Below, piece after piece: positions 1 to 64,000 of a DNA stretch of 64,000 nucleotides. The translations under genes were made by a program, and so were the position numbers. The stretch comes from Wenyingzhuangia gilva. GTDB taxonomy: Bacteria; Bacteroidota; Bacteroidia; Flavobacteriales; Flavobacteriaceae. The notes under the pieces were generated by a model. That model searched no databases and had not been told where the DNA came from. It saw only the letters and a program-made list of their open reading frames with translations. The stretch lies in the NCBI RefSeq assembly GCF_030519655.1, contig NZ_JAUMIT010000001.1, positions 1-64,000 of the forward strand, given 5' to 3'. Within the stretch, counting starts at the first letter, position 1. Every line of letters starts with the position of its first letter.

Positions 1-80
1 GTTATAGAGTGTTCTCCTTTAAGAATCAACCTTACACATTCTTGTTTAAAGTCTAATGTGTATTTTACTTTTCTAGACAT
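1..80 (-). CDS. IS3-family transposase OrfA, N-terminal fragment (runs off left edge)
   Basis: Reading the minus strand from the ATG at 78-80 gives 26 codons starting MSRKVKYTLDFKQECVRLIL, still open at base 1. This resembles the helix-turn-helix head of IS3-family OrfA proteins (HTH_Tnp_1), which bind the element's ends. Only the first residues are visible, so intactness cannot be judged. The adjacent sequence looks like the end of the element. The assignment is by family resemblance over a short stretch. Confidence 0.72.
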   Translation of the reverse strand, partial: MSRKVKYTLDFKQECVRLILKGEHSI

Positions 81-123
81 AAAAATACCCCCAAATTGTG
101 TCTAACTTTTTGGGGGCACTCTA
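1..123 (-). mobile_element. End of an IS3-type insertion sequence
   Basis: Outside the transposase start lies a candidate terminal inverted repeat at about 98-123; on the minus strand it reads TAGAGTGCCCCCAAAAAGTT followed by AGACA. A C-rich box (88-92) and a G-rich box (112-116) can pair as CCCCCAAA/TTTGGGGG, giving a hairpin between the end and the gene. The other end and any target duplication lie outside the window, so the exact boundary is inferred. Confidence 0.6.
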
Positions 124-183
124 TTAAAGCAGAGGTTTTTTTTAAAAAAAAACTAAAAAAACAACATTTATCAACAAAAAAAA

Positions 184-191
184 TACCTTTG
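184..191 (+). promoter_or_regulatory. Bacteroidetes-type -7 box (TACCTTTG)
   Basis: TACCTTTG matches the TAnnTTTG -7 consensus of Bacteroidetes and sits 15 bases before the ATG of the collagen-like lipoprotein gene. No clear -33 TTTG box is seen upstream. Confidence 0.5.
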
Positions 192-205
192 CAAAAAAAA
201 CTAAA

Positions 206-1540
206 ATGAAAAGAACTTTAAAGATTTTAATTTTATTAACACTAAACTTATTAATAACTTCATGTGTTGATGAGAGTTTAAGAGATGACTTAGAACAACT
301 TAAGGAAGAAGTAAACAACAATAAAACAAACATTCAACTACTACAAGAAAGTAACAGTATTAATTTTGTAGAAACTTTAGATACTGGTTACAAAATTCAT
401 TTCTCTGACAATACCTTTATTGAAATCTCTAATGGAACCGATGGTAACAACGGAATAGATGGACAAAACGGAGAGGACGGCAAGGATGGTGTGAATGGTA
501 AAGACGGAGTAGATGGACAAAACGGAGAGGACGGCAAGGATGGTGTGAATGGTAAAGACGGAGTAGATGGACAAAATGGAATCGATGGTAAAGATGCTCC
601 CTATATTGTAGAGATTACAGAAAATGAGACACATTTTGTTTTTAAATTTTCTGATGACACAATAATAGAAGCCCCAATTAACATCGATTTTAAAAGAATT
701 GCTTGTTGGGGAGACAGTTTAACTGCCCAAGGCTTTCCTGCTATTTTACAATCCTTACTAGGATCAGACGAATATGGAATTCTTAACAATGGTGTTGGAG
801 GAGAAAATACTTTAGCCATAGGAGCTAGACAAGGTGGAATCCCCATGTACTTAAAAAACCGAGTGATAATTCCTGCAACCACCGAGACTATTGTATTAGG
901 AGAAAAAACAAACACTTTCATTTCCACTCATAATAATACTTCAAGTATAACTCCATTATTACAAGGAGGGAGTTCTACAGTTAACAATTGTATGATTAAC
1001 GACATAGAATGTATAATTAGATGGACAGGAACTGCATGGAATGATCCAGATGGGAGATATACTTTAACTAGAATTACCGAAGGTATTGAGAGAACAACAA
1101 CTGAAAACTCTATAGTTTTTACAGGAGCCATGAGAAAACATAGAAACTACCACGCTAATGTATTTTTTGTAGGTCAAAATGGAGGCTACTCTAGTTATGA
1201 TGACTTAGTAAATCAAATTAAAAAAATGGTAGATTTTAGCAGTTCTTCTAACTATTTAGTCATTGGTTTACACACACAAAGTGCAGCATACAGAAATGGT
1301 TTAGAAGTAAAAATGCTTAGTGAATTTGGTGCTAGATATATTAATTTAAGAGAATATTTATCAACTTATGGATTGGAAGATGCTGGACTTACCCCTACTG
1401 AAGAAGATTTAAGCGCTATGAATTCAGGAAAATGTCCTCCTCAACTACTTAGAGATGGTGTTCATTTCACAACGACTGGATCAACTCTTTTAGCAAGTTT
1501 AATCAAGAAAAGAATGATTACTCTTGGTATAGTTGAATAG
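206..1540 (+). CDS. SGNH/GDSL-type esterase lipoprotein with collagen-like repeats
   Basis: A 444-residue predicted lipoprotein with a signal peptide and lipobox LITSC (Cys20). A short charged, probably coiled-coil segment resembling the DUF4988 head of other Bacteroidetes surface proteins follows. Residues about 75-130 form 18 Gly-X-Y triplets rich in Asp and Asn, without proline. From about 165 an SGNH hydrolase fold is indicated by GDSLT (Ser171) and a late DGVH (Asp417, His420), with NNGVGGEN and GQNGG as likely blocks II and III. Such enzymes usually remove acyl groups from glycans or lipids; the substrate is unknown. It stands alone next to an IS end and has its own promoter box and terminator. 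Confidence 0.78.
   Translation: MKRTLKILILLTLNLLITSCVDESLRDDLEQLKEEVNNNKTNIQLLQESNSINFVETLDTGYKIHFSDNTFIEISNGTDGNNGIDGQNGEDGKDGVNGKDGVDGQNGEDGKDGVNGKDGVDGQNGIDGKDAPYIVEITENETHFVFKFSDDTIIEAPINIDFKRIACWGDSLTAQGFPAILQSLLGSDEYGILNNGVGGENTLAIGARQGGIPMYLKNRVIIPATTETIVLGEKTNTFISTHNNTSSITPLLQGGSSTVNNCMINDIECIIRWTGTAWNDPDGRYTLTRITEGIERTTTENSIVFTGAMRKHRNYHANVFFVGQNGGYSSYDDLVNQIKKMVDFSSSSNYLVIGLHTQSAAYRNGLEVKMLSEFGARYINLREYLSTYGLEDAGLTPTEEDLSAMNSGKCPPQLLRDGVHFTTTGSTLLASLIKKRMITLGIVE
456..579 (+). repeat. 54-bp in-frame tandem repeat (about 2.3 copies)
   Basis: Two perfect 54-base copies (456-509 and 510-563) and a partial third (564-579) encode the collagen-like Gly-X-Y segment, 18 residues per unit. 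Perfect identity at DNA level points to recent duplication and possible length variation between strains. Confidence 0.88.
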
Positions 1541-1563
1541 TTTTTAAATTATAAAATACCACA

Positions 1564-1607
1564 AAGTCCTCTTTATCTTTTTTGGATAAGGGGGACTTCT
1601 ATTTTTT
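1564..1607 (+). terminator. Rho-independent terminator after the SGNH lipoprotein
   Basis: An arm beginning AAGTCCTCTTTATC pairs, with G-T pairs, with GATAAGGGGGACTT, followed by CTATTTTTT. It lies 24 bases after the stop. Confidence 0.72.
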
Positions 1608-1627
1608 AAACAAAATATGGTAATTAG

Positions 1628-1635
1628 TATCTTTG
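1628..1635 (+). promoter_or_regulatory. -7 box TATCTTTG upstream of the small-protein cassette
   Basis: A perfect TAnnTTTG match 18 bases before the first ATG of the three-gene cassette. With the terminator just upstream it suggests an independent transcript. Confidence 0.55.
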
Positions 1636-1653
1636 TACAAATAAATAATATAC

Positions 1654-1941
1654 ATGACTGTACAAGAATTTAGAGAACAATATATTTTAGGTTTTGGTTA
1701 CGAAAAAGGGACTAAAAGTAAAAGATTCCGCCTAGTTGTTTTAGACCGCAACAGCATGCAGGTAATGAATGAAGTTTTAGAAAACGAAAACAACACTTGC
1801 TTTAAACAGTTTTTAGCAGGGAAAGACATCAACAAAGCTATTTTAAAGTTTAAGATTGATGCCTTGGAAGAAGTATTGCAAGTTCATAATGTAACAGGCA
1901 TTAATTTATCAGAAAACGAAATCAATAAATATTTTGAGTAA
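1654..1941 (+). CDS. Small protein of unknown function, cassette member 1
   Basis: A 95-residue soluble protein with no signal peptide or membrane segment; I do not recognise the family. It begins MTVQEF and contains a central VLDR segment and a C-terminal NEINKYFE. The next two genes show a similar layout: an M-x-[IV]-x-E-[FY] start, a central Asp-Arg about 30 residues in, and an acidic or aromatic tail. I infer distant paralogy. It overlaps the TTG start of the next gene by eight bases, so the two are probably co-translated. A TATCTTTG box lies just upstream. Confidence 0.7.
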   Translation: MTVQEFREQYILGFGYEKGTKSKRFRLVVLDRNSMQVMNEVLENENNTCFKQFLAGKDINKAILKFKIDALEEVLQVHNVTGINLSENEINKYFE

Positions 1942-2299
1942 GCACGAACATCACCACCACGAACATGATCATGACCATAATCATGATGACCACCACCACC
2001 ATCATCACCATGATGAAGGGATTATGACCATTGAAGAATATCATAAAGCCAATATGATGTTGTTTAATATCAAAGATCTTAGAACTACAGATACTGTACT
2101 TTGTACTTTAACTTCAATTGATAGAATGAGTTTTTTGCCAAATGGAATTGAACATCATGAGTGTAAAAGATCAGAATTAACAGAACATTTTACCGAAGTC
2201 GTAAAAAGAAACCTTATTTTGGCTTTCTTTGAAAAAATAGAAATTGAAGCGTTTGATGTATTAGATATAAATACAGACATCGACTTTTTATTTGAATAA
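1934..2299 (+). CDS. Small protein with histidine-rich head, cassette member 2
   Basis: A 121-residue protein if read from the TTG at 1934; 16 of the first 29 residues are His, mixed with Asp and Glu, which looks like a metal (Zn, Ni or Cu) binding tail. An in-frame ATG at 2024 starts MTIEEY, matching the first residues of both neighbours, so it is the alternative start and would yield about 91 residues without the His tract. The longer form is preferred because the His/Asp codon pattern is strongly non-random and the TTG overlaps the upstream stop. The C-terminus FDVLD...DFLFE matches member 3. Function unknown. Confidence 0.68.
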   Translation: MSKHEHHHHEHDHDHNHDDHHHHHHHDEGIMTIEEYHKANMMLFNIKDLRTTDTVLCTLTSIDRMSFLPNGIEHHECKRSELTEHFTEVVKRNLILAFFEKIEIEAFDVLDINTDIDFLFE

Positions 2300-2317
2300 C
2301 CTAAAACAACCATCACC

Positions 2318-2650
2318 ATGGATATTAAAGAATTTAACAAGAAATTTATTTTAAACTTTAATGTAAACGAATCTCATCCAGAGAACATTGAATTTACATT
2401 AGAGACCATTGATAGAACTACTTTACAACCAACTTTAGATTTTAAAAAACTTAAGAATGAAACCCCAGTAGAGTGGTTATCTGATAAAATTGGAGAAGAA
2501 GCTTTGGCTGGAAGAAATCCTGCTAAATTCCAAAGTAGTTTTTATGAAAATGTAAAACGTAAGTTAATTAACACATTAATTATTAAAAACAACATAAAAG
2601 GTTTTGATGCCTTAGATACGCATGCTTCTGTTGATTTTTTGTTTAGATAA
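2318..2650 (+). CDS. Small protein of unknown function, cassette member 3
   Basis: A 110-residue cytoplasmic-looking protein. It shares with member 2 a late stretch of VKR.LI, an FDxLD motif and a DFLF ending, and with both neighbours the MDIKEF-like start and a TIDR segment. Family not recognised. It follows member 2 by 18 bases in the same direction and probably completes a three-gene transcript; the esterase gene 44 bases further on could also belong. Confidence 0.7.
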   Translation: MDIKEFNKKFILNFNVNESHPENIEFTLETIDRTTLQPTLDFKKLKNETPVEWLSDKIGEEALAGRNPAKFQSSFYENVKRKLINTLIIKNNIKGFDALDTHASVDFLFR

Positions 2651-2694
2651 TAGAAAACACTCTTTTTAATTTAAACAATATCTCGTTTAAAATT

Positions 2695-4101
2695 ATGCTA
2701 AAATCACCTATGTTGCTAATTGTTTTGTTGAGTGCATTTTTATCAAAAGCTCAAACCAAACTCTATCCTATTTTTAAAAACCACATGGTATTGCAGCAGC
2801 AACAAAAGGTTAGTATTTGGGGAGAGGACAAAGCAAACACGCCTATTAAAATAACGACTAGTTGGGGAGTAAATGTTTCTACAATTACCAACAATGAAGG
2901 AAAATGGAAACTAAAAATACAGACTCCAAGCGCTGGAGGGCCTCATAAAATTTTTATAAACGGAACCAAACTTATTGCTTTACAAGATGTAATGATTGGA
3001 GAAGTATGGCTTTGTTCTGGACAATCGAACATGGAAATGCCAATAAAAGGATTTCACAATCAACCGGTAAAAGGAAGTCAGGAAGAAATATTGAATTCTA
3101 AAAACAATAACATCAGAATGTATACTGTTAAAAGAAATCCCAGCCTTTCTCCAGTAAATTCTCTTTCGGGAGATTGGAAAATTTCCAATCCAAATAACAC
3201 AGCAGATTTTAGTGCAGTCGCTTATTTTTTTGGTAAAAAACTAGAAAGTGCTTTAAAAGTACCTATTGGATTAATTGTGTCTTGCTGGGGAGGATCTTCT
3301 GCCGAAGCTTGGACAGATTTACAAACTTTAAAAGAATTTAAAACAATTACCATTCCTGAAGGCTTTGATGTAGACAGAATTCAACAAACCCCAACAAGCT
3401 TATACAATGGTATGATTCACCCTCTTTTAGGTTACTCTATTAAAGGATGTATTTGGTACCAAGGAGAAACAAATAGAGACAGGCCTTCGGAATATTCTGC
3501 ATTGATAAATGCAATGGTTACGTCTTGGAGAAAAAAATGGAATCAGGGAGATTTTCCTTTTTACACCACACAAACAGCCCCTATAAGTTATGGAAATAAT
3601 GGAACCTACATCAACTCAGCTTATTTAAGAGAGGCTCAATTAAAAACTTCTCAAACATTAAAAAATACTGGAATGGCTATTACTTTAGACATTGCACAAT
3701 GTGACTCTATACATCCTCCAGAAAAAAAGATTGTTGGGACTAGGCTGGCTTACATAGCACTTGCCAAAGATTATGCGTTTAATAGTGTTGAATACTCAGG
3801 ACCTGTTTACAAAAGTATGAGATCCATTGATGAAACAACCTTAGAGCTAACTTTTAGTGGTAGTAAAACGGGAATCACTAGCTTTGGAAAAGAAATCCTT
3901 GGTTTTGAAATTGCTGGAGAAGATCAAGTTTTTTATCCTGCCATAGCCATCATTGGAAAGGAAATAAACACCTTATTAATTTCCTCTCCCCATATAACAA
4001 TTCCGGTTGCTGTTCGCTATAACTTTAACAATTGTGCCAAAGCTACTTTATTTAGTACTTCTGGTTTACCAGCCTCTTCTTTTAGAACAGATAATTGGTA
4101 G
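2695..4101 (+). CDS. Sialate O-acetylesterase-like (SASA family) secreted esterase
   Basis: A 468-residue protein with a signal peptide ending near SKAQ (about 20). The sequence fits bacterial SASA/DUF303 sialate O-acetylesterases: a beta-sandwich head, then GQSNMEMP with the catalytic Ser111, IWYQGETNR in the middle, and CDSIHPP with Asp337 and His340 of the triad. Length is typical for the shorter members. It likely removes acetyl groups from sugars in the periplasm. Family members in Bacteroidetes often act on hemicellulose or pectin sugars rather than sialic acid, and no sialic acid genes are nearby. It converges with menE. Confidence 0.88.
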   Translation: MLKSPMLLIVLLSAFLSKAQTKLYPIFKNHMVLQQQQKVSIWGEDKANTPIKITTSWGVNVSTITNNEGKWKLKIQTPSAGGPHKIFINGTKLIALQDVMIGEVWLCSGQSNMEMPIKGFHNQPVKGSQEEILNSKNNNIRMYTVKRNPSLSPVNSLSGDWKISNPNNTADFSAVAYFFGKKLESALKVPIGLIVSCWGGSSAEAWTDLQTLKEFKTITIPEGFDVDRIQQTPTSLYNGMIHPLLGYSIKGCIWYQGETNRDRPSEYSALINAMVTSWRKKWNQGDFPFYTTQTAPISYGNNGTYINSAYLREAQLKTSQTLKNTGMAITLDIAQCDSIHPPEKKIVGTRLAYIALAKDYAFNSVEYSGPVYKSMRSIDETTLELTFSGSKTGITSFGKEILGFEIAGEDQVFYPAIAIIGKEINTLLISSPHITIPVAVRYNFNNCAKATLFSTSGLPASSFRTDNW

Positions 4102-4130
4102 GTAAGATTAAATTATGAATACTATTGACT

Positions 4131-5258
4131 CTAAAACAACAACTTCAATGTAGCTTTTCGTTGGATTTTTTTGGTCTCCGTTTCTACAAACTGATCTATA
4201 AAATAAGTTTGTTTAGGAATTTGATATTTAGATAAAGCTAAAGAACTAAAATCACATACTCTATCTTCTCCCTCAACCACCAATATTAATTTTTCTCCTA
4301 AGATTTCATCTGGAATTCCCGTTACAAAAAATCGTTCTACAATAATTTTTGAAAGTTCTTTTTCTATTTGCTCGGGATGCAATTTTACACCACCAGAATT
4401 GATCACATGATCATAACGACCTAACCATTCAAACTCGTTATCAGAAATCATTTTGACAACATCGTTGGTAATGACTTTTTCCTCAGACAACAAAGGAGCA
4501 TCAATGACCAAACAAGCTCTATTATCTTGAGAAATGGTAATATTAGGTAATACCTGATAAAAACTTCTCGACTCCGCTCGAAGACCATTTCCTTCAACAT
4601 CACTTAAATTAACTTCTCGACTACGCTCGAAAACCTCTTTTTTGGAATCTTTAGTGTTCTCGTCATCAAGAGGAGTCGAGTTAAAATGATTTAATTTTTT
4701 AACGGCAATATGACTCACGGTTTCTGTCATTCCATAAGAGGCAAAACATTCCGTAGACAAACTTTGTAAGTCTTCTTGTAAAGTTTGTGAGACCACTCCA
4801 CCACCAATCAGTAATTTTTTAACCAAGTTTAAATCCCATAAACTAGCTTGTACTTGCATAGGCACCATAGCACAAAAATCATATTCCTCAAAAGCATTTT
4901 CTAGCGGATTACCAACTGGTTCTATAACATCTAACTCCCACCCTAAAGTTAAGGCACGAATGACCATCATTTTACCAGCGATGTAATTTACAGACAAACA
5001 ACACAGGGCTTTGGTTCCTATTCCTAAATCAAAAAAAGTCCCAGTGGCTTTGGCTGAGTTTTGCATCAACTCCTTTTTTATTGAAATTAATTTTGGTTTT
5101 CCTGTGGAACCTGATGTTTGTACAATTAACGTTTCTGCATCAGAAAACCATTCTTGTAAAAACCAATATAATTCCTCTGAGATCGTTTCGGAAAACGATA
5201 TTAATTCTAACGGATTTTGGAAGGATTCTCCTTGAAGTTTAAAACTTTTATGCATCAA
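4131..5258 (-). CDS. menE: O-succinylbenzoate-CoA ligase (MenE-like AMP-forming ligase)
   Basis: A 375-residue AMP-dependent acyl-CoA synthetase, short as in Bacteroidetes MenE proteins of menaquinone synthesis. It shows TSGSTGKPK (AMP-binding P-loop, about 50-58), ASYGMTETVSHIAV (A5-like), GRYDHVINSGGVKLHPEQIE (A8 hinge) and a C-terminal KIQRK with the lysine expected to complete adenylation. Between about residues 190 and 233, right after TETVSHIAVKKLNHF, an atypical charged stretch is encoded by palindromic repeats, apparently an in-frame insertion. It overlaps the upstream GSCFA gene by 11 bases. No other men gene is in view, so menE rests on family resemblance. Confidence 0.82.
   Translation of the reverse strand: MMHKSFKLQGESFQNPLELISFSETISEELYWFLQEWFSDAETLIVQTSGSTGKPKLISIKKELMQNSAKATGTFFDLGIGTKALCCLSVNYIAGKMMVIRALTLGWELDVIEPVGNPLENAFEEYDFCAMVPMQVQASLWDLNLVKKLLIGGGVVSQTLQEDLQSLSTECFASYGMTETVSHIAVKKLNHFNSTPLDDENTKDSKKEVFERSREVNLSDVEGNGLRAESRSFYQVLPNITISQDNRACLVIDAPLLSEEKVITNDVVKMISDNEFEWLGRYDHVINSGGVKLHPEQIEKELSKIIVERFFVTGIPDEILGEKLILVVEGEDRVCDFSSLALSKYQIPKQTYFIDQFVETETKKIQRKATLKLLF
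4561..4690. repeat. REP-like palindromic element inserted in menE
   Basis: Two nearly identical units, CTTCTCGACTCCGCTCGAAG (4564-4583) and CTTCTCGACTACGCTCGAAA (4613-4632), and a third partial unit inverted at 4672-4680 (GGAGTCGAG) lie in about 130 bases. Related TTCTCGACTnCGCTCGAA elements recur between genes in many Flavobacteriaceae (known from memory, not searched). Here they sit inside an open frame and are translated as ERSREVN and LRAESRS. Confidence 0.75.
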
Positions 5259-6198
5259 AACGGATGTTTAATTCTTGTTCTAACTGAGTTTTTTTTAGCT
5301 TTAATTTTTCTAAAAAAGACTGATGTGATTGCGAATCTGGCTGAAACGGTTTGTGTAATTTACTTTGCTGTACAGAGGCTATTCTTTTAAAATAACTTTG
5401 TGAATTTTCACTAATCCAAACCTTAGAAAATTGTTCCCAAATATAATCAATGGCTACTTGATTGGGATGAATCATATCAGCTTCATAAAATCTATAATCA
5501 CGTAAATCATCCATCATCATTTCATAACTTCCAAAATAGGCCACACCGTGGCTTTCTTTAATTTTATGTGTTGCGGTAATTAAACTTGCTTTGCTTAATG
5601 AATTTTCTATCATCCCATCTTTAAGATGTCTTACAGGACTTACCGTGAAAATAATTTGAGCAGAGGAATTTACTTTTCTAATATTTTTGATAATCTCTTC
5701 TAAAACAGTTTCTATTTCTATGAATGACAAATTCCTTTTCTCAAATTCTGTTTGTGGAATTTTATGACAATTAGCCACCAACTGATTGGTTAAAATATGT
5801 CCGTAAACCCACGAAGTTCCTAATGTAATAATGACGTGTGTAGCTGATTTTAATTGATCTAAACATTGTTTTTGAGCTTGATGAATATTCTCTATCACTT
5901 CAGATGTTTCTATCCCTGATAAATCAGAATGATGATGTAATGAATGATACAAATCTCCTTGTTTTACCAAGTCACTAGCAGAATGTTTTTTTTCAATTAT
6001 AGTATCTTCTAAAACTTTAGCAATGGCAGTTGGACTAAACAAAGTCCCAAAAGGATTTACCAAAGTATCAAACTTGAAATAAGAAAGTTTATTTCCAATG
6101 TTTTCAGAAAAACAAGATCCCAACAACAGAATCTTAGACTTGTAATCTATTTGATTTTGTTGTTGGGATGCTAATTTTATTTCTGTTCTAAATTTCAA
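5248..6198 (-). CDS. GSCFA domain protein
   Basis: A 316-residue protein with the name-giving GSCF motif at about 27-30 (LLLGSCFSENIG), followed by NPFGTLFSP, ITLGTSWVY and a late DMIHPNQVAIDYIWE. The GSCFA domain is related to SGNH hydrolases; the Ser after Gly and the late D..HP could be catalytic. Substrate and role are not established. No signal peptide is seen. Its 3' end overlaps menE by 11 bases, so the two are probably translationally coupled. Confidence 0.85.
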   Translation of the reverse strand: MKFRTEIKLASQQQNQIDYKSKILLLGSCFSENIGNKLSYFKFDTLVNPFGTLFSPTAIAKVLEDTIIEKKHSASDLVKQGDLYHSLHHHSDLSGIETSEVIENIHQAQKQCLDQLKSATHVIITLGTSWVYGHILTNQLVANCHKIPQTEFEKRNLSFIEIETVLEEIIKNIRKVNSSAQIIFTVSPVRHLKDGMIENSLSKASLITATHKIKESHGVAYFGSYEMMMDDLRDYRFYEADMIHPNQVAIDYIWEQFSKVWISENSQSYFKRIASVQQSKLHKPFQPDSQSHQSFLEKLKLKKTQLEQELNIRFDA

Positions 6199-6252
6199 AC
6201 CTTCGGTTGGTTTTTAGTATTTAATAAACCCTTAAAAATAACTTTTATAGAA

Positions 6253-6456
6253 CTATTTATGAGCTTTCATTATTCTTTTCTCCATTTTATCTATTCTCGT
6301 TTTATTCTTACCATCAACCCTAGAGGCAACTGCCCATATTGCAGCTGGTAACCATCCTATTAGTGTTAGTTGTAAAATTACACAGATGATACCTGAAATT
6401 ATTTTACCTCTTAAAAAGAAAGATAACCAAGGCAATAAAACTGCTATTAACATCAT
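6253..6456 (-). CDS. Small YqaE/Pmp3-like membrane protein
   Basis: A 67-residue protein with two hydrophobic segments (about 2-15 and 18-45) around a short turn, then a basic tail. The pattern LLPWLSFFLRGK..GIICVILQLTLIGWLPAAIWA fits the Pmp3/YqaE family of tiny inner-membrane proteins linked to membrane-potential stress. An ATG one codon downstream is an equally good start. It lies between GSCFA and alaS, all on the minus strand. Confidence 0.75.
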   Translation of the reverse strand: MMLIAVLLPWLSFFLRGKIISGIICVILQLTLIGWLPAAIWAVASRVDGKNKTRIDKMEKRIMKAHK

Positions 6457-6492
6457 CCTTTAGATATTTTTATCAATAAGTACTTATAACAG

Positions 6493-9102
6493 TTATAAGT
6501 ATTCTTTTACTTTTTCAATTGCTTCAGATAGTCCTGCTGGATTTTTACCTCCTGCTGTAGCAAAGAACTTTTGTCCACCACCACCACCTTGGATGTATTT
6601 TCCTAATTCACGAACAATTTTACCTGCATCGTAACCTTTTTCTTCTACCAAGTTTTTAGCAATATAAGAAGTTAAAGTTGCTTTTCCATCATTTTCAGCT
6701 CCTGCAAAAAAGAACAAGTTTTCAACTTCTCCTCCTAATTCATGCGCAATATCTTTAATGGCTCCGGCATTCATATCAATTCTCGTGGCCAAGAAATTAA
6801 TTCCGTTCACTTCTTTAATACTCGCTTTTAAATCTCCCTTAATATTCTTTGCTTTTTCTTTTAATAAAGATTCTATTTCTTTCTTTAAAGCTGCATTTTC
6901 TTCTTGTAAACTTACAATTGCTTTTACAGGATCTTTTGCATTTTTTAAAGTTTGTTTTACTTCTACCAAAGCTTTGTCTTGCGTAGTAAAAAAATCTTTA
7001 GCTACATCTCCTGTAATGGCTTCAATTCTTCTTACTCCAGCCGCTACTGCACTTTCGCTAGTAATTTTTAAATGCCAAATATTTCCTGTATTGGCAACGT
7101 GTGTACCCCCACATAATTCTTTTGAGTTTCCAAACTGAATTAAACGAACGGTATCTCCATACTTTTCTCCAAATAAAGCCATTGCACCTTTGTCGATTGC
7201 TTCTTGCATTGGAATATTTCTAAACTCTTGTAACGCTAATTTTTCGCGAATACGAGCATTTACAAAAGCCTCAATTTCTTCAATTTCTTCGGCTGTTACT
7301 TTAGAAAAATGAGAAAAGTCAAAACGTAAATATTTTGCGTTTACCAAAGAACCTTTTTGTTCTACATGCGTCCCTAAAACAGTTCTTAAAGCCAAATGTA
7401 ATAAGTGCGTTGCAGAGTGGTTGTTATTAGATAATTCTCTGTTTTTAGCATCTACCACCGCTTTAAAAGTATCAGTAGGATTGTTTGGTAAATCTTTAGC
7501 AATATGCATTACTAAATTATTTTCCTTTTTAGTGTCTATAATATGTAATACATCACCATTACTAGCTTCTAAAAATCCTCTATCTCCTACTTGACCTCCT
7601 CCTTCTGGATAAAATGGCGTTAAGTTAAATACTAATTGATACAACTCTCCATCTTTTTTAGAAGTCACTTTACGATATCTCGTAATTTTTACATTGGTTT
7701 CTAAGTAGTCATACCCAACAAATTCTTGATCCGCATCTTCTTTTAAGATAACCCAATCATCCATATCCATTTCTGCAGCAGCTCTAGATCTATTTTTTTG
7801 TTTTTCTAAAGCAGCTTCAAATTCAGCTTCGTTTAAAGAATATCCTTTTTCACTTAAAATCAATGCAGTTAAATCGATAGGAAATCCAAAAGTATCATAC
7901 AATTCAAAAGCCTTGTCTCCAGAAACTTCTTTTCCTTTGGTTTCAGCAATTACATTGTCTAACAATCCTAATCCCTGACCTAAAGTTCTTAAAAATGAGG
8001 TTTCTTCTTCTTTAATAACATTCATCACCAATTGTTTTTGAGAGGTAATCTCTGGGAAAAATGCTCCCATTTGATTGCTTAACACTTCTACCAATTGATA
8101 AATAAATGCTTCTTTTTGATTTAAGAACGTAAACCCATAACGAATAGCACGTCTTAAAATTCTACGAATTACATATCCTGCTCCTGTGCTAGATGGTAAT
8201 TGTCCATCAGCAATGGCAAATGCAACAGCTCTTACGTGATCTGAAATAACACGAATAGCAATGTCTATTTCTTCTTTTTTTCCATATTCAAATCCTGTCT
8301 TAGATTCTAATTCATGGATTAATGGTGTAAATACGTCAGTGTCATAATTAGATTGAACTCCTTGTAAAACCATACAAAGACGCTCAAATCCCATTCCTGT
8401 ATCAATGTGTTGGTTTGGTAAGTTCTCTAAAGAACCGTCAGCTTTTCTATTGAATTGCATAAATACCAAATTCCAAATTTCTACCACTTGTGGGTGATCC
8501 ATATTCACCAAATCTGCTCCAGGAATTTTTGCTTTTTCTTCTGCAGAACGAATATCAACATGAATTTCTGAACAAGGTCCACAAGGTCCTTGCGCTCCCA
8601 TTTCCCAAAAATTGTCTTTTTTATTTCCTAATAAAATTCTGTCTTCTGGAACGTGTTTCTTCCACATATCGTAGGCTTCCGCGTCTTTTGCTAAGCCTTC
8701 AGAATCATCTCCTTCAAAAATAGTCACATATAAAATGTCCTTATCTATCTTAAAAACTTCGGTTAACAATTCCCATGACCAATCAATAGCCTCTTGTTTA
8801 AAGTAATCTCCAAAAGACCAGTTTCCTAACATTTCGAACAAAGTATGGTGATAAGTATCAATTCCAACCTCTTCCAAATCGTTGTGCTTTCCAGAAACTC
8901 TTAAACATTTTTGTGAATCTGCTACTCTAGTATTTACAACTTTACGTTGACCTAAAAAGAATTCTTTAAACGGAACCATACCTGCATTAACAAACATTAA
9001 CGTAGGATCATCTTTTAACACCATTGGTGCAGAGGGTACCGATTTATGTTGTTTAGATTCAAAAAATTCTAAAAATGTCTTTCTAATGTCCTGAGATTTC
9101 AT
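6493..9102 (-). CDS. alaS: Alanyl-tRNA synthetase
   Basis: A protein of 869 residues from the internal ATG at 9102 ([17 protein letters not shown], the usual AlaS start); a longer frame begins at 9123. It charges tRNA-Ala. The class II catalytic core covers about 1-400, with [33 protein letters not shown] and [18 protein letters not shown]. The editing domain has [12 protein letters not shown] and CGGTHV, zinc-binding positions of the post-transfer editing site. The tail has the [15 protein letters not shown] of the C-Ala domain. Length is normal and no domain is missing. Confidence 0.97.
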
Positions 9103-9154
9103 ATAGTAAATTGGGTTAAGCAAACATCAATAGTTACCTTAATAAAACATTTTG

Positions 9155-9162
9155 TAAATTTG
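9155..9162 (+). promoter_or_regulatory. -7 box TAAATTTG, probable promoter of the M23 peptidase
   Basis: A TAnnTTTG match in the alaS/M23 divergent region, 66 bases before the M23 ATG. On the other strand, CAAAAATA at 9207-9214 is a TATTTTTG box in the direction of alaS. Confidence 0.4.
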
Positions 9163-9228
9163 TACGTTAGTAACATCAATTAAATTGCTTTTATTTAATT
9201 AGGTCACAAAAATAGTTATTTTAGATTC

Positions 9229-10200
9229 ATGGCGAAAGCAAAATTTTATTACGATTCTGACACCCTTTCTTATCAACCGATAGAAAAGAATACTAAAATA
9301 GTTTTAAGAAACACCATTCTGTATGTCTTTGCTATTTTTTTAGTGGGGTTGATTGGTTTTGTGGCATTTAGTGCTATTTTAAAATCACCTTCGGAAAGAG
9401 CTACTTTAAAAGAATTAAACAATTTAAAGTTTAATTATGAACTGCTAGAAAAAAGAATGGAAGAGTCTGATGCCATTTTACAAGAAATTCAACAAAGAGA
9501 TAATAACGTATATAGGGTTATTTTTGAAGCCAAACCTATTTCTGATGATGAACGTAGTGCAGGTTTTGGTGGTGTGAACAGATACAAAAACTTAGATGGA
9601 TTTAAAAATAGTGAACTTGTAAAAGAAGCTACTAAAAAAATGGATGTTTTGGCCAAACGCTTGGTAATTCAATCTAAATCTTTAGATGAAATTGTAAAAT
9701 TAGCTAAAAACAAATCCGAAATGCTAGCTTCTATTCCTGCAATACAACCCGTAGCGAATAAAGATTTAAAAAGAATGGCTTCTGGTTACGGAATTAGAAT
9801 TCACCCTATTTATAAAACAAGAAGAATGCACTGGGGAATGGATTTTTCTGCTCCACAAGGAACTAATATTTATGCGACTGGTGATGGAGTTGTTAAAACC
9901 GCTAAAAAATCTAGAAAAGGTTTTGGAAATCACGTAGTCATTAATCATGGGTTTGGATACGAAACTACCTACGGACATATGAGTACTTTTTATGTACGTG
10001 CAGGACAAAAAGTGAAACGTGGAGATTTAATTGGTTTGGTGGGTTCTACAGGATCTTCTACCGCTCCTCACCTACATTACGAGGTGAAAAAAGGAAATCA
10101 AAAATTAAATCCTGTCTATTTTTATCATAATGATTTAACTCCGGAAGAATACGAAGCGATGTTAGTATTATCTTCACAAGAAAATCAATCATTAGACTAA
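9229..10200 (+). CDS. M23 (LytM-type) peptidoglycan endopeptidase or scaffold
   Basis: A 323-residue protein with a short cytoplasmic head, one membrane segment (about 31-51), a probable coiled coil (about 60-90) and a C-terminal M23 domain (about 185-300). The domain shows HWGMDFSAPQGTNIYATGDGVV, GNHVVINHGFGYETTYGHM and HLHYE; the H...D and HxH patterns are the zinc ligands, so it appears catalytically intact. It likely cuts peptide crosslinks in the periplasm. Its last base starts the MerR-type gene, indicating one transcript. The divergent neighbour is alaS. Confidence 0.92.
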   Translation: MAKAKFYYDSDTLSYQPIEKNTKIVLRNTILYVFAIFLVGLIGFVAFSAILKSPSERATLKELNNLKFNYELLEKRMEESDAILQEIQQRDNNVYRVIFEAKPISDDERSAGFGGVNRYKNLDGFKNSELVKEATKKMDVLAKRLVIQSKSLDEIVKLAKNKSEMLASIPAIQPVANKDLKRMASGYGIRIHPIYKTRRMHWGMDFSAPQGTNIYATGDGVVKTAKKSRKGFGNHVVINHGFGYETTYGHMSTFYVRAGQKVKRGDLIGLVGSTGSSTAPHLHYEVKKGNQKLNPVYFYHNDLTPEEYEAMLVLSSQENQSLD

Positions 10201-10529
10201 TGCATATAGAACTCCCTAAAAAAAGGTATTATAAAATAGGAGAAGTAGCCAATGCTTTTGGTGTTACTTCATCTATGATACGTTATTGGGAACAGGAGTT
10301 TGACATGATTAAGCCTAAAAAAAACAGCAAAGGTGACAGAATGTTTACCCAAACTGATATTGAAAATTTTAAGCTTATTTATCACTTAGCCAAAGAGCAA
10401 GGATATTCTTTAGAAGGCGTTCGTAAAAAATTACGAGAAAAGCCTAAAGAAACCATTACCAACTCTAAAATTATTAGTAGGTTAGAAAGCATCAAAACTG
10501 AATTAATTAAAATTAAAAACCAACTATAA
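10200..10529 (+). CDS. MerR-family transcriptional regulator
   Basis: A 109-residue protein with a MerR winged helix-turn-helix (about 9-75: YYKIGEVANAFGVTSSMIRYWEQEF, then a wing) and a short coiled coil (about 80-109). No effector or metal-binding cysteine is seen, as in the short MerR paralogues of Flavobacteriia. The ATG overlaps the M23 stop by one base, so the two are co-expressed. Target genes cannot be told. Confidence 0.9.
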   Translation: MHIELPKKRYYKIGEVANAFGVTSSMIRYWEQEFDMIKPKKNSKGDRMFTQTDIENFKLIYHLAKEQGYSLEGVRKKLREKPKETITNSKIISRLESIKTELIKIKNQL

Positions 10530-10601
10530 AAGACATTCTGTCATATTTAGATATTGGTATCATTTATGCATTATTGTAAACTATAATTCATAAATTAGAG
10601 C

Positions 10602-11180
10602 ATGAAAAAAATTGTAAAATATTTAGTGATTTGTATCGCTGCAGTCTCTTTGAGTTCTTGCGGATACAATGATATGGTTAGCGCTCAAGAAGCTGCTACA
10701 GGACAATGGGCAAACGTAGAAAGTTCTTACCAACGTAGAGCCGATTTAATTCCAAATTTAGTTGCGACTGTAAAAGGATATGCAAGCCATGAGAAAGAAA
10801 CATTAACCGAAGTAATTAACGCAAGAGCTAAAGCAACATCAGTAACGATTGATGCTAACAATTTATCTGCTGCAAACATTGCCAAATACCAAGAAGCACA
10901 ACAAGGTTTAAGTGGTGCTTTAAATAAGTTGATGGTGGTTTCAGAGAGATATCCAGATTTAAAGGCAAGTCAACAATTTATAGGTTTGCAATCTCAATTA
11001 GAAGGAACTGAAAACAGAATTAATGTAGAGCGTAACCGTTTTAACAACATGGTGATTAGCTATAATACCATGATTAGAAAGTTTCCTAAAAACATTACCG
11101 CTAAAATGTTCGATTTTAATAAAATGGAATACTTTAAATCAGATCCAGCAGCTAGTAAAGCTCCTGAAGTAAAATTTTAA
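10602..11180 (+). CDS. lemA: LemA family lipoprotein
   Basis: A 192-residue LemA protein. The signal peptide ends in a lipobox-like SLSSC (Cys20) and the alpha-helical LemA core contains QRRADLIPNLVATVKGYA and RNRFNNMVISYNTMIRKFP. LemA proteins are membrane-anchored with a helical domain of unclear function, often coupled to TPM-domain proteins. Here the TPM gene starts at the last base of lemA, followed by a Bax-inhibitor-like gene and a second TPM gene, so the group is probably one operon. Confidence 0.93.
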   Translation: MKKIVKYLVICIAAVSLSSCGYNDMVSAQEAATGQWANVESSYQRRADLIPNLVATVKGYASHEKETLTEVINARAKATSVTIDANNLSAANIAKYQEAQQGLSGALNKLMVVSERYPDLKASQQFIGLQSQLEGTENRINVERNRFNNMVISYNTMIRKFPKNITAKMFDFNKMEYFKSDPAASKAPEVKF

Positions 11181-11620
11181 TGATGAGTAAAACCAAACCG
11201 TTTTTTACCGAAACCGAAGAACAACAAATTGTTACTGCCATTCAAAAAGCAGAAAAAAACACCTCTGGTGAAATTAGAGTTCACATAGAACCTACTTTTG
11301 AAGGAGATGTGATGGATAGAGCTATTGCCGTTTTTAACGATTTAAAAATGTTTGAAACAGATGCTAGAAATGGTGTTTTGTTTTATGTAGCCACCGAAGC
11401 CAAACAATTTGTAATCTTGGGAGATGATGGTATTAACGAAGTGGTACCTGATCATTTTTGGGAAACTACCAAAGACAAAGTTATTAATCAATTTAAACAA
11501 GGACAATTTGCACAAGGATTGATCGATGGAATTGAAGAAGCAGGAAATCAATTAAAAACCTACTTTAAATACCAAAGTGATGACACCAACGAATTGTCTG
11601 ACCAAATATCAAAAGGATAA
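11180..11620 (+). CDS. TPM-domain protein without signal peptide
   Basis: A 146-residue protein made almost entirely of a TPM domain: FTETEEQQIVTAIQKAEKNTSGEIRVHI near the start, GVLFYVATEAKQFVILGDDGINEVV in the middle, and GLIDGIEEAG. There is no signal peptide or Gly-rich tail, unlike the second TPM protein in the cluster. Start at 11180 overlaps lemA by one base; a second ATG follows directly. The TPM fold has been tied to phosphatase activity in plants, but bacterial function is unclear. Confidence 0.88.
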   Translation: MMSKTKPFFTETEEQQIVTAIQKAEKNTSGEIRVHIEPTFEGDVMDRAIAVFNDLKMFETDARNGVLFYVATEAKQFVILGDDGINEVVPDHFWETTKDKVINQFKQGQFAQGLIDGIEEAGNQLKTYFKYQSDDTNELSDQISKG

Positions 11621-11625
11621 TTATT

Positions 11626-12336
11626 ATGAACCCATTTACTATTGAAAGCAGCTCGGTTAAAGAGGCTGCATTTATGAACAAAGTATACGCTTGGATGAGT
11701 GGTGCTTTGTTAATTACTGCATTTGTATCATGGTGGGCAGCCACTACTCCAGCATTTTTTCAACTTTTATACAGTATCAACCCTGAAGGAAGAATGATTC
11801 CTAATATGTTATTTTACGCGATAATAATAGCAGAATTAGGTTTGGTGGTATGGATTTCTGCTAGAATTCAACAAATGACAGCTGAAAAAGCTAGTTTGTT
11901 ATTTGTGTTATACTCCATTCTAAATGGTATAACCCTGTCATCCATTTTTATTATTTACACTTCAAGCTCAATTGCCTCTACCTTTTTTATTACAGCGGGT
12001 ACTTTTGGAGCCATGAGTTTATATGGATATACTACTAAAAAAGATTTAACCAGTTGGGGAAACCTATTGTTTATGGCTTTAATTGGAGTTATTATTGCAA
12101 CGGTAGTAAACATGTTTTTACAATCTCCAGCTTTATATTGGATTTTAAACTATGTAGGAGTTGCGGTATTTGTAGGATTAACTGCTTATGATACTCAAAA
12201 AATAAAAAGAATGGCCAACCATTTAGATTCTGAAGAGAATGCTAAAAAAGGAGCTGTTATGGGAGCTTTAACGCTTTATTTAGATTTCATCAACCTATTT
12301 TTATTCTTACTACGTTTGTTTGGAGATAGAAAATAA
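11626..12336 (+). CDS. Bax inhibitor-1/YccA-like membrane protein
   Basis: A 236-residue integral membrane protein with about seven helices, fitting the Bax inhibitor-1 (UPF0005) family of proposed pH-sensitive calcium leak channels. Family marks are NGITLSSIFIIYT, TAGTFGAMSLYGYTTKKDL, AVFVGLTAYDTQKIKRMA and the closing GALTLYLDFINLFLFLLRLFG. It sits five bases after the first TPM gene and six before the second. Confidence 0.93.
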   Translation: MNPFTIESSSVKEAAFMNKVYAWMSGALLITAFVSWWAATTPAFFQLLYSINPEGRMIPNMLFYAIIIAELGLVVWISARIQQMTAEKASLLFVLYSILNGITLSSIFIIYTSSSIASTFFITAGTFGAMSLYGYTTKKDLTSWGNLLFMALIGVIIATVVNMFLQSPALYWILNYVGVAVFVGLTAYDTQKIKRMANHLDSEENAKKGAVMGALTLYLDFINLFLFLLRLFGDRK

Positions 12337-12342
12337 AATTAT

Positions 12343-13149
12343 ATGTTAAAACACATCACAAAGCTAGTCCTTGGACTGGCTTTTTTTTCAACAGTACTTA
12401 CACAAGCACAAGAGCCTTTGGCTAAAAAAGAAACTACTTTTAAAGGGGTTTACGATTATGCTCATATTTTATCAAACCAAGAAGTACAAGCTTTATCGCA
12501 AAAGTTAATTCGCTATAAAGACACAACATCAACACAAATTGTTGTTGCCACTATTGAAAGTTTAAACGGCAATGATATTGCCATGTTGGCAACTGAAAAA
12601 GCGCATGAATGGGGAGTTGGTCAAAAAGATAAAGACAATGGAGTTTTTATTTTAATTGCTCCAAACGAAAGAAAAATTCACATTGCCACAGGTTATGGTG
12701 TTGAGCACTTACTTACTGATTATTTAAGTAAACAAATTATTGATGACATTATCACCCCAAACTTTAAAAAACAACAATATTATAGTGGTTTAAATCAAGC
12801 TACCGATGTCATCATTAAAATATTGGCAGGAGAATATAAGGCTGATCAACAAAAATCTACACAAAACAGAAAAGGAAGCATTATTGCGCTTATTATTATT
12901 GTAGGAGCTGTCATTTTTTTTATGAGTAGAGGGAATAATTCTGGTAAAGGAAACGGAGGTTCTAACAACCGAGGAGGTGGTTTAGATTCTTCAGATATTT
13001 TTACCGCTATCTTGTTAGGTAGTTTAGGAAGTAGCAGAGGTTACCGAGGAGGATCTTCTGGAGGCTTTGGTGGCGGTGGAGGTTTCTCTGGCGGCGGAGG
13101 CTTTGGAGGCGGAGGCTTCGGAGGTGGTGGTGCCAGCGGAGGTTGGTAA
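12343..13149 (+). CDS. YgcG-like TPM-domain protein with glycine-rich tail
   Basis: A 268-residue protein with a signal peptide ending near TQAQ (about 23), a TPM domain (about 35-165: VYDYAHILSNQEVQALSQKL, GVFILIAPNERKIHIATGYGVEHLL), one membrane helix (about 180-197) and a glycine-rich C-terminus of short GGGG/FGG repeats. This is the layout of YgcG-type proteins: periplasmic TPM domain, anchor and low-complexity tail. It is the last gene of the lemA/TPM/Bax-inhibitor operon and is followed by a strong hairpin. Confidence 0.92.
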   Translation: MLKHITKLVLGLAFFSTVLTQAQEPLAKKETTFKGVYDYAHILSNQEVQALSQKLIRYKDTTSTQIVVATIESLNGNDIAMLATEKAHEWGVGQKDKDNGVFILIAPNERKIHIATGYGVEHLLTDYLSKQIIDDIITPNFKKQQYYSGLNQATDVIIKILAGEYKADQQKSTQNRKGSIIALIIIVGAVIFFMSRGNNSGKGNGGSNNRGGGLDSSDIFTAILLGSLGSSRGYRGGSSGGFGGGGGFSGGGGFGGGGFGGGGASGGW

Positions 13150-13168
13150 CATCATACATCAAAAAAAT

Positions 13169-13217
13169 ACAATTTTAAAAGCTCTTTAACTATTTAAGTT
13201 AAGGAGCTTTTAAATTG
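13169..13217 (+). terminator. Strong terminator hairpin after the TPM operon
   Basis: CAATTTTAAAAGCTCTTTAAC pairs with GTTAAGGAGCTTTTAAATTG around a TATTTAA loop. The stem is long and A/T-ended; the run of T falls within the stem. Confidence 0.75.
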
Positions 13218-13331
13218 TACAATACACCTCAACTTGTAAAAATTCCTAGTTTTAAAAAACTCTTCCTTTGGTAAATATTAAATTTATGTACATTCGTAAA
13301 GTTGTTTATTTACCTCCCAATACATTCAATA

Positions 13332-14996
13332 ATGAACATTAGAACTTGGATCATCATCATTATAAATTCGCTACTTTTTGTAGTTGTAATTTCTTTATCT
13401 GCATCATTTTACAATCAGTTTGAAAAAACTTTGGATGAGAAAATTTTATCTCAATTAAGTTCTATTGAACGATTAAAAAGAGTTCAAATTGAAAAATATT
13501 TAGATACAGAATGGTATCATTTTACAGAAATAAGAGAAGATACTTTACAAAATGTTGATCTAAATGATTTAAAAAAACTTCCTTTTACTATTGATAAAAC
13601 AGGGATGTATGACTTTACACCTATTTCTAAAAACGGAACTTTAACCATTGGTTTTGTAAAATTTAAAAAGGAGGCTATTACTAGTCTAAAAATCATTTCT
13701 GGAGACAATATTCAACAAATTTTATTGGAGCGAACCGGAATGGGGAAAAGTGGAGAAACCTATTTAGTAGGTACTGATTATAAGTTAAGATCTGCCTCTA
13801 GATTTTTACCTAACAAACCACCATATGAAATTAAAGCCAACACCAAAAGTGTTAAGAATGCTTTTAACAATATTTTAAAAAATGGGATTTATAAAGATTA
13901 TAGAGAAGTTCCCGTTTATAGTGCCTATCATCGCATTGATATTTCTAATATCCATTGGGCTATTTTATCAGAAATGGATGTTGCAGAAGTCATGCTACCT
14001 CTGCAAGACATGAAAATGAAATTGTTATTAATTGCTTGCTCCATTCTTATCATTGCTTTGTTGCTTGGAATCTATTTTACTCAATTTTTATCAAGACCTT
14101 TAAAAACCATGGAAACTCAATTGTTAGCTATGACAGAAGGTAATTACAATGTTAGTATTGGTAAAAAAACGCACTTTAAAGAAATTAACGATATTTTAAA
14201 AGCTTTAAACTCTTTAAAAGAATCTTTAACCAGAGCCATTACCTTTTCTCAAGAAGTGGGAGAAATGAAGTTGGACAGCAATTACAAACCGAAATCCGAT
14301 GCTGATATTCTTGGAAATTCATTGGTTAAAATGAAAGATAAGTTGGTAGAATATCAAACCAAAGTGGCACAAGCCAACACCAATAAAAAAAGAATTCTAA
14401 TTGAAGGACAAGAAACAGAAAGAAAAAGATTGGCTCAAGAATTGCATGATGGAATTGGTCCTTTATTAACCAGTCTTAGGTTTTTTGTAGAAAACATGAA
14501 GATTGAAGTTGAGGAAAAAGAAAAAATGAAATCCTTAATAGATCATACCATTGCTGAAATTAGAAGAATGACTTATGCTCTAATGCCACCATCTTTAATA
14601 GATTTTGGAGTGGGTGAAACTTTAAAAACATTTGTAAAACTAATTAAGAACACGACTAATATTGATATTGATTTTAACAACTCTATTAAAACAAAACACT
14701 CAAAAATAAACACCAATATTGCCATTTCTATTTTTAGAATTAGTCAAGAATTAATTAACAACAGCGTAAAACATGCCAATGCAGATAAAATCAGAATTTC
14801 TATTACAGAGTTTGATGATTATCTATCTATTTTTTACTTTGATGATGGTATTGGTTACAACACAGAAACTGTTAATTTAGGATCCGGTATTATTAATATC
14901 AAAGAACGTGTAGAAATTTTACATGGTTCTATTAGTTTTGAATGTGAACCACAAAACTCTAATGTAGAAATTGAAATTCCATTAACTCATGAATAA
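13332..14996 (+). CDS. NarL-type membrane sensor histidine kinase
   Basis: A protein of 554 residues from the ATG at 13332 (MNIRTWIIII); an upstream in-frame ATG at 13302 would add ten residues. It has TM1 (about 5-24), a periplasmic sensor of about 200 residues, TM2 (about 227-248), a HAMP-like linker, a HisKA_3 domain with phosphorylated His372 (KRLAQELHDGIG), and an HATPase domain with late GSGIINIKERV. It would phosphorylate the response regulator whose start overlaps its last 8 bases. The sensor resembles a Cache-type fold (GKSGETYLVGTDYKLRS), so a small extracellular ligand is likely but unknown. Confidence 0.88.
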   Translation: MNIRTWIIIIINSLLFVVVISLSASFYNQFEKTLDEKILSQLSSIERLKRVQIEKYLDTEWYHFTEIREDTLQNVDLNDLKKLPFTIDKTGMYDFTPISKNGTLTIGFVKFKKEAITSLKIISGDNIQQILLERTGMGKSGETYLVGTDYKLRSASRFLPNKPPYEIKANTKSVKNAFNNILKNGIYKDYREVPVYSAYHRIDISNIHWAILSEMDVAEVMLPLQDMKMKLLLIACSILIIALLLGIYFTQFLSRPLKTMETQLLAMTEGNYNVSIGKKTHFKEINDILKALNSLKESLTRAITFSQEVGEMKLDSNYKPKSDADILGNSLVKMKDKLVEYQTKVAQANTNKKRILIEGQETERKRLAQELHDGIGPLLTSLRFFVENMKIEVEEKEKMKSLIDHTIAEIRRMTYALMPPSLIDFGVGETLKTFVKLIKNTTNIDIDFNNSIKTKHSKINTNIAISIFRISQELINNSVKHANADKIRISITEFDDYLSIFYFDDGIGYNTETVNLGSGIINIKERVEILHGSISFECEPQNSNVEIEIPLTHE

Positions 14997-15618
14997 AATC
15001 AATCTTATTGTTGCAGATGATCATCAATTATTTAGAGATGGATTGACTGCTTTGTTAAACAAACACGATTTTTTAAATGTATTAACCAACGTAGAAGATG
15101 GTTTAGAACTAATTAATGTTTTAAAAGAAGGAATGATTCCTGATATTATTTTATTAGATCTTTCCATGCCAAACATGAATGGATTTGAAGTGTTAAAAAC
15201 CTTAAGAAAAAAATATAAAGACATCAAGTCTATTGCTATTTCTATGCATGATGATGGTAACTATATTGCCAAATGTGCACAAAATGGTGCCTATGGCTAT
15301 TTGCTTAAAAACACCGATGAAGAGGAAGTTTTAAATGCTATTAAACAAGTATACAACGGTCACAAATACTACAACCAAGAATTGTCTAAAAAAATGATAG
15401 ACAGTATGGCTGAAGTAAAAAGCATTAAAAAATTAACCAAAAAAGAATTAGAAATTTTAGAGTTATTATCAAAAGGACTAACCACTAAAGAAATAGCCTC
15501 AAAATTATACATCAGTACAAGAACAGTAGAAACTCACAGATCTAATATGCTTAAAAAATTAGAGGTTAAAAACACAGTTGAGTTGATTAACAAGGCCAGT
15601 ACTTTAGGTATTATATAA
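14989..15618 (+). CDS. NarL/LuxR-type response regulator
   Basis: A 209-residue two-domain regulator. The receiver has VADDHQLFRDG and the phospho-acceptor Asp57 in DIILLDLSMPNMNG. The C-terminal LuxR helix-turn-helix (about 145-205) has LTKKELEILELLSKGLTTKEIA and ISTRTVETHRSNMLKKL. It is the cognate partner of the overlapping HisKA_3 kinase. Targets are unknown; the repeat-protein gene downstream is a possibility by position only. Confidence 0.94.
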   Translation: MNKINLIVADDHQLFRDGLTALLNKHDFLNVLTNVEDGLELINVLKEGMIPDIILLDLSMPNMNGFEVLKTLRKKYKDIKSIAISMHDDGNYIAKCAQNGAYGYLLKNTDEEEVLNAIKQVYNGHKYYNQELSKKMIDSMAEVKSIKKLTKKELEILELLSKGLTTKEIASKLYISTRTVETHRSNMLKKLEVKNTVELINKASTLGII

Positions 15619-15749
15619 CAAAAAATAAGTATAAACACGTACAAACATCCACGTATAAACACCATATAAAAATACCGTTTTTCTCATATTTCAAAATCCT
15701 TTAATTGCTTGTAATTTTATCATAGATAAATCATTAAAAGATAGTGTTT

Positions 15750-16043
15750 ATGAAGAATTTAGTATGGATTTTAGCAGTGATGATTGGGAGTAGTGTATAC
15801 GCTCAAAAACAAAATGAATTGAAAGGACCAGAGGCTAAAAACTACAAGCCTTGGAAGTACGAAACTGAAGCTACAGTTGTTGTAAATAAAAGTTCTAAAA
15901 AAGATTTAAAAGGACCTGAAGCTAAAAACTTTAAGCCTTGGAAAGATGAAAAAAGTTCCGAAACAATAGCAATTGTTACAGATAACAAAAGAAGAAAACT
16001 TCAAGGACCAGAGGCAAAAAATTACAAACCTTGGAGAGATTAG
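15750..16043 (+). CDS. Small secreted protein with three GPEAKN repeats
   Basis: A 97-residue protein from the ATG at 15750 (MKNLVW), two codons after a longer start. A signal peptide ends near VYAQ (about 19). The mature part consists of three copies of an L(K/Q)GPEAKN(Y/F)KPW(K/R) motif about 35 residues apart, separated by charged linkers containing a short hydrophobic beta-like stretch (VVV, IAIV). I do not recognise a family with known function. The spacing suggests repeated binding or adhesive units. Confidence 0.8.
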   Translation: MKNLVWILAVMIGSSVYAQKQNELKGPEAKNYKPWKYETEATVVVNKSSKKDLKGPEAKNFKPWKDEKSSETIAIVTDNKRRKLQGPEAKNYKPWRD

Positions 16044-16082
16044 TATTTTTTTTATAATTAGTAAACGTTGATTTAGTTCGCA

Positions 16083-16120
16083 AAAAAAGCTCTTTGATTT
16101 TATATCAAAGAGCTTTTTTA
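16083..16120. terminator. Bidirectional terminator between convergent genes
   Basis: A 16-base stem AAAAAAGCTCTTTGAT/ATCAAAGAGCTTTTTT with a five-base loop lies between the repeat-protein gene (plus) and the rhodanese gene (minus). A and T runs at both ends let it work both ways. Confidence 0.88.
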
Positions 16121-16139
16121 TATATAAAACCGTTATGTT

Positions 16140-16430
16140 TTATCCTACGTATTGATCCACATTTTCCCATGGACCTCCGTTAATAATATTTACACCATGT
16201 TGTTTTAAAAAATCTGTAGCTTGTTGGCTTCTTGCCCCACTTCTACAAACAGCAATCACAGGTTTTGCATACTCTTTTACCACATTTACTTTTCCTGGCA
16301 AAGTTTGTAATACAATGTGTTCTGAACCAGCAACATGCCCCTCTGCATATTCCTCATCTGTTCTTACATCTAATACTACTGCTCCATTTTTTAAATATTC
16401 TTGAATTTTTTCGTTATCAAATTGACTCAT
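16140..16430 (-). CDS. Single-domain rhodanese
   Basis: A 96-residue protein from the ATG at 16430 (MSQFDNEKIQEYL), preferred over a longer frame starting at 16499. It contains VLDVRTDEEYAEGHVAGSEHI and the active-site loop CRSGARSQQA, with the catalytic Cys expected to carry a persulfide. Single-domain rhodaneses transfer sulfane sulfur, for example in cyanide or sulfide handling; the specific partner is unknown. Cytoplasmic, with no signal peptide. Confidence 0.93.
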   Translation of the reverse strand: MSQFDNEKIQEYLKNGAVVLDVRTDEEYAEGHVAGSEHIVLQTLPGKVNVVKEYAKPVIAVCRSGARSQQATDFLKQHGVNIINGGPWENVDQYVG

Positions 16431-16649
16431 TATCTTTTTGTTTTTAATTCCGTAAACAAATTTAATAATTGTTTTAGTATAAACACCATGTAATTTCATA
16501 CATTACAAATTGATTTACATATCACACATACAAATACTTAGTCTTATTGAAATAATCATTAATATAAAGTTATTGTGATTTTATAAATTAAAATTATCTT
16601 TTTTTTAATAAATTGTTTTAGTTATCAACCTTAGCAATATCAACCATCA

Positions 16650-17753
16650 ATGAATAGTAATCACGACTTTTCTTTTCAAGAATTAAAATCAAAAAAAGAA
16701 TTTGATCTTGAACGTTTTTTCAGCATCACTCCAGATATTCTTTGCATTGCATCTCCAGAAGGAATTCTAAAAAAAATAAATCCCTCTTTTGCTAATTCAT
16801 TAGGCTATAGTATAGAGGAATTATTAGACACATCAGTTAGTTCCTATATACATCCCGATGACAGAAAATTGACTTCAAAATTAAGACACGAGATTAGCCG
16901 TAACATACCCATGATTAATTTTGACAACCGGTATATCACAAAAGGCGGTGAAACAATTTGGTTGTCTTGGACTTCTGTATACGAACCAGAGGATGAGTTA
17001 ATATATGCTGTTGCCAAAAATGTTACGCAAATAAAAGAATTAGAAGAAAAAAGAAATTCTTTACTGATAGAACTTACGAGATTAAATACTGAGTTGAAAC
17101 AATTTGCTTACACAACTTCACATGATTTAAGATCTCCCATAGACAATATTATTTCTTTGTTTGGCTTGATGAACTTTCCTAAAATTGAGGACAAACAAAC
17201 TCTTAAATACATTGAAGTTTTTTACACTTCTGTTTTAAATTTAAAACAGACTTTAAACAAGCATATAGAAACTTTAAATACAGAGAAAAAAATTAACATA
17301 GATTTACAAAAACTAAACCTAAACAACACCTTAAATATTGTAAAAGAATCTATTAGTGAATCTATAAAAAACTCGAAAGCAAAATTACTTGTTGATTTTT
17401 CAGAAGTTCCTAGCATTACTTTTAGTTCATTTTATTTACAAAGCATCTTTTTAAATCTCCTCTCAAATGCTATTAAATATTCAGATATAGAGAGAAAACC
17501 TATCATATCTATTACTTCTAAAAAAGTAAACGGAAAAACTCAAATTATTTTTGCTGATAACGGTATTGGTTTTGATATGGACAAAGTAAAGGGGGATATT
17601 TTTAAATTGCATGAAACTTTTCATAATCATTCAGATAGCAAAGGAATTGGATTATTTTTGGTAAAAAGTCACTTAGAAAGTTTAGGAGGTAGCATTGAGG
17701 TAGCAAGCAAAATAAATGTTGGAACTACTTTTACGTTAACTTTTAAAGAATAA
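16650..17753 (+). CDS. PAS-domain histidine kinase, soluble
   Basis: A 367-residue kinase without membrane segments. The PAS domain (about 20-140: ERFFSITPDILCIASPEGILKKINPSFANSLGY) ends in a coiled linker, then a HisKA domain with phospho-acceptor His158 (FAYTTSHDLRSPIDNI) and an HATPase domain with LLSNAIKYS, DNGIGFD and SKGIGLFLVKSHLESLGG. No receiver or partner regulator gene is adjacent, so it is probably an orphan; it likely senses a cytoplasmic cue through the PAS fold. Confidence 0.92.
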   Translation: MNSNHDFSFQELKSKKEFDLERFFSITPDILCIASPEGILKKINPSFANSLGYSIEELLDTSVSSYIHPDDRKLTSKLRHEISRNIPMINFDNRYITKGGETIWLSWTSVYEPEDELIYAVAKNVTQIKELEEKRNSLLIELTRLNTELKQFAYTTSHDLRSPIDNIISLFGLMNFPKIEDKQTLKYIEVFYTSVLNLKQTLNKHIETLNTEKKINIDLQKLNLNNTLNIVKESISESIKNSKAKLLVDFSEVPSITFSSFYLQSIFLNLLSNAIKYSDIERKPIISITSKKVNGKTQIIFADNGIGFDMDKVKGDIFKLHETFHNHSDSKGIGLFLVKSHLESLGGSIEVASKINVGTTFTLTFKE

Positions 17754-17791
17754 ATCACTACACGATTCTGTATATTTATAAAAAATCTCAT

Positions 17792-18649
17792 TTGAATCAA
17801 TTAAAAACATACAATCAAATAAATAAAAAAGACGAACACATAAGTTTTGGAATTTCCAAAATGGAAGATATTTATACCAAAAGAAAAGGAGAACCCGACA
17901 CGCCACACAGACATGATTATTTTACAGTAATTGTAACCAATAAAGCTAAGGGTAAACATTTTATAGATTTTAACGAATTTAATCTAGAAGCCAATCAAGT
18001 TTATTTTGTTGCTCCAGGTCAGGTTCATCAAATTATAGAAACCTCAAAATCCTACGGTTACGCTTTGGTTTTTTCCAATCAGTTTTTAATTGAAAATAAT
18101 ATTCCTGTTTCTTTTATAGACGATTTAAATCTTTTTAACGACTTTGGATCTAGTCCTCCTTTGTTTTTAAATAAGGACATTCATCAAAAAATCAACCTTT
18201 ATTTAACTGAAATCTACAACCAATACAATTCCCAATTCACCTATAAAAATGAAGCTATTGGAGCTTTGTTAAAATTAATTTTAATAGCATGCAACAATGC
18301 ATGCTCCTTACCCTCAGATTATTATCAAAGTATAGATTCTACCTTACGTAAGTTTAAAACCCTAATCAATCAACACTATAAAGAATGGCATGCCACAACA
18401 GATTATGCCAATCAACTAAACATTTCTCCCGATCATTTAAACAGATTGGTAAAAACCCAAACAGGAAAAACAGCCAAAGAACACATTCAGAGTAGAATTA
18501 TAGTGGCTGCAAAACGTTTGATTTATTTTACAGACCTAAGTAACAAAGAAATTGGTTTTGAGTTAGGTTTTTCTGAACCTGCAAATTTCAGTGCTTTTTT
18601 TAAACATCAAGTAGGGATTTCTCCATCAAAATTTAAGGAAAATCATTAA
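17792..18649 (+). CDS. AraC-family transcriptional regulator
   Basis: A 285-residue regulator when read from the TTG at 17792; an internal ATG at 17861 is the alternative. It has an AraC-binding cupin head (PHRHDYFTVIVTNKAKGKHFIDF...VYFVAPGQVHQI, about 40-100) and a C-terminal AraC DNA-binding domain with two helix-turn-helix units ending in FSEPANFSAFFKHQVGISPSKF. The longer start is favoured because HISFGISKMEDIY resembles the head of related proteins. The pirin-like gene follows in the same direction and may be regulated by it, by position only. Confidence 0.9.
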   Translation: MNQLKTYNQINKKDEHISFGISKMEDIYTKRKGEPDTPHRHDYFTVIVTNKAKGKHFIDFNEFNLEANQVYFVAPGQVHQIIETSKSYGYALVFSNQFLIENNIPVSFIDDLNLFNDFGSSPPLFLNKDIHQKINLYLTEIYNQYNSQFTYKNEAIGALLKLILIACNNACSLPSDYYQSIDSTLRKFKTLINQHYKEWHATTDYANQLNISPDHLNRLVKTQTGKTAKEHIQSRIIVAAKRLIYFTDLSNKEIGFELGFSEPANFSAFFKHQVGISPSKFKENH

Positions 18650-18752
18650 ATATCGGATTTTCATAAGTCCTTCCCGTTTTTTTACATCCTCTAAACTGTA
18701 TAGTTTCCAGATCTTTGTTATAGAAAATAACAAGAGTTAAAGAGATACAGTT

Positions 18753-19466
18753 ATGAAAAGCATATTACATAAATCAAATACAAGAGGACATGCCAATCAT
18801 GGGTGGTTAAACTCACATCATACATTTAGTTTTGCAAATTACCACAATCCAGAAAGAATGAATTTTGGAGTTCTTAGGGTTTTAAATGATGACCATGTAG
18901 CTAAAGGAATGGGATTTGGAACACATCCGCATGATAACATGGAAATTATTTCTATTCCATTGGAAGGTGATTTAGAGCACAAAGATAGTATTGGAAACAC
19001 CACCGTAATTAAAGAGGGTGATGTACAAGTGATGAGTGCTGGAACAGGAGTTTTCCATAGCGAATACAATAAAAGCAAAGTAAATGATGTAAAGTTTTTA
19101 CAAATTTGGGTATTCCCAAATCAACAACAAGTACACCCTCGTTACGATCAAATATCTACCAAAGATTTAGAAAAAGTAAATGAATTTTATCAAATTCTTT
19201 CTCCTAATAAAAATGATAAAGGTGTTTGGTTACATCAAGATGCTTGGTTTAGTATTGGAAAATTTAATGAACAAACAAAGACCGAATATAAAATTCATAA
19301 ACAAGAAAATGGTGTTTACTTCTTTGTTTTAGAAGGAACAGCCAACATTGAAGGTCAGGAGTTAGAAAGAAGAGATGGTTTTGGAGTATGGGATGCCGAA
19401 ACCATTAAAATAACAGCAGCAAAAGATGCCCAAATATTACTAATGGAAGTACCAATGAATATTTAA
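18753..19466 (+). CDS. Pirin-like bicupin protein (YhhW-like)
   Basis: A 237-residue cupin protein. The pirin signature GWLNSHHTFSFANYHNPERMNFG is followed by metal ligands THPHDNMEIISIPLEGD and VMSAGTGVFHSE. The C-terminal cupin is present but lacks a second clear metal set. Bacterial YhhW-like pirins can open quercetin, though the natural role is often redox sensing. The YceI gene 16 bases downstream is probably cotranscribed. Confidence 0.92.
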   Translation: MKSILHKSNTRGHANHGWLNSHHTFSFANYHNPERMNFGVLRVLNDDHVAKGMGFGTHPHDNMEIISIPLEGDLEHKDSIGNTTVIKEGDVQVMSAGTGVFHSEYNKSKVNDVKFLQIWVFPNQQQVHPRYDQISTKDLEKVNEFYQILSPNKNDKGVWLHQDAWFSIGKFNEQTKTEYKIHKQENGVYFFVLEGTANIEGQELERRDGFGVWDAETIKITAAKDAQILLMEVPMNI

Positions 19467-19482
19467 TCAAAAAATAATTAAG

Positions 19483-20001
19483 ATGAAAAATTTAACAAAA
19501 TGGGCTATTGACCCAACACATTCAGAAGTTGCATTTAAAGTAAAACACATGATGATCTCAACTGTTACAGGTCACTTTGAAAATTTTAATGCTAGTTTAG
19601 AAACAGAAAGTGAAGATTTTAAAGGAGCCGATTTTAATTTTACGGCTCAAATAGAATCTATCAATACTAAAAATAAAGATAGAGATGCGCACTTAAAATC
19701 TGATGATTTTTTTAATGCTGAAACATATCCTGAAATGACTTTTAAATCTAAGTCTTTTGACGGAGAAACATTGATAGGTGATTTAACCATTAGAGATGTT
19801 ACCAAAGAAGTTTCTTTAGCCGTAGAACTTAACGGAGTGGCTGTAGATCCTTACGGACAAACAAAAGCTGGTTTTGAAATTCTTGGAGAAATCAACAGAA
19901 AAGATTTTAACCTTACATGGAGTGCTGTTACAGAAGCTGGAAGTGTTGTGGTTTCTGACAAAGTAAAACTTGTGATTGATGCACAATTTATTAAACAATA
20001 A
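19483..20001 (+). CDS. YceI-family lipocalin-like protein, cytoplasmic form
   Basis: A 172-residue protein of the YceI family, which binds polyisoprenoids in a lipocalin-like barrel. It shows WAIDPTHSEVAFKVKHMMISTVTGHFENFNA at the start and INTKNKDRDAHLKSDDFFNAETYPEMTFKS in the middle. There is no signal peptide, unlike the periplasmic YceI of E. coli. The pirin-YceI pairing hints at a shared redox or isoprenoid-quinone role, which is inference. Confidence 0.93.
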   Translation: MKNLTKWAIDPTHSEVAFKVKHMMISTVTGHFENFNASLETESEDFKGADFNFTAQIESINTKNKDRDAHLKSDDFFNAETYPEMTFKSKSFDGETLIGDLTIRDVTKEVSLAVELNGVAVDPYGQTKAGFEILGEINRKDFNLTWSAVTEAGSVVVSDKVKLVIDAQFIKQ

Positions 20002-20017
20002 TTATTGTACATATATC

Positions 20018-20057
20018 AAAAAGGTGATAGCTTACATAAGGTATCACCTTTTGTTTT
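20018..20057. terminator. Terminator between YceI and the DUF6702 gene
   Basis: AAAAAGGTGATA pairs with TATCACCTTTT and is followed by GTTTTTAT. It separates convergent genes and may serve both. Confidence 0.8.
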
Positions 20058-20073
20058 TATAAAAAAAGTTAAG

Positions 20074-20577
20074 TTAAAATCTCTCTGTTCTTACAGGTAC
20101 TCCAGCAAAAAATCTAAAAATCTGTTTTTTTTCTCCATCAACATATACGTGTAAAATGTTTGATTGCTTATCAAAAGAAGAAAACAACAACGTGTTTTTA
20201 ACAGTAACAATATCATATTCTTGATGTTCGTTTAATTGTCCATTAAAAATTACTTGACAAACATTATCTTCCGTTTTATAAATAGAGGTTATACTTAAAT
20301 TTACCAACACCTGATTAAGCTCTATACTTACATTATTTAAAACATAGCTTTCAATAGTTTCTTGCATTTGAGTGTTTGGAACTTTATAATCAAATGGAGG
20401 CTGAGGATACATTTTGATTAATTCACTTTCAAAATCATCAATAAAAAAGTTTAGCGTAAGCTTACATGTTTTATTTTGGGTGTTTAACTCAAGTTTTCCT
20501 GTGGTCATTTTTATGGTATGAGCCCATAAATTGGAAACTCCAAATAAAACCAAAAATGCTAATAAAATATTTTTCAA
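20074..20577 (-). CDS. DUF6702-like secreted protein
   Basis: A 167-residue protein with a signal peptide (cleaved near LWAH). The mature part is predicted all-beta, with SELI, CQVIFNG and LHVYVDGEKKQIFRF segments. It fits the DUF6702 type found in Bacteroidetes next to a HupE/UreJ-like membrane protein, as here (6 bases downstream of that gene). The pairing suggests a metal-trafficking or membrane-assembly job, but this has not been shown. Confidence 0.75.
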   Translation of the reverse strand: MKNILLAFLVLFGVSNLWAHTIKMTTGKLELNTQNKTCKLTLNFFIDDFESELIKMYPQPPFDYKVPNTQMQETIESYVLNNVSIELNQVLVNLSITSIYKTEDNVCQVIFNGQLNEHQEYDIVTVKNTLLFSSFDKQSNILHVYVDGEKKQIFRFFAGVPVRTERF

Positions 20578-20582
20578 AACTT

Positions 20583-21167
20583 TTAAATCAAATGTTTAAG
20601 AATCATCGTAAGTGCTATTCCCCCACCTGCACCAGAAATCACTAAATTCCAATCTCGATGTTTTACAGAAAATATAGTGGTTAATATAATATTAATTAAC
20701 AACAAACAAGCCACAATAGCTAGTTGACCTAATTCTATTCCTACATTAAAGGAAAACAAAGGAAAAATTATAGATTCATCATCTATTCCCATCATCATAG
20801 AACGGAAAAAATTTGAAAAACCCATACCGTGAATAAAGCCAAAAAACAGTGCTAATAAATAATTCAATTGTATTCCCCCTTTTGAATGATCTGTCTTTTT
20901 TACAATATTATAAACGGCCGTTAATAATATGGTTACCGGAATTAAAGTTTCTACCAATTCTTGGTTCACAGAAATAAGTTTTAAACCCGAAAGCGCTAAA
21001 GTTACGGTATGACCAATGGTAAATGCAGTAACCAAAACCAAAATTTGCCTCCATTGTTTTATTTTGTACACAGCACAAAGCGTGATGATAAACGCCATGT
21101 GGTCTATTCCTTCTAAATCTGTAATATGATTTACTCCCTGCTTTAAATAAAAGACAAATCCATCCAT
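20583..21167 (-). CDS. HupE/UreJ-like membrane protein
   Basis: A 194-residue protein with about six hydrophobic helices. Histidines lie near or in the helices: GIDHMAF, TAFTIGHTVTLALSG and FFGFIHGMGFSNFF, which fits the HupE/UreJ family, members of which move nickel or other metals. No hydrogenase or urease gene is in the window, so the cargo here is unknown. It precedes the DUF6702-like gene in the same transcript. Confidence 0.85.
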   Translation of the reverse strand: MDGFVFYLKQGVNHITDLEGIDHMAFIITLCAVYKIKQWRQILVLVTAFTIGHTVTLALSGLKLISVNQELVETLIPVTILLTAVYNIVKKTDHSKGGIQLNYLLALFFGFIHGMGFSNFFRSMMMGIDDESIIFPLFSFNVGIELGQLAIVACLLLINIILTTIFSVKHRDWNLVISGAGGGIALTMILKHLI

Positions 21168-21268
21168 TTAATTACGAATATTTTAATTAATTTGGCGGGG
21201 AAATTACTCTTTTTTTACCCCAAATAAAACTCTATTTCAATTTATAAATCTAAATGATTATATCAAAA

Positions 21269-22408
21269 ATGAAAAACACCATTATTGGAATCTTGTTTTT
21301 TCTATGTGTTCACAACATTTATGCACACCGAGAAAAAACATATTACTTACAAGGAAAAGTTGGGGAAACAGAACTTGCCATTAAAATTGATGAGTACGGA
21401 AACGACTGTGTTGCGAGCTATTTTACTCAAAACGACTTATACAATCATTTATTAGAAGGTGTAATATTAGAGAATGGCCAAATTAATTTGATATCAAAAT
21501 ATTGGGATCCCGTAAAAAAACAAAATATTACCAAAGACTCAGTACAATTAATTGAAAAAGAAAAAAACGTTTGGACAGGAACATGGACTTATGAAAATAA
21601 AGAAAAAATTGCTTTTAGCTTAAAACCAATTGATATAGAAAAGTTAAATCACCCATATTTTGAAGCGATTAAAAAATATGAAGTAGATCCATTTACTGCA
21701 TATAGAACAAAAGACGTTAAGTTTAAAAAAGGTAAAAAACAAAAAATATCTAAAGGAGCTTGTATCCGAAAAATGACGGATCCAGTAACTGGAATTTCTT
21801 TTTTTAGAATTATAAATAGTCGTAAATATAAAATTCAGGCTGACAGTATCAATAATAAACTAATAGCCAATCACTTAAAAATGATCAACACAAAATACTC
21901 ATGTGTTTATTTAGGAAGTAATGGGGAATACTCGATTGATTATGAGGTTACTTTTTTAAATCAAGATTTTATTAGTTTTACAACCAACACAAATAGATCT
22001 TGCTTTGGTATTAAAGGAAGTAACGCCACAGAGTACCATACATTTAAATTGATTGATGGAATAGCTCCAAAACTAGAAGATTTATTTTGGTTTGGTGAAC
22101 AACCTCAGCCCCAACTATCTTCTGGAGAATACAAATGGATGCAGTACCGTTACAAAGTTTTTGGACCTAAAATATTAGAAATTTTAACAAGTCTTTATCC
22201 TGAAAAAATAAATCCTACAGAAGCTATCAAATGTAACTACAACAGTGTTAAAGCTTGGCAGTTTCCTATATGGAAGCTAACCACTAAAGGACTTTACTTA
22301 GAAAGTAAAACACTTACAAATAAAAAATGTGATGATACCTATTGGTCAATTATTCCTTTTGAAAATTTAAAGAGTTTTACAAACCCTAACTATAACTTTA
22401 CTAAGTAA
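21269..22408 (+). CDS. Secreted protein of unknown function
   Basis: A protein of 379 residues from the ATG at 21269 (MKNTIIGILFFLCVHNIYAH), five codons after an earlier ATG at 21254. A signal peptide ends near IYAH. The first part (about 25-120) is a beta-rich repeat-like domain (KVGETELAIKIDEYGNDCVASYF). The later part (about 195-290) includes SCVYLGSNGEYSIDYEVTFLN and LEDLFWFG, faintly like DUF3298-type domains. I cannot assign a function. It stands just before the PUL, separated by a weak hairpin. Confidence 0.7.
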   Translation: MKNTIIGILFFLCVHNIYAHREKTYYLQGKVGETELAIKIDEYGNDCVASYFTQNDLYNHLLEGVILENGQINLISKYWDPVKKQNITKDSVQLIEKEKNVWTGTWTYENKEKIAFSLKPIDIEKLNHPYFEAIKKYEVDPFTAYRTKDVKFKKGKKQKISKGACIRKMTDPVTGISFFRIINSRKYKIQADSINNKLIANHLKMINTKYSCVYLGSNGEYSIDYEVTFLNQDFISFTTNTNRSCFGIKGSNATEYHTFKLIDGIAPKLEDLFWFGEQPQPQLSSGEYKWMQYRYKVFGPKILEILTSLYPEKINPTEAIKCNYNSVKAWQFPIWKLTTKGLYLESKTLTNKKCDDTYWSIIPFENLKSFTNPNYNFTK

Positions 22409-22450
22409 TTATTTAGTTTGTATAAAATACAATATTAAAATAGTATTAAA

Positions 22451-22479
22451 AACAGGAGCACAATACTCTTGTTTTTTTT
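22451..22479 (+). terminator. Weak terminator before the PUL
   Basis: AACAGGAG and CTCTTGTT can pair with one mismatch, followed by eight Ts. It separates the preceding secreted-protein gene from the first PUL gene. Confidence 0.5.
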
Positions 22480-22521
22480 ATATTTAAACATAAGTTTCTG
22501 GTAAAAAAGACCTTAACATAG

Positions 22522-22539
22522 CATCATAGTGCAGGATGG
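22522..22539 (+). promoter_or_regulatory. Candidate PUL operator upstream of the CE12-GH2 unit
   Basis: CATCATAGTGCAGGATGG matches the site upstream of the sulfatase gene at 12 of 18 positions, including a GCAGGAT/ACAGGAT core. It lies 42-59 bases before the first gene and runs into a near-consensus -7 box (GATTTTTG, 22538-22545). Candidate only. Confidence 0.3.
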
Positions 22540-22580
22540 ATTTTTGCAACATTAACACTAGTTTGCTAAAAATTATCTCA

Positions 22581-23885
22581 ATGAAATACTTTAAATATCT
22601 TTTTTCTGCTTTTTTATGGATTTCTATCTTAAATGTTAACGCACAACAAAAAGAACAAAGCCAAGAATTCTATTTTGGTAAAACAATAAAATCAAAATCT
22701 GGAATAAACATCAACACTCCTATTAGCTACAATGAGAAAACGGGGTATGGATTTGACTATCGATCTGCTGAAAAAGTAACATTTGAAAAGAAAAATATTT
22801 CAGGTAAGACTTCTATTTACTTTTCTGTAAAACTTCCTGAAGGAAACTATACTATTGATGTGGTTTTAGGAGGAAAAAAAAGTGCTATTACGTCTGTAAA
22901 AGCAGAATCTAGAAGATTGATGTTGAAAGAAGTTAAGACAGACAAAAAAGAATTTGTTCATCAATCATTTACAGTTAATGTTAGAACTCCTAAAATAGAT
23001 GAACACACTAATATTGCTGTTAAGAATCGTAATAAAGGACAATTAAATTGGGACAACAAGCTAACTTTAGAGTTTTCAGGAGAGCCAGCTATACAAAGCA
23101 TAAAAATTACTCCCGCTTCTAATGTCATCAATGTGTTTTTAGCTGGAGATTCAACCGTTACAGACCAAGATCATGAGCCTTGGGCTTCTTGGGGACAATT
23201 CATCACCAATTATTTTACCTCTGATGTTGTATTTGCAAATTATGCAGAATCAGGAGCATCTTTACCATCTTTTAAAGGAGGTAGAAGATTAAAGAAAATA
23301 CTAGGTTTAATGCAGCCTGGGGATTATATTTTTATAGAATTTGGTCACAATGATGAAAAAATAAAGGGAGAAGGAAATGGTGCTTGGGGATTATATACCA
23401 ACCTATTAAAAGAATTTATTGAAGAAGCTAGGAATAAAGGTGGAATACCAGTATTGTGTACACCAACGCAAAGAAGAGCATTTAATAATGATGGTACTTT
23501 AAAACCAACACATGGTGATTATCCTGCTGCGATGAGAAAAGTAGCCGAGGAATTACAAGTTCCTTTGATTGACATTACCAAAATGACCACCAAAATGTAC
23601 GAAGCTTGGGGAGATGAACCTTCTAGAAAAGCATTTGTACAATATCCTGCAAATACCTTTCCTAGACAATCAAAAGCTTTAGAAGACAACACTCATTTCA
23701 ATAGTTTTGGAGCTAATGAAATTGCAAAATCTGTAGTCTTGGGTATTCAACAATTAAACATAGGACTTGTTAAGTACATCAAACCTAACATTCCTAAATA
23801 CAATCCTGAAAATCCAAATCAACTAAGTGATTGGACTGTGCCAATGAGCACAAGATTTGAAATAGAAACACCTGATGGTAATTAA
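22581..23885 (+). CDS. CE12-like rhamnogalacturonan acetylesterase with N-terminal beta domain
   Basis: A 434-residue secreted protein from the ATG at 22581 (MKYFKYLFSAF); a longer frame starts at 22536. A signal peptide ends near NVNAQ. A beta-rich domain (about 25-175: YGFDYRSAEKVTFEK) precedes the SGNH catalytic domain, with GDSTVTDQD (Ser191), NYAESGASLPSF, EFGHND and a late DNTHFNSFGA. This layout is typical of CE12 enzymes that remove acetyl groups from the rhamnogalacturonan backbone. The GH2 gene follows with at most a short gap. Confidence 0.88.
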   Translation: MKYFKYLFSAFLWISILNVNAQQKEQSQEFYFGKTIKSKSGININTPISYNEKTGYGFDYRSAEKVTFEKKNISGKTSIYFSVKLPEGNYTIDVVLGGKKSAITSVKAESRRLMLKEVKTDKKEFVHQSFTVNVRTPKIDEHTNIAVKNRNKGQLNWDNKLTLEFSGEPAIQSIKITPASNVINVFLAGDSTVTDQDHEPWASWGQFITNYFTSDVVFANYAESGASLPSFKGGRRLKKILGLMQPGDYIFIEFGHNDEKIKGEGNGAWGLYTNLLKEFIEEARNKGGIPVLCTPTQRRAFNNDGTLKPTHGDYPAAMRKVAEELQVPLIDITKMTTKMYEAWGDEPSRKAFVQYPANTFPRQSKALEDNTHFNSFGANEIAKSVVLGIQQLNIGLVKYIKPNIPKYNPENPNQLSDWTVPMSTRFEIETPDGN

Positions 23886-23892
23886 TAATTAT

Positions 23893-26760
23893 ATGACTTT
23901 TAACAAAACAAAAACAAAGCAAATAGCTACGCTATTTGCTTTTGCATTACTTTATTGTATCAATGCTGTAGCCCAAGAATCAGAAAAAATATACTTATCT
24001 GGTAAAGACTTTAAAAACCCTGTGAAATGGGAATTTATGTGTACTGATGGACATAACAGTAAAAAATGCACAACCATTGATGTTCCTTCAAACTGGGAAT
24101 TACAAGGATTTGGAACTTATACTTATGGTAGATGGTACAAAGAATTAGATCAAAAAGAACCAAGTAAAGAAGAAGGTTTTTATAAATACAAATTCAACAT
24201 TCCTGCCGATTACAAAGGTAAAAATGTAACCATTGTTTTTGCGGGTGCAATGACAGATACCGAAGTGAAAATCAACGGAAAATCGGCTGGAGACATTCAT
24301 CAAGGTGGATTTTATGAGTTTAAATATGACATTACATCTTTGTTAAACTACGGAGCTGAAAATCTTTTAGAAGTACATGTTTCTAAACACTCTAGCAACA
24401 ACACGGTAAACAATGCAGAACGTAAAACAGACTGGTGGTTGTTTGGCGGAATTTACCGACCTGTTTGGTTAACAGTTTCTCCAAGCTCTCACATCAAACA
24501 CGTAGCGGTTGATGCTCAAATGGATGGTTCTTTAACTGCTGATTTAGAATTGGTAAACATTCCAGAAAATAGTATTATAGAAGCAAAAATCAATCCTATC
24601 GGAAGTGATGAAAAATTCCCTGCAATCACTTTGCCTATCAACAGTAAAGATGATTTACAAACCATTAAAGCAAAATGGGACGGTGTAAAAAACTGGAATC
24701 CAGAATCTCCAAACTTATACACGTTAAGTTTATCACTTAAAAACAATGGAAAAACACTTCATACTTCTAAAACCAAAATCGGGTTTAGAACTATAAAATT
24801 CCTTAAAAAAGATGGTATTTACGTAAACGGTAAAAAAATTATCATGAAAGGAATTAACAGACACACCATTTGGCCAGAGTCTGGAAGAAGTACTGATAAA
24901 ATCATTAGTATTTTAGATGTAAACTTAATTAAAGATATGAATATGAACGCAGTTAGAGGTCATTACCCTCCTGACACTCATTTTTTAGAAGCTTGTGATT
25001 CTTTAGGTTTGTTTGTGTTGAATGAAGTTGCAGGTTGGCAAAACGGATATGATACCAAAACGGGAACTAAAATAATTAAAGAAACGGTGCAGAGAGATGT
25101 CAACCATCCATCAGTTATTATCTGGGACCATGGAAATGAAGGTGGATGGAACTACGAAATTGATCACGTTTTCCACCAATACGATCCTCAAAATAGAATT
25201 GTCATTCACCCTTGGTCTGATTTTGATGGTTGGGATACACACCACTACCCTACTTATTTAACAGGAATGCACAGATTTAACAATGGTGAAAACGTGTTTT
25301 TTCCTACCGAATTTATGCATGGAACCTATGACAATGGTATTGGAGCTGGTTTAGAAGATTTTTGGAATCGTTACAAGCAAAGTCCTTTATTTGCTGGTGG
25401 ATTTATGTGGGCGATGTTAGATGAAGCTGTATTGCGTACCGACAGGACAGGAGAACAAAAATTTGATTCAAAAGGAAACCTTGCTGCCGATGGTGTTTTA
25501 GGACCTCATAGAGAAAAAGAAGGGAGTTTCTTTACTGTAAAAGAAGTTTGGTCTCCAATTCAGTTTCAACCAAAACAAGTAACCTCTATGTTTGATGGTT
25601 CTTTTATGGTAAGTAACGAATACATTTATACAAACCTTGATGAGTGTAAACTTGAATATCGTGTGTTAAAAACTAGTAATGATGTTATTTACAACAAAGA
25701 TAAAGCTGTAATTACTGCTTCTAACACTATTAATTCAGGAAGTATTGAACCAGGAGAAACTAGAAAAATTAAGTTTGATTTACCTGATGATTTTTTTGAA
25801 GGAGATTGGTTAGAAATTACTGCAAATGATAAATTTGGTAGAGAAATTTATACATGGTCATGGCCAATACACAAAGCTCCTTATTTTGCAAATAAATTCA
25901 TCAAAACAGAAAAAGAAAGAAAAAAGGTAAAAGTATCTCAATCTAAAAATGAAGTTACTTTAAGTAGTAAAAAAGTGACATTGAAATTAGATAACAAAAC
26001 TGGTAAAATCATCAGTATTAAAAACGAAAAAGGAAATGTTCCTTTTAACAATGGTCCTCGACCTGTAGGAATGAAGTTTGAAGTTGACAAAGTAACCACA
26101 GAGCAATACAAAGATTCAGCAGTTTGTTATATTAAATACGCAGGAGGTTTAGACAATATTACTTGGACGATGTACAATGATGGTAGAATTAAAATGGATG
26201 CATTAATGTTAAAATATGCGGGTAGAAGTAGCGGTTTTGACGATGCTTTTATTCAAGGAGCTATTAGTGAATTTGGTCTTACTTTTGATTTTCCAGAAGA
26301 AGGTGTAGCATCTATAAAATGGTTTGGAAATGGACCTTACCATGTTTGGAAAAACAGAATTAAAGGAACCACAATGGGACTTTGGGAAAAAGACTACAAC
26401 AAGACCATTACTGGTGAAAGTTTTGAAAACTTGGTATATCCAGAGTTTAAAGGTTATCATGCCAATATGATTGCTGCAAATCTTAGAACAAAAAATGGAG
26501 ATGTTCAGTTTTTTAGCGAATCTGATAAATTATTTTTAAGATTATTTACGCCAGATTTACCTAAAAAAGCCATTTCAAAAGTTTTTCCTCAACCTAGATT
26601 TCCTGAAGGAAACATTTCTTTTATGTATGAAATTCCAGGAATGAGAGCTTTTAAAAGTTTAAGTGATCAAGGTCCAGAAAGTCAACCTACAAATATCAGA
26701 ATCAAAAGTGGTGACCATGGTATTCCAATGACTTTATGGTTCGATTTTAGAAATAATTAA
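23893..26760 (+). CDS. LacZ-type GH2 glycoside hydrolase
   Basis: A 955-residue enzyme from the ATG at 23893 (MTFNKTKTK), preferred over 23875. A signal peptide ends near AVAQ. GH2 layout: jelly-roll, immunoglobulin-like domains, then the TIM barrel with GINRHTIWPESGR, the acid/base region IWDHGNEGG (about 412-420) and likely nucleophile TEFMHG (about 472). A LacZ-type small-chain domain closes the protein (WFGNGPYHVWKNR). Beta-galactosidase is the default reading, but GH2 also contains beta-glucuronidases and other enzymes, and the barrel end MWAMLDEAVLR differs from the common LacZ form. It is predicted to trim side chains in the periplasm. Confidence 0.87.
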   Translation: MTFNKTKTKQIATLFAFALLYCINAVAQESEKIYLSGKDFKNPVKWEFMCTDGHNSKKCTTIDVPSNWELQGFGTYTYGRWYKELDQKEPSKEEGFYKYKFNIPADYKGKNVTIVFAGAMTDTEVKINGKSAGDIHQGGFYEFKYDITSLLNYGAENLLEVHVSKHSSNNTVNNAERKTDWWLFGGIYRPVWLTVSPSSHIKHVAVDAQMDGSLTADLELVNIPENSIIEAKINPIGSDEKFPAITLPINSKDDLQTIKAKWDGVKNWNPESPNLYTLSLSLKNNGKTLHTSKTKIGFRTIKFLKKDGIYVNGKKIIMKGINRHTIWPESGRSTDKIISILDVNLIKDMNMNAVRGHYPPDTHFLEACDSLGLFVLNEVAGWQNGYDTKTGTKIIKETVQRDVNHPSVIIWDHGNEGGWNYEIDHVFHQYDPQNRIVIHPWSDFDGWDTHHYPTYLTGMHRFNNGENVFFPTEFMHGTYDNGIGAGLEDFWNRYKQSPLFAGGFMWAMLDEAVLRTDRTGEQKFDSKGNLAADGVLGPHREKEGSFFTVKEVWSPIQFQPKQVTSMFDGSFMVSNEYIYTNLDECKLEYRVLKTSNDVIYNKDKAVITASNTINSGSIEPGETRKIKFDLPDDFFEGDWLEITANDKFGREIYTWSWPIHKAPYFANKFIKTEKERKKVKVSQSKNEVTLSSKKVTLKLDNKTGKIISIKNEKGNVPFNNGPRPVGMKFEVDKVTTEQYKDSAVCYIKYAGGLDNITWTMYNDGRIKMDALMLKYAGRSSGFDDAFIQGAISEFGLTFDFPEEGVASIKWFGNGPYHVWKNRIKGTTMGLWEKDYNKTITGESFENLVYPEFKGYHANMIAANLRTKNGDVQFFSESDKLFLRLFTPDLPKKAISKVFPQPRFPEGNISFMYEIPGMRAFKSLSDQGPESQPTNIRIKSGDHGIPMTLWFDFRNN

Positions 26761-26775
26761 TGATAAAAATACAAC

Positions 26776-28296
26776 ATGAAAAAATTATTAACAATACTTT
26801 GTTTATCAGCTTTATTTGCTAGTTGTAAATCAACAGACAAAACAACTACAACAAAAAACGGCAAACCCACTGTTTATACAGTAGGAGATTCTACTGTAAA
26901 AAATGGTAAAGGAGATGGTTACAACGGTCTTTGGGGATGGGGTGATTTTATTGGTCAGTATCTAGACAAAACCAAAGTAAATATTGAAAACCATGCTCTA
27001 GGAGGAACTAGTAGTAGAACATTTCAAGCTTTAGGTTTGTGGGATGCTGTAGAAGCAAAACTTAAAAAAGGTGATTATGTATTAATTCAATTTGGTCACA
27101 ACGATAATGGTCCTCTAAACGACAATAAAAGAGCGAGAGGGACCATTAAAGGAATTGGAAACGAATCTGAAAAGATTGTGAACATGATTACTGGTAAACA
27201 CGAAACGGTTCATTCTTATGGATGGTACATTACCAAAGTGATTGAAGAAACCAAAGCAAAAGGAGCCATTCCAATTATTATGTCTCCAATTCCAAGAAAC
27301 GATTGGAAAGATGGTAAAATACCAAGAAATAATGAATCTTACGGTTTATGGGCAAAACAAGTAGCAGAAAAAACAGGAGCTCAATTTATTGAATTGAATG
27401 ATAATATGGCGTCTCAACTAGAAAAACTGGGAGAAAGTAAAGTAACTGGAACTTATTTTTACAAAAGAGATCATACACATACCTCAGCAAAAGGAGCTGC
27501 TTTAGCCGCTTCTATTATTGTAAATGAATTAAAAAAAACTGATAATTCTATCCAACAATATTTTCTTGAAAATCCAACCATAAAACTTCCTAAGAAAACA
27601 GATATTTATTTAATTGGAGATTCTACTATGGCAGAAAGTAGTAATCCGAATACCATCGGTTGGGGTGTTGCATTTCCATCTTTGTGTGATACCATGCGTG
27701 TGAATATTTACAACAAAGCCAGAGGAGGTAGGAGTACTAGAACTTTTGAATATGAAGGTTTGTGGGAAGCAGCTAAAAAACAATTTAAAGCTGGTGATTA
27801 TGTTTTTATTCAATTTGGACATAATGATGCCGGAAACATTGACAAAGCCAAATACAGAGGTTCTTTAAAAGGAATGGGAGATGAAAGTCAAGAAGTAAAT
27901 AGAGACAGTCTTGTTGAAGTTGTACACACCTATGGTTGGTACATGAAACACATGATTAAGGAGGTTAAAGCAAAAGGAGCCATTCCTATAGTTTTAAGTT
28001 TAACCCCAAGAAACGAATGGCCTAACGGAAAAGTAGAAAGGAGAAATGATAGTTATGTAGGTTGGGCAAAACAAGCTGCTGAAGCAGAAGGTGCTTATTA
28101 CATTGACTTACACAATTTGGTAGCTGAAGGTTATGAAGCTTTAGGAAAAGAAAAAGTAAAAGAATTCTTTCCTCAAGATCATACTCATACAAATATCAAA
28201 GGAGCTACTTTTATTGCCACTACCCTGGCAGATTATCTTAAAAACAATAAAGAAATTGGATTGCGATTTTTTATCAATAGTTTTTATGAGAAATAG
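26776..28296 (+). CDS. Lipoprotein with two tandem CE12-like SGNH domains
   Basis: A 506-residue lipoprotein with the lipobox LFASC near residue 17. Two complete SGNH domains follow. Domain 1 has GDSTVKN (Ser39), GGTSSRTF, FGHNDNG and DHTHTSAKG. Domain 2 has GDSTMAE (Ser283), GGRSTRTF, FGHNDAG and DHTHTNIKG. Both keep all SGNH motifs, so both should be active. Homology to the CE12 group suggests deacetylation of rhamnogalacturonan, perhaps at two different positions. It is the third gene of the CE12-GH2 unit. Confidence 0.9.
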   Translation: MKKLLTILCLSALFASCKSTDKTTTTKNGKPTVYTVGDSTVKNGKGDGYNGLWGWGDFIGQYLDKTKVNIENHALGGTSSRTFQALGLWDAVEAKLKKGDYVLIQFGHNDNGPLNDNKRARGTIKGIGNESEKIVNMITGKHETVHSYGWYITKVIEETKAKGAIPIIMSPIPRNDWKDGKIPRNNESYGLWAKQVAEKTGAQFIELNDNMASQLEKLGESKVTGTYFYKRDHTHTSAKGAALAASIIVNELKKTDNSIQQYFLENPTIKLPKKTDIYLIGDSTMAESSNPNTIGWGVAFPSLCDTMRVNIYNKARGGRSTRTFEYEGLWEAAKKQFKAGDYVFIQFGHNDAGNIDKAKYRGSLKGMGDESQEVNRDSLVEVVHTYGWYMKHMIKEVKAKGAIPIVLSLTPRNEWPNGKVERRNDSYVGWAKQAAEAEGAYYIDLHNLVAEGYEALGKEKVKEFFPQDHTHTNIKGATFIATTLADYLKNNKEIGLRFFINSFYEK

Positions 28297-28321
28297 GCTA
28301 ATGTAAAAAAACAAACTTTAT

Positions 28322-28360
28322 AAAAAGCCTTTTAAACGACTTGTTTAAAAGGCTTTTTTA
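28322..28360 (+). terminator. Strong terminator after the CE12-GH2-CE12 unit
   Basis: A perfect 16-bp stem AAAAAGCCTTTTAAAC/GTTTAAAAGGCTTTTT with a short loop, ending in Ts. It lies 26 bases after the last stop. Confidence 0.9.
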
Positions 28361-28452
28361 GTCATATTTTATCAACAAATAAAACTATTCCTTTACTGCA
28401 AAAAATCATTACCCCAAACAACATCAACTAATAAAGAATATTGTTTAATACT

Positions 28453-31400
28453 ATGAAAAATAAATTCTGTTATCTACTTTTTTTACTTTCCTTCTTTTTA
28501 AATGCTCAAAATATTTATATTGAAAAACTTGATATAAAAAACGGACTACCAGACAATTCTGTAAGAGATATTATTCAAGATGAACATGGGTATTTATGGT
28601 TTGGAACTTTAAATGGTCTTAGTAGGTTTGATGGAAAAAGTTTTAAAAACTACAATTCTATTCCTGGTGACACTACTAGTTTAACCAACAGTAGAATGGT
28701 TAAAATTAGTGAAGATAAAAAAGGGTTTATTTGGTGTTGGGCTGATGACTTAAATCTACAAAGAGTAAACCCTATTACCAATGAAGTGTTAAACCTAAAT
28801 AAACACTTACTTAAAAGGGATTTTCCTGTTGAAGGCTTTAGAATAACTTCAAACGGAGATATGTGGGCATGGGGAAACAATGGTTGCACTAAAATATCTT
28901 ATATAGAAAATTCTTATCAATTAAAAGCAGAAATATTTAATACTAAGAACGGTTTAACAAGTAATGATGTTCATTTTGTTTTTGAAGACTTGCTAGGAAA
29001 TATGTGGATAGGAACTGAAAACAGTCTTGTAAAAATAAAATTTTCTAAAGGTGAAAAAATCATCAATACCTATTATCAAAACACAAGCTTTATTAGTTTT
29101 AATACTCATAAAAATAATATTTGGTTTGGAACAACTTCTAAAGGAATTATCAAATACAACCCAAAAACAAATAAATTCATACCGGTTGTTAGCATCAATA
29201 AAAAACTAAAAAGCAATTCCGTTATATCAATTAATCAATATAACGATGATATTTTACTTTTAGGTTCTAATGAGTTTCTTTTGGAATATAACATTCCTAA
29301 AGATGAATCTTCATTGATTTATCATGAAAATTTTAATGGAATTTCTAAATTCTACAATGATTCTTTTAACAACACTTGGCTAATCGCTCAGAAAAGAGGA
29401 ATTTTTAAATACTCCATAGGATCAAAAAAAATAGAATATTATGATTTAGATGCCGAAGAAAGATTTTTTTTAGGAGACTCTGATAAGCAAAAAATTCTAG
29501 AAGACAGTAATAAAAATTTATGGATTGGAATTCATGGTGGAGGCTTGTTTTTATACAATAGAAACAACAATACTTTTTCAAAATTTAAATCAAACGAAGA
29601 AAAAATAGGAAGTCTTTCCTCTAATATTGTATTGTCTATTTTTGAAGATTCCTCAAAAAATCTTTGGGTAGGAACCATGTATGGTGGTATCAACAAAATT
29701 AACCTTACCAATGAAAACTTCATATGGCACAAACCCATAAATAATCCTATTAATATATTTGAAAATGAAATTCGTGCCTCTGTTGAAGATATAAAAGGTC
29801 GCTTATGGCTAGGAAGTAAAGGGGGTAAAATTTTTTGTTATTCAAATTATGATTTACAATTCACTTTTCCTGATGACCTGTCTAAAGAAAATCAACAAAA
29901 ATTCAAAAACATTAATGTATATAGCCTGTATATAGACCACCTAAATAACATGTGGATAGGTACTAAAGGAAAAGGATTATTTGTGATTAAAAGCATTACC
30001 GATACAGCTCCTAAAAATCTTGAAATAATCCATATAGAATCAAAGAATTCAAAAGCTTTAAACGATGTATATGCTATTATTCAAGACCATAATAAAAACT
30101 ATTGGTTTGGATCTCATGGTTACGGATTGGCACAAATGTCTACCCCTTTTAACAATCCTAAAATAACAACCTATACTCAAAAAAAATCATCAGATCAACT
30201 ACTAAGTAATTACATCCGTTGTTTATTTTTTGACAAAGATCATAACCTATGGATTGGTACCTCAGATGGAATTAATCTTTTAATGTCTAATGAATTAAAC
30301 AAAAAAAACAAAAAGTTTATATCTATTAAAAATATCAAAAACAGCATTTCATCTTTAACCTATAATTCTGTCGATCACATTTTTCAAGCATCAGACAATA
30401 GCATCTATCTCTCTACCATGGGAGGCGGAATGAACATCCTAAACTATAGTGATTTTAAGGACCGAAAATTTAAATTTACTCATTTAAGTGTGGCCAATGG
30501 ATTGTCATCTAATAAGATTTTTGCAATGCAAGAAGATATCGACAAAAACATATGGATTAGCACCAGTTTAGGACTTAACAAATATTACCCAAAACGCAAT
30601 AAATTTGAGAATTTTTTTGTTGAAGGATATGGTTTAAATTATTTTACTGAAGGCTGCGTTAACAAACTAAATAACGGTGATTTTTTATTTGGACACCACA
30701 AAGGTTTTTTAACGTTTAATCCTAAAAACATTACCAAAGATACTACCGCATATCCATTAGTACTTTCTAAATTCTTTGTAAACGGAAATGAACAAATACC
30801 TAGAAAATCGGATATTATTCAAAAAAATATTGAATATATAGACAACGTCGAATTATCTTATACTCAAAATACCATTCGTTTTGACTTTTCTGTTTTAGAT
30901 TTTAAAAACCCAGAAAAAATTCAATACTCATATAAACTAGATCATTTTGATAAAAATTGGAGTACTCCTTTAACTAGCAATACCGCTATTTATCAAAATT
31001 TACCACATGGAAATTATACATTTTTATTAAAAGCAACCAATAGTGACGGTCTTGAATTACCAAAAACACTTAAGTTTAATGTAAATATTAAACCACCCTT
31101 TTTTAAATCTTATTTAGGTTATTTCTTAATGGTTTTGTTTTTTGGAAGTATCTTTTTTGCTTTTTTATATTTATACAAAAGGCAAATTTCCGCAAAAAAT
31201 AGTATTGTCTTTGCCGATAAACTAAACGAGAAAAAATTAGTATACTATACCAATATATCTCACGAATTTAAAACGCCATTGACTTTAATTTCTTGTCATT
31301 TACAAGATATTATTGATGACAATGAAGTTTCTAATCAAACTAAGTTAAGTACTAAAAAAATTCAAAAAAGCACCACTTACCTATTAAATTTGGTAGAGCA

Positions 31401-32769
31401 AATTCTAGATTTTAGAAAAATTAGAGAAGAAAAAATGAAGCTTTTATTAATCAACACAAACATTGTTGATTTTATTAAAAACATCCATGATCAATTTATG
31501 CCTTTAGCTACCAAAGAGGGAATAAATTTATCATTTAAAACCAATAGTGAAAACATAGTTGGTCATATTGATGTTAAAATGCTGAAAAAAATTGTTTATA
31601 ACCTCCTTTCTAACGCTATTAAGTTTACCCCTTCGGACAAGTCTATTAAAATTTCTTTAAAATTGATTAACAACAATGAGTACATCAAAATTAAAATAAA
31701 AGATGAAGGAAAAGGAATTTCAAAAGAAGATCAAAAACATTTATTTGAGCGTTTTGGAAAAAGCGAAAACAGCTCGGGAATAGGTCTATTCTATGTAAAG
31801 GAACTTGTTAACTGTCATAAAGGAACTATTGAAGTTACTAGTGAAATAGACCAAGGTACTTGTTTTAATATTTTATTACCAATACATAAAAAACATTATA
31901 AAGGTGAAGATATTGAGGTAAGTGATATTGTAGTGAACGAAAGTAATTTTTATGAACCTAAACTAGAAGTTCAAAAAGATTTTAAAACAGAAAACGCAAA
32001 CAAACAATACTCTATTTTAATTATTGATGACAATGATGAAATGAGAGATTATTTAGGAACAAAATTTCAACAATACTTTAATGTTTTTACAGCAGAAAAC
32101 GGGAAAACAGGTGTTGAAGCGGCTATTAAAGAAGTGCCAGACATTATTGTTTGTGACCTTATGATGCCTTTGGTTGATGGTATTGGAGCCATTAAATTAC
32201 TGAGAGAAAACTTTAATACCTGTCACATTCCAATCGTTCTTTTAACCGCAAATTCATCAGAACATAAAAAAATAGAAGGAATAAAAATTGGAGCGGATGA
32301 TTACATTACCAAACCTTTTAATTTTAAATATTTAAAGTTAAAAATTGATGCTCTTATTAATCAAAGAAATATTATTATTCAGAGTTTTAGTAAAAATCCT
32401 GAACTATCTATGGATATTTTAACCAATACCGATGAGGATAAAAAGTTTATAGAACAAGTAAAACTGATTGTAGAAGAAACTATTGGAGAAGCAGATTTTA
32501 GTATCAACTTAATTTTGTCTAAAATGGGACTGAGTAGAACTGTTTTTTATAAAAAAATGAAGGAGATTACAGGAGAAACACCTCATGAATTCATTAGCAC
32601 CATTCAAATGAAAAAGGCAGCATTATTACTTAAAAACACCAATTACACCATTGCTGAAGTAAGCCTTACTTGTGGTTTTAATGATGCTAATTATTTTTCT
32701 AAAATCTTTAAAAAATACTTTGGACAAACTCCTAAAACATATCAGGTAGAACACAAAACACAGTCATAA
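28453..32769 (+). CDS. Hybrid two-component system regulator (HTCS) of the PUL
   Basis: A 1438-residue sensor-regulator from the ATG at 28453 (MKNKFCYLL). A signal peptide leads into a long periplasmic beta-propeller of Reg_prop repeats (about 25-760: LWFGTLNGLSRFDG, MWIGT, IWISTSLGLNKY), a Y_Y_Y domain (about 800-880) and one membrane helix (about 885-905). Cytoplasmic parts follow: HisKA with His937 (NISHEFKTPLTLI), an HATPase domain, a receiver with Asp1234 (VCDLMMPLVDG) and a C-terminal AraC helix-turn-helix. Such HTCS proteins bind oligosaccharides and switch on their PUL, so this is the likely local activator. It ends opposite the GH31 gene. Confidence 0.96.
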   Translation: MKNKFCYLLFLLSFFLNAQNIYIEKLDIKNGLPDNSVRDIIQDEHGYLWFGTLNGLSRFDGKSFKNYNSIPGDTTSLTNSRMVKISEDKKGFIWCWADDLNLQRVNPITNEVLNLNKHLLKRDFPVEGFRITSNGDMWAWGNNGCTKISYIENSYQLKAEIFNTKNGLTSNDVHFVFEDLLGNMWIGTENSLVKIKFSKGEKIINTYYQNTSFISFNTHKNNIWFGTTSKGIIKYNPKTNKFIPVVSINKKLKSNSVISINQYNDDILLLGSNEFLLEYNIPKDESSLIYHENFNGISKFYNDSFNNTWLIAQKRGIFKYSIGSKKIEYYDLDAEERFFLGDSDKQKILEDSNKNLWIGIHGGGLFLYNRNNNTFSKFKSNEEKIGSLSSNIVLSIFEDSSKNLWVGTMYGGINKINLTNENFIWHKPINNPINIFENEIRASVEDIKGRLWLGSKGGKIFCYSNYDLQFTFPDDLSKENQQKFKNINVYSLYIDHLNNMWIGTKGKGLFVIKSITDTAPKNLEIIHIESKNSKALNDVYAIIQDHNKNYWFGSHGYGLAQMSTPFNNPKITTYTQKKSSDQLLSNYIRCLFFDKDHNLWIGTSDGINLLMSNELNKKNKKFISIKNIKNSISSLTYNSVDHIFQASDNSIYLSTMGGGMNILNYSDFKDRKFKFTHLSVANGLSSNKIFAMQEDIDKNIWISTSLGLNKYYPKRNKFENFFVEGYGLNYFTEGCVNKLNNGDFLFGHHKGFLTFNPKNITKDTTAYPLVLSKFFVNGNEQIPRKSDIIQKNIEYIDNVELSYTQNTIRFDFSVLDFKNPEKIQYSYKLDHFDKNWSTPLTSNTAIYQNLPHGNYTFLLKATNSDGLELPKTLKFNVNIKPPFFKSYLGYFLMVLFFGSIFFAFLYLYKRQISAKNSIVFADKLNEKKLVYYTNISHEFKTPLTLISCHLQDIIDDNEVSNQTKLSTKKIQKSTTYLLNLVEQILDFRKIREEKMKLLLINTNIVDFIKNIHDQFMPLATKEGINLSFKTNSENIVGHIDVKMLKKIVYNLLSNAIKFTPSDKSIKISLKLINNNEYIKIKIKDEGKGISKEDQKHLFERFGKSENSSGIGLFYVKELVNCHKGTIEVTSEIDQGTCFNILLPIHKKHYKGEDIEVSDIVVNESNFYEPKLEVQKDFKTENANKQYSILIIDDNDEMRDYLGTKFQQYFNVFTAENGKTGVEAAIKEVPDIIVCDLMMPLVDGIGAIKLLRENFNTCHIPIVLLTANSSEHKKIEGIKIGADDYITKPFNFKYLKLKIDALINQRNIIIQSFSKNPELSMDILTNTDEDKKFIEQVKLIVEETIGEADFSINLILSKMGLSRTVFYKKMKEITGETPHEFISTIQMKKAALLLKNTNYTIAEVSLTCGFNDANYFSKIFKKYFGQTPKTYQVEHKTQS

Positions 32770-32773
32770 AAAA

Positions 32774-32807
32774 ACAATGGTTTTATCCTTTCGCATAAAA
32801 CCATTGT
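32774..32807. terminator. Bidirectional terminator between HTCS and GH31
   Basis: ACAATGGTTTTAT pairs perfectly with ATAAAACCATTGT around an eight-base loop, between the convergent HTCS (plus) and GH31 (minus) genes. Confidence 0.78.
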
Positions 32808-32826
32808 CAACAATTAAACTAACTAT

Positions 32827-35265
32827 TTACTTAACCACTATTACTGTTTTTTCCTTACTGTTTCTCTCTACAGACACTGATAAAACACCATCTTTAAATG
32901 CTATTTTATCAGAATCCAATTCATATATTTTATCATCTACTTTTATAGAATTTGGTTTTTCTTTTAAATGAAACCTTACTATATAATCTAATACAGTACT
33001 TTTAAATTTTCCTTTAGTAGCCTCTATTGTAAATTCAATTTCTTTTTCCGAAATTTTTGAAATGAATAAAGTTGTATTAAATTTTCCTTTTTTATAATCT
33101 AAGGTTTTACCATCATCATTATAAAGCGTAAAAGTATTTGATGCATTTGGATACACATCCAAAGTCAACTGAGTCATTTCTTTTTCTCCTACATAATTTA
33201 TAAGTTCTTGGGTTGGAATTATGGCTCCTTGTTTTACAAAAATTGGCAATTGATCAATAGGACATAGAACATTATAATCTTTTTTACCTTCATAAGTTTT
33301 TCCTGTCCAATAGTCTGTCCAAATTCCTTCAGGCAAATATACAACCCTAGTTTGTGCTCCTTTTTGTGTTACTGGACAAATCATTAAACTTTCTCCTAAT
33401 AAATATTGATCTGTAATATTATATACGTTTATATCATTCTGATAAGCCAAAACCAACGCTCTCATTAATGGAGTTCCTTTGGTATACATTTCATAAGAAT
33501 AACTATATAAATACGGAATTAAGCTATAACGCATTTCATCATATTGCTTAAAAATACGTTGAGCTTCATCTCCATATGACCACGGTTCTTTATAACTAGG
33601 ATGCTCCATTCCAAACAAATGTGCAATAGGGCTCAACAATCCAAATTGACACCAACGAATGTATAACTCAGGATCTGCCACATGCTCAAATCCTCCCATG
33701 CAATGAGACCAATTTCCTACTCCAGAAAGCCCAATATTTAGACCTGCTTTTATTACTGGTTCAAAATATTGCCACTCACTTGGCCAATCTCCTGCAAAAA
33801 TAAAAGGATAACGCTGAATACCTGCATACCCTTCTCGGGTATGGTTCATTCCTCTTATTCCATTGTGCTCTTGAAATTTTTCATAAGGAGCTTTGGCATA
33901 AGCTATAGGAAATAAATTATGTAATTCTTTTATATTTTCTCCCTTGGGTCCTACTTTATCACTTTCATTTGCTTTACGGCCAAAAGCGCTTCCTTCATCT
34001 GTTTTTAAAAACATGGCTCCTTGATCTGCAACTCTTTTCACACCATTATCCCACCACCAGTCTACTGATTTTTGATCGAAAAAATTAACAAATTCACCGG
34101 GGTTATCATCTTCTGGATATACAAATCCTTTTTTTCTAGCTTCATCTAACAATTGTAATTCCTTTCCGTTATCAAATCTCGGTCTTAAATGTAATCCTAC
34201 CATATTTAAATTTAAATCATACAAGTCTGAAAACATTTTCTCTGGGTTTTTAAAAGTTTCTCTCCATTCAAAAGTCGTCGCTCCTTTTCCCCCACTTTTA
34301 CCAAAAATTCGCCAAGTAGAGTCTAAATGTAATACGTCTAGCGGAATTTGTAACTCTCTAAATTTTTTAGCAAGATTTACCACATAATCTGTAGAAGTAT
34401 TTTTCTCTTGTCCCCAAGTTCCACCACTATATGTTCCTACATGTAAGCCTAATGCAAATTTTGGTAATAAAGGTGATTTACCTGTAATAGAAGTATAACC
34501 ATCTAAAATACTTGTAAACGTTGGCCCATAAATAAAATAGTAATCTAAGGCTCCACCTTCTGCCTGGAAACTGTAAATTTCATTATTACTTGCTCCCATA
34601 TCCCACGTAGTTGGATATGCGTTATGAAAAAAAACGCCATACCCTTTGGTACTCATAAAAAAAGGAATAGGACTATAATTGGCCTCTAAAACATTATAAG
34701 CACCTGTTATGTGAGGTCTTCCAATACCTCTTCCTACATTTAATGTTACTTTTTTTCCTCTTCTGTCTAAAAAATCCATGCGTTCTCCAAAACCAAAAAA
34801 ATGTTCATTTTCCTGTAATTGTTTTACAGTTCCCACTTTTTTATCTTCTTGATAAGCTCCTAAATAATTTTTCTTGTTTTGATTAAACTCAGAAGACAAT
34901 AAATTTCCTTTGTTGTCAAAAATTTGAATTGCAAATGTTTTTTTGTGAATATTAATTTGCAATAATGTTGTGTTAATGTTGATTTCTTTTTCTGTTTCTT
35001 TTAATTGATAATTAACCGGATTCCAATTATAATTAGAAACCATCCAATGTTCTTCTTTTTCAAAAACACCATTCCAGGTAGTTCTAAACCTAAGGATAGA
35101 AGGAGTACAAAACTCTATAATTACTAAAGCATTTTTTGTTTGTATGGTTAATTGATTTTCTTTTTCTAAAAGTATTTTCTCATAATCACCTATTGATTTT
35201 TGAGCACGTATTGTGCTAGTAAAAATAAACAAGAAGCAAGAAAATATTAAATAATTATATTTCAT
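32827..35265 (-). CDS. GH31 family alpha-glycosidase
   Basis: An 812-residue enzyme with a signal peptide (cleaved near TIRAQ). An N-terminal beta domain carries ENEHFFGFGERMD, followed by the TIM barrel. The likely nucleophile is Asp423 (FLKTDEGSAF) and the acid/base Asp493 (FAGDWPSEW); AHLFGMEHP follows. GH31 contains alpha-glucosidases, alpha-xylosidases and alpha-galactosidases, and the sequence alone does not decide. In this PUL it would remove an alpha-linked side chain. The preceding SusCD operon ends 138 bases upstream, so it probably has its own promoter. Confidence 0.9.
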   Translation of the reverse strand: MKYNYLIFSCFLFIFTSTIRAQKSIGDYEKILLEKENQLTIQTKNALVIIEFCTPSILRFRTTWNGVFEKEEHWMVSNYNWNPVNYQLKETEKEININTTLLQINIHKKTFAIQIFDNKGNLLSSEFNQNKKNYLGAYQEDKKVGTVKQLQENEHFFGFGERMDFLDRRGKKVTLNVGRGIGRPHITGAYNVLEANYSPIPFFMSTKGYGVFFHNAYPTTWDMGASNNEIYSFQAEGGALDYYFIYGPTFTSILDGYTSITGKSPLLPKFALGLHVGTYSGGTWGQEKNTSTDYVVNLAKKFRELQIPLDVLHLDSTWRIFGKSGGKGATTFEWRETFKNPEKMFSDLYDLNLNMVGLHLRPRFDNGKELQLLDEARKKGFVYPEDDNPGEFVNFFDQKSVDWWWDNGVKRVADQGAMFLKTDEGSAFGRKANESDKVGPKGENIKELHNLFPIAYAKAPYEKFQEHNGIRGMNHTREGYAGIQRYPFIFAGDWPSEWQYFEPVIKAGLNIGLSGVGNWSHCMGGFEHVADPELYIRWCQFGLLSPIAHLFGMEHPSYKEPWSYGDEAQRIFKQYDEMRYSLIPYLYSYSYEMYTKGTPLMRALVLAYQNDINVYNITDQYLLGESLMICPVTQKGAQTRVVYLPEGIWTDYWTGKTYEGKKDYNVLCPIDQLPIFVKQGAIIPTQELINYVGEKEMTQLTLDVYPNASNTFTLYNDDGKTLDYKKGKFNTTLFISKISEKEIEFTIEATKGKFKSTVLDYIVRFHLKEKPNSIKVDDKIYELDSDKIAFKDGVLSVSVERNSKEKTVIVVK

Positions 35266-35326
35266 ATATTTTTCATAGGGGTTAAATGTATATTCTCATC
35301 AATAGAGAATTGAAAGATTAAATTAT

Positions 35327-35363
35327 GGGCCTAATGGTTATGAGTTACCATGCCATTAAACCC
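35327..35363 (-). promoter_or_regulatory. Hairpin region with possible operator upstream of GH31
   Basis: GGGCCTAATGG and CCATTAAACCC are imperfect inverted repeats, too far from a T-run to be a convincing terminator. Inside lies ATGGT-N8-ACCAT; the minus-strand ATGGTA-N4-ATA partly resembles the candidate PUL operator. It could be a weak terminator of the SusCD1 operon or a regulatory site. Confidence 0.3.
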
Positions 35364-35403
35364 AAAATTTAATTTTAATATCTAGTAAGTATTTAGCTAC
35401 TTT

Positions 35404-36078
35404 TTAAATACCATCCCACTCAGTATTAAAAGTGTCAATACAAGTTTCTTCTGGTAAAAAATAAGTAGCATATTCTGCTCCAGATTTATAATCACTAATT
35501 GTAATTGTTTTGTCTGCAGCAGGTAATACAGCTGTTGATTCACCATCAGAAGTATCTGTATATCTTATTCTAGTTTCCACAGCTCCGTTAGAAATATCAG
35601 CATCTCCAAAAGTGAGTGTTAACGCACCTGTTATTCCATCTACACTAGAACTCTTTAATTCTCTATTAGAAATTAATTTCTGATAATTTGCTCCATAAGC
35701 AGTTCCAAAAACCTCAACAGGTACAGATATATTTCCCTCATCATCGTACGTTTTTAGGATAAAAGAATATGCTTTTTCATCTAAATTATCTATGATCAAT
35801 TCTTTAAGAGCATTAGTTGCCGTAATAGGCACTGAAATAGAATCTGTATAAAAATTCCAAAAAACTCTCATTTCTTTTGATGACGGATCTTTAGGCGTTA
35901 AAACTCCTATTTTAACTCTGTTTTTACCAGCATATGAAACTGGATATAAAACCTTTCCTGGATAATTTTTATCAGAAAATTCATTCACAAAACCTTCATA
36001 AATCTCCGTTTGATCTTGACAGGAAAACACCGATAATGCGAGCATTCCTAATACTATATTTTTTATTTTATTTTTCAT
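35404..36078 (-). CDS. DUF4998-like surface lipoprotein
   Basis: A protein of 224 residues from the ATG at 36078 (MKNKIKNIVLGM), eight codons inside a longer frame. Lipobox ALSVFSC is followed by a beta-rich body with segments reminiscent of fibronectin-like modules (AYSFILKTYDDEGNIS). It resembles DUF4998 lipoproteins that follow SusD-like proteins in Bacteroidetes PULs, where they are thought to bind glycan on the cell surface. It is the last gene of the SusC1 operon. Confidence 0.72.
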   Translation of the reverse strand: MKNKIKNIVLGMLALSVFSCQDQTEIYEGFVNEFSDKNYPGKVLYPVSYAGKNRVKIGVLTPKDPSSKEMRVFWNFYTDSISVPITATNALKELIIDNLDEKAYSFILKTYDDEGNISVPVEVFGTAYGANYQKLISNRELKSSSVDGITGALTLTFGDADISNGAVETRIRYTDTSDGESTAVLPAADKTITISDYKSGAEYATYFLPEETCIDTFNTEWDGI

Positions 36079-36102
36079 TTTACTTTGCATTAAGTTTAAC
36101 AT

Positions 36103-37293
36103 CTATTCCTCTTTACCCCAATAAGTCATTTCTGTAATAATAATAAACGCCCCCTTACCTGTAGTTTCATTAAACTTAATTCTGTAATAACGGTAACCGT
36201 CTGGTATATCAATAAACTCATAATCTATACCTTGTCTTGCATAATCAATATCTTCTTGAGTGCGTTGCTTATGTGGTAATCCTGATGGTTTATATGGTTC
36301 TCCAAAATGATGTAGATACGTCCAACTATCCCATGACCCATCTGGATTAGGATCATTAGATCCATATACTTCCCAATCAGTTGGGTAGTTTCCATCTGTA
36401 TATTCTCCATCTCCACGGAACCATAGTTTTAACCTACTTAACTTATACTTTTTACCAAAATCTAAAGAAATCCATTTTGGCATAGGGTCTTGATTTTGAT
36501 CTGATGCCCAGAAGTTACTATTAGAATTAATAACTCCATCCCATAAATGTGTAATAGGGTTTTTAGAACGTAATGATCTAGAATCATTTGGTAATCTTAA
36601 ATCAGCAAAATCATCTTTAGGAATTTCTATTTCAAATAATGGTGTTAAAGTTGTTTTTATAGTTTCTGTAGTATTTCCGCAAGGATCGCTCACTGTTATT
36701 GCAAAATTAGTTTCCACAGATTCAAAACCTCTTAATACCCATCTACCACTATTTAACTTTGTATAATACTTATCATAAGGAACATATTCTTTAGCTGTTC
36801 CAATGGTATCAACCATCACTTCTATAATTACGTTTGCCTCATCATTGTTTTCATATAAAACTTCAATTCCACCAAAGACTGCATTAATATCTAAAGATGC
36901 AGCAACATTATAAATTGATGCTTCTAAAGGAGTAAAACTCTTTTCTACAAACTCAGATTCCTTGGTATTTCTTCCTACGCTGTATAATTTTACATTATGT
37001 GGTTCTGTATCTCCAAAGCACTCTAAAACAATTTCATTTGCATATTTAGATGATTTGGCTTCTCTAATTTCTCCTTTAGGTGCTTCGTAAACCGCTTTTA
37101 CGTATAAAAAGTTATCTTCATCAGGAACATCATAAGTCACTATTCCTCCTCCTGGTGTAGGTGTTATATTAATATTATTTATAACCCCTGGAGCTTCTCC
37201 AGATTTACTAATTAAATCTTCTCGTCCTTCTTCTTGACAACTAATAGCCATCAACAAAAAGCAAACGCATATATATATTAAATTTTTCTTCAT
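36103..37293 (-). CDS. DUF4959/DUF5000-type surface lipoprotein with discoidin-like domain
   Basis: A 396-residue lipoprotein (LLMAISC lipobox near residue 19). The first half is beta-rich (DUF4959/DUF5126 type: PTPGGGIVTYDVPDEDNFLYVKAVYE). The C-terminal half (about 250-395) resembles an F5/8 type C (discoidin) carbohydrate-binding domain of the DUF5000 kind (PKWISLDFGKKYKLSRLKLW). It follows SusD1 by 19 bases, so it is expected to bind the glycan next to the SusCD1 complex on the outer surface. Confidence 0.82.
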   Translation of the reverse strand: MKKNLIYICVCFLLMAISCQEEGREDLISKSGEAPGVINNINITPTPGGGIVTYDVPDEDNFLYVKAVYEAPKGEIREAKSSKYANEIVLECFGDTEPHNVKLYSVGRNTKESEFVEKSFTPLEASIYNVAASLDINAVFGGIEVLYENNDEANVIIEVMVDTIGTAKEYVPYDKYYTKLNSGRWVLRGFESVETNFAITVSDPCGNTTETIKTTLTPLFEIEIPKDDFADLRLPNDSRSLRSKNPITHLWDGVINSNSNFWASDQNQDPMPKWISLDFGKKYKLSRLKLWFRGDGEYTDGNYPTDWEVYGSNDPNPDGSWDSWTYLHHFGEPYKPSGLPHKQRTQEDIDYARQGIDYEFIDIPDGYRYYRIKFNETTGKGAFIIITEMTYWGKEE

Positions 37294-37312
37294 AATTTGT
37301 CTTTTTTGTGGG

Positions 37313-39202
37313 TTACCAACCTAAATTTTGCACCAAATTTCTATTACGAATAATATAACTATCCTTAATAGGTAAAAAGTAATCTTTAATCCCAAATTGC
37401 TGAGTAAACACTACTCTTGGCTTACTATATAGTTCAGCTGTTTCTTGTGATAAATTCCAAGTTAACACATCATTATTCATAATGGTAGGTGCTGTTTTCC
37501 ATCTACGAATATCCCAATAACGTTTTCCTTCAAAAGCAAGTTCAATTCCTCTTTCTTGATGAATAATTGAACGAAGTCCCTCCTTAGTTTGTGGCTTTGA
37601 TGCGTTGGTTGAAAAATTAGTCCAAGCATCGTCTACACCTTCTAAACCAGCTCTCTCTCTAACTTTATCTATGTATTGTTTAACTTCTGGTGATGGTCCT
37701 TCTGCTTCATTTAAAGCTTCTGCATACATTAGATACAAATCTGCTAAACGAATTACTGGCCAAGGATAAGCATTCACAGAATAACTAGTTGCTGGGGTCT
37801 GAACATTTTCATAATGCACTAATTTTTTAATATAACTACCTGTTGCATTACTGTTGTTTTGTTGACTTTGTTTGGTTCTTATATAAAACAAATCACCTTC
37901 GTCATATTTTCTTTGTCCATACCAAATCCCTCCATCAAAACCAATGTTTGCGTAATACCTATTTTCTCTATCATAATTATAATTAGCAGTTTCATAATTT
38001 GTTTCAACATTAGGATAATCATTAACTGTTGCTGCTCTTATACCATATCTATTGGTATAATCCCAAGTATTATCTTCCTCAATAGGCACTCCATTTTTGG
38101 TATAATACAAATCTGTAATTTTTATAGGAGCACCTAACTCATGTCTAATTTGCGAGTTTTCAGTATTTGTTTCATCCACAAAAGGCGTTGCAAAACGTTG
38201 TAAACTACTCACCATACTTTGCGTATTTCCCCATATAATTTCTGTGTTCCATTTTTCAGTAATCGCGGTTCTTAAAGTTAATTGAGTAAGGGTCGCTTCA
38301 GATAAAGGCTTTCCAATGGTGTTTTGAAATTCATGGAGTTGATATCCTAAACTTTCGCAAAGGTCAATAGCTTCTTTACAAGCAGTAGCTGCAGTAACCC
38401 ACCTTGTATCATCTTTAGTTTGATTAAACAATTGTGTTCCATCTTTATTAATCAAGGCTGCAAAGTCACTATTTCCATTAAAAAGAGGACTTGCATGAAA
38501 CAATAGCACTCTTGCTTTTAAAGCCATTGCTATAGGTTGAGTAATTCTACCTAAAGAACTAATAGGATCTGTAATCTCTGTAGGTAATGTTTGAATAGAC
38601 TCATCTAAAAGGTTTACTACAAAATTAAAACAATCATCAACCGGTTGACGAGAAACACGAACTTGATCGATAGAAGCATCAATGGGCAAACTTTCATTTA
38701 CCAAAGGAATAGGCCCGTAATGTTTTATTAAATAAAAATGATAATAAGCCTTTAAGAATTTTACTTCAGCAATCCATTCTCTTTTTTCTAATTCATCCAT
38801 ATCTGGAACGATTTCTATATTCTCTAAGAAAATATTACAGTCACGAATGGCTTTATACATTTCATCCCAAATCTCATTTCCAATAGGATCTATTTTAGTT
38901 TGTCCTCCTTTGGCAACATCAAAAATTCTATGCTCAAAGTTTTTTGAAGAACCTGGAGCTGAATTAAAAGCCCAGATTTCATCACCTCCAACCAAACCAA
39001 AATTACTCGCAGGATCGGAATGATTAGGCATATAAGAATAACAAGTAAAAAGATATTTTTCAGCATTTACTCGTAAACTAAATGCATCGTCTATAGTCGC
39101 CAGATTGTCTGGAACTACATCTAAATAGCTGTCACAAGACCAAAGCAAGGTAAAAGCAACAACAACTAAACTCCATATTTTATTATGTTTCATTATGTTC
39201 AT
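37313..39202 (-). CDS. SusD-like outer-membrane lipoprotein 1
   Basis: A 629-residue SusD/RagB-type lipoprotein (lipobox TLLWSC; an ATG three codons in is equally possible). The TPR-rich fold shows in AEVKFLKAYYHFYLIKHYG, IRLADLYLMYAEALNEAEG and the closing GIELAFEGKRYWDIRRWK. It should lie over the SusC1 pore as lid and glycan receptor. It follows SusC1 by 31 bases and pairs with it. The length is above average for the family. Confidence 0.95.
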   Translation of the reverse strand: MNIMKHNKIWSLVVVAFTLLWSCDSYLDVVPDNLATIDDAFSLRVNAEKYLFTCYSYMPNHSDPASNFGLVGGDEIWAFNSAPGSSKNFEHRIFDVAKGGQTKIDPIGNEIWDEMYKAIRDCNIFLENIEIVPDMDELEKREWIAEVKFLKAYYHFYLIKHYGPIPLVNESLPIDASIDQVRVSRQPVDDCFNFVVNLLDESIQTLPTEITDPISSLGRITQPIAMALKARVLLFHASPLFNGNSDFAALINKDGTQLFNQTKDDTRWVTAATACKEAIDLCESLGYQLHEFQNTIGKPLSEATLTQLTLRTAITEKWNTEIIWGNTQSMVSSLQRFATPFVDETNTENSQIRHELGAPIKITDLYYTKNGVPIEEDNTWDYTNRYGIRAATVNDYPNVETNYETANYNYDRENRYYANIGFDGGIWYGQRKYDEGDLFYIRTKQSQQNNSNATGSYIKKLVHYENVQTPATSYSVNAYPWPVIRLADLYLMYAEALNEAEGPSPEVKQYIDKVRERAGLEGVDDAWTNFSTNASKPQTKEGLRSIIHQERGIELAFEGKRYWDIRRWKTAPTIMNNDVLTWNLSQETAELYSKPRVVFTQQFGIKDYFLPIKDSYIIRNRNLVQNLGW

Positions 39203-39233
39203 TTTTTAATTAGTTAAAACGAATGGTTGTTTA

Positions 39234-42200
39234 TTAGTTAAAACTGATATTCATTCCTAAATTGATGGTTCTCTGTACAGGATATCCTAAACCATTTCCT
39301 CCCATTTCAACATCCCATTTTTTAAACTTACTAAACGTTAATAAGTTTGAGGCGTTTAAATAGACTCTAAATGTTGACATCCCTAATGTGTTTTTAAGTT
39401 TTTCTGGCAAATTATACCCTACTTCAACCTGCTTTAATCTTAAGAAAGATCCGTCACGCATAAACCAAGTACTAGTTTGTGTATTGTTTTCATTTAACTC
39501 AGTATCTAACCTCGGCCAAAATGCGTATAAATCTCTATTACTTTCAGACCAGTAACTATCGGCTACCGCTTGTAATACTTGATTTTCTCCACCTCCTGAA
39601 GCTACGAAAGGAGATATAGCTACTGGATCTATCCAAAAAGATTCGTTTGCCAAACCTTGGAAAAAGGCTGATACATCAAAGCTTTTATATCCAAATGAAA
39701 ATCCAAAACCATATACAATTTCAGGAAGCGTTGGGTTACCAATAGCTACTTTATCTGCTTCGGTAATTTCACCGTCGTTATTGATATCGGTATATTTAAT
39801 ATCTCCACCACCAACAGGTCTTCCTCCAAAGTTTTGTGTTGGAGAGTTTAGTGCTTCTTCATCATCTACAAACAAACGTTCTGCAATATAACCGTAGGTT
39901 TGTTGAAGTGATTTTCCTACTCTAGAACGCCAATATTCATCATATTCCGGTTCTTCATATACTTCAAATTTATTGGTAGCATATGTAAAATTAGCACGAG
40001 CAGAAAACCAAGTTCCATCGCTCCAACTGTGACGAAAATCTGCTGATAAATCTACTCCACTTCCTGATGCCTCTCCTAAATTTGCTTTGATAGAAGTTTG
40101 TAATCCCATAGTACTTGGAATCGCTTCTCTTTCCATTAAAATATTAGTACGACGTTCTCTAAAATAATCTGCCTGAACTGTTAATTTATTAAATAAACCT
40201 AGCTCTACTGCTATATTAGATTTACGAGCAATTTCCCATGTGATGTCGGGGTTTGGATAACGACTTATACGAACTCCATTTTTACTATACCCATTATCTC
40301 TACCAAAAGTTGCTGATCTATCTCCATCATTTAAGTTAACTTCAGATAGATAAAAGAATCTATCAGCCGAAGATCCAATACCATCATTACCAACAAGACC
40401 ATAAGACCCTCTCAATCTAAAATTGTTTACCACTTCTTTAAAAGGTTGCCAAAATTTTTCATTAGAAATAGTCCAGGCAGCACCAGCTGATGGAAAAAAC
40501 CCAAAACGTTGAGATTGATGAAATCTTTCAGATCCGTTATATCCAAAGTTAAATTCTGCAAAATAACGATTGTCATATGCATAAGTAGCTCTACCTGAAA
40601 CTCCTAAATTTCTAGAAGGCAGTGAGGTTTGTAAACTACTAAAATCACTAGTCAAACTCTCTTGCATACGATATACCAACAAACCGTTTACTTGATGTTT
40701 ATCGTTAAAATTTCTATTATAAACAAACTGACTTTGTAAATAAAAAGTAGAACTTACTGTTTTATTTCCTCCTTGAGGCTCTCCCAAAGTTTCGGTTCCC
40801 GTATCAGGGTTTAATTGAGTTAACGTATAAGTATTATTAAATCTATTATAATTTCCTGCTTCGTAATAAAACGGATTGTACATTCTACTTACGTCAAAGT
40901 AAGAATTACGGTTGGTATTTACCATGGTGTTGAACTTTAACCCCTCTATTAACATCGATAAATCTTGATTCATTTCAAACTGAGCTAACATTCTTGATCT
41001 TGAATAGTTTTTATAGCCTCTTACCATTTCTGCATAGGGATTTAAGTAATTTCCATCTCCATAATTTCCAAATAAAATATGTTTTACATATTTATGATCC
41101 TCATCCACTGGATAATAAGCAGGAAACAATACTGGATTAGAACGAACTGCCATTTTATAAACATCAGAACCTCCATTTAAAGGACCAGTGTAATCGTCAA
41201 AAACACCGTTTAACCTTACTACCAACTCTGTTGATGGAGAAACATCAATATTAACGTTAGATCGTAAAGTGTAACTATTCAATTTAATGTTACTATTAAA
41301 ATTGTTGCGCTTATGTGTTTTTAAAATACCATTATCGGTATTGTAAGAACCTGAAACATAATATCTGGCTACTTTTCCACCACCACTTACATTTAAGTTC
41401 ATACGTCTATTGTTTGTTTGATCTTTAAACAATAATTGCTGCCAATCATTGGTAGGATAAAAATATTTATTGCTGCCACTAATAGTATTTTCTATTTTTT
41501 GAGGAGAATACAATGTTTGCCCTAAAGGATCTCTTGTTACAACAGCCTCATTATGCATATTCATAAAAGTAATTGGGTCTGCAAACTGAACATTTCTTGT
41601 TGGTGATGATGTTGAATTCTCTATACGAAAAGAAATTTTTGCAGGACCTTCTACCCCTTGTTTTGTTTGCACCAATATTACTCCATTGGCTCCACGAGCT
41701 CCATACAAAGCAGTTGCTGTTGCATCTTTTAAGACCGAAAAACTTTCGATGTTATCTTTCTGTAAACGAGCTAAATCTGTAGTTGTTAATTCCATTCCAT
41801 CAATTAAAATCAAAGGACTTCTATTGGCTTGAGACCCAAAAGTTGTAATTCCACGAACAAAAAAATCTGCATTGTCTTCTCCTGGCTCACCACTTCTTTG
41901 ATAAGCAATTACACCGGCAACTTGACCTGCCAAAGCGGTGGTAAGGTTACTAGTTGATATTTTTTGTAAATCTTTAGCATTAATAGTAGACACTGCCCCA
42001 ATCATGTCTTCTTTTTTCTGCTGACCAAAAGCAACCAACACCACTTCTTTTAAAGACTCTGTGTCTTCTTTCATGATAATATTAATGGTAGATTTTCCAT
42101 TAATATTAATTTCTTGCTTCACCATTCCGACATAGGTAAAGGTGATAGTTTTTGCATCATCAGGAACTAAAAACTCATACTTACCATCAAAATCTGTAGT

Positions 42201-42368
42201 AGTTCCAATAGATGTGTTTTTAACAATTATGGATACTCCTGGCAAGGGCATCCCTGTTTTGTCTGTAACAATTCCTTTTATACTAGACTTGCTTTGCGCG
42301 TATATTGGCAAAGCAAACAACACTCCTAGTAAAAAGAAATAACTCTTGATATTCTGTTTTAATTTCAT
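39234..42368 (-). CDS. SusC-like TonB-dependent transporter 1
   Basis: A 1044-residue protein with a signal peptide (cleaved near IYAQ), a carboxypeptidase-D-like regulatory domain (about 30-110: IKGIVTDKTGMPLPGVSIIVKNTSIGTTTDFDG), a plug (LIDGMELTTTDL, LKDATATALYGARGANGVILV) and a 22-strand barrel ending in NLGMNISFN. It should import oligosaccharides across the outer membrane with TonB energy. It leads the operon with SusD1 and two surface lipoproteins. Confidence 0.97.
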   Translation of the reverse strand: MKLKQNIKSYFFLLGVLFALPIYAQSKSSIKGIVTDKTGMPLPGVSIIVKNTSIGTTTDFDGKYEFLVPDDAKTITFTYVGMVKQEININGKSTINIIMKEDTESLKEVVLVAFGQQKKEDMIGAVSTINAKDLQKISTSNLTTALAGQVAGVIAYQRSGEPGEDNADFFVRGITTFGSQANRSPLILIDGMELTTTDLARLQKDNIESFSVLKDATATALYGARGANGVILVQTKQGVEGPAKISFRIENSTSSPTRNVQFADPITFMNMHNEAVVTRDPLGQTLYSPQKIENTISGSNKYFYPTNDWQQLLFKDQTNNRRMNLNVSGGGKVARYYVSGSYNTDNGILKTHKRNNFNSNIKLNSYTLRSNVNIDVSPSTELVVRLNGVFDDYTGPLNGGSDVYKMAVRSNPVLFPAYYPVDEDHKYVKHILFGNYGDGNYLNPYAEMVRGYKNYSRSRMLAQFEMNQDLSMLIEGLKFNTMVNTNRNSYFDVSRMYNPFYYEAGNYNRFNNTYTLTQLNPDTGTETLGEPQGGNKTVSSTFYLQSQFVYNRNFNDKHQVNGLLVYRMQESLTSDFSSLQTSLPSRNLGVSGRATYAYDNRYFAEFNFGYNGSERFHQSQRFGFFPSAGAAWTISNEKFWQPFKEVVNNFRLRGSYGLVGNDGIGSSADRFFYLSEVNLNDGDRSATFGRDNGYSKNGVRISRYPNPDITWEIARKSNIAVELGLFNKLTVQADYFRERRTNILMEREAIPSTMGLQTSIKANLGEASGSGVDLSADFRHSWSDGTWFSARANFTYATNKFEVYEEPEYDEYWRSRVGKSLQQTYGYIAERLFVDDEEALNSPTQNFGGRPVGGGDIKYTDINNDGEITEADKVAIGNPTLPEIVYGFGFSFGYKSFDVSAFFQGLANESFWIDPVAISPFVASGGGENQVLQAVADSYWSESNRDLYAFWPRLDTELNENNTQTSTWFMRDGSFLRLKQVEVGYNLPEKLKNTLGMSTFRVYLNASNLLTFSKFKKWDVEMGGNGLGYPVQRTINLGMNISFN

Positions 42369-42684
42369 GCCTTATCTGTTTAATTTAGTTTTAGTTTGTT
42401 TTATTGATTCAAGATTTAATTTGATTTATACTCTATTGTACAAACTGTAGCATGATACGTTTGAATGCTTTTAATTTTACATCCTTGAAAAAATTTACAT
42501 TGTTTTCCATACTCTTGTTTTTAGTTAAATAATTAAAATGTTATGAGAGCAAATTAACTGTAGAATGATTTTTTTAATAAAGAATATCGTACTTAATAAA
42601 CAGGAAAAACGTACAAATCCTTAACAAAATAACTATTTAAGTATAGATATATCAACAAAAACACACAACTATAATTATATCAAT
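42369..42684. other. Non-coding region upstream of SusC1
   Basis: About 315 bases of AT-rich DNA with no open frame. On the minus strand, an ACAGTTTGTACA stretch (42439-42450) 71-82 bases before the SusC1 start faintly resembles the candidate PUL operator. No TAnnTTTG box in the SusC1 direction was found. The SusC1 promoter is expected here. Confidence 0.4.
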
Positions 42685-42720
42685 AAAAAAAGCTCTAATC
42701 TTTCGATTAGAGCTTTTTTT
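42685..42720 (-). terminator. Terminator of the sulfatase-SGNH operon
   Basis: AAAAAAAGCTCTAATC pairs perfectly with GATTAGAGCTTTTTTT around a four-base loop, just past the stop of the minus-strand SGNH gene. Confidence 0.9.
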
Positions 42721-42739
42721 ATAGTATTAAATTATTTTA

Positions 42740-43420
42740 CTACTTAATAAACGCTGTAATTTGTGTATTAATTTGTTCCATTCCTTTAACAGAAGGATGT
42801 CCCGATTTTTTATCTATATCTTTTAATTCAATACAATCAACATTGTAATGTTTACAGATGGTTTTTACTGATTCGTTAATTTCTTCTTTTAATTCAGAAT
42901 TTAAAATAAAATAAACTTCAACATTCGGATGTCTATTTGTAATATAATCTAACATATAAGCCATTGCTGGACGAAAACTGTATAATTCTTCTGCTTTCCA
43001 ATCTGCATACTGGTAATTTCCTATTGGAGCACCTGCCCAAGCATCATTAGTAGCACCAAAAATTAATATCATATCAGGTGAACCTAAATTTTTCATACGA
43101 GTGATAAAAGAACAAAAAGTATAATCTTCTTTTCTATAACCTGTATTACAAATAGTAGAACCTGAAAAAGAATTATTCTTTTCTAGTTTATAATTATTTT
43201 CTTTCACAAACTTATGCCACCAAGTTTGTTGTACACTTACAACATCGGTGTTTTGGGAGGTATTATTAAAATACCATGTTTTATTTGTATTAGGCTCAAT
43301 ATATCCATCAAAAGTAGAGTACGAATCTCCTAAAATAGAGACAGATTTTAATTCTTGAGCAAAGCAAAAATTACCAATACTAAAGGCTATTAATAAAAGT
43401 GTTTTAAATTGTAATTTCAT
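42740..43420 (-). CDS. Secreted SGNH/GDSL hydrolase
   Basis: A 226-residue protein with a signal peptide (cleaved near FAQ). It has SILGDSYSTFDG (Ser about 32), a SFSGSTICNTGY segment, LIFGATNDAW (block III, Asn) and a late SGHPSVKGMEQI with the His of the triad. It belongs to the SGNH family, not clearly CE12; an acyl esterase is likely, substrate unknown. Last gene of the sulfatase group, directly before the terminator. Confidence 0.82.
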   Translation of the reverse strand: MKLQFKTLLLIAFSIGNFCFAQELKSVSILGDSYSTFDGYIEPNTNKTWYFNNTSQNTDVVSVQQTWWHKFVKENNYKLEKNNSFSGSTICNTGYRKEDYTFCSFITRMKNLGSPDMILIFGATNDAWAGAPIGNYQYADWKAEELYSFRPAMAYMLDYITNRHPNVEVYFILNSELKEEINESVKTICKHYNVDCIELKDIDKKSGHPSVKGMEQINTQITAFIK

Positions 43421-43452
43421 TCTTTTTTTATGATTTTTTATAATTTTTAAAG

Positions 43453-43635
43453 TTAGTGTTTTCGTTCAAAACATCCTAAGTCTGGTGCTATTCCCGAAAA
43501 AGGAAAACCAATATCTAAACCTAAATTAAGTGCTTTGCTGTTAGGAGATAATTTAAAACTATTGATGTATGGAAGACTACCATCTTTTTGTCTTGCAGCG
43601 GTAAGCATAGTTTCGTCAACACTTATAGATATCAA
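43453..43635 (-). pseudogene. C-terminal remnant of a beta-helix polysaccharide lyase-like protein
   Basis: A 60-codon frame beginning with TTG overlaps the stop of the L-rhamnose mutarotase gene. Its end (LSPNSKALNLGLDIGFPFSG, then IAPDLGCFE) matches the closing turn of Bacteroidetes right-handed beta-helix proteins such as pectate-lyase-like enzymes. No catalytic portion is present upstream, where the mutarotase now sits. The likely explanation is deletion of a larger gene. The fragment may still be expressed but should have no lyase activity. Confidence 0.55.
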
Positions 43636-43958
43636 TCCATATGAAAAACCTCTTTTAATGGTTTTTCTACAGGGGAATTATCAGAATTTGTATCCATAAT
43701 ATCTCCCATATACGCCCACCACTTTTTTACAATAGGGTGGTTTGGCAATAAACTTGTATCAAAGTCTTTATTAAGTTTTTGTACAGCAAAAAGAATTAAA
43801 GTTTCTTCATCTAAAAAAATACTATAATCTTGAATCCCTGATTCAGACAATAAAGTTTCTAATTCTGGCCAAATCTCATCGTGACGTTTTTTATACTCTG
43901 CTTCAAATCCCGGTTTTAGCTTCATTTTAAAAGCATTCCTAACAATATCTTTTTTCAT
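43632..43958 (-). CDS. rhaM: L-rhamnose mutarotase
   Basis: A 108-residue cytoplasmic protein that interconverts alpha- and beta-L-rhamnose. It shows the RhaM pattern: FKMKLKPGFEAEYKKRHDEIWPEL near the start, the DYSIFLDEETLILFA segment, and PIVKKWWAYMGDIMDTNSDN at the end. Length is typical. It supports L-rhamnose as a breakdown product of this PUL. It sits between the GH43-like gene and a lyase remnant. Confidence 0.93.
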   Translation of the reverse strand: MKKDIVRNAFKMKLKPGFEAEYKKRHDEIWPELETLLSESGIQDYSIFLDEETLILFAVQKLNKDFDTSLLPNHPIVKKWWAYMGDIMDTNSDNSPVEKPLKEVFHMD

Positions 43959-43960
43959 TT

Positions 43961-44968
43961 TTATGGTTTTAAATTTATTTGTACTGGTAAATTACGATTG
44001 CACATAATATTTCCATTTACATATTCTAATTCCGCTACCTGAATAGAGGTTCTTCTTGTTTCTGTATTATCTTCCCCTTCATTTTCGTGAGTTCTACCAG
44101 GATGTGTAAAATAAAAAACATAAGCTTTATCATCCTTTACAATAACATCTGGATGCCCTCCTTTTACCTGATCATCTTTTCCTGTTCCTGGTGTTTGTAA
44201 TATATTTTTCTCTTGTCTTTTCCAATTAACAAAATCATCTGAGGCATAAACTCCCAAACCTCTCCAAGCATCGTTCATCATCCAATTTTTTCCTTTCCAT
44301 GTAAAAACCACAGGACCTTCTCCTCTATCTTTAATTACTTTTACTCCACTATCCACCCAGCGATACAAATCTTTACTATCGGCATAATAAATAGATTTAC
44401 CATCATTTTCATTGTTGTAATACATCCTAAAAATTCCATCAGGCAACTGAAAAACATCCGCATCTATACAACGCTCTGAAGCTAATGTTAATTTTGATTG
44501 ATAGTCCCAATCCATTAAGTTTTTACTGGTTAAATGAATGATATATCTCGGATGATACCAATCTTTAAATATACCAGGCACAATGGTTAAATACATATGA
44601 TATGTATCTTTATACGTTATCACCTCGGGAGCCCAATAAGTAACCTCTTTTAAATTATAATTAATACTACAAGTATCCTTATACGTCCAGTGCGCACCAT
44701 CAGTAGATTCTGCAACACCAATTTTAGTTCCATGAACCCAATCAATTCCTTTAATAGAAGTATCATTGGCTCTTCTATTGGTATAAAACATCAACCATTT
44801 TTGTTCTTCATCACTCCAAATAATGGAAGGATCCGCTGCCCCATCAAAAACAGGATCTCTAAACAATGGTTTATCGGCAACATTTTTTTTAGGACTCTGA
44901 GCTTGTATTGAAACAGAAGACATCAACAACAAGAACATCAAAGTAACTTTATATGATATTTTATACAT
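43961..44968 (-). CDS. GH43-like five-bladed beta-propeller glycoside hydrolase
   Basis: A protein of 335 residues from the ATG at 44968 (MYKISYKVTLMF), nine codons after a longer start that would overlap the sulfatase gene. Signal peptide near SIQAQ. The propeller shows GAADPSIIW (likely general base Asp), TYWAPEVI, CIDADVFQLPDG and GEGPVVF (likely catalytic Glu), all in GH43 order. GH43 enzymes often act on arabinan or xylan; here the substrate is unknown and a GH117-type enzyme is an alternative. It lies between the sulfatase and rhaM genes. Confidence 0.78.
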   Translation of the reverse strand: MYKISYKVTLMFLLLMSSVSIQAQSPKKNVADKPLFRDPVFDGAADPSIIWSDEEQKWLMFYTNRRANDTSIKGIDWVHGTKIGVAESTDGAHWTYKDTCSINYNLKEVTYWAPEVITYKDTYHMYLTIVPGIFKDWYHPRYIIHLTSKNLMDWDYQSKLTLASERCIDADVFQLPDGIFRMYYNNENDGKSIYYADSKDLYRWVDSGVKVIKDRGEGPVVFTWKGKNWMMNDAWRGLGVYASDDFVNWKRQEKNILQTPGTGKDDQVKGGHPDVIVKDDKAYVFYFTHPGRTHENEGEDNTETRRTSIQVAELEYVNGNIMCNRNLPVQINLKP

Positions 44969-44978
44969 TTTAAAAACC

Positions 44979-46367
44979 TTATTTAAGCTCAACATTTACT
45001 GTTTTATCGTCTTTTATAAATTGATTTTGCAATAATATTTTTAACCTTGCCAGCACCTCTGGTTTTTTATTGACTACATCTTGTTTTTCTTCAGGATCTT
45101 CATCAATATTATACAATTGATACAAAGCTGGAGAACCATCTTTATGTCTTGTTCTAACAATCTTATAAGGTTGATGAATTAAACTTTCTTGCTTATGACC
45201 TCTTACATAAATATCATGATTTGTTTTAACATTAGCATCTGCTATTGATGACCAAACATTGACTCCTTCTACATCTTTTGGAATCTCTTTATTAATAAGC
45301 GATAAAATCGTTGGCATTAGATCACTAACAGACATATAATTCCAATTTTCTTGATTCTTTAAATGATTTTTCCAATACACAATTGCAGGAACTCTTATAG
45401 CGCCTTCATAATTTGAGGCTTTCCAGTCTTTTAAGGGATAATTACTTCCTAACACATCATTTGCTTTAAATTTACCATCATATTGATACGTTGGATTCCA
45501 ATTTTCCATAGCTCCATTATCACTCATAAAAACCACTAATGTATTTTCCTCTAAATGTTGATCTTTTAACGTTTTTAATACTTTTCCTATGCTATGATCT
45601 AAATGAGACATGGCTGCTGCAAAATCTCTTCTAGAGTCGTTTTTTATTGTTTTTAGATGCGGTTCTTTCCATTTATCTTCTTCTTGCAAAGGAAAGTGAG
45701 GAGCACTATAAGCCAACTGAATATAGAAATTTTTGGTAACATTTCTTTTTTTTGTGATCCAATCAATGGCTTCTTTGGTAACTAAATCTGTGGTATGACC
45801 TTCTTCTTCAATCATGTTATTATTTCTATACCAACTTGCATCACCATTTTTATATCTGTGTGTATATTGATCTATTTGACCATGAAGAAATCCATAAGAA
45901 TAATCAAAACCAAAAGCATTTGGACCATTGGAAATATCCAAACCTAAATGCCATTTACCAAACAAAGCATTTTCGTAATTGTATTTTTTTAATGCTTGTG
46001 GTAAAGTAGTAATTGAATCTGGCAAAGTTTTATTACTTTTTCCGCTAATAGGCGCTACAATACCTATTCTACTAGAAGGCATTCCTGTTAACAAAGACAC
46101 TCGAGAAGGTGAGCAAGTAGGGTTTGCGTAAAATCGATTCAATTTGACTCCCTTTTCAGCTAAAGCATCAATATTAGGCGTATTGATTTCAGAACCATTG
46201 TAACCAACATCGTTCCAACCTGCATCATCTGCAATAATAATCAAAACATTTAGACCTTTTTTAGAAATTATTGAGTTGTTGTTTTTTGATTTCTGCTGAC
46301 AAGCAAACATCAAAACCATCATAGAACCTAGACCTAAAAAATTAAAACTCCTTAAAATATTAAGCAT
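44979..46367 (-). CDS. Sulfatase (type I, formylglycine)
   Basis: A 462-residue lipoprotein (lipobox LMFAC near residue 23). The active site motif CSPSRVSLLTG has Cys85, expected to become formylglycine; Asp47 and Asp48 (IIADDAGWNDVGY) and the later VVFMSDNGAMENW supply metal ligands. The family is that of S1 arylsulfatase-like enzymes that remove sulfate from glycans. It begins the minus-strand unit sulfatase-GH43-rhaM-SGNH, so the PUL target is likely sulfated. Its maturase is not in the window. Confidence 0.93.
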   Translation of the reverse strand: MLNILRSFNFLGLGSMMVLMFACQQKSKNNNSIISKKGLNVLIIIADDAGWNDVGYNGSEINTPNIDALAEKGVKLNRFYANPTCSPSRVSLLTGMPSSRIGIVAPISGKSNKTLPDSITTLPQALKKYNYENALFGKWHLGLDISNGPNAFGFDYSYGFLHGQIDQYTHRYKNGDASWYRNNNMIEEEGHTTDLVTKEAIDWITKKRNVTKNFYIQLAYSAPHFPLQEEDKWKEPHLKTIKNDSRRDFAAAMSHLDHSIGKVLKTLKDQHLEENTLVVFMSDNGAMENWNPTYQYDGKFKANDVLGSNYPLKDWKASNYEGAIRVPAIVYWKNHLKNQENWNYMSVSDLMPTILSLINKEIPKDVEGVNVWSSIADANVKTNHDIYVRGHKQESLIHQPYKIVRTRHKDGSPALYQLYNIDEDPEEKQDVVNKKPEVLARLKILLQNQFIKDDKTVNVELK

Positions 46368-46455
46368 ATGTTTTATATTATTTTAATTAAGAAATATTAT
46401 TTCAAGATAAAACCTTAAAACAGGAGTTTAAAACTATACTAATAGGATTAATGTT

Positions 46456-46473
46456 GTATCCTGTACCATACTG
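46456..46473 (-). promoter_or_regulatory. Candidate PUL operator upstream of the sulfatase unit
   Basis: On the minus strand the 18 bases read CAGTATGGTACAGGATAC, 89-106 bases before the sulfatase start. Similar elements lie upstream of SusC2, GH106 and the first CE12-like gene. Candidate regulator: the local HTCS. Confidence 0.35.
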
Positions 46474-46475
46474 CA

Positions 46476-46510
46476 TAAAAAAACGCTATGATACAAATAT
46501 CATAGCGTTT
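46476..46510 (-). terminator. Terminator after the SusC2/SusD2 operon
   Basis: AAACGCTATGAT and ATCATAGCGTTT pair perfectly around a six-base loop; read on the minus strand it ends in a T-run. It closes the SusC2-SusD2 operon. Confidence 0.85.
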
Positions 46511-46531
46511 ATAAATTCTATTAAAAATGAT

Positions 46532-48076
46532 TTAGTTATCGTATCCTGGATTTTGCTCATACAAATCAGGTGCTGTTAACAATTCTTGCAGCGGAATTGG
46601 ATATAACAATGAGTTTTTATCTATAACCCCAATACTGTTAGACAAATCTTCATTTGTCTTCCAGTCATTCATAATTGTAATTGCATTTCCTGACCTAATT
46701 AAGTCAAACCACCTTGACCCTTCAGAAAAGAATTCTTTTCTTCTTTCTTCAAACAATTGCTCTAATGTAACACCGCTAGCATCTCTTGCTAAACCAGCAC
46801 GCTCTCTTACATCATTAACAATATCATCAACATCTGCCTGAGTTCCACCACCTCCATGTAATGTACATTCAGCCATTAACATTAAAACATCTGTATATCT
46901 AATTACCATAAAATCTACTCCCCAGTCTTCTCTTCCGTTACCATATCTGTTAATATCAATATACTTTATAAACGATGTTCTATCTGTATATGTACCAAAA
47001 TATTTACTTGAAGCATTTGTTACCTCAAAATCATCTATTATTCCGAAACTAGCACGCTCATCATTTGCATCAAATGAATTTCTAAAAGTTACTGAAACAG
47101 GCCTTCTCTCCAAAGACCCCTGATCATTCAACCCTAACGAATGAAAATAATTATCATCACCTACTTCAATCATAAAATTACCTCCAACTCCATTACCTGT
47201 ATCTTCTGCATATGGAATCGTTAAAACATTTTCTTTATTTAAATTTCCTTCTACACGAAAAATAGAATTATAATCAGTCCCAAATTCAAACAATTGACTA
47301 TTCTTAATATCATTCAATTGCTGATAAGCTTTATCCCACTCATCTAAACCTAATGTAGCCCCCTCAATAGCATACGTATCACTTGAGCGAGTCATATAAA
47401 CAAGAGCTAAAATTCCTTTTGCACCATATTTTGTAACCCTACCGAATTCAGCATCTGGATACGACGGAGCAAGTTTATCAATAGCGAGCTCCAAATCAGA
47501 AATAATTAATTCATAAATCTTTGAAACATCTGCTCTACCAATAGTAGCAACTTCCTGTGGAGATAATGTTTTATCAATCAACGGCACTTTACCAAACCAT
47601 CTTATCAAATCAAAATAACAAAATGCTCTTAAAAAATGTGCTTCCGCTTTCATGTTATCTCTCTCGTTATCATCAACAATAACATCACCTTTAAGCTCTA
47701 TCTGTTCTATCAACTGATTAGCTTTATAAATAGCATTATAATTACTAACATAAGCCTCTTTAACCAAAGAATTTGAACTAATAGAGGTAAAGAAATTATT
47801 TATCCCTTCCCAAGCTCTAGATGCCTGAGTAACACCATATAGATTATCAGATCTTGTTTCACTTAAGTTTAATAATCTGTTTGCATAGCCATAAGTCCCA
47901 GTTCCATGAAACGCTATGGAGTAGGTTGCATTTCTAGCTTGAATAAAATCATTCTCGGTAGAATAAAAATTCTCTGTTGTTCCCTGAGAAAGAGGGATTT
48001 GATTTAGCTCATCTTCACAAGAAAACAAAGCTAAAAAAGCAAAAACACTGACAATTATTTTTATATACTTTTTCAT
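46532..48076 (-). CDS. SusD-like outer-membrane lipoprotein 2
   Basis: A 514-residue SusD/RagB lipoprotein (lipobox LALFSC near 20). Family marks include AEAHFLRAFCYFDLIRWFG, VIRYTDVLMLMAECTLHGG and the C-terminal FEERRKEFFSEGSRWFDLIR. It is of ordinary SusD length, clearly shorter than SusD1. It pairs with SusC2, six bases upstream, and would bind a different fragment of the polysaccharide or a different polysaccharide. Confidence 0.96.
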   Translation of the reverse strand: MKKYIKIIVSVFAFLALFSCEDELNQIPLSQGTTENFYSTENDFIQARNATYSIAFHGTGTYGYANRLLNLSETRSDNLYGVTQASRAWEGINNFFTSISSNSLVKEAYVSNYNAIYKANQLIEQIELKGDVIVDDNERDNMKAEAHFLRAFCYFDLIRWFGKVPLIDKTLSPQEVATIGRADVSKIYELIISDLELAIDKLAPSYPDAEFGRVTKYGAKGILALVYMTRSSDTYAIEGATLGLDEWDKAYQQLNDIKNSQLFEFGTDYNSIFRVEGNLNKENVLTIPYAEDTGNGVGGNFMIEVGDDNYFHSLGLNDQGSLERRPVSVTFRNSFDANDERASFGIIDDFEVTNASSKYFGTYTDRTSFIKYIDINRYGNGREDWGVDFMVIRYTDVLMLMAECTLHGGGGTQADVDDIVNDVRERAGLARDASGVTLEQLFEERRKEFFSEGSRWFDLIRSGNAITIMNDWKTNEDLSNSIGVIDKNSLLYPIPLQELLTAPDLYEQNPGYDN

Positions 48077-48082
48077 CTTTTT

Positions 48083-51000
48083 TTAATTAAAATTAATATT
48101 AAGCCCTAAGACAAGTGATCTAGACAATGGAGTACCTCCATAGTCCGCAGGGACTGGGAACCTACTATCACTACTTCCAGACACATTAACCGCTTCCGGG
48201 TTATATCCTCCATCGTATTTATCCCAATAAAACCAATTTTCTGCACTTACGTACACTCTTGCGTTATCAATCCTAGACACCGAAGCAAGTAGTTTGTTTA
48301 AACTATATCCTAAAGTTATATTTCTAACACTAATATAGTCTGACTTATACAACCAGTCTGTATTAGGCTTATATCCGAAATTTGTCTTCCAGTTTCCTCT
48401 TACCGCAGGATCAAGATTAATCGTATTCTCTCCATAGCCCATACCAGTTCTGTTAATAGCTCTTCCTAACAAACCATAAACATAACCACCATTTTGACCT
48501 TGAACTAAAATATTTAAGTCAAAATCTTTATACTTAAATGTATTTGTAATTCCCCAAGTATACTTTGGCAATGGATTTCCTACATCTACACGATCATCAG
48601 TATTAATTTTTTTATCATTATTTTGATCAACATATCTAGGGTCCCCTAGCACTAAAGGTTTCCCTCCAAAAGTAGTCCCTCCATTATCGATATCAGCCTG
48701 AGTAACCACACCATCTTGTACTACGGTAAAAATAGTGTACATAGGCTTTCCTACTTCTAATTTAATAAAAGGAACTCCACCTCCATAACTTGAAGAAATT
48801 TCAATCTTATCTTGATCTGGTCCTAATGCCAAAACTTTATTTTCATTATGGCTTATATTTGCAGATGTTTTCCACTCAAAATCTTTACTAATAACATTTC
48901 TCGTAGTTAATTCAAACTCCCATCCTTTGTTTTCAACCTCTCCAATATTAGACAGGTAACTTGTAAATCCAGAAGCTGCTAGTGCTGGTACTTGAAGTAA
49001 TAAATCACTATTCAATTTAGTATAATAATCAAATATCCCAGTAATTCTATTATTAAACAAACCAAAATCTAAACCAAAATCTTTAGACTTAGATTCTTCC
49101 CAATGTAAATAAGGATTCGGTATACCAGATACTCCTTGACCTTGACCTGTTCCATTTCCTAAAGCGTAATTATAAGTTCCAAGAGTTGAAAAAGCAGCGT
49201 AATTACCTATATTATTACTACCATTTACCCCATAACTAGCTCTAATTTTTAATTCGCTTAACCAATCTACACTCTTCATGAAATCTTCTTGAGTTACTCT
49301 CCATCCTAAAGACAAAGAAGGAAAAGATCCCCATCTCTGCTGAGATCCAAATTTAGAAGAACCATCTCTTCTCATACTAGCTGAAAAAAGATACTTTTCT
49401 TGATAATCATACTGTAATCTTCCGAAATAAGAAACTTGTGTGTTCTTAGCTGAGTTAGTACTACCCAAAGAACCTGAAGGCAAAGTTTCGATTGTATAAC
49501 TGTTATATAAATTACCTGAAGACAAACTAGCTTTTGTTATTTTATATGAATTGAAAGACATACCAGCTAAAGCAGTAAAATGATGATCTTCAGCAATATT
49601 AAAACTATAATTCAATGTATTTTCATTTACGAAGTTTTGTCTTCTATATGTATTATAACTACCTCTAATACTATTTAAATTACTACTTGGACTGTAATTT
49701 TCAGTAGTATTATCTGAATTATCAAAGTTTAATGTAGATTTTGCTGTTAATCCCTTAATTACATCATAACTTAAATATGCTGACATAATGTTTCTAAACA
49801 TTGAATTTTCTCCTTTTCTAGACAATCTAGACAACATATCTGTTGTACTACTTCCCCATGCATATCTAGTAGTATATTTATCTCCACTAGCATTTGTTGT
49901 ACTTTCAAAAACAGGAGTTGCACTAAGTGCTTTATGCAAGGTATTATCTTTACCTTCAACTCCTGGATTATTCTTAATTGAATACGATGGAGCAATATTT
50001 ACACCCACTTTAAACCTATCTGACAACTTTACATCAATATTAGCTCTTGCTGAAAATAACTGATAATCTGTACCTATTACATATCCTTTATTCTTCTGAT
50101 AGTTTCCTGAAACATAATAATTAATCATATCTGTTGCCCCCGAAGCAGATATTTGATAATTATTAAATTCTCCCAGCCTAAAAATTCTATCCTGCCAATC
50201 TACATAATCTAATCCCGGGTGACCAGGCATATCCCATCTAGGATCATACATATATGAGGTATTAAACTCATCTGGAGCTAGTATTGGCTTACCATTTGCT
50301 GTTTGATTTTGATTATATATAGCTCTTCTTTCATCAATGGTTTGTGTATCTAAAGCTCCAGGAATCCCTGATGTTCTCCATTGCTGATCAATAACTGTTT
50401 TAGCTCTACCTATCCACTCTTCTGCTGTTAATACATCTACTCTTTTTACTTCTTTGGAAATACCTGAGTAAGTATTAAATGTAAACTTAGGTTTTCCTGT
50501 TTTTCCTCTTTTAGTTGTTATTAAAACAACTCCATTAGATGCTCTGGAACCATAAATAGCAGCAGCTGCTGCATCTTTTAAAATTTCAATAGATGCTATA
50601 TCATTAGGATTCATATTATCCAACGGGCTTCCATTAGAAAAACTTCCACTACTTGAAGTTCCCTCTGTATGTATAGGGAAACCATCAATAACATACAAAG
50701 GTTCATTTCCCGCTGATATGGATCCTGTACCCCTAATATTTATACTAAACGGCTCTCCCGGCATACCAGTAGTTTGTTTAACTCTTACCCCAGAAATTTG
50801 ACCTACCAACCCTTGATCCACTCGAGATATCGGTCGTTCAACAAAATTATCCGTCTTAATAGAAGATAATGCTCCTGTAGTCATAATTCTTTTTTGAGTA
50901 CCATAACCAACCAAAACAACTTCATCTAAGGCCGTATTGCTTGGCTTCATTTTAATTTTATATTCATTAGCAGCACCTATAACTTGCTCTTTAACCTCAT

Positions 51001-51235
51001 AACCAATGTAGGAGAAAACTAATGTTTGACCAGCAGAAACATCAATACTAAATCTCCCATCAAAATCACTAGCAGTACCCGTATTTGTACCCTTAATAAC
51101 AATATTAACCCCAATCATAGGAAGATTTGAGGAGTCTGAAACAATACCTGTAACTTTTTTTTGCTGGGCATAGCCTAATGTATGTATCAAAACATACATT
51201 AATACCCCCATAAACAGTGTTTTTTTGTTTTTCAT
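48083..51235 (-). CDS. SusC-like TonB-dependent transporter 2
   Basis: A 1050-residue outer-membrane transporter. A signal peptide (near GYAQ) is followed by a regulatory domain (VTGIVSDSSNLPMIGVNIVIKGT), a plug (VDQGLVGQISGVRVKQTTGM, ILKDAAAAAIYGSRASNGVV) and a barrel ending in LVLGLNINFN. It differs substantially from SusC1, so it is not a recent duplicate. It leads the operon with SusD2. A TATTTTTG box and palindrome lie directly upstream. Confidence 0.97.
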   Translation of the reverse strand: MKNKKTLFMGVLMYVLIHTLGYAQQKKVTGIVSDSSNLPMIGVNIVIKGTNTGTASDFDGRFSIDVSAGQTLVFSYIGYEVKEQVIGAANEYKIKMKPSNTALDEVVLVGYGTQKRIMTTGALSSIKTDNFVERPISRVDQGLVGQISGVRVKQTTGMPGEPFSINIRGTGSISAGNEPLYVIDGFPIHTEGTSSSGSFSNGSPLDNMNPNDIASIEILKDAAAAAIYGSRASNGVVLITTKRGKTGKPKFTFNTYSGISKEVKRVDVLTAEEWIGRAKTVIDQQWRTSGIPGALDTQTIDERRAIYNQNQTANGKPILAPDEFNTSYMYDPRWDMPGHPGLDYVDWQDRIFRLGEFNNYQISASGATDMINYYVSGNYQKNKGYVIGTDYQLFSARANIDVKLSDRFKVGVNIAPSYSIKNNPGVEGKDNTLHKALSATPVFESTTNASGDKYTTRYAWGSSTTDMLSRLSRKGENSMFRNIMSAYLSYDVIKGLTAKSTLNFDNSDNTTENYSPSSNLNSIRGSYNTYRRQNFVNENTLNYSFNIAEDHHFTALAGMSFNSYKITKASLSSGNLYNSYTIETLPSGSLGSTNSAKNTQVSYFGRLQYDYQEKYLFSASMRRDGSSKFGSQQRWGSFPSLSLGWRVTQEDFMKSVDWLSELKIRASYGVNGSNNIGNYAAFSTLGTYNYALGNGTGQGQGVSGIPNPYLHWEESKSKDFGLDFGLFNNRITGIFDYYTKLNSDLLLQVPALAASGFTSYLSNIGEVENKGWEFELTTRNVISKDFEWKTSANISHNENKVLALGPDQDKIEISSSYGGGVPFIKLEVGKPMYTIFTVVQDGVVTQADIDNGGTTFGGKPLVLGDPRYVDQNNDKKINTDDRVDVGNPLPKYTWGITNTFKYKDFDLNILVQGQNGGYVYGLLGRAINRTGMGYGENTINLDPAVRGNWKTNFGYKPNTDWLYKSDYISVRNITLGYSLNKLLASVSRIDNARVYVSAENWFYWDKYDGGYNPEAVNVSGSSDSRFPVPADYGGTPLSRSLVLGLNINFN

Positions 51236-51261
51236 ATTATATAATTTTAGTTAATAATCAT

Positions 51262-51269
51262 CAAAAATA
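51262..51269 (-). promoter_or_regulatory. -7 box (TATTTTTG) for SusC2
   Basis: A TAnnTTTG match on the minus strand 27 bases before the SusC2 ATG. No -33 TTTG is found at normal spacing; the palindrome occupies that zone, which would suit an activator-dependent promoter. Confidence 0.5.
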
Positions 51270-51281
51270 TTTTTTACAAAC

Positions 51282-51301
51282 CAGTAGGGTATCCCGTACT
51301 G
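51282..51301. promoter_or_regulatory. Palindromic candidate operator in the SusC2/GH106 divergent region
   Basis: CAGTAGGGTATCCCGTACTG is an imperfect palindrome: CAGTA/TACTG outer arms and GGG/CCC inner arms. It is centred about 56 bases upstream of the SusC2 ATG. Both orientations match the sulfatase-upstream site at 12 of 18 positions. Confidence 0.45.
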
Positions 51302-51623
51302 ACCTGTAACAAAACGGTGTTAAAAACACACTTACACAGTTACTAACTTGATAAACAATCAGTTTCAACACTGAATAATTAATAAAAAAAACAACATAAT
51401 ATTATATAAAAATTAACAAAATAAATAATTCGATAAAAACATTTTAGTGAAAAATCTTAGATAGACAATACAACTCTTTTATGATTTCAGAAACTAAACT
51501 ACAGGTAAGAACAGGACACGATATAAAACTATCTTTAATAGTTTTATATTCTTATTCTATCCATATAATTATTTAATTGTTATTAAATAAAACATATCTT
51601 TTATAAAAAAAATCAAAGTAGTA

Positions 51624-54353
51624 ATGAAAATAAAACTAAGCCACATCCCTTTACTTTTCGGAGTCTTTTTCACCTTTAATTCTTTTGGTCAAGAAACAGT
51701 TTCTAAAACTCCTTGGACAGAAAAAACCAACATTAATAAACCATGGACGCGTTGGTGGTGGATGGGTAGTGCCGTTGATGAAGATAATTTGAAACAAAAT
51801 TTAATTGATTTACATAATGTAGGTATTGGCGGAGTAGAAATAGCCCCTATATATGGGGTAAAAGGAGAGGAAGATAATTTTATTGATTACTTATCTCCTA
51901 AATGGATAAAAATGCTAGACTATACCATTAAAATTGCTGATAGTTTAGACATGCAAGTAGATTTAACGTTAGGAACCGGTTGGCCTTATGGAGGACCACA
52001 AGTAACACCTCAATATGCAGCTACTAAATTGGTCACTGAAAAGTATGAAGTTAAAAAAGGAACTGTTTTTAATCAAGATGTTATAGTCACAAACGAAAGA
52101 GACAGAAAGAACGCTACCCTGCAATACGTTTTAGCATATGGCGAAAAGGGCGACTTTATAGATTTAACTTGTGAACTCAAAAACAACTCTTTAAAATGGA
52201 AAGCTAAAAAAGACAATTATACTATTTATGCCATTTTTGAAGGAAAAACAGGACAAAAAGTAAAAAGAGCTGCTCCGGGTGGTAGTGGATTTACACTTGA
52301 CCATTATTCAGTTGATGCTTTAAAAACATATGTAAAACCTTTTGATGATGCCTTGGTTGGGTTTGATGGAAAAATAAGATCTATTTTTAACGATAGTTAC
52401 GAAGTATACGGAACTAATTACACTGCAAAATTCTTTGAAGCTTTTGAAAAGTTTAGAGGTTACGATTTAAAACCACACATTCCTTTGTTGTTGGATCAAA
52501 ATGATACCGAAGAAGGAAACAGAATTAAAAGCGATTATAGAGAAACCATTTCTGATTTGTTAAAAAACTTTGACAATCATTGGACTGCATGGGGAAATAA
52601 CAAAGGTTTTAAATCTAAATTACAAGCCCATGGTTCTCCGGGTAATTTAATCGACTTGTACGCTTCTGCTGATATTCCAGAATGTGAAACTTTTGGTTCT
52701 ATGCCTTATGACATTCCGGGTTTACGTAGAGAAAAAGAGGATATCAGAGATGGAGATGCGGATCCTGTAATGCTTAAATTTTCATCTTCGGCAGGACACA
52801 TTTCAGGAAAACCTTTAACCTCATCAGAAACCTTTACTTGGCTAAGAGATCATTTTAAAACTGCTGTTTCTCAATGTAAACCAGAAGTAGAAGATTTACT
52901 TTTAAACGGAATTAACCATGTATTTTTACACGGAACTACTTATTCTCCAAAGCGAGCTGCTTGGCCAGGTTGGAAATTTTATGCCTCGGTAAACTTTAAC
53001 CCTAATCTGACTATTGGTGAAGAAGAAGCTCAATTATTTTCTTATATCGCTAATTGTCAATCTTTATTACAATCGGGAACTCCAGACAACGAAAATTTAC
53101 TATACTGGCCTATTTATGATACTTGGGGTAAAAACTTAGACGGAACTTTATTTTTTGAGTTTAAAATTCACTCTTTAAAAAAATGGTTACACGGAACTTC
53201 TTTTTATGATACTACTAGAAAATTGATGGACAAAGGTTATGGAATGGATTTTATTTCTGACAACTTCATCAAACAAGCAACTTTTAAAAATGGAATGATT
53301 CATTTACCTGGAGGAAGCTACAAAACTTTAATTATTCCAGCTTGTACCAACATGCCATTAGCTACATTAGAAAAATTAATAAATCTGAAAAAACAAGGAG
53401 CTAAAATTATTTTTGAAGGTTTACCAAGTTCTGTTCCTGGATTTAATGACTATCAAAAAGAAAACAAAAAACTACAAAAATTACTAGTCAAAAATAAATC
53501 TATCATCTACCCTACCAATGATGTTTTTGCTGATTTAACACAGGCAAATGTTCAACCTGAAAAACTAGTAGAAACGGGATTGAAATTTATTAGAAGAGAT
53601 GACAACGGAAATAAAATCTACTATTTGGTAAATCACACAGCCAAAGCAGTAGATCAATATATCCCTGTAAATATATACAACAAAGAAGTGATTATTTTCA
53701 ATCCTAACACTTCTGATTACGGGAAAGCACAAACAAAAAAACAAGGAAATATTACATTGGTTAAAGTACAAATAAAACCAGGACAATCTTTATTCTTAAA
53801 ATCTGAAGACACTTCTGATATTAAAAATTGGTCATATTTTAAAGCGACTGACAAAACCTATAAAATTGAAGGTGACTGGGATATTTCATTCTTAAGAGGA
53901 GGGCCAAGTTTACCAAAAACTGAAACCGTTTCTGAATTAACTTCTTGGACAACTTTAAGCAAAGAAGCAGAAGGTTTTTCTGGAACAGCTAGATATCAAA
54001 TCACCATTCAAAATCCTGATGAAAACGTTCAAAACTGGTTACTAAAATTAGGTAATGTTAGAGAAAGTGCTAAAATTTGGGTAAACGGAAAATCCGTTGG
54101 AGCCTTATGGTCTAATCCTTTTGAAATAAATATTGGATCGCTTAAAAAAGGAGAAAACATCATTACTTTAGAAGTGACAAACTTATCTGCAAACAGAATT
54201 AGAGCTAAAGAAATGAGAGGTGAAGAATGGAAAAACTTCTATGAAATTAATATGGTAGACAAAGATTATAACAAATTTGATGCTACCAAATGGAAACCAA
54301 TGCCATCAGGTTTGTTAGGCCCTATCACTTTAACTCCATTAACAAAAAATTAA
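51624..54353 (+). CDS. GH106 alpha-L-rhamnosidase
   Basis: A 909-residue secreted enzyme with a signal peptide (near SFGQ). The opening PWTRWWWMGSAVDEDNLKQ and GGVEIAPIYGVKGEE, then LTLGTGWPYGGP, mark GH106. A mid region has AHGSPGNLIDLYASADIPE, GHISGKPLTSSETFTW and NHVFLHGTTYSP, and a C-terminal jelly-roll (about 780-880: WLLKLGNVRESAKIWVNGKSVGALW) closes it. Known members remove L-rhamnose from rhamnogalacturonan. With RhaM it marks rhamnose as a target sugar. Start of the GH106-GH105 unit. Confidence 0.95.
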   Translation: MKIKLSHIPLLFGVFFTFNSFGQETVSKTPWTEKTNINKPWTRWWWMGSAVDEDNLKQNLIDLHNVGIGGVEIAPIYGVKGEEDNFIDYLSPKWIKMLDYTIKIADSLDMQVDLTLGTGWPYGGPQVTPQYAATKLVTEKYEVKKGTVFNQDVIVTNERDRKNATLQYVLAYGEKGDFIDLTCELKNNSLKWKAKKDNYTIYAIFEGKTGQKVKRAAPGGSGFTLDHYSVDALKTYVKPFDDALVGFDGKIRSIFNDSYEVYGTNYTAKFFEAFEKFRGYDLKPHIPLLLDQNDTEEGNRIKSDYRETISDLLKNFDNHWTAWGNNKGFKSKLQAHGSPGNLIDLYASADIPECETFGSMPYDIPGLRREKEDIRDGDADPVMLKFSSSAGHISGKPLTSSETFTWLRDHFKTAVSQCKPEVEDLLLNGINHVFLHGTTYSPKRAAWPGWKFYASVNFNPNLTIGEEEAQLFSYIANCQSLLQSGTPDNENLLYWPIYDTWGKNLDGTLFFEFKIHSLKKWLHGTSFYDTTRKLMDKGYGMDFISDNFIKQATFKNGMIHLPGGSYKTLIIPACTNMPLATLEKLINLKKQGAKIIFEGLPSSVPGFNDYQKENKKLQKLLVKNKSIIYPTNDVFADLTQANVQPEKLVETGLKFIRRDDNGNKIYYLVNHTAKAVDQYIPVNIYNKEVIIFNPNTSDYGKAQTKKQGNITLVKVQIKPGQSLFLKSEDTSDIKNWSYFKATDKTYKIEGDWDISFLRGGPSLPKTETVSELTSWTTLSKEAEGFSGTARYQITIQNPDENVQNWLLKLGNVRESAKIWVNGKSVGALWSNPFEINIGSLKKGENIITLEVTNLSANRIRAKEMRGEEWKNFYEINMVDKDYNKFDATKWKPMPSGLLGPITLTPLTKN

Positions 54354-54380
54354 ATTACACAAATATTAAAAACATATCAC

Positions 54381-55502
54381 ATGAAAAAACACCTCTTACT
54401 TGTATGTATTTCTGTCCTGAGTCTTCAAACTGCTTTTAGTCAAATTTCTGACAAAAAGAAGGTTTTAGAAAAAATGCAACTTGCCAATGAATACTTTATG
54501 AACAAATGGCAAGATGTAGGAAAAACCATTATTACCAACAAAGAACGCCCAAGTAATATTTGGACTCGTGGCGTTTATTATGAAGGATTAATGGCTTTGT
54601 ATGAAATTTACCCAAAAGAAGAGTATTACAAATATGCATACGACTGGGCTGAATTCCACGACTGGGGATTTAGAAATGGAAATGCCAACAGAAATGCTGA
54701 TGACTATTGTGCTGCACAAACTTATATCGATTTATATAATTTAGAACCTGATCCTAAAAAATTAAAAAACACAAAAGCATGTATAAATATGCTTTTAAAC
54801 ACTCCTCAATTAGATGATTGGTCTTGGATTGATGCCATCCAAATGGGAATGCCTGTATTTGCTAAATTAGGAGTTTTAGAAAACGATGATCGTTATTATG
54901 AAAAAATGTACGATATGTACATGTATACCAGAGACAAACACGGAGATCACGGACTTTACAACCCTAAAGATGGTCTTTGGTGGAGAGATGCTGACTTTGA
55001 TCCTCCATACACAGAACCAAATGGTGAAGATTCTTACTGGAGCCGTGGTAACGGATGGGTAATTGCTGCTTTGGCAAAAGTATTAACCATTATTCCAGAA
55101 AATGCTCCACACAGAGAACAGTACATCATAGATTTAAAATCTATGGCACAAGCCTTAGTTCCAATCCAAAGAAAAGATGGTTTTTGGAACGTAAGTTTAC
55201 ACGATCCTAAACATTATGGAGGAAAAGAATTATCTGGAACAGCGTTATTTGTTTACGGTATGGCTTACGGTGTAAATAACGGAATTTTAGATAAAGAAAC
55301 TTATTTACCAGTAATTGAAAAAGCTTGGAATGCCATGATTGAAGACGGACTACATAAAAACGGATTTTTAGGATATTTACAATCAACAGGTAAAGAACCT
55401 AAAGATGGACAACCTTTATCTTATGACAAGATTCCTGATTTTGAAGATTACGGCTTAGGATGTTTTCTTTTAGCAGGAGCTGAAGTTTACAGAATTAAAT
55501 AA
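54381..55502 (+). CDS. GH105 unsaturated rhamnogalacturonyl hydrolase
   Basis: A 373-residue enzyme with a signal peptide (near AFSQ). The (alpha/alpha)6 fold has TRGVYYEGLMALYEIYP, NADDYCAAQTYIDLYN (likely catalytic Asp), WSWIDAIQMGMPVFAKLG (a second Asp) and YWSRGNGWVIAALAKVL. GH105 enzymes cleave the unsaturated uronic acid that polysaccharide lyases leave on their products, so an upstream lyase is implied though none is intact here. It follows GH106 by 27 bases. Confidence 0.95.
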   Translation: MKKHLLLVCISVLSLQTAFSQISDKKKVLEKMQLANEYFMNKWQDVGKTIITNKERPSNIWTRGVYYEGLMALYEIYPKEEYYKYAYDWAEFHDWGFRNGNANRNADDYCAAQTYIDLYNLEPDPKKLKNTKACINMLLNTPQLDDWSWIDAIQMGMPVFAKLGVLENDDRYYEKMYDMYMYTRDKHGDHGLYNPKDGLWWRDADFDPPYTEPNGEDSYWSRGNGWVIAALAKVLTIIPENAPHREQYIIDLKSMAQALVPIQRKDGFWNVSLHDPKHYGGKELSGTALFVYGMAYGVNNGILDKETYLPVIEKAWNAMIEDGLHKNGFLGYLQSTGKEPKDGQPLSYDKIPDFEDYGLGCFLLAGAEVYRIK

Positions 55503-55520
55503 TGACATCACTCATATAAA

Positions 55521-55557
55521 AACTACTATCGATACGTTTTCGGTAGTAGTTTTTTTT
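55521..55557 (+). terminator. Terminator after GH105
   Basis: ACTACTATCG pairs with CGGTAGTAGT (one G-T pair) followed by eight Ts. It ends the GH106-GH105 unit, though readthrough to GH28 is possible. Confidence 0.78.
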
Positions 55558-55582
55558 ATACATCCCAATGAACAAATTCACT

Positions 55583-56950
55583 ATGAAAAAAGTTATTTTT
55601 CTTTTAACAACCTTTTTAACTTTACTATACGCATGCAATCACAAAAAAACAGCCATAACTTTGGATGAAATTAAAGTGGACGCTCCTTTTGAAATGCCTA
55701 TCATTCAAATCCCTAATTTCAGTAGTTGTGAAACTTTTTCTATTGTAGATTTTGGAGCAGTTAAAGGTGATAAAGAAAAAAATGCTTTGGCTATTGACAA
55801 TGCTATTGAGGAAGCTAATAAAGCTGGAGGAGGAATTGTTGTGATTCCCGAAGGAGAATGGATTACCAAAAAATTACATTTTAAAAGCAATGTAAATTTA
55901 CATCTAAATAAAGGAGCAACTTTACTTTTTTCAGAAAAACCTGAGGATTACTTACCAGCAGTTCATACTACTTGGGAAGGAATGGAATGCTACAATTATT
56001 CTCCTTTAATTTATGCTTACGAATGTGAGAACATCGCCATTACTGGTGAAGGGAAACTTAAAGCCAAAATGGATGTTTGGACAAAATGGTTTGCAAGGCC
56101 TGCTCCACATATGAATAGTTTAAAACGCTTATACAACCTATGTGCTAAAAACACTTTGGTTGAAGAAAGACAAATGGTAAATGACACTGCACATTTACGT
56201 CCTCAATTCATACAATTCAACAGGTCAAAAAACATATTATTAGAAGGAATTAGTATTGAAAATAGTCCGTTTTGGACGATTCATCCTTATTTATCAAAAG
56301 ATGTGGTGATTAGAAATATTAAGGTTTATGCTCATGGACACAACAATGATGGTGTAGATCCTGAAATGTCTCAAAATATGTTGATTGAAAATTGTGTTTT
56401 TGATCAAGGTGATGATGCCATTGCAGTAAAATCTGGTCGTAACCAAGATGCTTGGCGTTTAAACACACCTACCAAAAACTTAGTGCTTAGAAATTTATTG
56501 GTAAAAAACGGACATCAATTATTGGCTATTGGTAGTGAACTTTCTGGTGGAATTGAAAATGTTTTTATGGACAATTGCGAAGTTGTTGATGGTGCAAAGT
56601 TAGGTCACTTGGTGTTTATTAAAACCAATGAACGTAGAGGTGGTTATGTTAAAAACATTCATGTTACCAATATTAAATGCGGTAAAATTGACCTTGGTGT
56701 TTTAGGAATTGAAACAGATGTATTGTATCAATGGAGAGATTTGGTACCAACTTACGAAAGAAGATTAACACCTATTAGTGATATATATCTTGAAAATTTT
56801 GAAACAAAGGATGTAAAGTTTGTGACCAATATTCAAGGACAAAAAGAAGAGCCTATTAAAAATATCAACTTAAAGAATATCAAATGTGAGGTGATTGAAG
56901 GCGAAAAACATATTCAAGAGAATCTTATTGGTTTTCATGAAATAAAATAA
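55583..56950 (+). CDS. GH28 polygalacturonase-family enzyme
   Basis: A lipoprotein of 455 residues from the ATG at 55583 (MKKVIFLLT); lipobox near LLYAC. The right-handed beta-helix fold has DFGAVKGDKEKNALAIDNAIEEA, the catalytic region NNDGVDPE (about 253) and DQGDDAIAVKSGRN (about 275), then NGHQLLAIGSELSGG and FIKTNERRG, matching GH28 motif order. GH28 comprises endo/exo-polygalacturonases and rhamnogalacturonan hydrolases; which one is not settled by the sequence. Confidence 0.93.
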   Translation: MKKVIFLLTTFLTLLYACNHKKTAITLDEIKVDAPFEMPIIQIPNFSSCETFSIVDFGAVKGDKEKNALAIDNAIEEANKAGGGIVVIPEGEWITKKLHFKSNVNLHLNKGATLLFSEKPEDYLPAVHTTWEGMECYNYSPLIYAYECENIAITGEGKLKAKMDVWTKWFARPAPHMNSLKRLYNLCAKNTLVEERQMVNDTAHLRPQFIQFNRSKNILLEGISIENSPFWTIHPYLSKDVVIRNIKVYAHGHNNDGVDPEMSQNMLIENCVFDQGDDAIAVKSGRNQDAWRLNTPTKNLVLRNLLVKNGHQLLAIGSELSGGIENVFMDNCEVVDGAKLGHLVFIKTNERRGGYVKNIHVTNIKCGKIDLGVLGIETDVLYQWRDLVPTYERRLTPISDIYLENFETKDVKFVTNIQGQKEEPIKNINLKNIKCEVIEGEKHIQENLIGFHEIK

Positions 56951-57068
56951 ATATGGATAACAAATATCAACCAATATATGTTAATTATATTTATCGTTCA
57001 AAATTAACACAAACACAAAATCATACTAATAGCAAAAAATCAATTACTATTTGTAATACCAGAATATT

Positions 57069-58889
57069 ATGAAAAAAACAATCCAAAATCTTAACAAAGT
57101 ACTGCTTTTTAGTTTAGCCCTCTTTGCAGGAATATCGACAAACACATTTTCGCAAGAAAATCAAATTCCTTTATGGGACAAAGTTCCCAACTCTAAAAAG
57201 AACAAAGACTATAAGGAAGAACCTAGATTAGATAAAAATGGAAACAGAACAGGGATTAGAAAGGTAACAGATCCAACCATTACTCCTTATATAGTTGATA
57301 ATGGTTCTGATGAAAACACAGCTGTGATTATTTGTCCTGGTGGTGGATATTCTGTTTTATCTTTTGATAAAGAAGGGATTGAAATTGCTAAATACTTTAA
57401 CTCTATTGGTATTTCAGCTTTTGTATTAAAATATAGGTTGCCAACAGATATTATTATGAAGGACAAAACCATTGGTCCCTTACAAGATGCACAAGAAGCT
57501 ATTAGAACAGTAAGAAGAAATGCAAAAGAATGGAACATCAATCCAAATAAAATTGGAGTGATTGGGTTTTCTGCGGGAGGACACTTGGCTTCTACCCTTT
57601 CTACACATTATAATGATGAAGTTTACAAATCAGATAAAACAAGTGCAAGACCAGATTTTTCTATCTTAATCTATCCTGTGATTTCAATGGAAGATGGTAT
57701 TACACACAACGGATCTAAGGTTAATTTAATAGGGAAAGAAGCCACTGCTGACTTGATTCAAAAATACTCAAACGAAAAACAAATTGATGCCAACACACCT
57801 CCTACTTTTTTAATTCACGCTACAGATGACCATGCAGTACCTGTAGAAAATAGCATCAACTATTATTTAAAATTAAAAGAGAACAAAGTTCGTGCAGAAA
57901 TGCATATTTATGAAAATGGAGGTCACGGATTTGGATTAGGAAGGGTAGGAACCAGTCTTGATTGGTCTAAATCACTAACAACTTGGTTAAAGGTAAACCA
58001 TTTTACACCAGAAAAACCTGTCTATATGTTTTCTTATTTTAAAGGAAATGGGGAAGATGGTTTACATTTTGCTTATAGCAACGATGGATATACTTTTAAA
58101 ACCTTAAAAAATGATACTTCTTTTTTAACGCCTGAAGTTGGAAAAGACAAGTTGATGAGAGATCCTTGTATTATTAAAGGAGGTGATGGTTTATACCACA
58201 TGGTATGGACAGTTAGCTGGACAGACAAAGGAATTGGATATGCCAACTCTAAAGATTTAACTCATTGGTCAGAACAACAATTTATTCCGGTAATGGAGCA
58301 TGAAAAAGACACACGAAACACTTGGGCTCCAGAAATTACTTATGATGATACTACCAAAGAATATATGATTTATTGGGCATCTACCATTATAGGTACTTTT
58401 CCAGAAACACAAACTACTGAAGATGCAGGATATAATCATAGAATATATTACACGACTACCAAAGATTTTAAAGAATTTAGCAAAACTAAATTATTATATG
58501 ATCCTGGGTTTAATGTGATTGATGCTAGCATTCAAAAGCAAGGAGATCAATTTGTAATGTTTTTAAAAGATGAAACCAAAAAGCCAGTACAAAAAAATAT
58601 TAAAGTTGCTTTTAGCGACAAATTAACAGGACCTTACTCTGAAGCAAGTGAACCTATTACAGGGAAATATTGGGCAGAAGGACCAACAGCGATCAACATA
58701 AATGGAAGTTGGATTGTTTATTTTGATAAATACACCGATCATAAATACGGGGCAATTACTTCTAAAAACTTAAAAGATTGGGAAGATATTTCTGATCAAA
58801 TTACTTTTCCAAAAGGAACAAGACACGGAACTATTTTTAAAATTTCTCAAAAAGAATTTAAAAAATTATTAGATAAAATAAAGGGATAA
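57069..58889 (+). CDS. Two-domain enzyme: alpha/beta-hydrolase esterase fused to GH43-like domain
   Basis: A 606-residue secreted protein (signal peptide near TFSQ). Residues about 35-310 are an alpha/beta-hydrolase: VIICPGGGYSVLSFDKEG (oxyanion loop), GFSAGGHLAST (nucleophile Ser), HATDDHAVP (Asp) and GGHGFG (His). Residues about 315-606 form a beta-propeller: LMRDPCIIKGGDGLYHMVW, NTWAPEITYDD, NVIDASIQKQGDQF and YWAEGPTAI, in GH43 order. One protein would remove an acyl group and an adjacent sugar. It follows GH28 by 118 bases and ends before a terminator. Confidence 0.87.
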   Translation: MKKTIQNLNKVLLFSLALFAGISTNTFSQENQIPLWDKVPNSKKNKDYKEEPRLDKNGNRTGIRKVTDPTITPYIVDNGSDENTAVIICPGGGYSVLSFDKEGIEIAKYFNSIGISAFVLKYRLPTDIIMKDKTIGPLQDAQEAIRTVRRNAKEWNINPNKIGVIGFSAGGHLASTLSTHYNDEVYKSDKTSARPDFSILIYPVISMEDGITHNGSKVNLIGKEATADLIQKYSNEKQIDANTPPTFLIHATDDHAVPVENSINYYLKLKENKVRAEMHIYENGGHGFGLGRVGTSLDWSKSLTTWLKVNHFTPEKPVYMFSYFKGNGEDGLHFAYSNDGYTFKTLKNDTSFLTPEVGKDKLMRDPCIIKGGDGLYHMVWTVSWTDKGIGYANSKDLTHWSEQQFIPVMEHEKDTRNTWAPEITYDDTTKEYMIYWASTIIGTFPETQTTEDAGYNHRIYYTTTKDFKEFSKTKLLYDPGFNVIDASIQKQGDQFVMFLKDETKKPVQKNIKVAFSDKLTGPYSEASEPITGKYWAEGPTAININGSWIVYFDKYTDHKYGAITSKNLKDWEDISDQITFPKGTRHGTIFKISQKEFKKLLDKIKG

Positions 58890-58908
58890 GTTATTTTGCA
58901 TAATCTTC

Positions 58909-58946
58909 AAAAAACCTTCAACATTTGTTGAAGGTTTTTTGTTTTT
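58909..58946 (+). terminator. Terminator at the right end of the PUL
   Basis: AAAAAACCTTCAAC and GTTGAAGGTTTTTT pair perfectly around a four-base loop, then GTTTTT. It marks the end of the PUL before proB. Confidence 0.9.
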
Positions 58947-59078
58947 ATCATTTTTATTCAAACAATTTATTTATTAAATGAGCACCAATGCACATGGATA
59001 GCGCTTGTACATTCTTTAAAAAATAACGACTTTTGCAATACCATATTTGTTTTTTCATTATTAGAAGCAATAATCACC

Positions 59079-60158
59079 ATGAATGTTATATCTAAGAAGA
59101 TTTTAATTAAAATAGGTTCCAATGTTCTTACGCTTTCATCAGGTGCTCCTAATAAAGAACGTATTGAACATATTGTGGAGCAAGTTGCTGCTTTAAAAAA
59201 GCAAGGACATCAAGTAATTTTAGTATCCTCTGGAGCTGTTGCTGCAGGTAGACCTCAAGTGATTTTACCAAATTCTTTGGATGCAGTGAGTAAAAGACAA
59301 GTATTGGCCTCTGTGGGACAAATTGCTTTGATGAATCTATACAATAGCTTTTTTAACAACCATCAGTTGGTATGCTCTCAGGTATTAATTACCAAAGAAT
59401 CTTTTAGTACCAGAGAACATTATTTAAATATGACCAATTGTATTGAAGCATTGTTAAAATGTAACATTACTCCTATTATTAACGAAAATGATGTGGTTTC
59501 TGTTACAGAATTAATGTTTACAGATAATGATGAATTGTCTGGTTTGGTAGCAAGTATGGTACAGGCGGATGAATTACTGATTTTGAGTAATGTTGATGGA
59601 ATTTTTACAGACCATCCTACAAAACCTAATGCTAAACTAATTAGAGATTTTGACAATGAAGAAATCGACTTAGAAAGTGCTATTAGCGAAGAAAAATCAG
59701 AATTTGGACGTGGGGGAATGTTAACCAAAGCCAATACCGCTATTAAAATTGCTGCTTTGGGTGTAAATGTATCTATAGGAAATGGTACTGTCCCCAATAT
59801 TACTGCCCAGCTCTTAAATAGAGAAACTGGAACGTTTTTTAAAGCTCGTCACGATAAAAACAAATCGGCAGTAAAAAAATGGATCACCAATTCTGGTACT
59901 TTTTCTAAAGGAAAAGTAACCATTAACAAAGGAGCTCACGAAGCCCTTTTAAGCAATCAAGCCAATAGCTTATTGCCTGTTGGAATTGAAAAAATTGAAG
60001 GTGATTTTAAAAAAGGTGACATCATTACCATTATTAATAGCGACGGTAATGAAGTAGGTTATGGAAAGGCATCTTATGGTGCAGAGAAAGCCCATGTGTT
60101 TCAAAAAAAACACAACCAACCTGCGTTAGTGCACTATAATTACTTAACAATAAAGTAA
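59079..60158 (+). CDS. proB: Glutamate 5-kinase
   Basis: A 359-residue enzyme for the first step of proline synthesis. The amino-acid-kinase domain (about 6-255) has KILIKIGSNVLTL, VILVSSGAVAAGR and PIINENDVVS, then FTDNDELSGLVASMVQADELLILSNVDGIF and GRGGMLTKANTAIKIA; a C-terminal PUA domain (about 270-359) follows, as in E. coli. It precedes proA by two bases, forming a proBA operon. Confidence 0.95.
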   Translation: MNVISKKILIKIGSNVLTLSSGAPNKERIEHIVEQVAALKKQGHQVILVSSGAVAAGRPQVILPNSLDAVSKRQVLASVGQIALMNLYNSFFNNHQLVCSQVLITKESFSTREHYLNMTNCIEALLKCNITPIINENDVVSVTELMFTDNDELSGLVASMVQADELLILSNVDGIFTDHPTKPNAKLIRDFDNEEIDLESAISEEKSEFGRGGMLTKANTAIKIAALGVNVSIGNGTVPNITAQLLNRETGTFFKARHDKNKSAVKKWITNSGTFSKGKVTINKGAHEALLSNQANSLLPVGIEKIEGDFKKGDIITIINSDGNEVGYGKASYGAEKAHVFQKKHNQPALVHYNYLTIK

Positions 60159-60160
60159 GA

Positions 60161-61411
60161 ATGGAATTTAAATTAGAACAAACATTTCAAAATGCTAGAA
60201 ACGCAAGTAGAGCATTAATTGAAATATCATCAGAAGAAATTAACAACATATTGGTAGAAATTGCAGACAAGGCAATTGCTAACACGGATGTTATTTTAAA
60301 AGCAAATCAAAAAGATTTAGATCGTATGGATAAGAACGATCCAAAATATGATCGTTTATTATTAGATGCAGATAGGATTACAGGAATTGCAGGAGATATT
60401 AAAAATGTTGCTCGTTTAGAAAGCCCTATCGGTAAAATCATTGAAAATAAAGTTTTAGATAACGGTTTAGATATTTCTAGAATAAAAGTGCCTATTGGTG
60501 TCATTGGAGTAATTTATGAAGCTAGACCAAATGTATCTTTTGATGTATTTGCTATTTGTTTTAAAACTCAAAATGCATGTATTTTAAAAGGTGGTAGTGA
60601 TGCTGAATTTTCTAACATTGCCATTGTAAACATTATTAAAGAAGTCTTAAAAAGTCATAATATCAATACAGATGTTGTAACTCTTTTACCAGCTGATAGA
60701 AGTGCTACTACTGAAATGTTAAATGCAGTAAAGTATGTAGATGTTATTATTCCAAGAGGTAGTCAAGGTTTAATTAACTATGTACGTGAAAACGCAAAAG
60801 TTCCTGTGATTGAAACTGGAGCTGGTATTGTACATATTTATTTTGATAAAGATGGAGATGTAAAAAAAGGAACAGCTATTATAGCCAATTCTAAAACAAG
60901 AAGAGTTAGTGTTTGTAATGCTTTAGACTGTTTGCTAATTCATGAATCTCAATTAAGCAATTTAAATAAATTGTCTACAGAGTTAGCTAGTAAAGGAACC
61001 CTTGTATATGCTGATGAAAAATCTTACAAACATTTAACAGACTACCCAAAAGATTTATTAAACAAAGCTGAAGAGACTCACTTTGGTACTGAATTCTTAG
61101 CTAACACCATGTCTATTAAAACAGTAGCTAATATAGATGAAGCCTTAAATCATATTGCTAAATATAGCTCTAAACATAGTGAATCTATTATTTCTGAAAA
61201 TGCTGAAACCATAGCAAAATACTTAAATGTGGTAGATGCTGCTGCTGTATACGCAAACGCATCTACAGCCTTTACTGATGGAGCTCAATTTGGTTTAGGG
61301 GCCGAAATAGGTATTAGTACTCAAAAACTACATGCAAGAGGTCCTATGGGCTTAGACGAGATTACTTCATACAAATGGGTCATCAAAGGGAATGGACAAA
61401 CTAGGTCTTAA
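60161..61411 (+). CDS. proA: Gamma-glutamyl phosphate reductase
   Basis: A 416-residue aldehyde-dehydrogenase-superfamily enzyme of proline synthesis. It has PIGVIGVIYEARPNVSFDVFA, CILKGGSDAEFSN, VIIPRGSQGLINYV, SKTRRVSVCNALDCLLIHE (with the catalytic Cys) and the closing GLGAEIGISTQKLHARGPMGL. Length is as in other bacteria. It reduces glutamyl phosphate made by ProB to the semialdehyde. Confidence 0.96.
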   Translation: MEFKLEQTFQNARNASRALIEISSEEINNILVEIADKAIANTDVILKANQKDLDRMDKNDPKYDRLLLDADRITGIAGDIKNVARLESPIGKIIENKVLDNGLDISRIKVPIGVIGVIYEARPNVSFDVFAICFKTQNACILKGGSDAEFSNIAIVNIIKEVLKSHNINTDVVTLLPADRSATTEMLNAVKYVDVIIPRGSQGLINYVRENAKVPVIETGAGIVHIYFDKDGDVKKGTAIIANSKTRRVSVCNALDCLLIHESQLSNLNKLSTELASKGTLVYADEKSYKHLTDYPKDLLNKAEETHFGTEFLANTMSIKTVANIDEALNHIAKYSSKHSESIISENAETIAKYLNVVDAAAVYANASTAFTDGAQFGLGAEIGISTQKLHARGPMGLDEITSYKWVIKGNGQTRS

Positions 61412-61449
61412 GCCAGTATAATATATTTTTATACAAGCTTAAAAATCTG

Positions 61450-61457
61450 TATATTTG
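61450..61457 (+). promoter_or_regulatory. -7 box TATATTTG overlapping the proA terminator
   Basis: A TAnnTTTG match whose expected start point (about six bases on) falls within the left arm of the following hairpin. It is a candidate promoter for the first Crp/Fnr-type gene. Confidence 0.4.
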
Positions 61458-61495
61458 AATAGTTACCTTCTTAGAAGGTAACTATTCTTTTTTTT
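61457..61495 (+). terminator. Terminator after proBA
   Basis: GAATAGTTACCTTC and GAAGGTAACTATTC pair perfectly around TTA, followed by a run of Ts. It lies between proA and the first Crp/Fnr-type gene. Confidence 0.9.
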
Positions 61496-61513
61496 ATTAA
61501 AACTGAACTTAAA

Positions 61514-62104
61514 ATGCCTAACAGAATTGTAGATTTTTTATCGAGAACTCAACTAATACCTACTAATGAGGCTGATATATTAATGAGTTTGGTAAAACCT
61601 ATGACACTTCTTAAAGGTGAATATTTAAATTTTGAAGACAAGATACCAAAACACGGAGCGTTTGTTATTTCTGGAGTTTTACGAGAATTTTATACTGATG
61701 CTAAAGGGGTTGATTATATAAGACGATTTGCCTACGAAAATTGGTGGATGGTTGATTTATATGAACTAATACAAAACAAACCTGCTCTTTGCAGTGTACA
61801 AGCCTTAGAAAAAACTGAGTTACTTACTTTTACCAAAGAAGATTGTTTGGTTTTAATGGAAAAATGTCCTGTTGCTTCTAAAGTCTTAGAAGAAATATCG
61901 GCTGCAGAAAAATATTCCCTAGCCAAAAAAGAGAAACAAAAAAGAAGTTTAACTGCACAAGAAAACTACGAACATCTAATAAAACTTCATCCTAGGATAG
62001 ACAAAAGAATACCACTTTTTCACATTGCCTCTTACCTAAACATCAAACCAGAATCATTAAGCAGGATAAGAAAACAAATGAGTTTAACAAAAAAAAACTC
62101 ATAA
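61514..62104 (+). CDS. Crp/Fnr-family regulator 1
   Basis: A 196-residue protein with a cNMP-binding-type beta-roll (about 10-120: LLKGEYLNFEDKIPKHGAFVISGVLREFYTDAKG) and a C-terminal helix-turn-helix ending RIPLFHIASYLNIKPESLSRIRKQM. The cyclic nucleotide-binding residues of Crp are not evident and there is no Fnr-type cysteine set, so the ligand is unknown. It resembles many Bacteroidetes Crp-like proteins. A close paralogue lies 223 bases downstream. Confidence 0.9.
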   Translation: MPNRIVDFLSRTQLIPTNEADILMSLVKPMTLLKGEYLNFEDKIPKHGAFVISGVLREFYTDAKGVDYIRRFAYENWWMVDLYELIQNKPALCSVQALEKTELLTFTKEDCLVLMEKCPVASKVLEEISAAEKYSLAKKEKQKRSLTAQENYEHLIKLHPRIDKRIPLFHIASYLNIKPESLSRIRKQMSLTKKNS

Positions 62105-62327
62105 ACAACTTATTTTCTGTTAGTTATTTTTTTAATACTCAAAACAACTATTATTTATTTTATTATTAATTTTTAATGTAATTTTGCTAACCTATTAAAG
62201 AAAAATTAACAAAGTTGTAAAACGGATTTATTATTGTATTGATATATAAATACCTGCTAAAATTTATATAGTTATCTGTACTATGTTAGATATTACAATT
62301 ATAAACCCACCCTAAATCATTTGAGTA

Positions 62328-62903
62328 ATGCTTTATAAAATAAAAGAGTACTACAAAAAGAGAGGCGTTATTATTCCCGAAAATGAATTTGATATCATTT
62401 CTGAATTTCTTCAATGTAGATCTTTAAAGAAAAAAGAATTTTTCTACAAAACTGGAGATACTAACACTTCTGCGGCATACATCCTTAAAGGAGCTGTGAG
62501 AGTATTTATTACTGACAAACAAAAAACAGAATACAATCGTTTTTTTGCATTTGAAGATTGGTGGATAGGAGAATACCATCAAATAATGAACAACCTACCT
62601 TCTAAAACGAGCATACAAGCCCTTGAAAAAACAGAAATGATTGAAATAACAAAGGAAGCCTTTGATGTTATTTTAGAAAATTGCCCTGTATTTACAAGAG
62701 CCACTTTTAACTTTTATTTAAAAAATTATGCCAACCTTTTAGAAAAAGAAGAAATTAAAAAAACGTTAACCATAGAAGATTTGTATCTAGATCTTTTAAA
62801 AAACAAACCAGAAATTTTAAAAAGAATTCCGCTTTATCACATTGCAAGTTATTTGGGCGTTAAACCTGAGTCTCTTAGTAGGGTTAAAAAGAAATTTCAA
62901 TAA
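62328..62903 (+). CDS. Crp/Fnr-family regulator 2
   Basis: A 191-residue paralogue of the previous gene. The same layout is seen: beta-roll (LKKKEFFYKTGDTNTSAAYILKGAVRVFITD, about 30-110), a WWIGEYHQI motif in place of WWMVDLYEL, and a helix-turn-helix ending RIPLYHIASYLGVKPESLSRVKKKF. The shared tails suggest overlapping DNA targets. The two genes have independent starts. Confidence 0.9.
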   Translation: MLYKIKEYYKKRGVIIPENEFDIISEFLQCRSLKKKEFFYKTGDTNTSAAYILKGAVRVFITDKQKTEYNRFFAFEDWWIGEYHQIMNNLPSKTSIQALEKTEMIEITKEAFDVILENCPVFTRATFNFYLKNYANLLEKEEIKKTLTIEDLYLDLLKNKPEILKRIPLYHIASYLGVKPESLSRVKKKFQ

Positions 62904-62972
62904 ATCCTATCGGTAAAATTTAATTTTATCGCTTTCATTATTTGCTTTGATTTTATAACCATTCATTTTACG

Positions 62973-62980
62973 TATCTTTG
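62973..62980 (+). promoter_or_regulatory. -7 box TATCTTTG for der
   Basis: A TAnnTTTG match 17 bases before the ATG of der. A TTTG at 62946-62949 lies 23 bases further upstream and could be the -33 box. Confidence 0.6.
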
Positions 62981-62997
62981 CACAAAATTTACATTTC

Positions 62998-64000
62998 ATG
63001 AATAGTATTGTAGCCATAGTAGGAAGACCAAATGTAGGAAAATCTACGTTATTTAATAGATTGATTCAGCGTAGAGAAGCTATTGTTGATGACGTTAGTG
63101 GTGTTACAAGAGACAGACATTATGGTAAAAGTGATTGGAATGGAAAAGAATTTTCTTTAATTGATACTGGAGGATATGTAGAAGGATCTGACGATATTTT
63201 TGAAGAAGAAATTAGAAAGCAAGTTATTTTAGCACTTGAAGAATGTGATATTATTGTTTTTGTAGTTGATGTTACTGCAGGAATTACTCCTTTAGATGAG
63301 ACTGTTGCTATTCTTTTAAGAAAAACTAAAAAACCTGTTTTTGTAGCTATCAACAAAGTTGATAACGCTATGAGAGAATCTGATGCCTATGAATTCTACA
63401 ATCTAGGTTTAGGTGATTTTTACACCATTTCATCAATTAATGGAGGTGGTACTGGAGAATTATTAGATGCTTTGGTAAAAGAAATGCCTGAAAAAGATGA
63501 AGATGACACAGACATTAACCCTAGTGATGAATTACCAAGATTTGCGGTTGTGGGAAGACCAAATGCAGGAAAATCATCTTTTATAAATGCCTTAATTGGA
63601 AAAGACAGAAATATTGTAACTGATATTGCTGGAACTACAAGAGACACTATTGATACTGTTTATAATAAATTTGGTTTTGATTTTAAACTAGTAGATACTG
63701 CTGGAATTAGAAAAAAATCAAAGGTTAAAGAAGATATTGAATTTTACTCTGTAATGAGAGCGGTTAGAGCTATTGAGTATTGTGATGTTGCTATTTTAAT
63801 GGTAGATGCTACTCGTGGTTTTGAAGGTCAAGATCAAAATATTTTTTGGTTGGCTCAAAAAAACCGTAAAGGAATTGTGATTTTGGTTAACAAATGGGAT
63901 TTGCTAGACAAAGAAACAAATACCATGAAAAAGTGTGAGGAAATGATTCGTAAAGAAATTGCTCCTTTTACAGATGTTCCTATTATTTTCACCTCAACCA
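62998..64000 (+). CDS. der: GTPase Der (EngA), N-terminal part, cut by the window edge
   Basis: An open frame from the ATG at 62998 to the last base (334 codons, no stop). Two tandem GTPase domains are characteristic: [14 protein letters not shown] (about 9-22) with [10 protein letters not shown] and DTGGYVEG, then [14 protein letters not shown] (about 184-197) with [24 protein letters not shown] and VNKWD. Der is essential for assembly of the 50S ribosomal subunit. The KH-like C-terminal domain lies past the window edge. Confidence 0.97.

Follow-up and report, generated by a model that had tools for sequence, protein, structure and literature searches.

A Lineage-Restricted Cassette of Three Diverged Small-Protein Genes in Wenyingzhuangia, with a Histidine-Rich Leader on g2

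Genes and Layout of the Cassette

The window, that is, the whole stretch of 64,000 nucleotides of Wenyingzhuangia gilva DNA that was analysed, carries three consecutive small genes on the plus strand: g1 (positions 1654–1941, 95 residues), g2 (1934–2299), and g3 (2318–2650, 110 residues). The g2 open reading frame can be read from a TTG codon, giving 121 residues, or from an inner ATG, giving 91, and we refer to the first 30 codons as the leader (1934–2023, plus strand) and to the remainder as the core (2024–2299, plus strand). The stop codon of g1 and the TTG start of g2 overlap by 8 bases (1934–1941, plus strand, TTGAGTAA), and a gap of 18 bases (2300–2317) separates g2 from g3. The initial annotation had given the same coordinates, lengths, overlap, and gap, all of which proved exact.

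The start M-x-[IV]-x-E-[FY], to which the initial annotation drew attention, is common to g1, g2, and g3, and the motifs VKR.LI, FD.LD, and DFLF are present in both g2 and g3. Three other features hold in a narrower form. In the central Asp-Arg, described as shared, the Arg is invariant, whereas the Asp varies in the orthologues of g1 and g3; of the acidic and aromatic tails, the aromatic character stands, but not all of the C-termini are acidic (g3 ends in FLFR). The single TATCTTTG box ahead of the cassette (1628–1635, plus strand), a putative Bacteroidota-type −7 promoter element, is present as described, but is kept in the three closest species only.

The median pairwise dN/dS was 0.126 for g1, 0.07 for the g2 core, and 0.091 for g3, and because these values lie between 0.07 and 0.13, the three are genuine genes under strong purifying selection.

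The same TTG opens g2 in all 12 orthologues, and it lies within the end of g1 wherever g1 is directly upstream (TTTTGAGTAA, or TTTTGAATAA in the MAG L011). The length of the leader ranges from 9 to 30 residues among the 12 orthologues and changes in whole codons, with the frame kept. In G209, which belongs to a third genus, ATA replaces the inner ATG, and the leader must therefore be translated. Judged from these sequences, the 121-residue reading from TTG is better supported than the 91-residue one.

Distribution and Genomic Neighbourhood

The initial annotation had named conserved gene order across Flavobacteriia as a check. All seven Wenyingzhuangia genomes examined, including that of the window, carry g1-g2-g3 in this order, so that a conserved neighbourhood is confirmed within the genus, but conservation of that breadth was not found, since only 3 of the approximately 237 sampled Flavobacteriaceae genera (235–237 covered) carry the genes. 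In the wider order and phylum samples, only the window genome was recovered and nothing past the three genera. Further matches of this wider search, at E values from 1e-4 to 1, were short, and many of them ran through stop codons or fell within long, unrelated reading frames; they were rejected. It should be noted that the genome samples were drawn from larger groups and that further genera may carry the genes.

Orthologues of g1, with 66–98% identity, occur in the seven Wenyingzhuangia genomes and in four from a second genus. These four (G008, G265, G278, and G280) have g1-g2 without g3 at an unrelated locus, after an M20 peptidase gene; in three of them, the pair is followed by a gene for a fatty acid hydroxylase. 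No match was obtained in two smaller genomes from this genus. G209 has g2-g3 without g1. The g3 gene is confined to Wenyingzhuangia and G209, and g2, with orthologues in all three genera, is the sole member found in every cassette.

As the initial annotation suggested, the proteins may plausibly be subunits of one complex. A complex of all three cannot be obligate in every carrier, because g1 is missing from G209 and g3 from the second genus. Two genera have retained the 8-base g1-g2 overlap at unrelated loci, and the g2-g3 pair is maintained without g1; this points to a set centred on g2 and not to a trio that must stay complete. These subsets would also be expected if the products were separate small proteins, linked only by tandem duplication and a common promoter and forming no physical complex: simple tandem copying fits the layout, and both g1-g2 and g2-g3 survive alone. 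Such a reading is a fair possibility but, in our view, less likely than not, given that the overlapping junction has been retained at two unrelated loci and that in L010 and L012, where a nuclease gene splits g1 from g2, the genes nevertheless stay in one tight run.

In Wenyingzhuangia, the cassette is framed by YebC on one side and MenE on the other, with varying contents between them. A gene for a DNA/RNA non-specific endonuclease (PF01223) stands before g1 in L009, L013, and L077; in L010 and L012, it separates g1 from g2. Altogether, it lies directly upstream of the cassette or interrupts it in G209 and five genomes of Wenyingzhuangia, an arrangement that could point to g1, g2, and g3 as immunity or inhibitor proteins for this enzyme. 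An inhibitor would be kept only together with its nuclease, but the endonuclease is absent from the window genome (the same query finds it in the relatives) and from G005 (85% complete), G278, and G280, where the cassette is intact. Conversely, many genomes of the family hold the endonuclease without the cassette, and in the genus labelled "genus g3" the endonuclease, where present, is on another contig. The enzyme also starts with a lipoprotein-type signal, so that its action would be outside the cytoplasm.

The history of the locus bears on the same question. A TGGTAA at 1618–1623 (plus strand) is the last codon and stop of a lost non-specific endonuclease gene; the window matches L077 from this point to the start of g1, but not upstream of 1618. 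The YebC gene of the window genome is found at the end of another contig (G000:C29; L092:1–1215), beside an IS3-type element whose other end lies at window positions 1–118. Thus, the slot is ancestral, but mobile DNA has rebuilt it, leaving the cassette in place. The fact that the endonuclease is gone and the cassette kept argues against nuclease immunity, which we consider improbable.

Several details of the surrounding DNA can be added. The IS3-type element appears to occupy the terminator loop of YebC, breaking the assembly between C29 and the window contig, and the sequences aacctctgcttta and taaagcagaggttttt that flank it look like the arms of this terminator. At 206–1540, the window holds a lipoprotein-like gene with collagen-type G-x-x repeats, a probable SGNH-type domain, and a 54-base tandem repeat (441–580), in the slot that related species fill with the endonuclease gene. 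Between g3 and MenE lies a sialate O-acetylesterase-like gene (PF03629, 2695–4101); in the relatives, its place is taken by a SnoaL-like gene (L009, L077) or by one resembling a TonB receptor (L010, L012, L013), and the cassette is thus variable on either side. In L010 (4840–5647) and L012 (4826–5627), the endonuclease gene sits exactly at the g1-g2 junction, and L010 retains a second g2 start sequence (TTGAGTAAA), a copy standing before the endonuclease ATG.

Paralogy, Predicted Fold, and Library Searches

The initial annotation regarded the three proteins as diverged paralogues, and the comparisons of g2 with g3 and of g1 with g3 are above chance. The g2 and g3 proteins align over their full length by hhalign (E = 3.4e-8, probability 95%), with a shuffle z of 10.2, and are almost certainly homologous along that length. 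For g1 and g3, hhalign gave E = 5.4e-4 with a probability of only 30% over 38 N-terminal columns; the pairwise shuffle z was 5.5 (p ~ 2e-4), and none of 5000 shuffles reached the score. Very probably, then, g1 is a paralogue too, its likeness to g3 being confined to the N-terminal half. A direct comparison of g1 with g2 shows a weak likeness (hhalign E = 0.1; global z 3.4, p = 0.004; local p = 0.32), and their kinship therefore rests on g3 as a link and on the fold.

The g2 cores of Wenyingzhuangia and the second genus are 68–75% identical, whereas g2 and g3 are identical at about a third of their positions. On the basis of these identity levels, which are not a tree, the duplication is probably older than the split of the genera, and the absent members have been lost since.

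AlphaFold2 models were built from alignments of window and related-locus sequences. The g1 model (6 sequences) reached a pLDDT of 87.5 and a pTM of 0.75, and the model of the g2 core (12 sequences of g2 and g3) reached 91.9 and 0.82. Both are predicted to have the same order of elements: a helix at residues 3–9, three strands (10 to 16 or 18; 24/25 to 31/33; 37/39 to 42/48), a long helix (59–77 or 54–72), and a short C-terminal helix. The shared fold that the initial annotation had named as a test was thus obtained for g1 and g2, the likeness being judged by the order of elements and by overlapping lists of fold matches rather than by superposition. The g3 protein, which has about 20 extra residues ahead of its last long helix, would have the fold of g2, as follows from their homology.

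Foldseek searches of PDB with the g1 and g2 models and of BFVD with the g2 model gave nothing that reached E 0.001. In BFVD, an uncharacterised Aquamicrobium phage protein resembles the g2 model (TM 0.58/0.57, E = 0.04), which we treat as a lead and not as membership. The three-strand meander and helix of both models align with part of the domains of RNase H-like fold (endonuclease V, actin-like kinases, and the RT connection domain), corresponding to half of that fold, but this is a fragment match only (query TM of at most 0.56, targets of 200–500 residues), and no catalytic residues were found. Pieces of SecB, uL18, and TolB, with Z of only 4–5.5, were set aside as a common arrangement.

Over the whole chain, the g2 model finds its best-balanced match in T7 Gp1.2 (PDB 7u65 and 7u66), a protein made up of one small domain of some 85 residues, with 69 residues aligned (TM 0.54 and 0.58). 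Its Z of 5.5–5.8 is tied with those of unrelated chains, values below 8 being the chance range of the tool. One could suppose from this likeness that the cassette encodes a domesticated phage-type inhibitor of a host enzyme, as Gp1.2 is of dGTPase. We hold such an origin to be highly improbable: identity is 7–10% without a sequence link, phage records and viral contigs yielded no sequence relative, and Gp1.2, unlike g2, is of phage origin and has neither a His leader nor paralogous partners.

The view of the initial annotation that the proteins belong to no known family was upheld in every library tried. Searches of Pfam, NCBIfam, PHROG, PADLOC, and PDB sequences with the three proteins, and for most libraries with their orthologues, gave no significant family. 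The known anti-phage defence models of PADLOC went unmatched even with E values of up to 1 allowed, the PHROG matches were at chance level (best E = 0.0029, 1 of 15 sequences), and phages, plasmids, and IMG/VR viral contigs held no relative of g1, g2, or g3. DUF6012, CDC37_C, and UvrA were matched by single sequences at chance level and were discarded. Literature searches on Wenyingzhuangia genomes and on Gp1.2 yielded nothing of relevance to these genes.

The RimP model NF000929 was matched by 6 of the 15 g2 and g3 sequences, with a best E of 0.0011. Together with the position of YebC ahead of the cassette in Wenyingzhuangia, this might indicate a translation- or RNA-linked factor. The score, however, is 19.1 bits against a cut-off of 147, which led us to reject RimP membership, and the match joins 40 residues of g3 (7–46) to the C-terminal end of the profile only (positions 114–152 of 153). 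YebC, moreover, neighbours the cassette in neither of the two other genera. A role of this kind appears quite improbable.

The family is found in none of the libraries searched, and narrow families of small proteins are of a familiar kind; lineage-restricted ones are common and mostly unexplained. The case of the cassette is genuine and lends itself easily to testing, without being startling.

The g2 Leader and a Proposed Mechanism

In the window, the g2 leader, a feature that the initial annotation had passed over, contains 16 His and 8 acidic residues among its 30, a composition that makes it a probable metal-binding tail. Leaders with 4–16 His and many Asp and Glu occur in 11 of the 12 orthologues, so a conserved His-rich tail, as known from His-rich metal chaperones and buffers, is present in all but one of them. 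The exception is L011, whose leader is MNNNTSDDI (9 residues, 0 His), and because it lacks His, the leader is not essential everywhere.

Flexible His-rich tails are carried by the small soluble bacterial metal-handling proteins UreE, HypB, SlyD, and CooJ. The g2 protein resembles them in joining such a tail to a small soluble protein, and differs in that its tail is N-terminal, variable in length, and free of His in one relative. There was no sequence match to known metal chaperone families, and the fold search gave no clear match to them. The likeness of the leader to His-rich stretches of Co/Ni efflux proteins is weak (E = 0.02 and 0.23) and one of composition only.

In the alignment of the 12 orthologues, Cys27 and His44-His45-Glu46-Cys47 of the core are invariant. 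According to the strand register of the model, Cys27 may face His45 and Cys47. Because g3 has Phe26 and Leu45 at the positions of Cys27 and Cys47, a structural role, for example as buried core residues, is equally possible. Genes for haem-binding (PF14376), TonB-receptor, and imelysin (PF09375) proteins are found near the cassette of the second genus, but these metal-related genes do not adjoin that of Wenyingzhuangia.

Taken together, we favour, with a probability of about one in three, a lineage-restricted operon encoding a g2-centred complex with a metal-binding leader. Its genes, restricted to Wenyingzhuangia and two other sampled genera of Flavobacteriaceae, encode diverged versions of a single small fold that is probably cytoplasmic and is predicted to run helix, three-stranded sheet, helix. 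Translation of g2 starts at the TTG inside the end of g1, so that g1 and g2 are probably made in step by termination-reinitiation, and g3 would come next on the same message. The g2 protein would form hetero-oligomers with g1, g3, or both, its flexible leader binding a transition metal (Zn, Ni, or Cu), perhaps with Cys27 and the His-His-Glu-Cys of the sheet, and the metal-loaded complex would buffer, carry, or sense the metal. That all of this amounts to an undescribed family, in which three diverged copies with a His-tailed core form a metal-loaded hetero-oligomer for metal handling or sensing in a few Flavobacteriaceae genera, is a bolder proposal and rather unlikely.

The cassette is unusually tractable, with three short, soluble-looking proteins and a confident predicted fold. 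Its g1-g2 and g2-g3 subsets are natural, built-in deletion experiments, and metal binding by the g2 leader is a concrete hypothesis that is open to a simple assay.

In L010 (4490–4560) and L012 (4480–4546), the YebC terminator hairpin ends just ahead of the start of g1, and since it contains TAnnTTTG, it may double as the g1 promoter.
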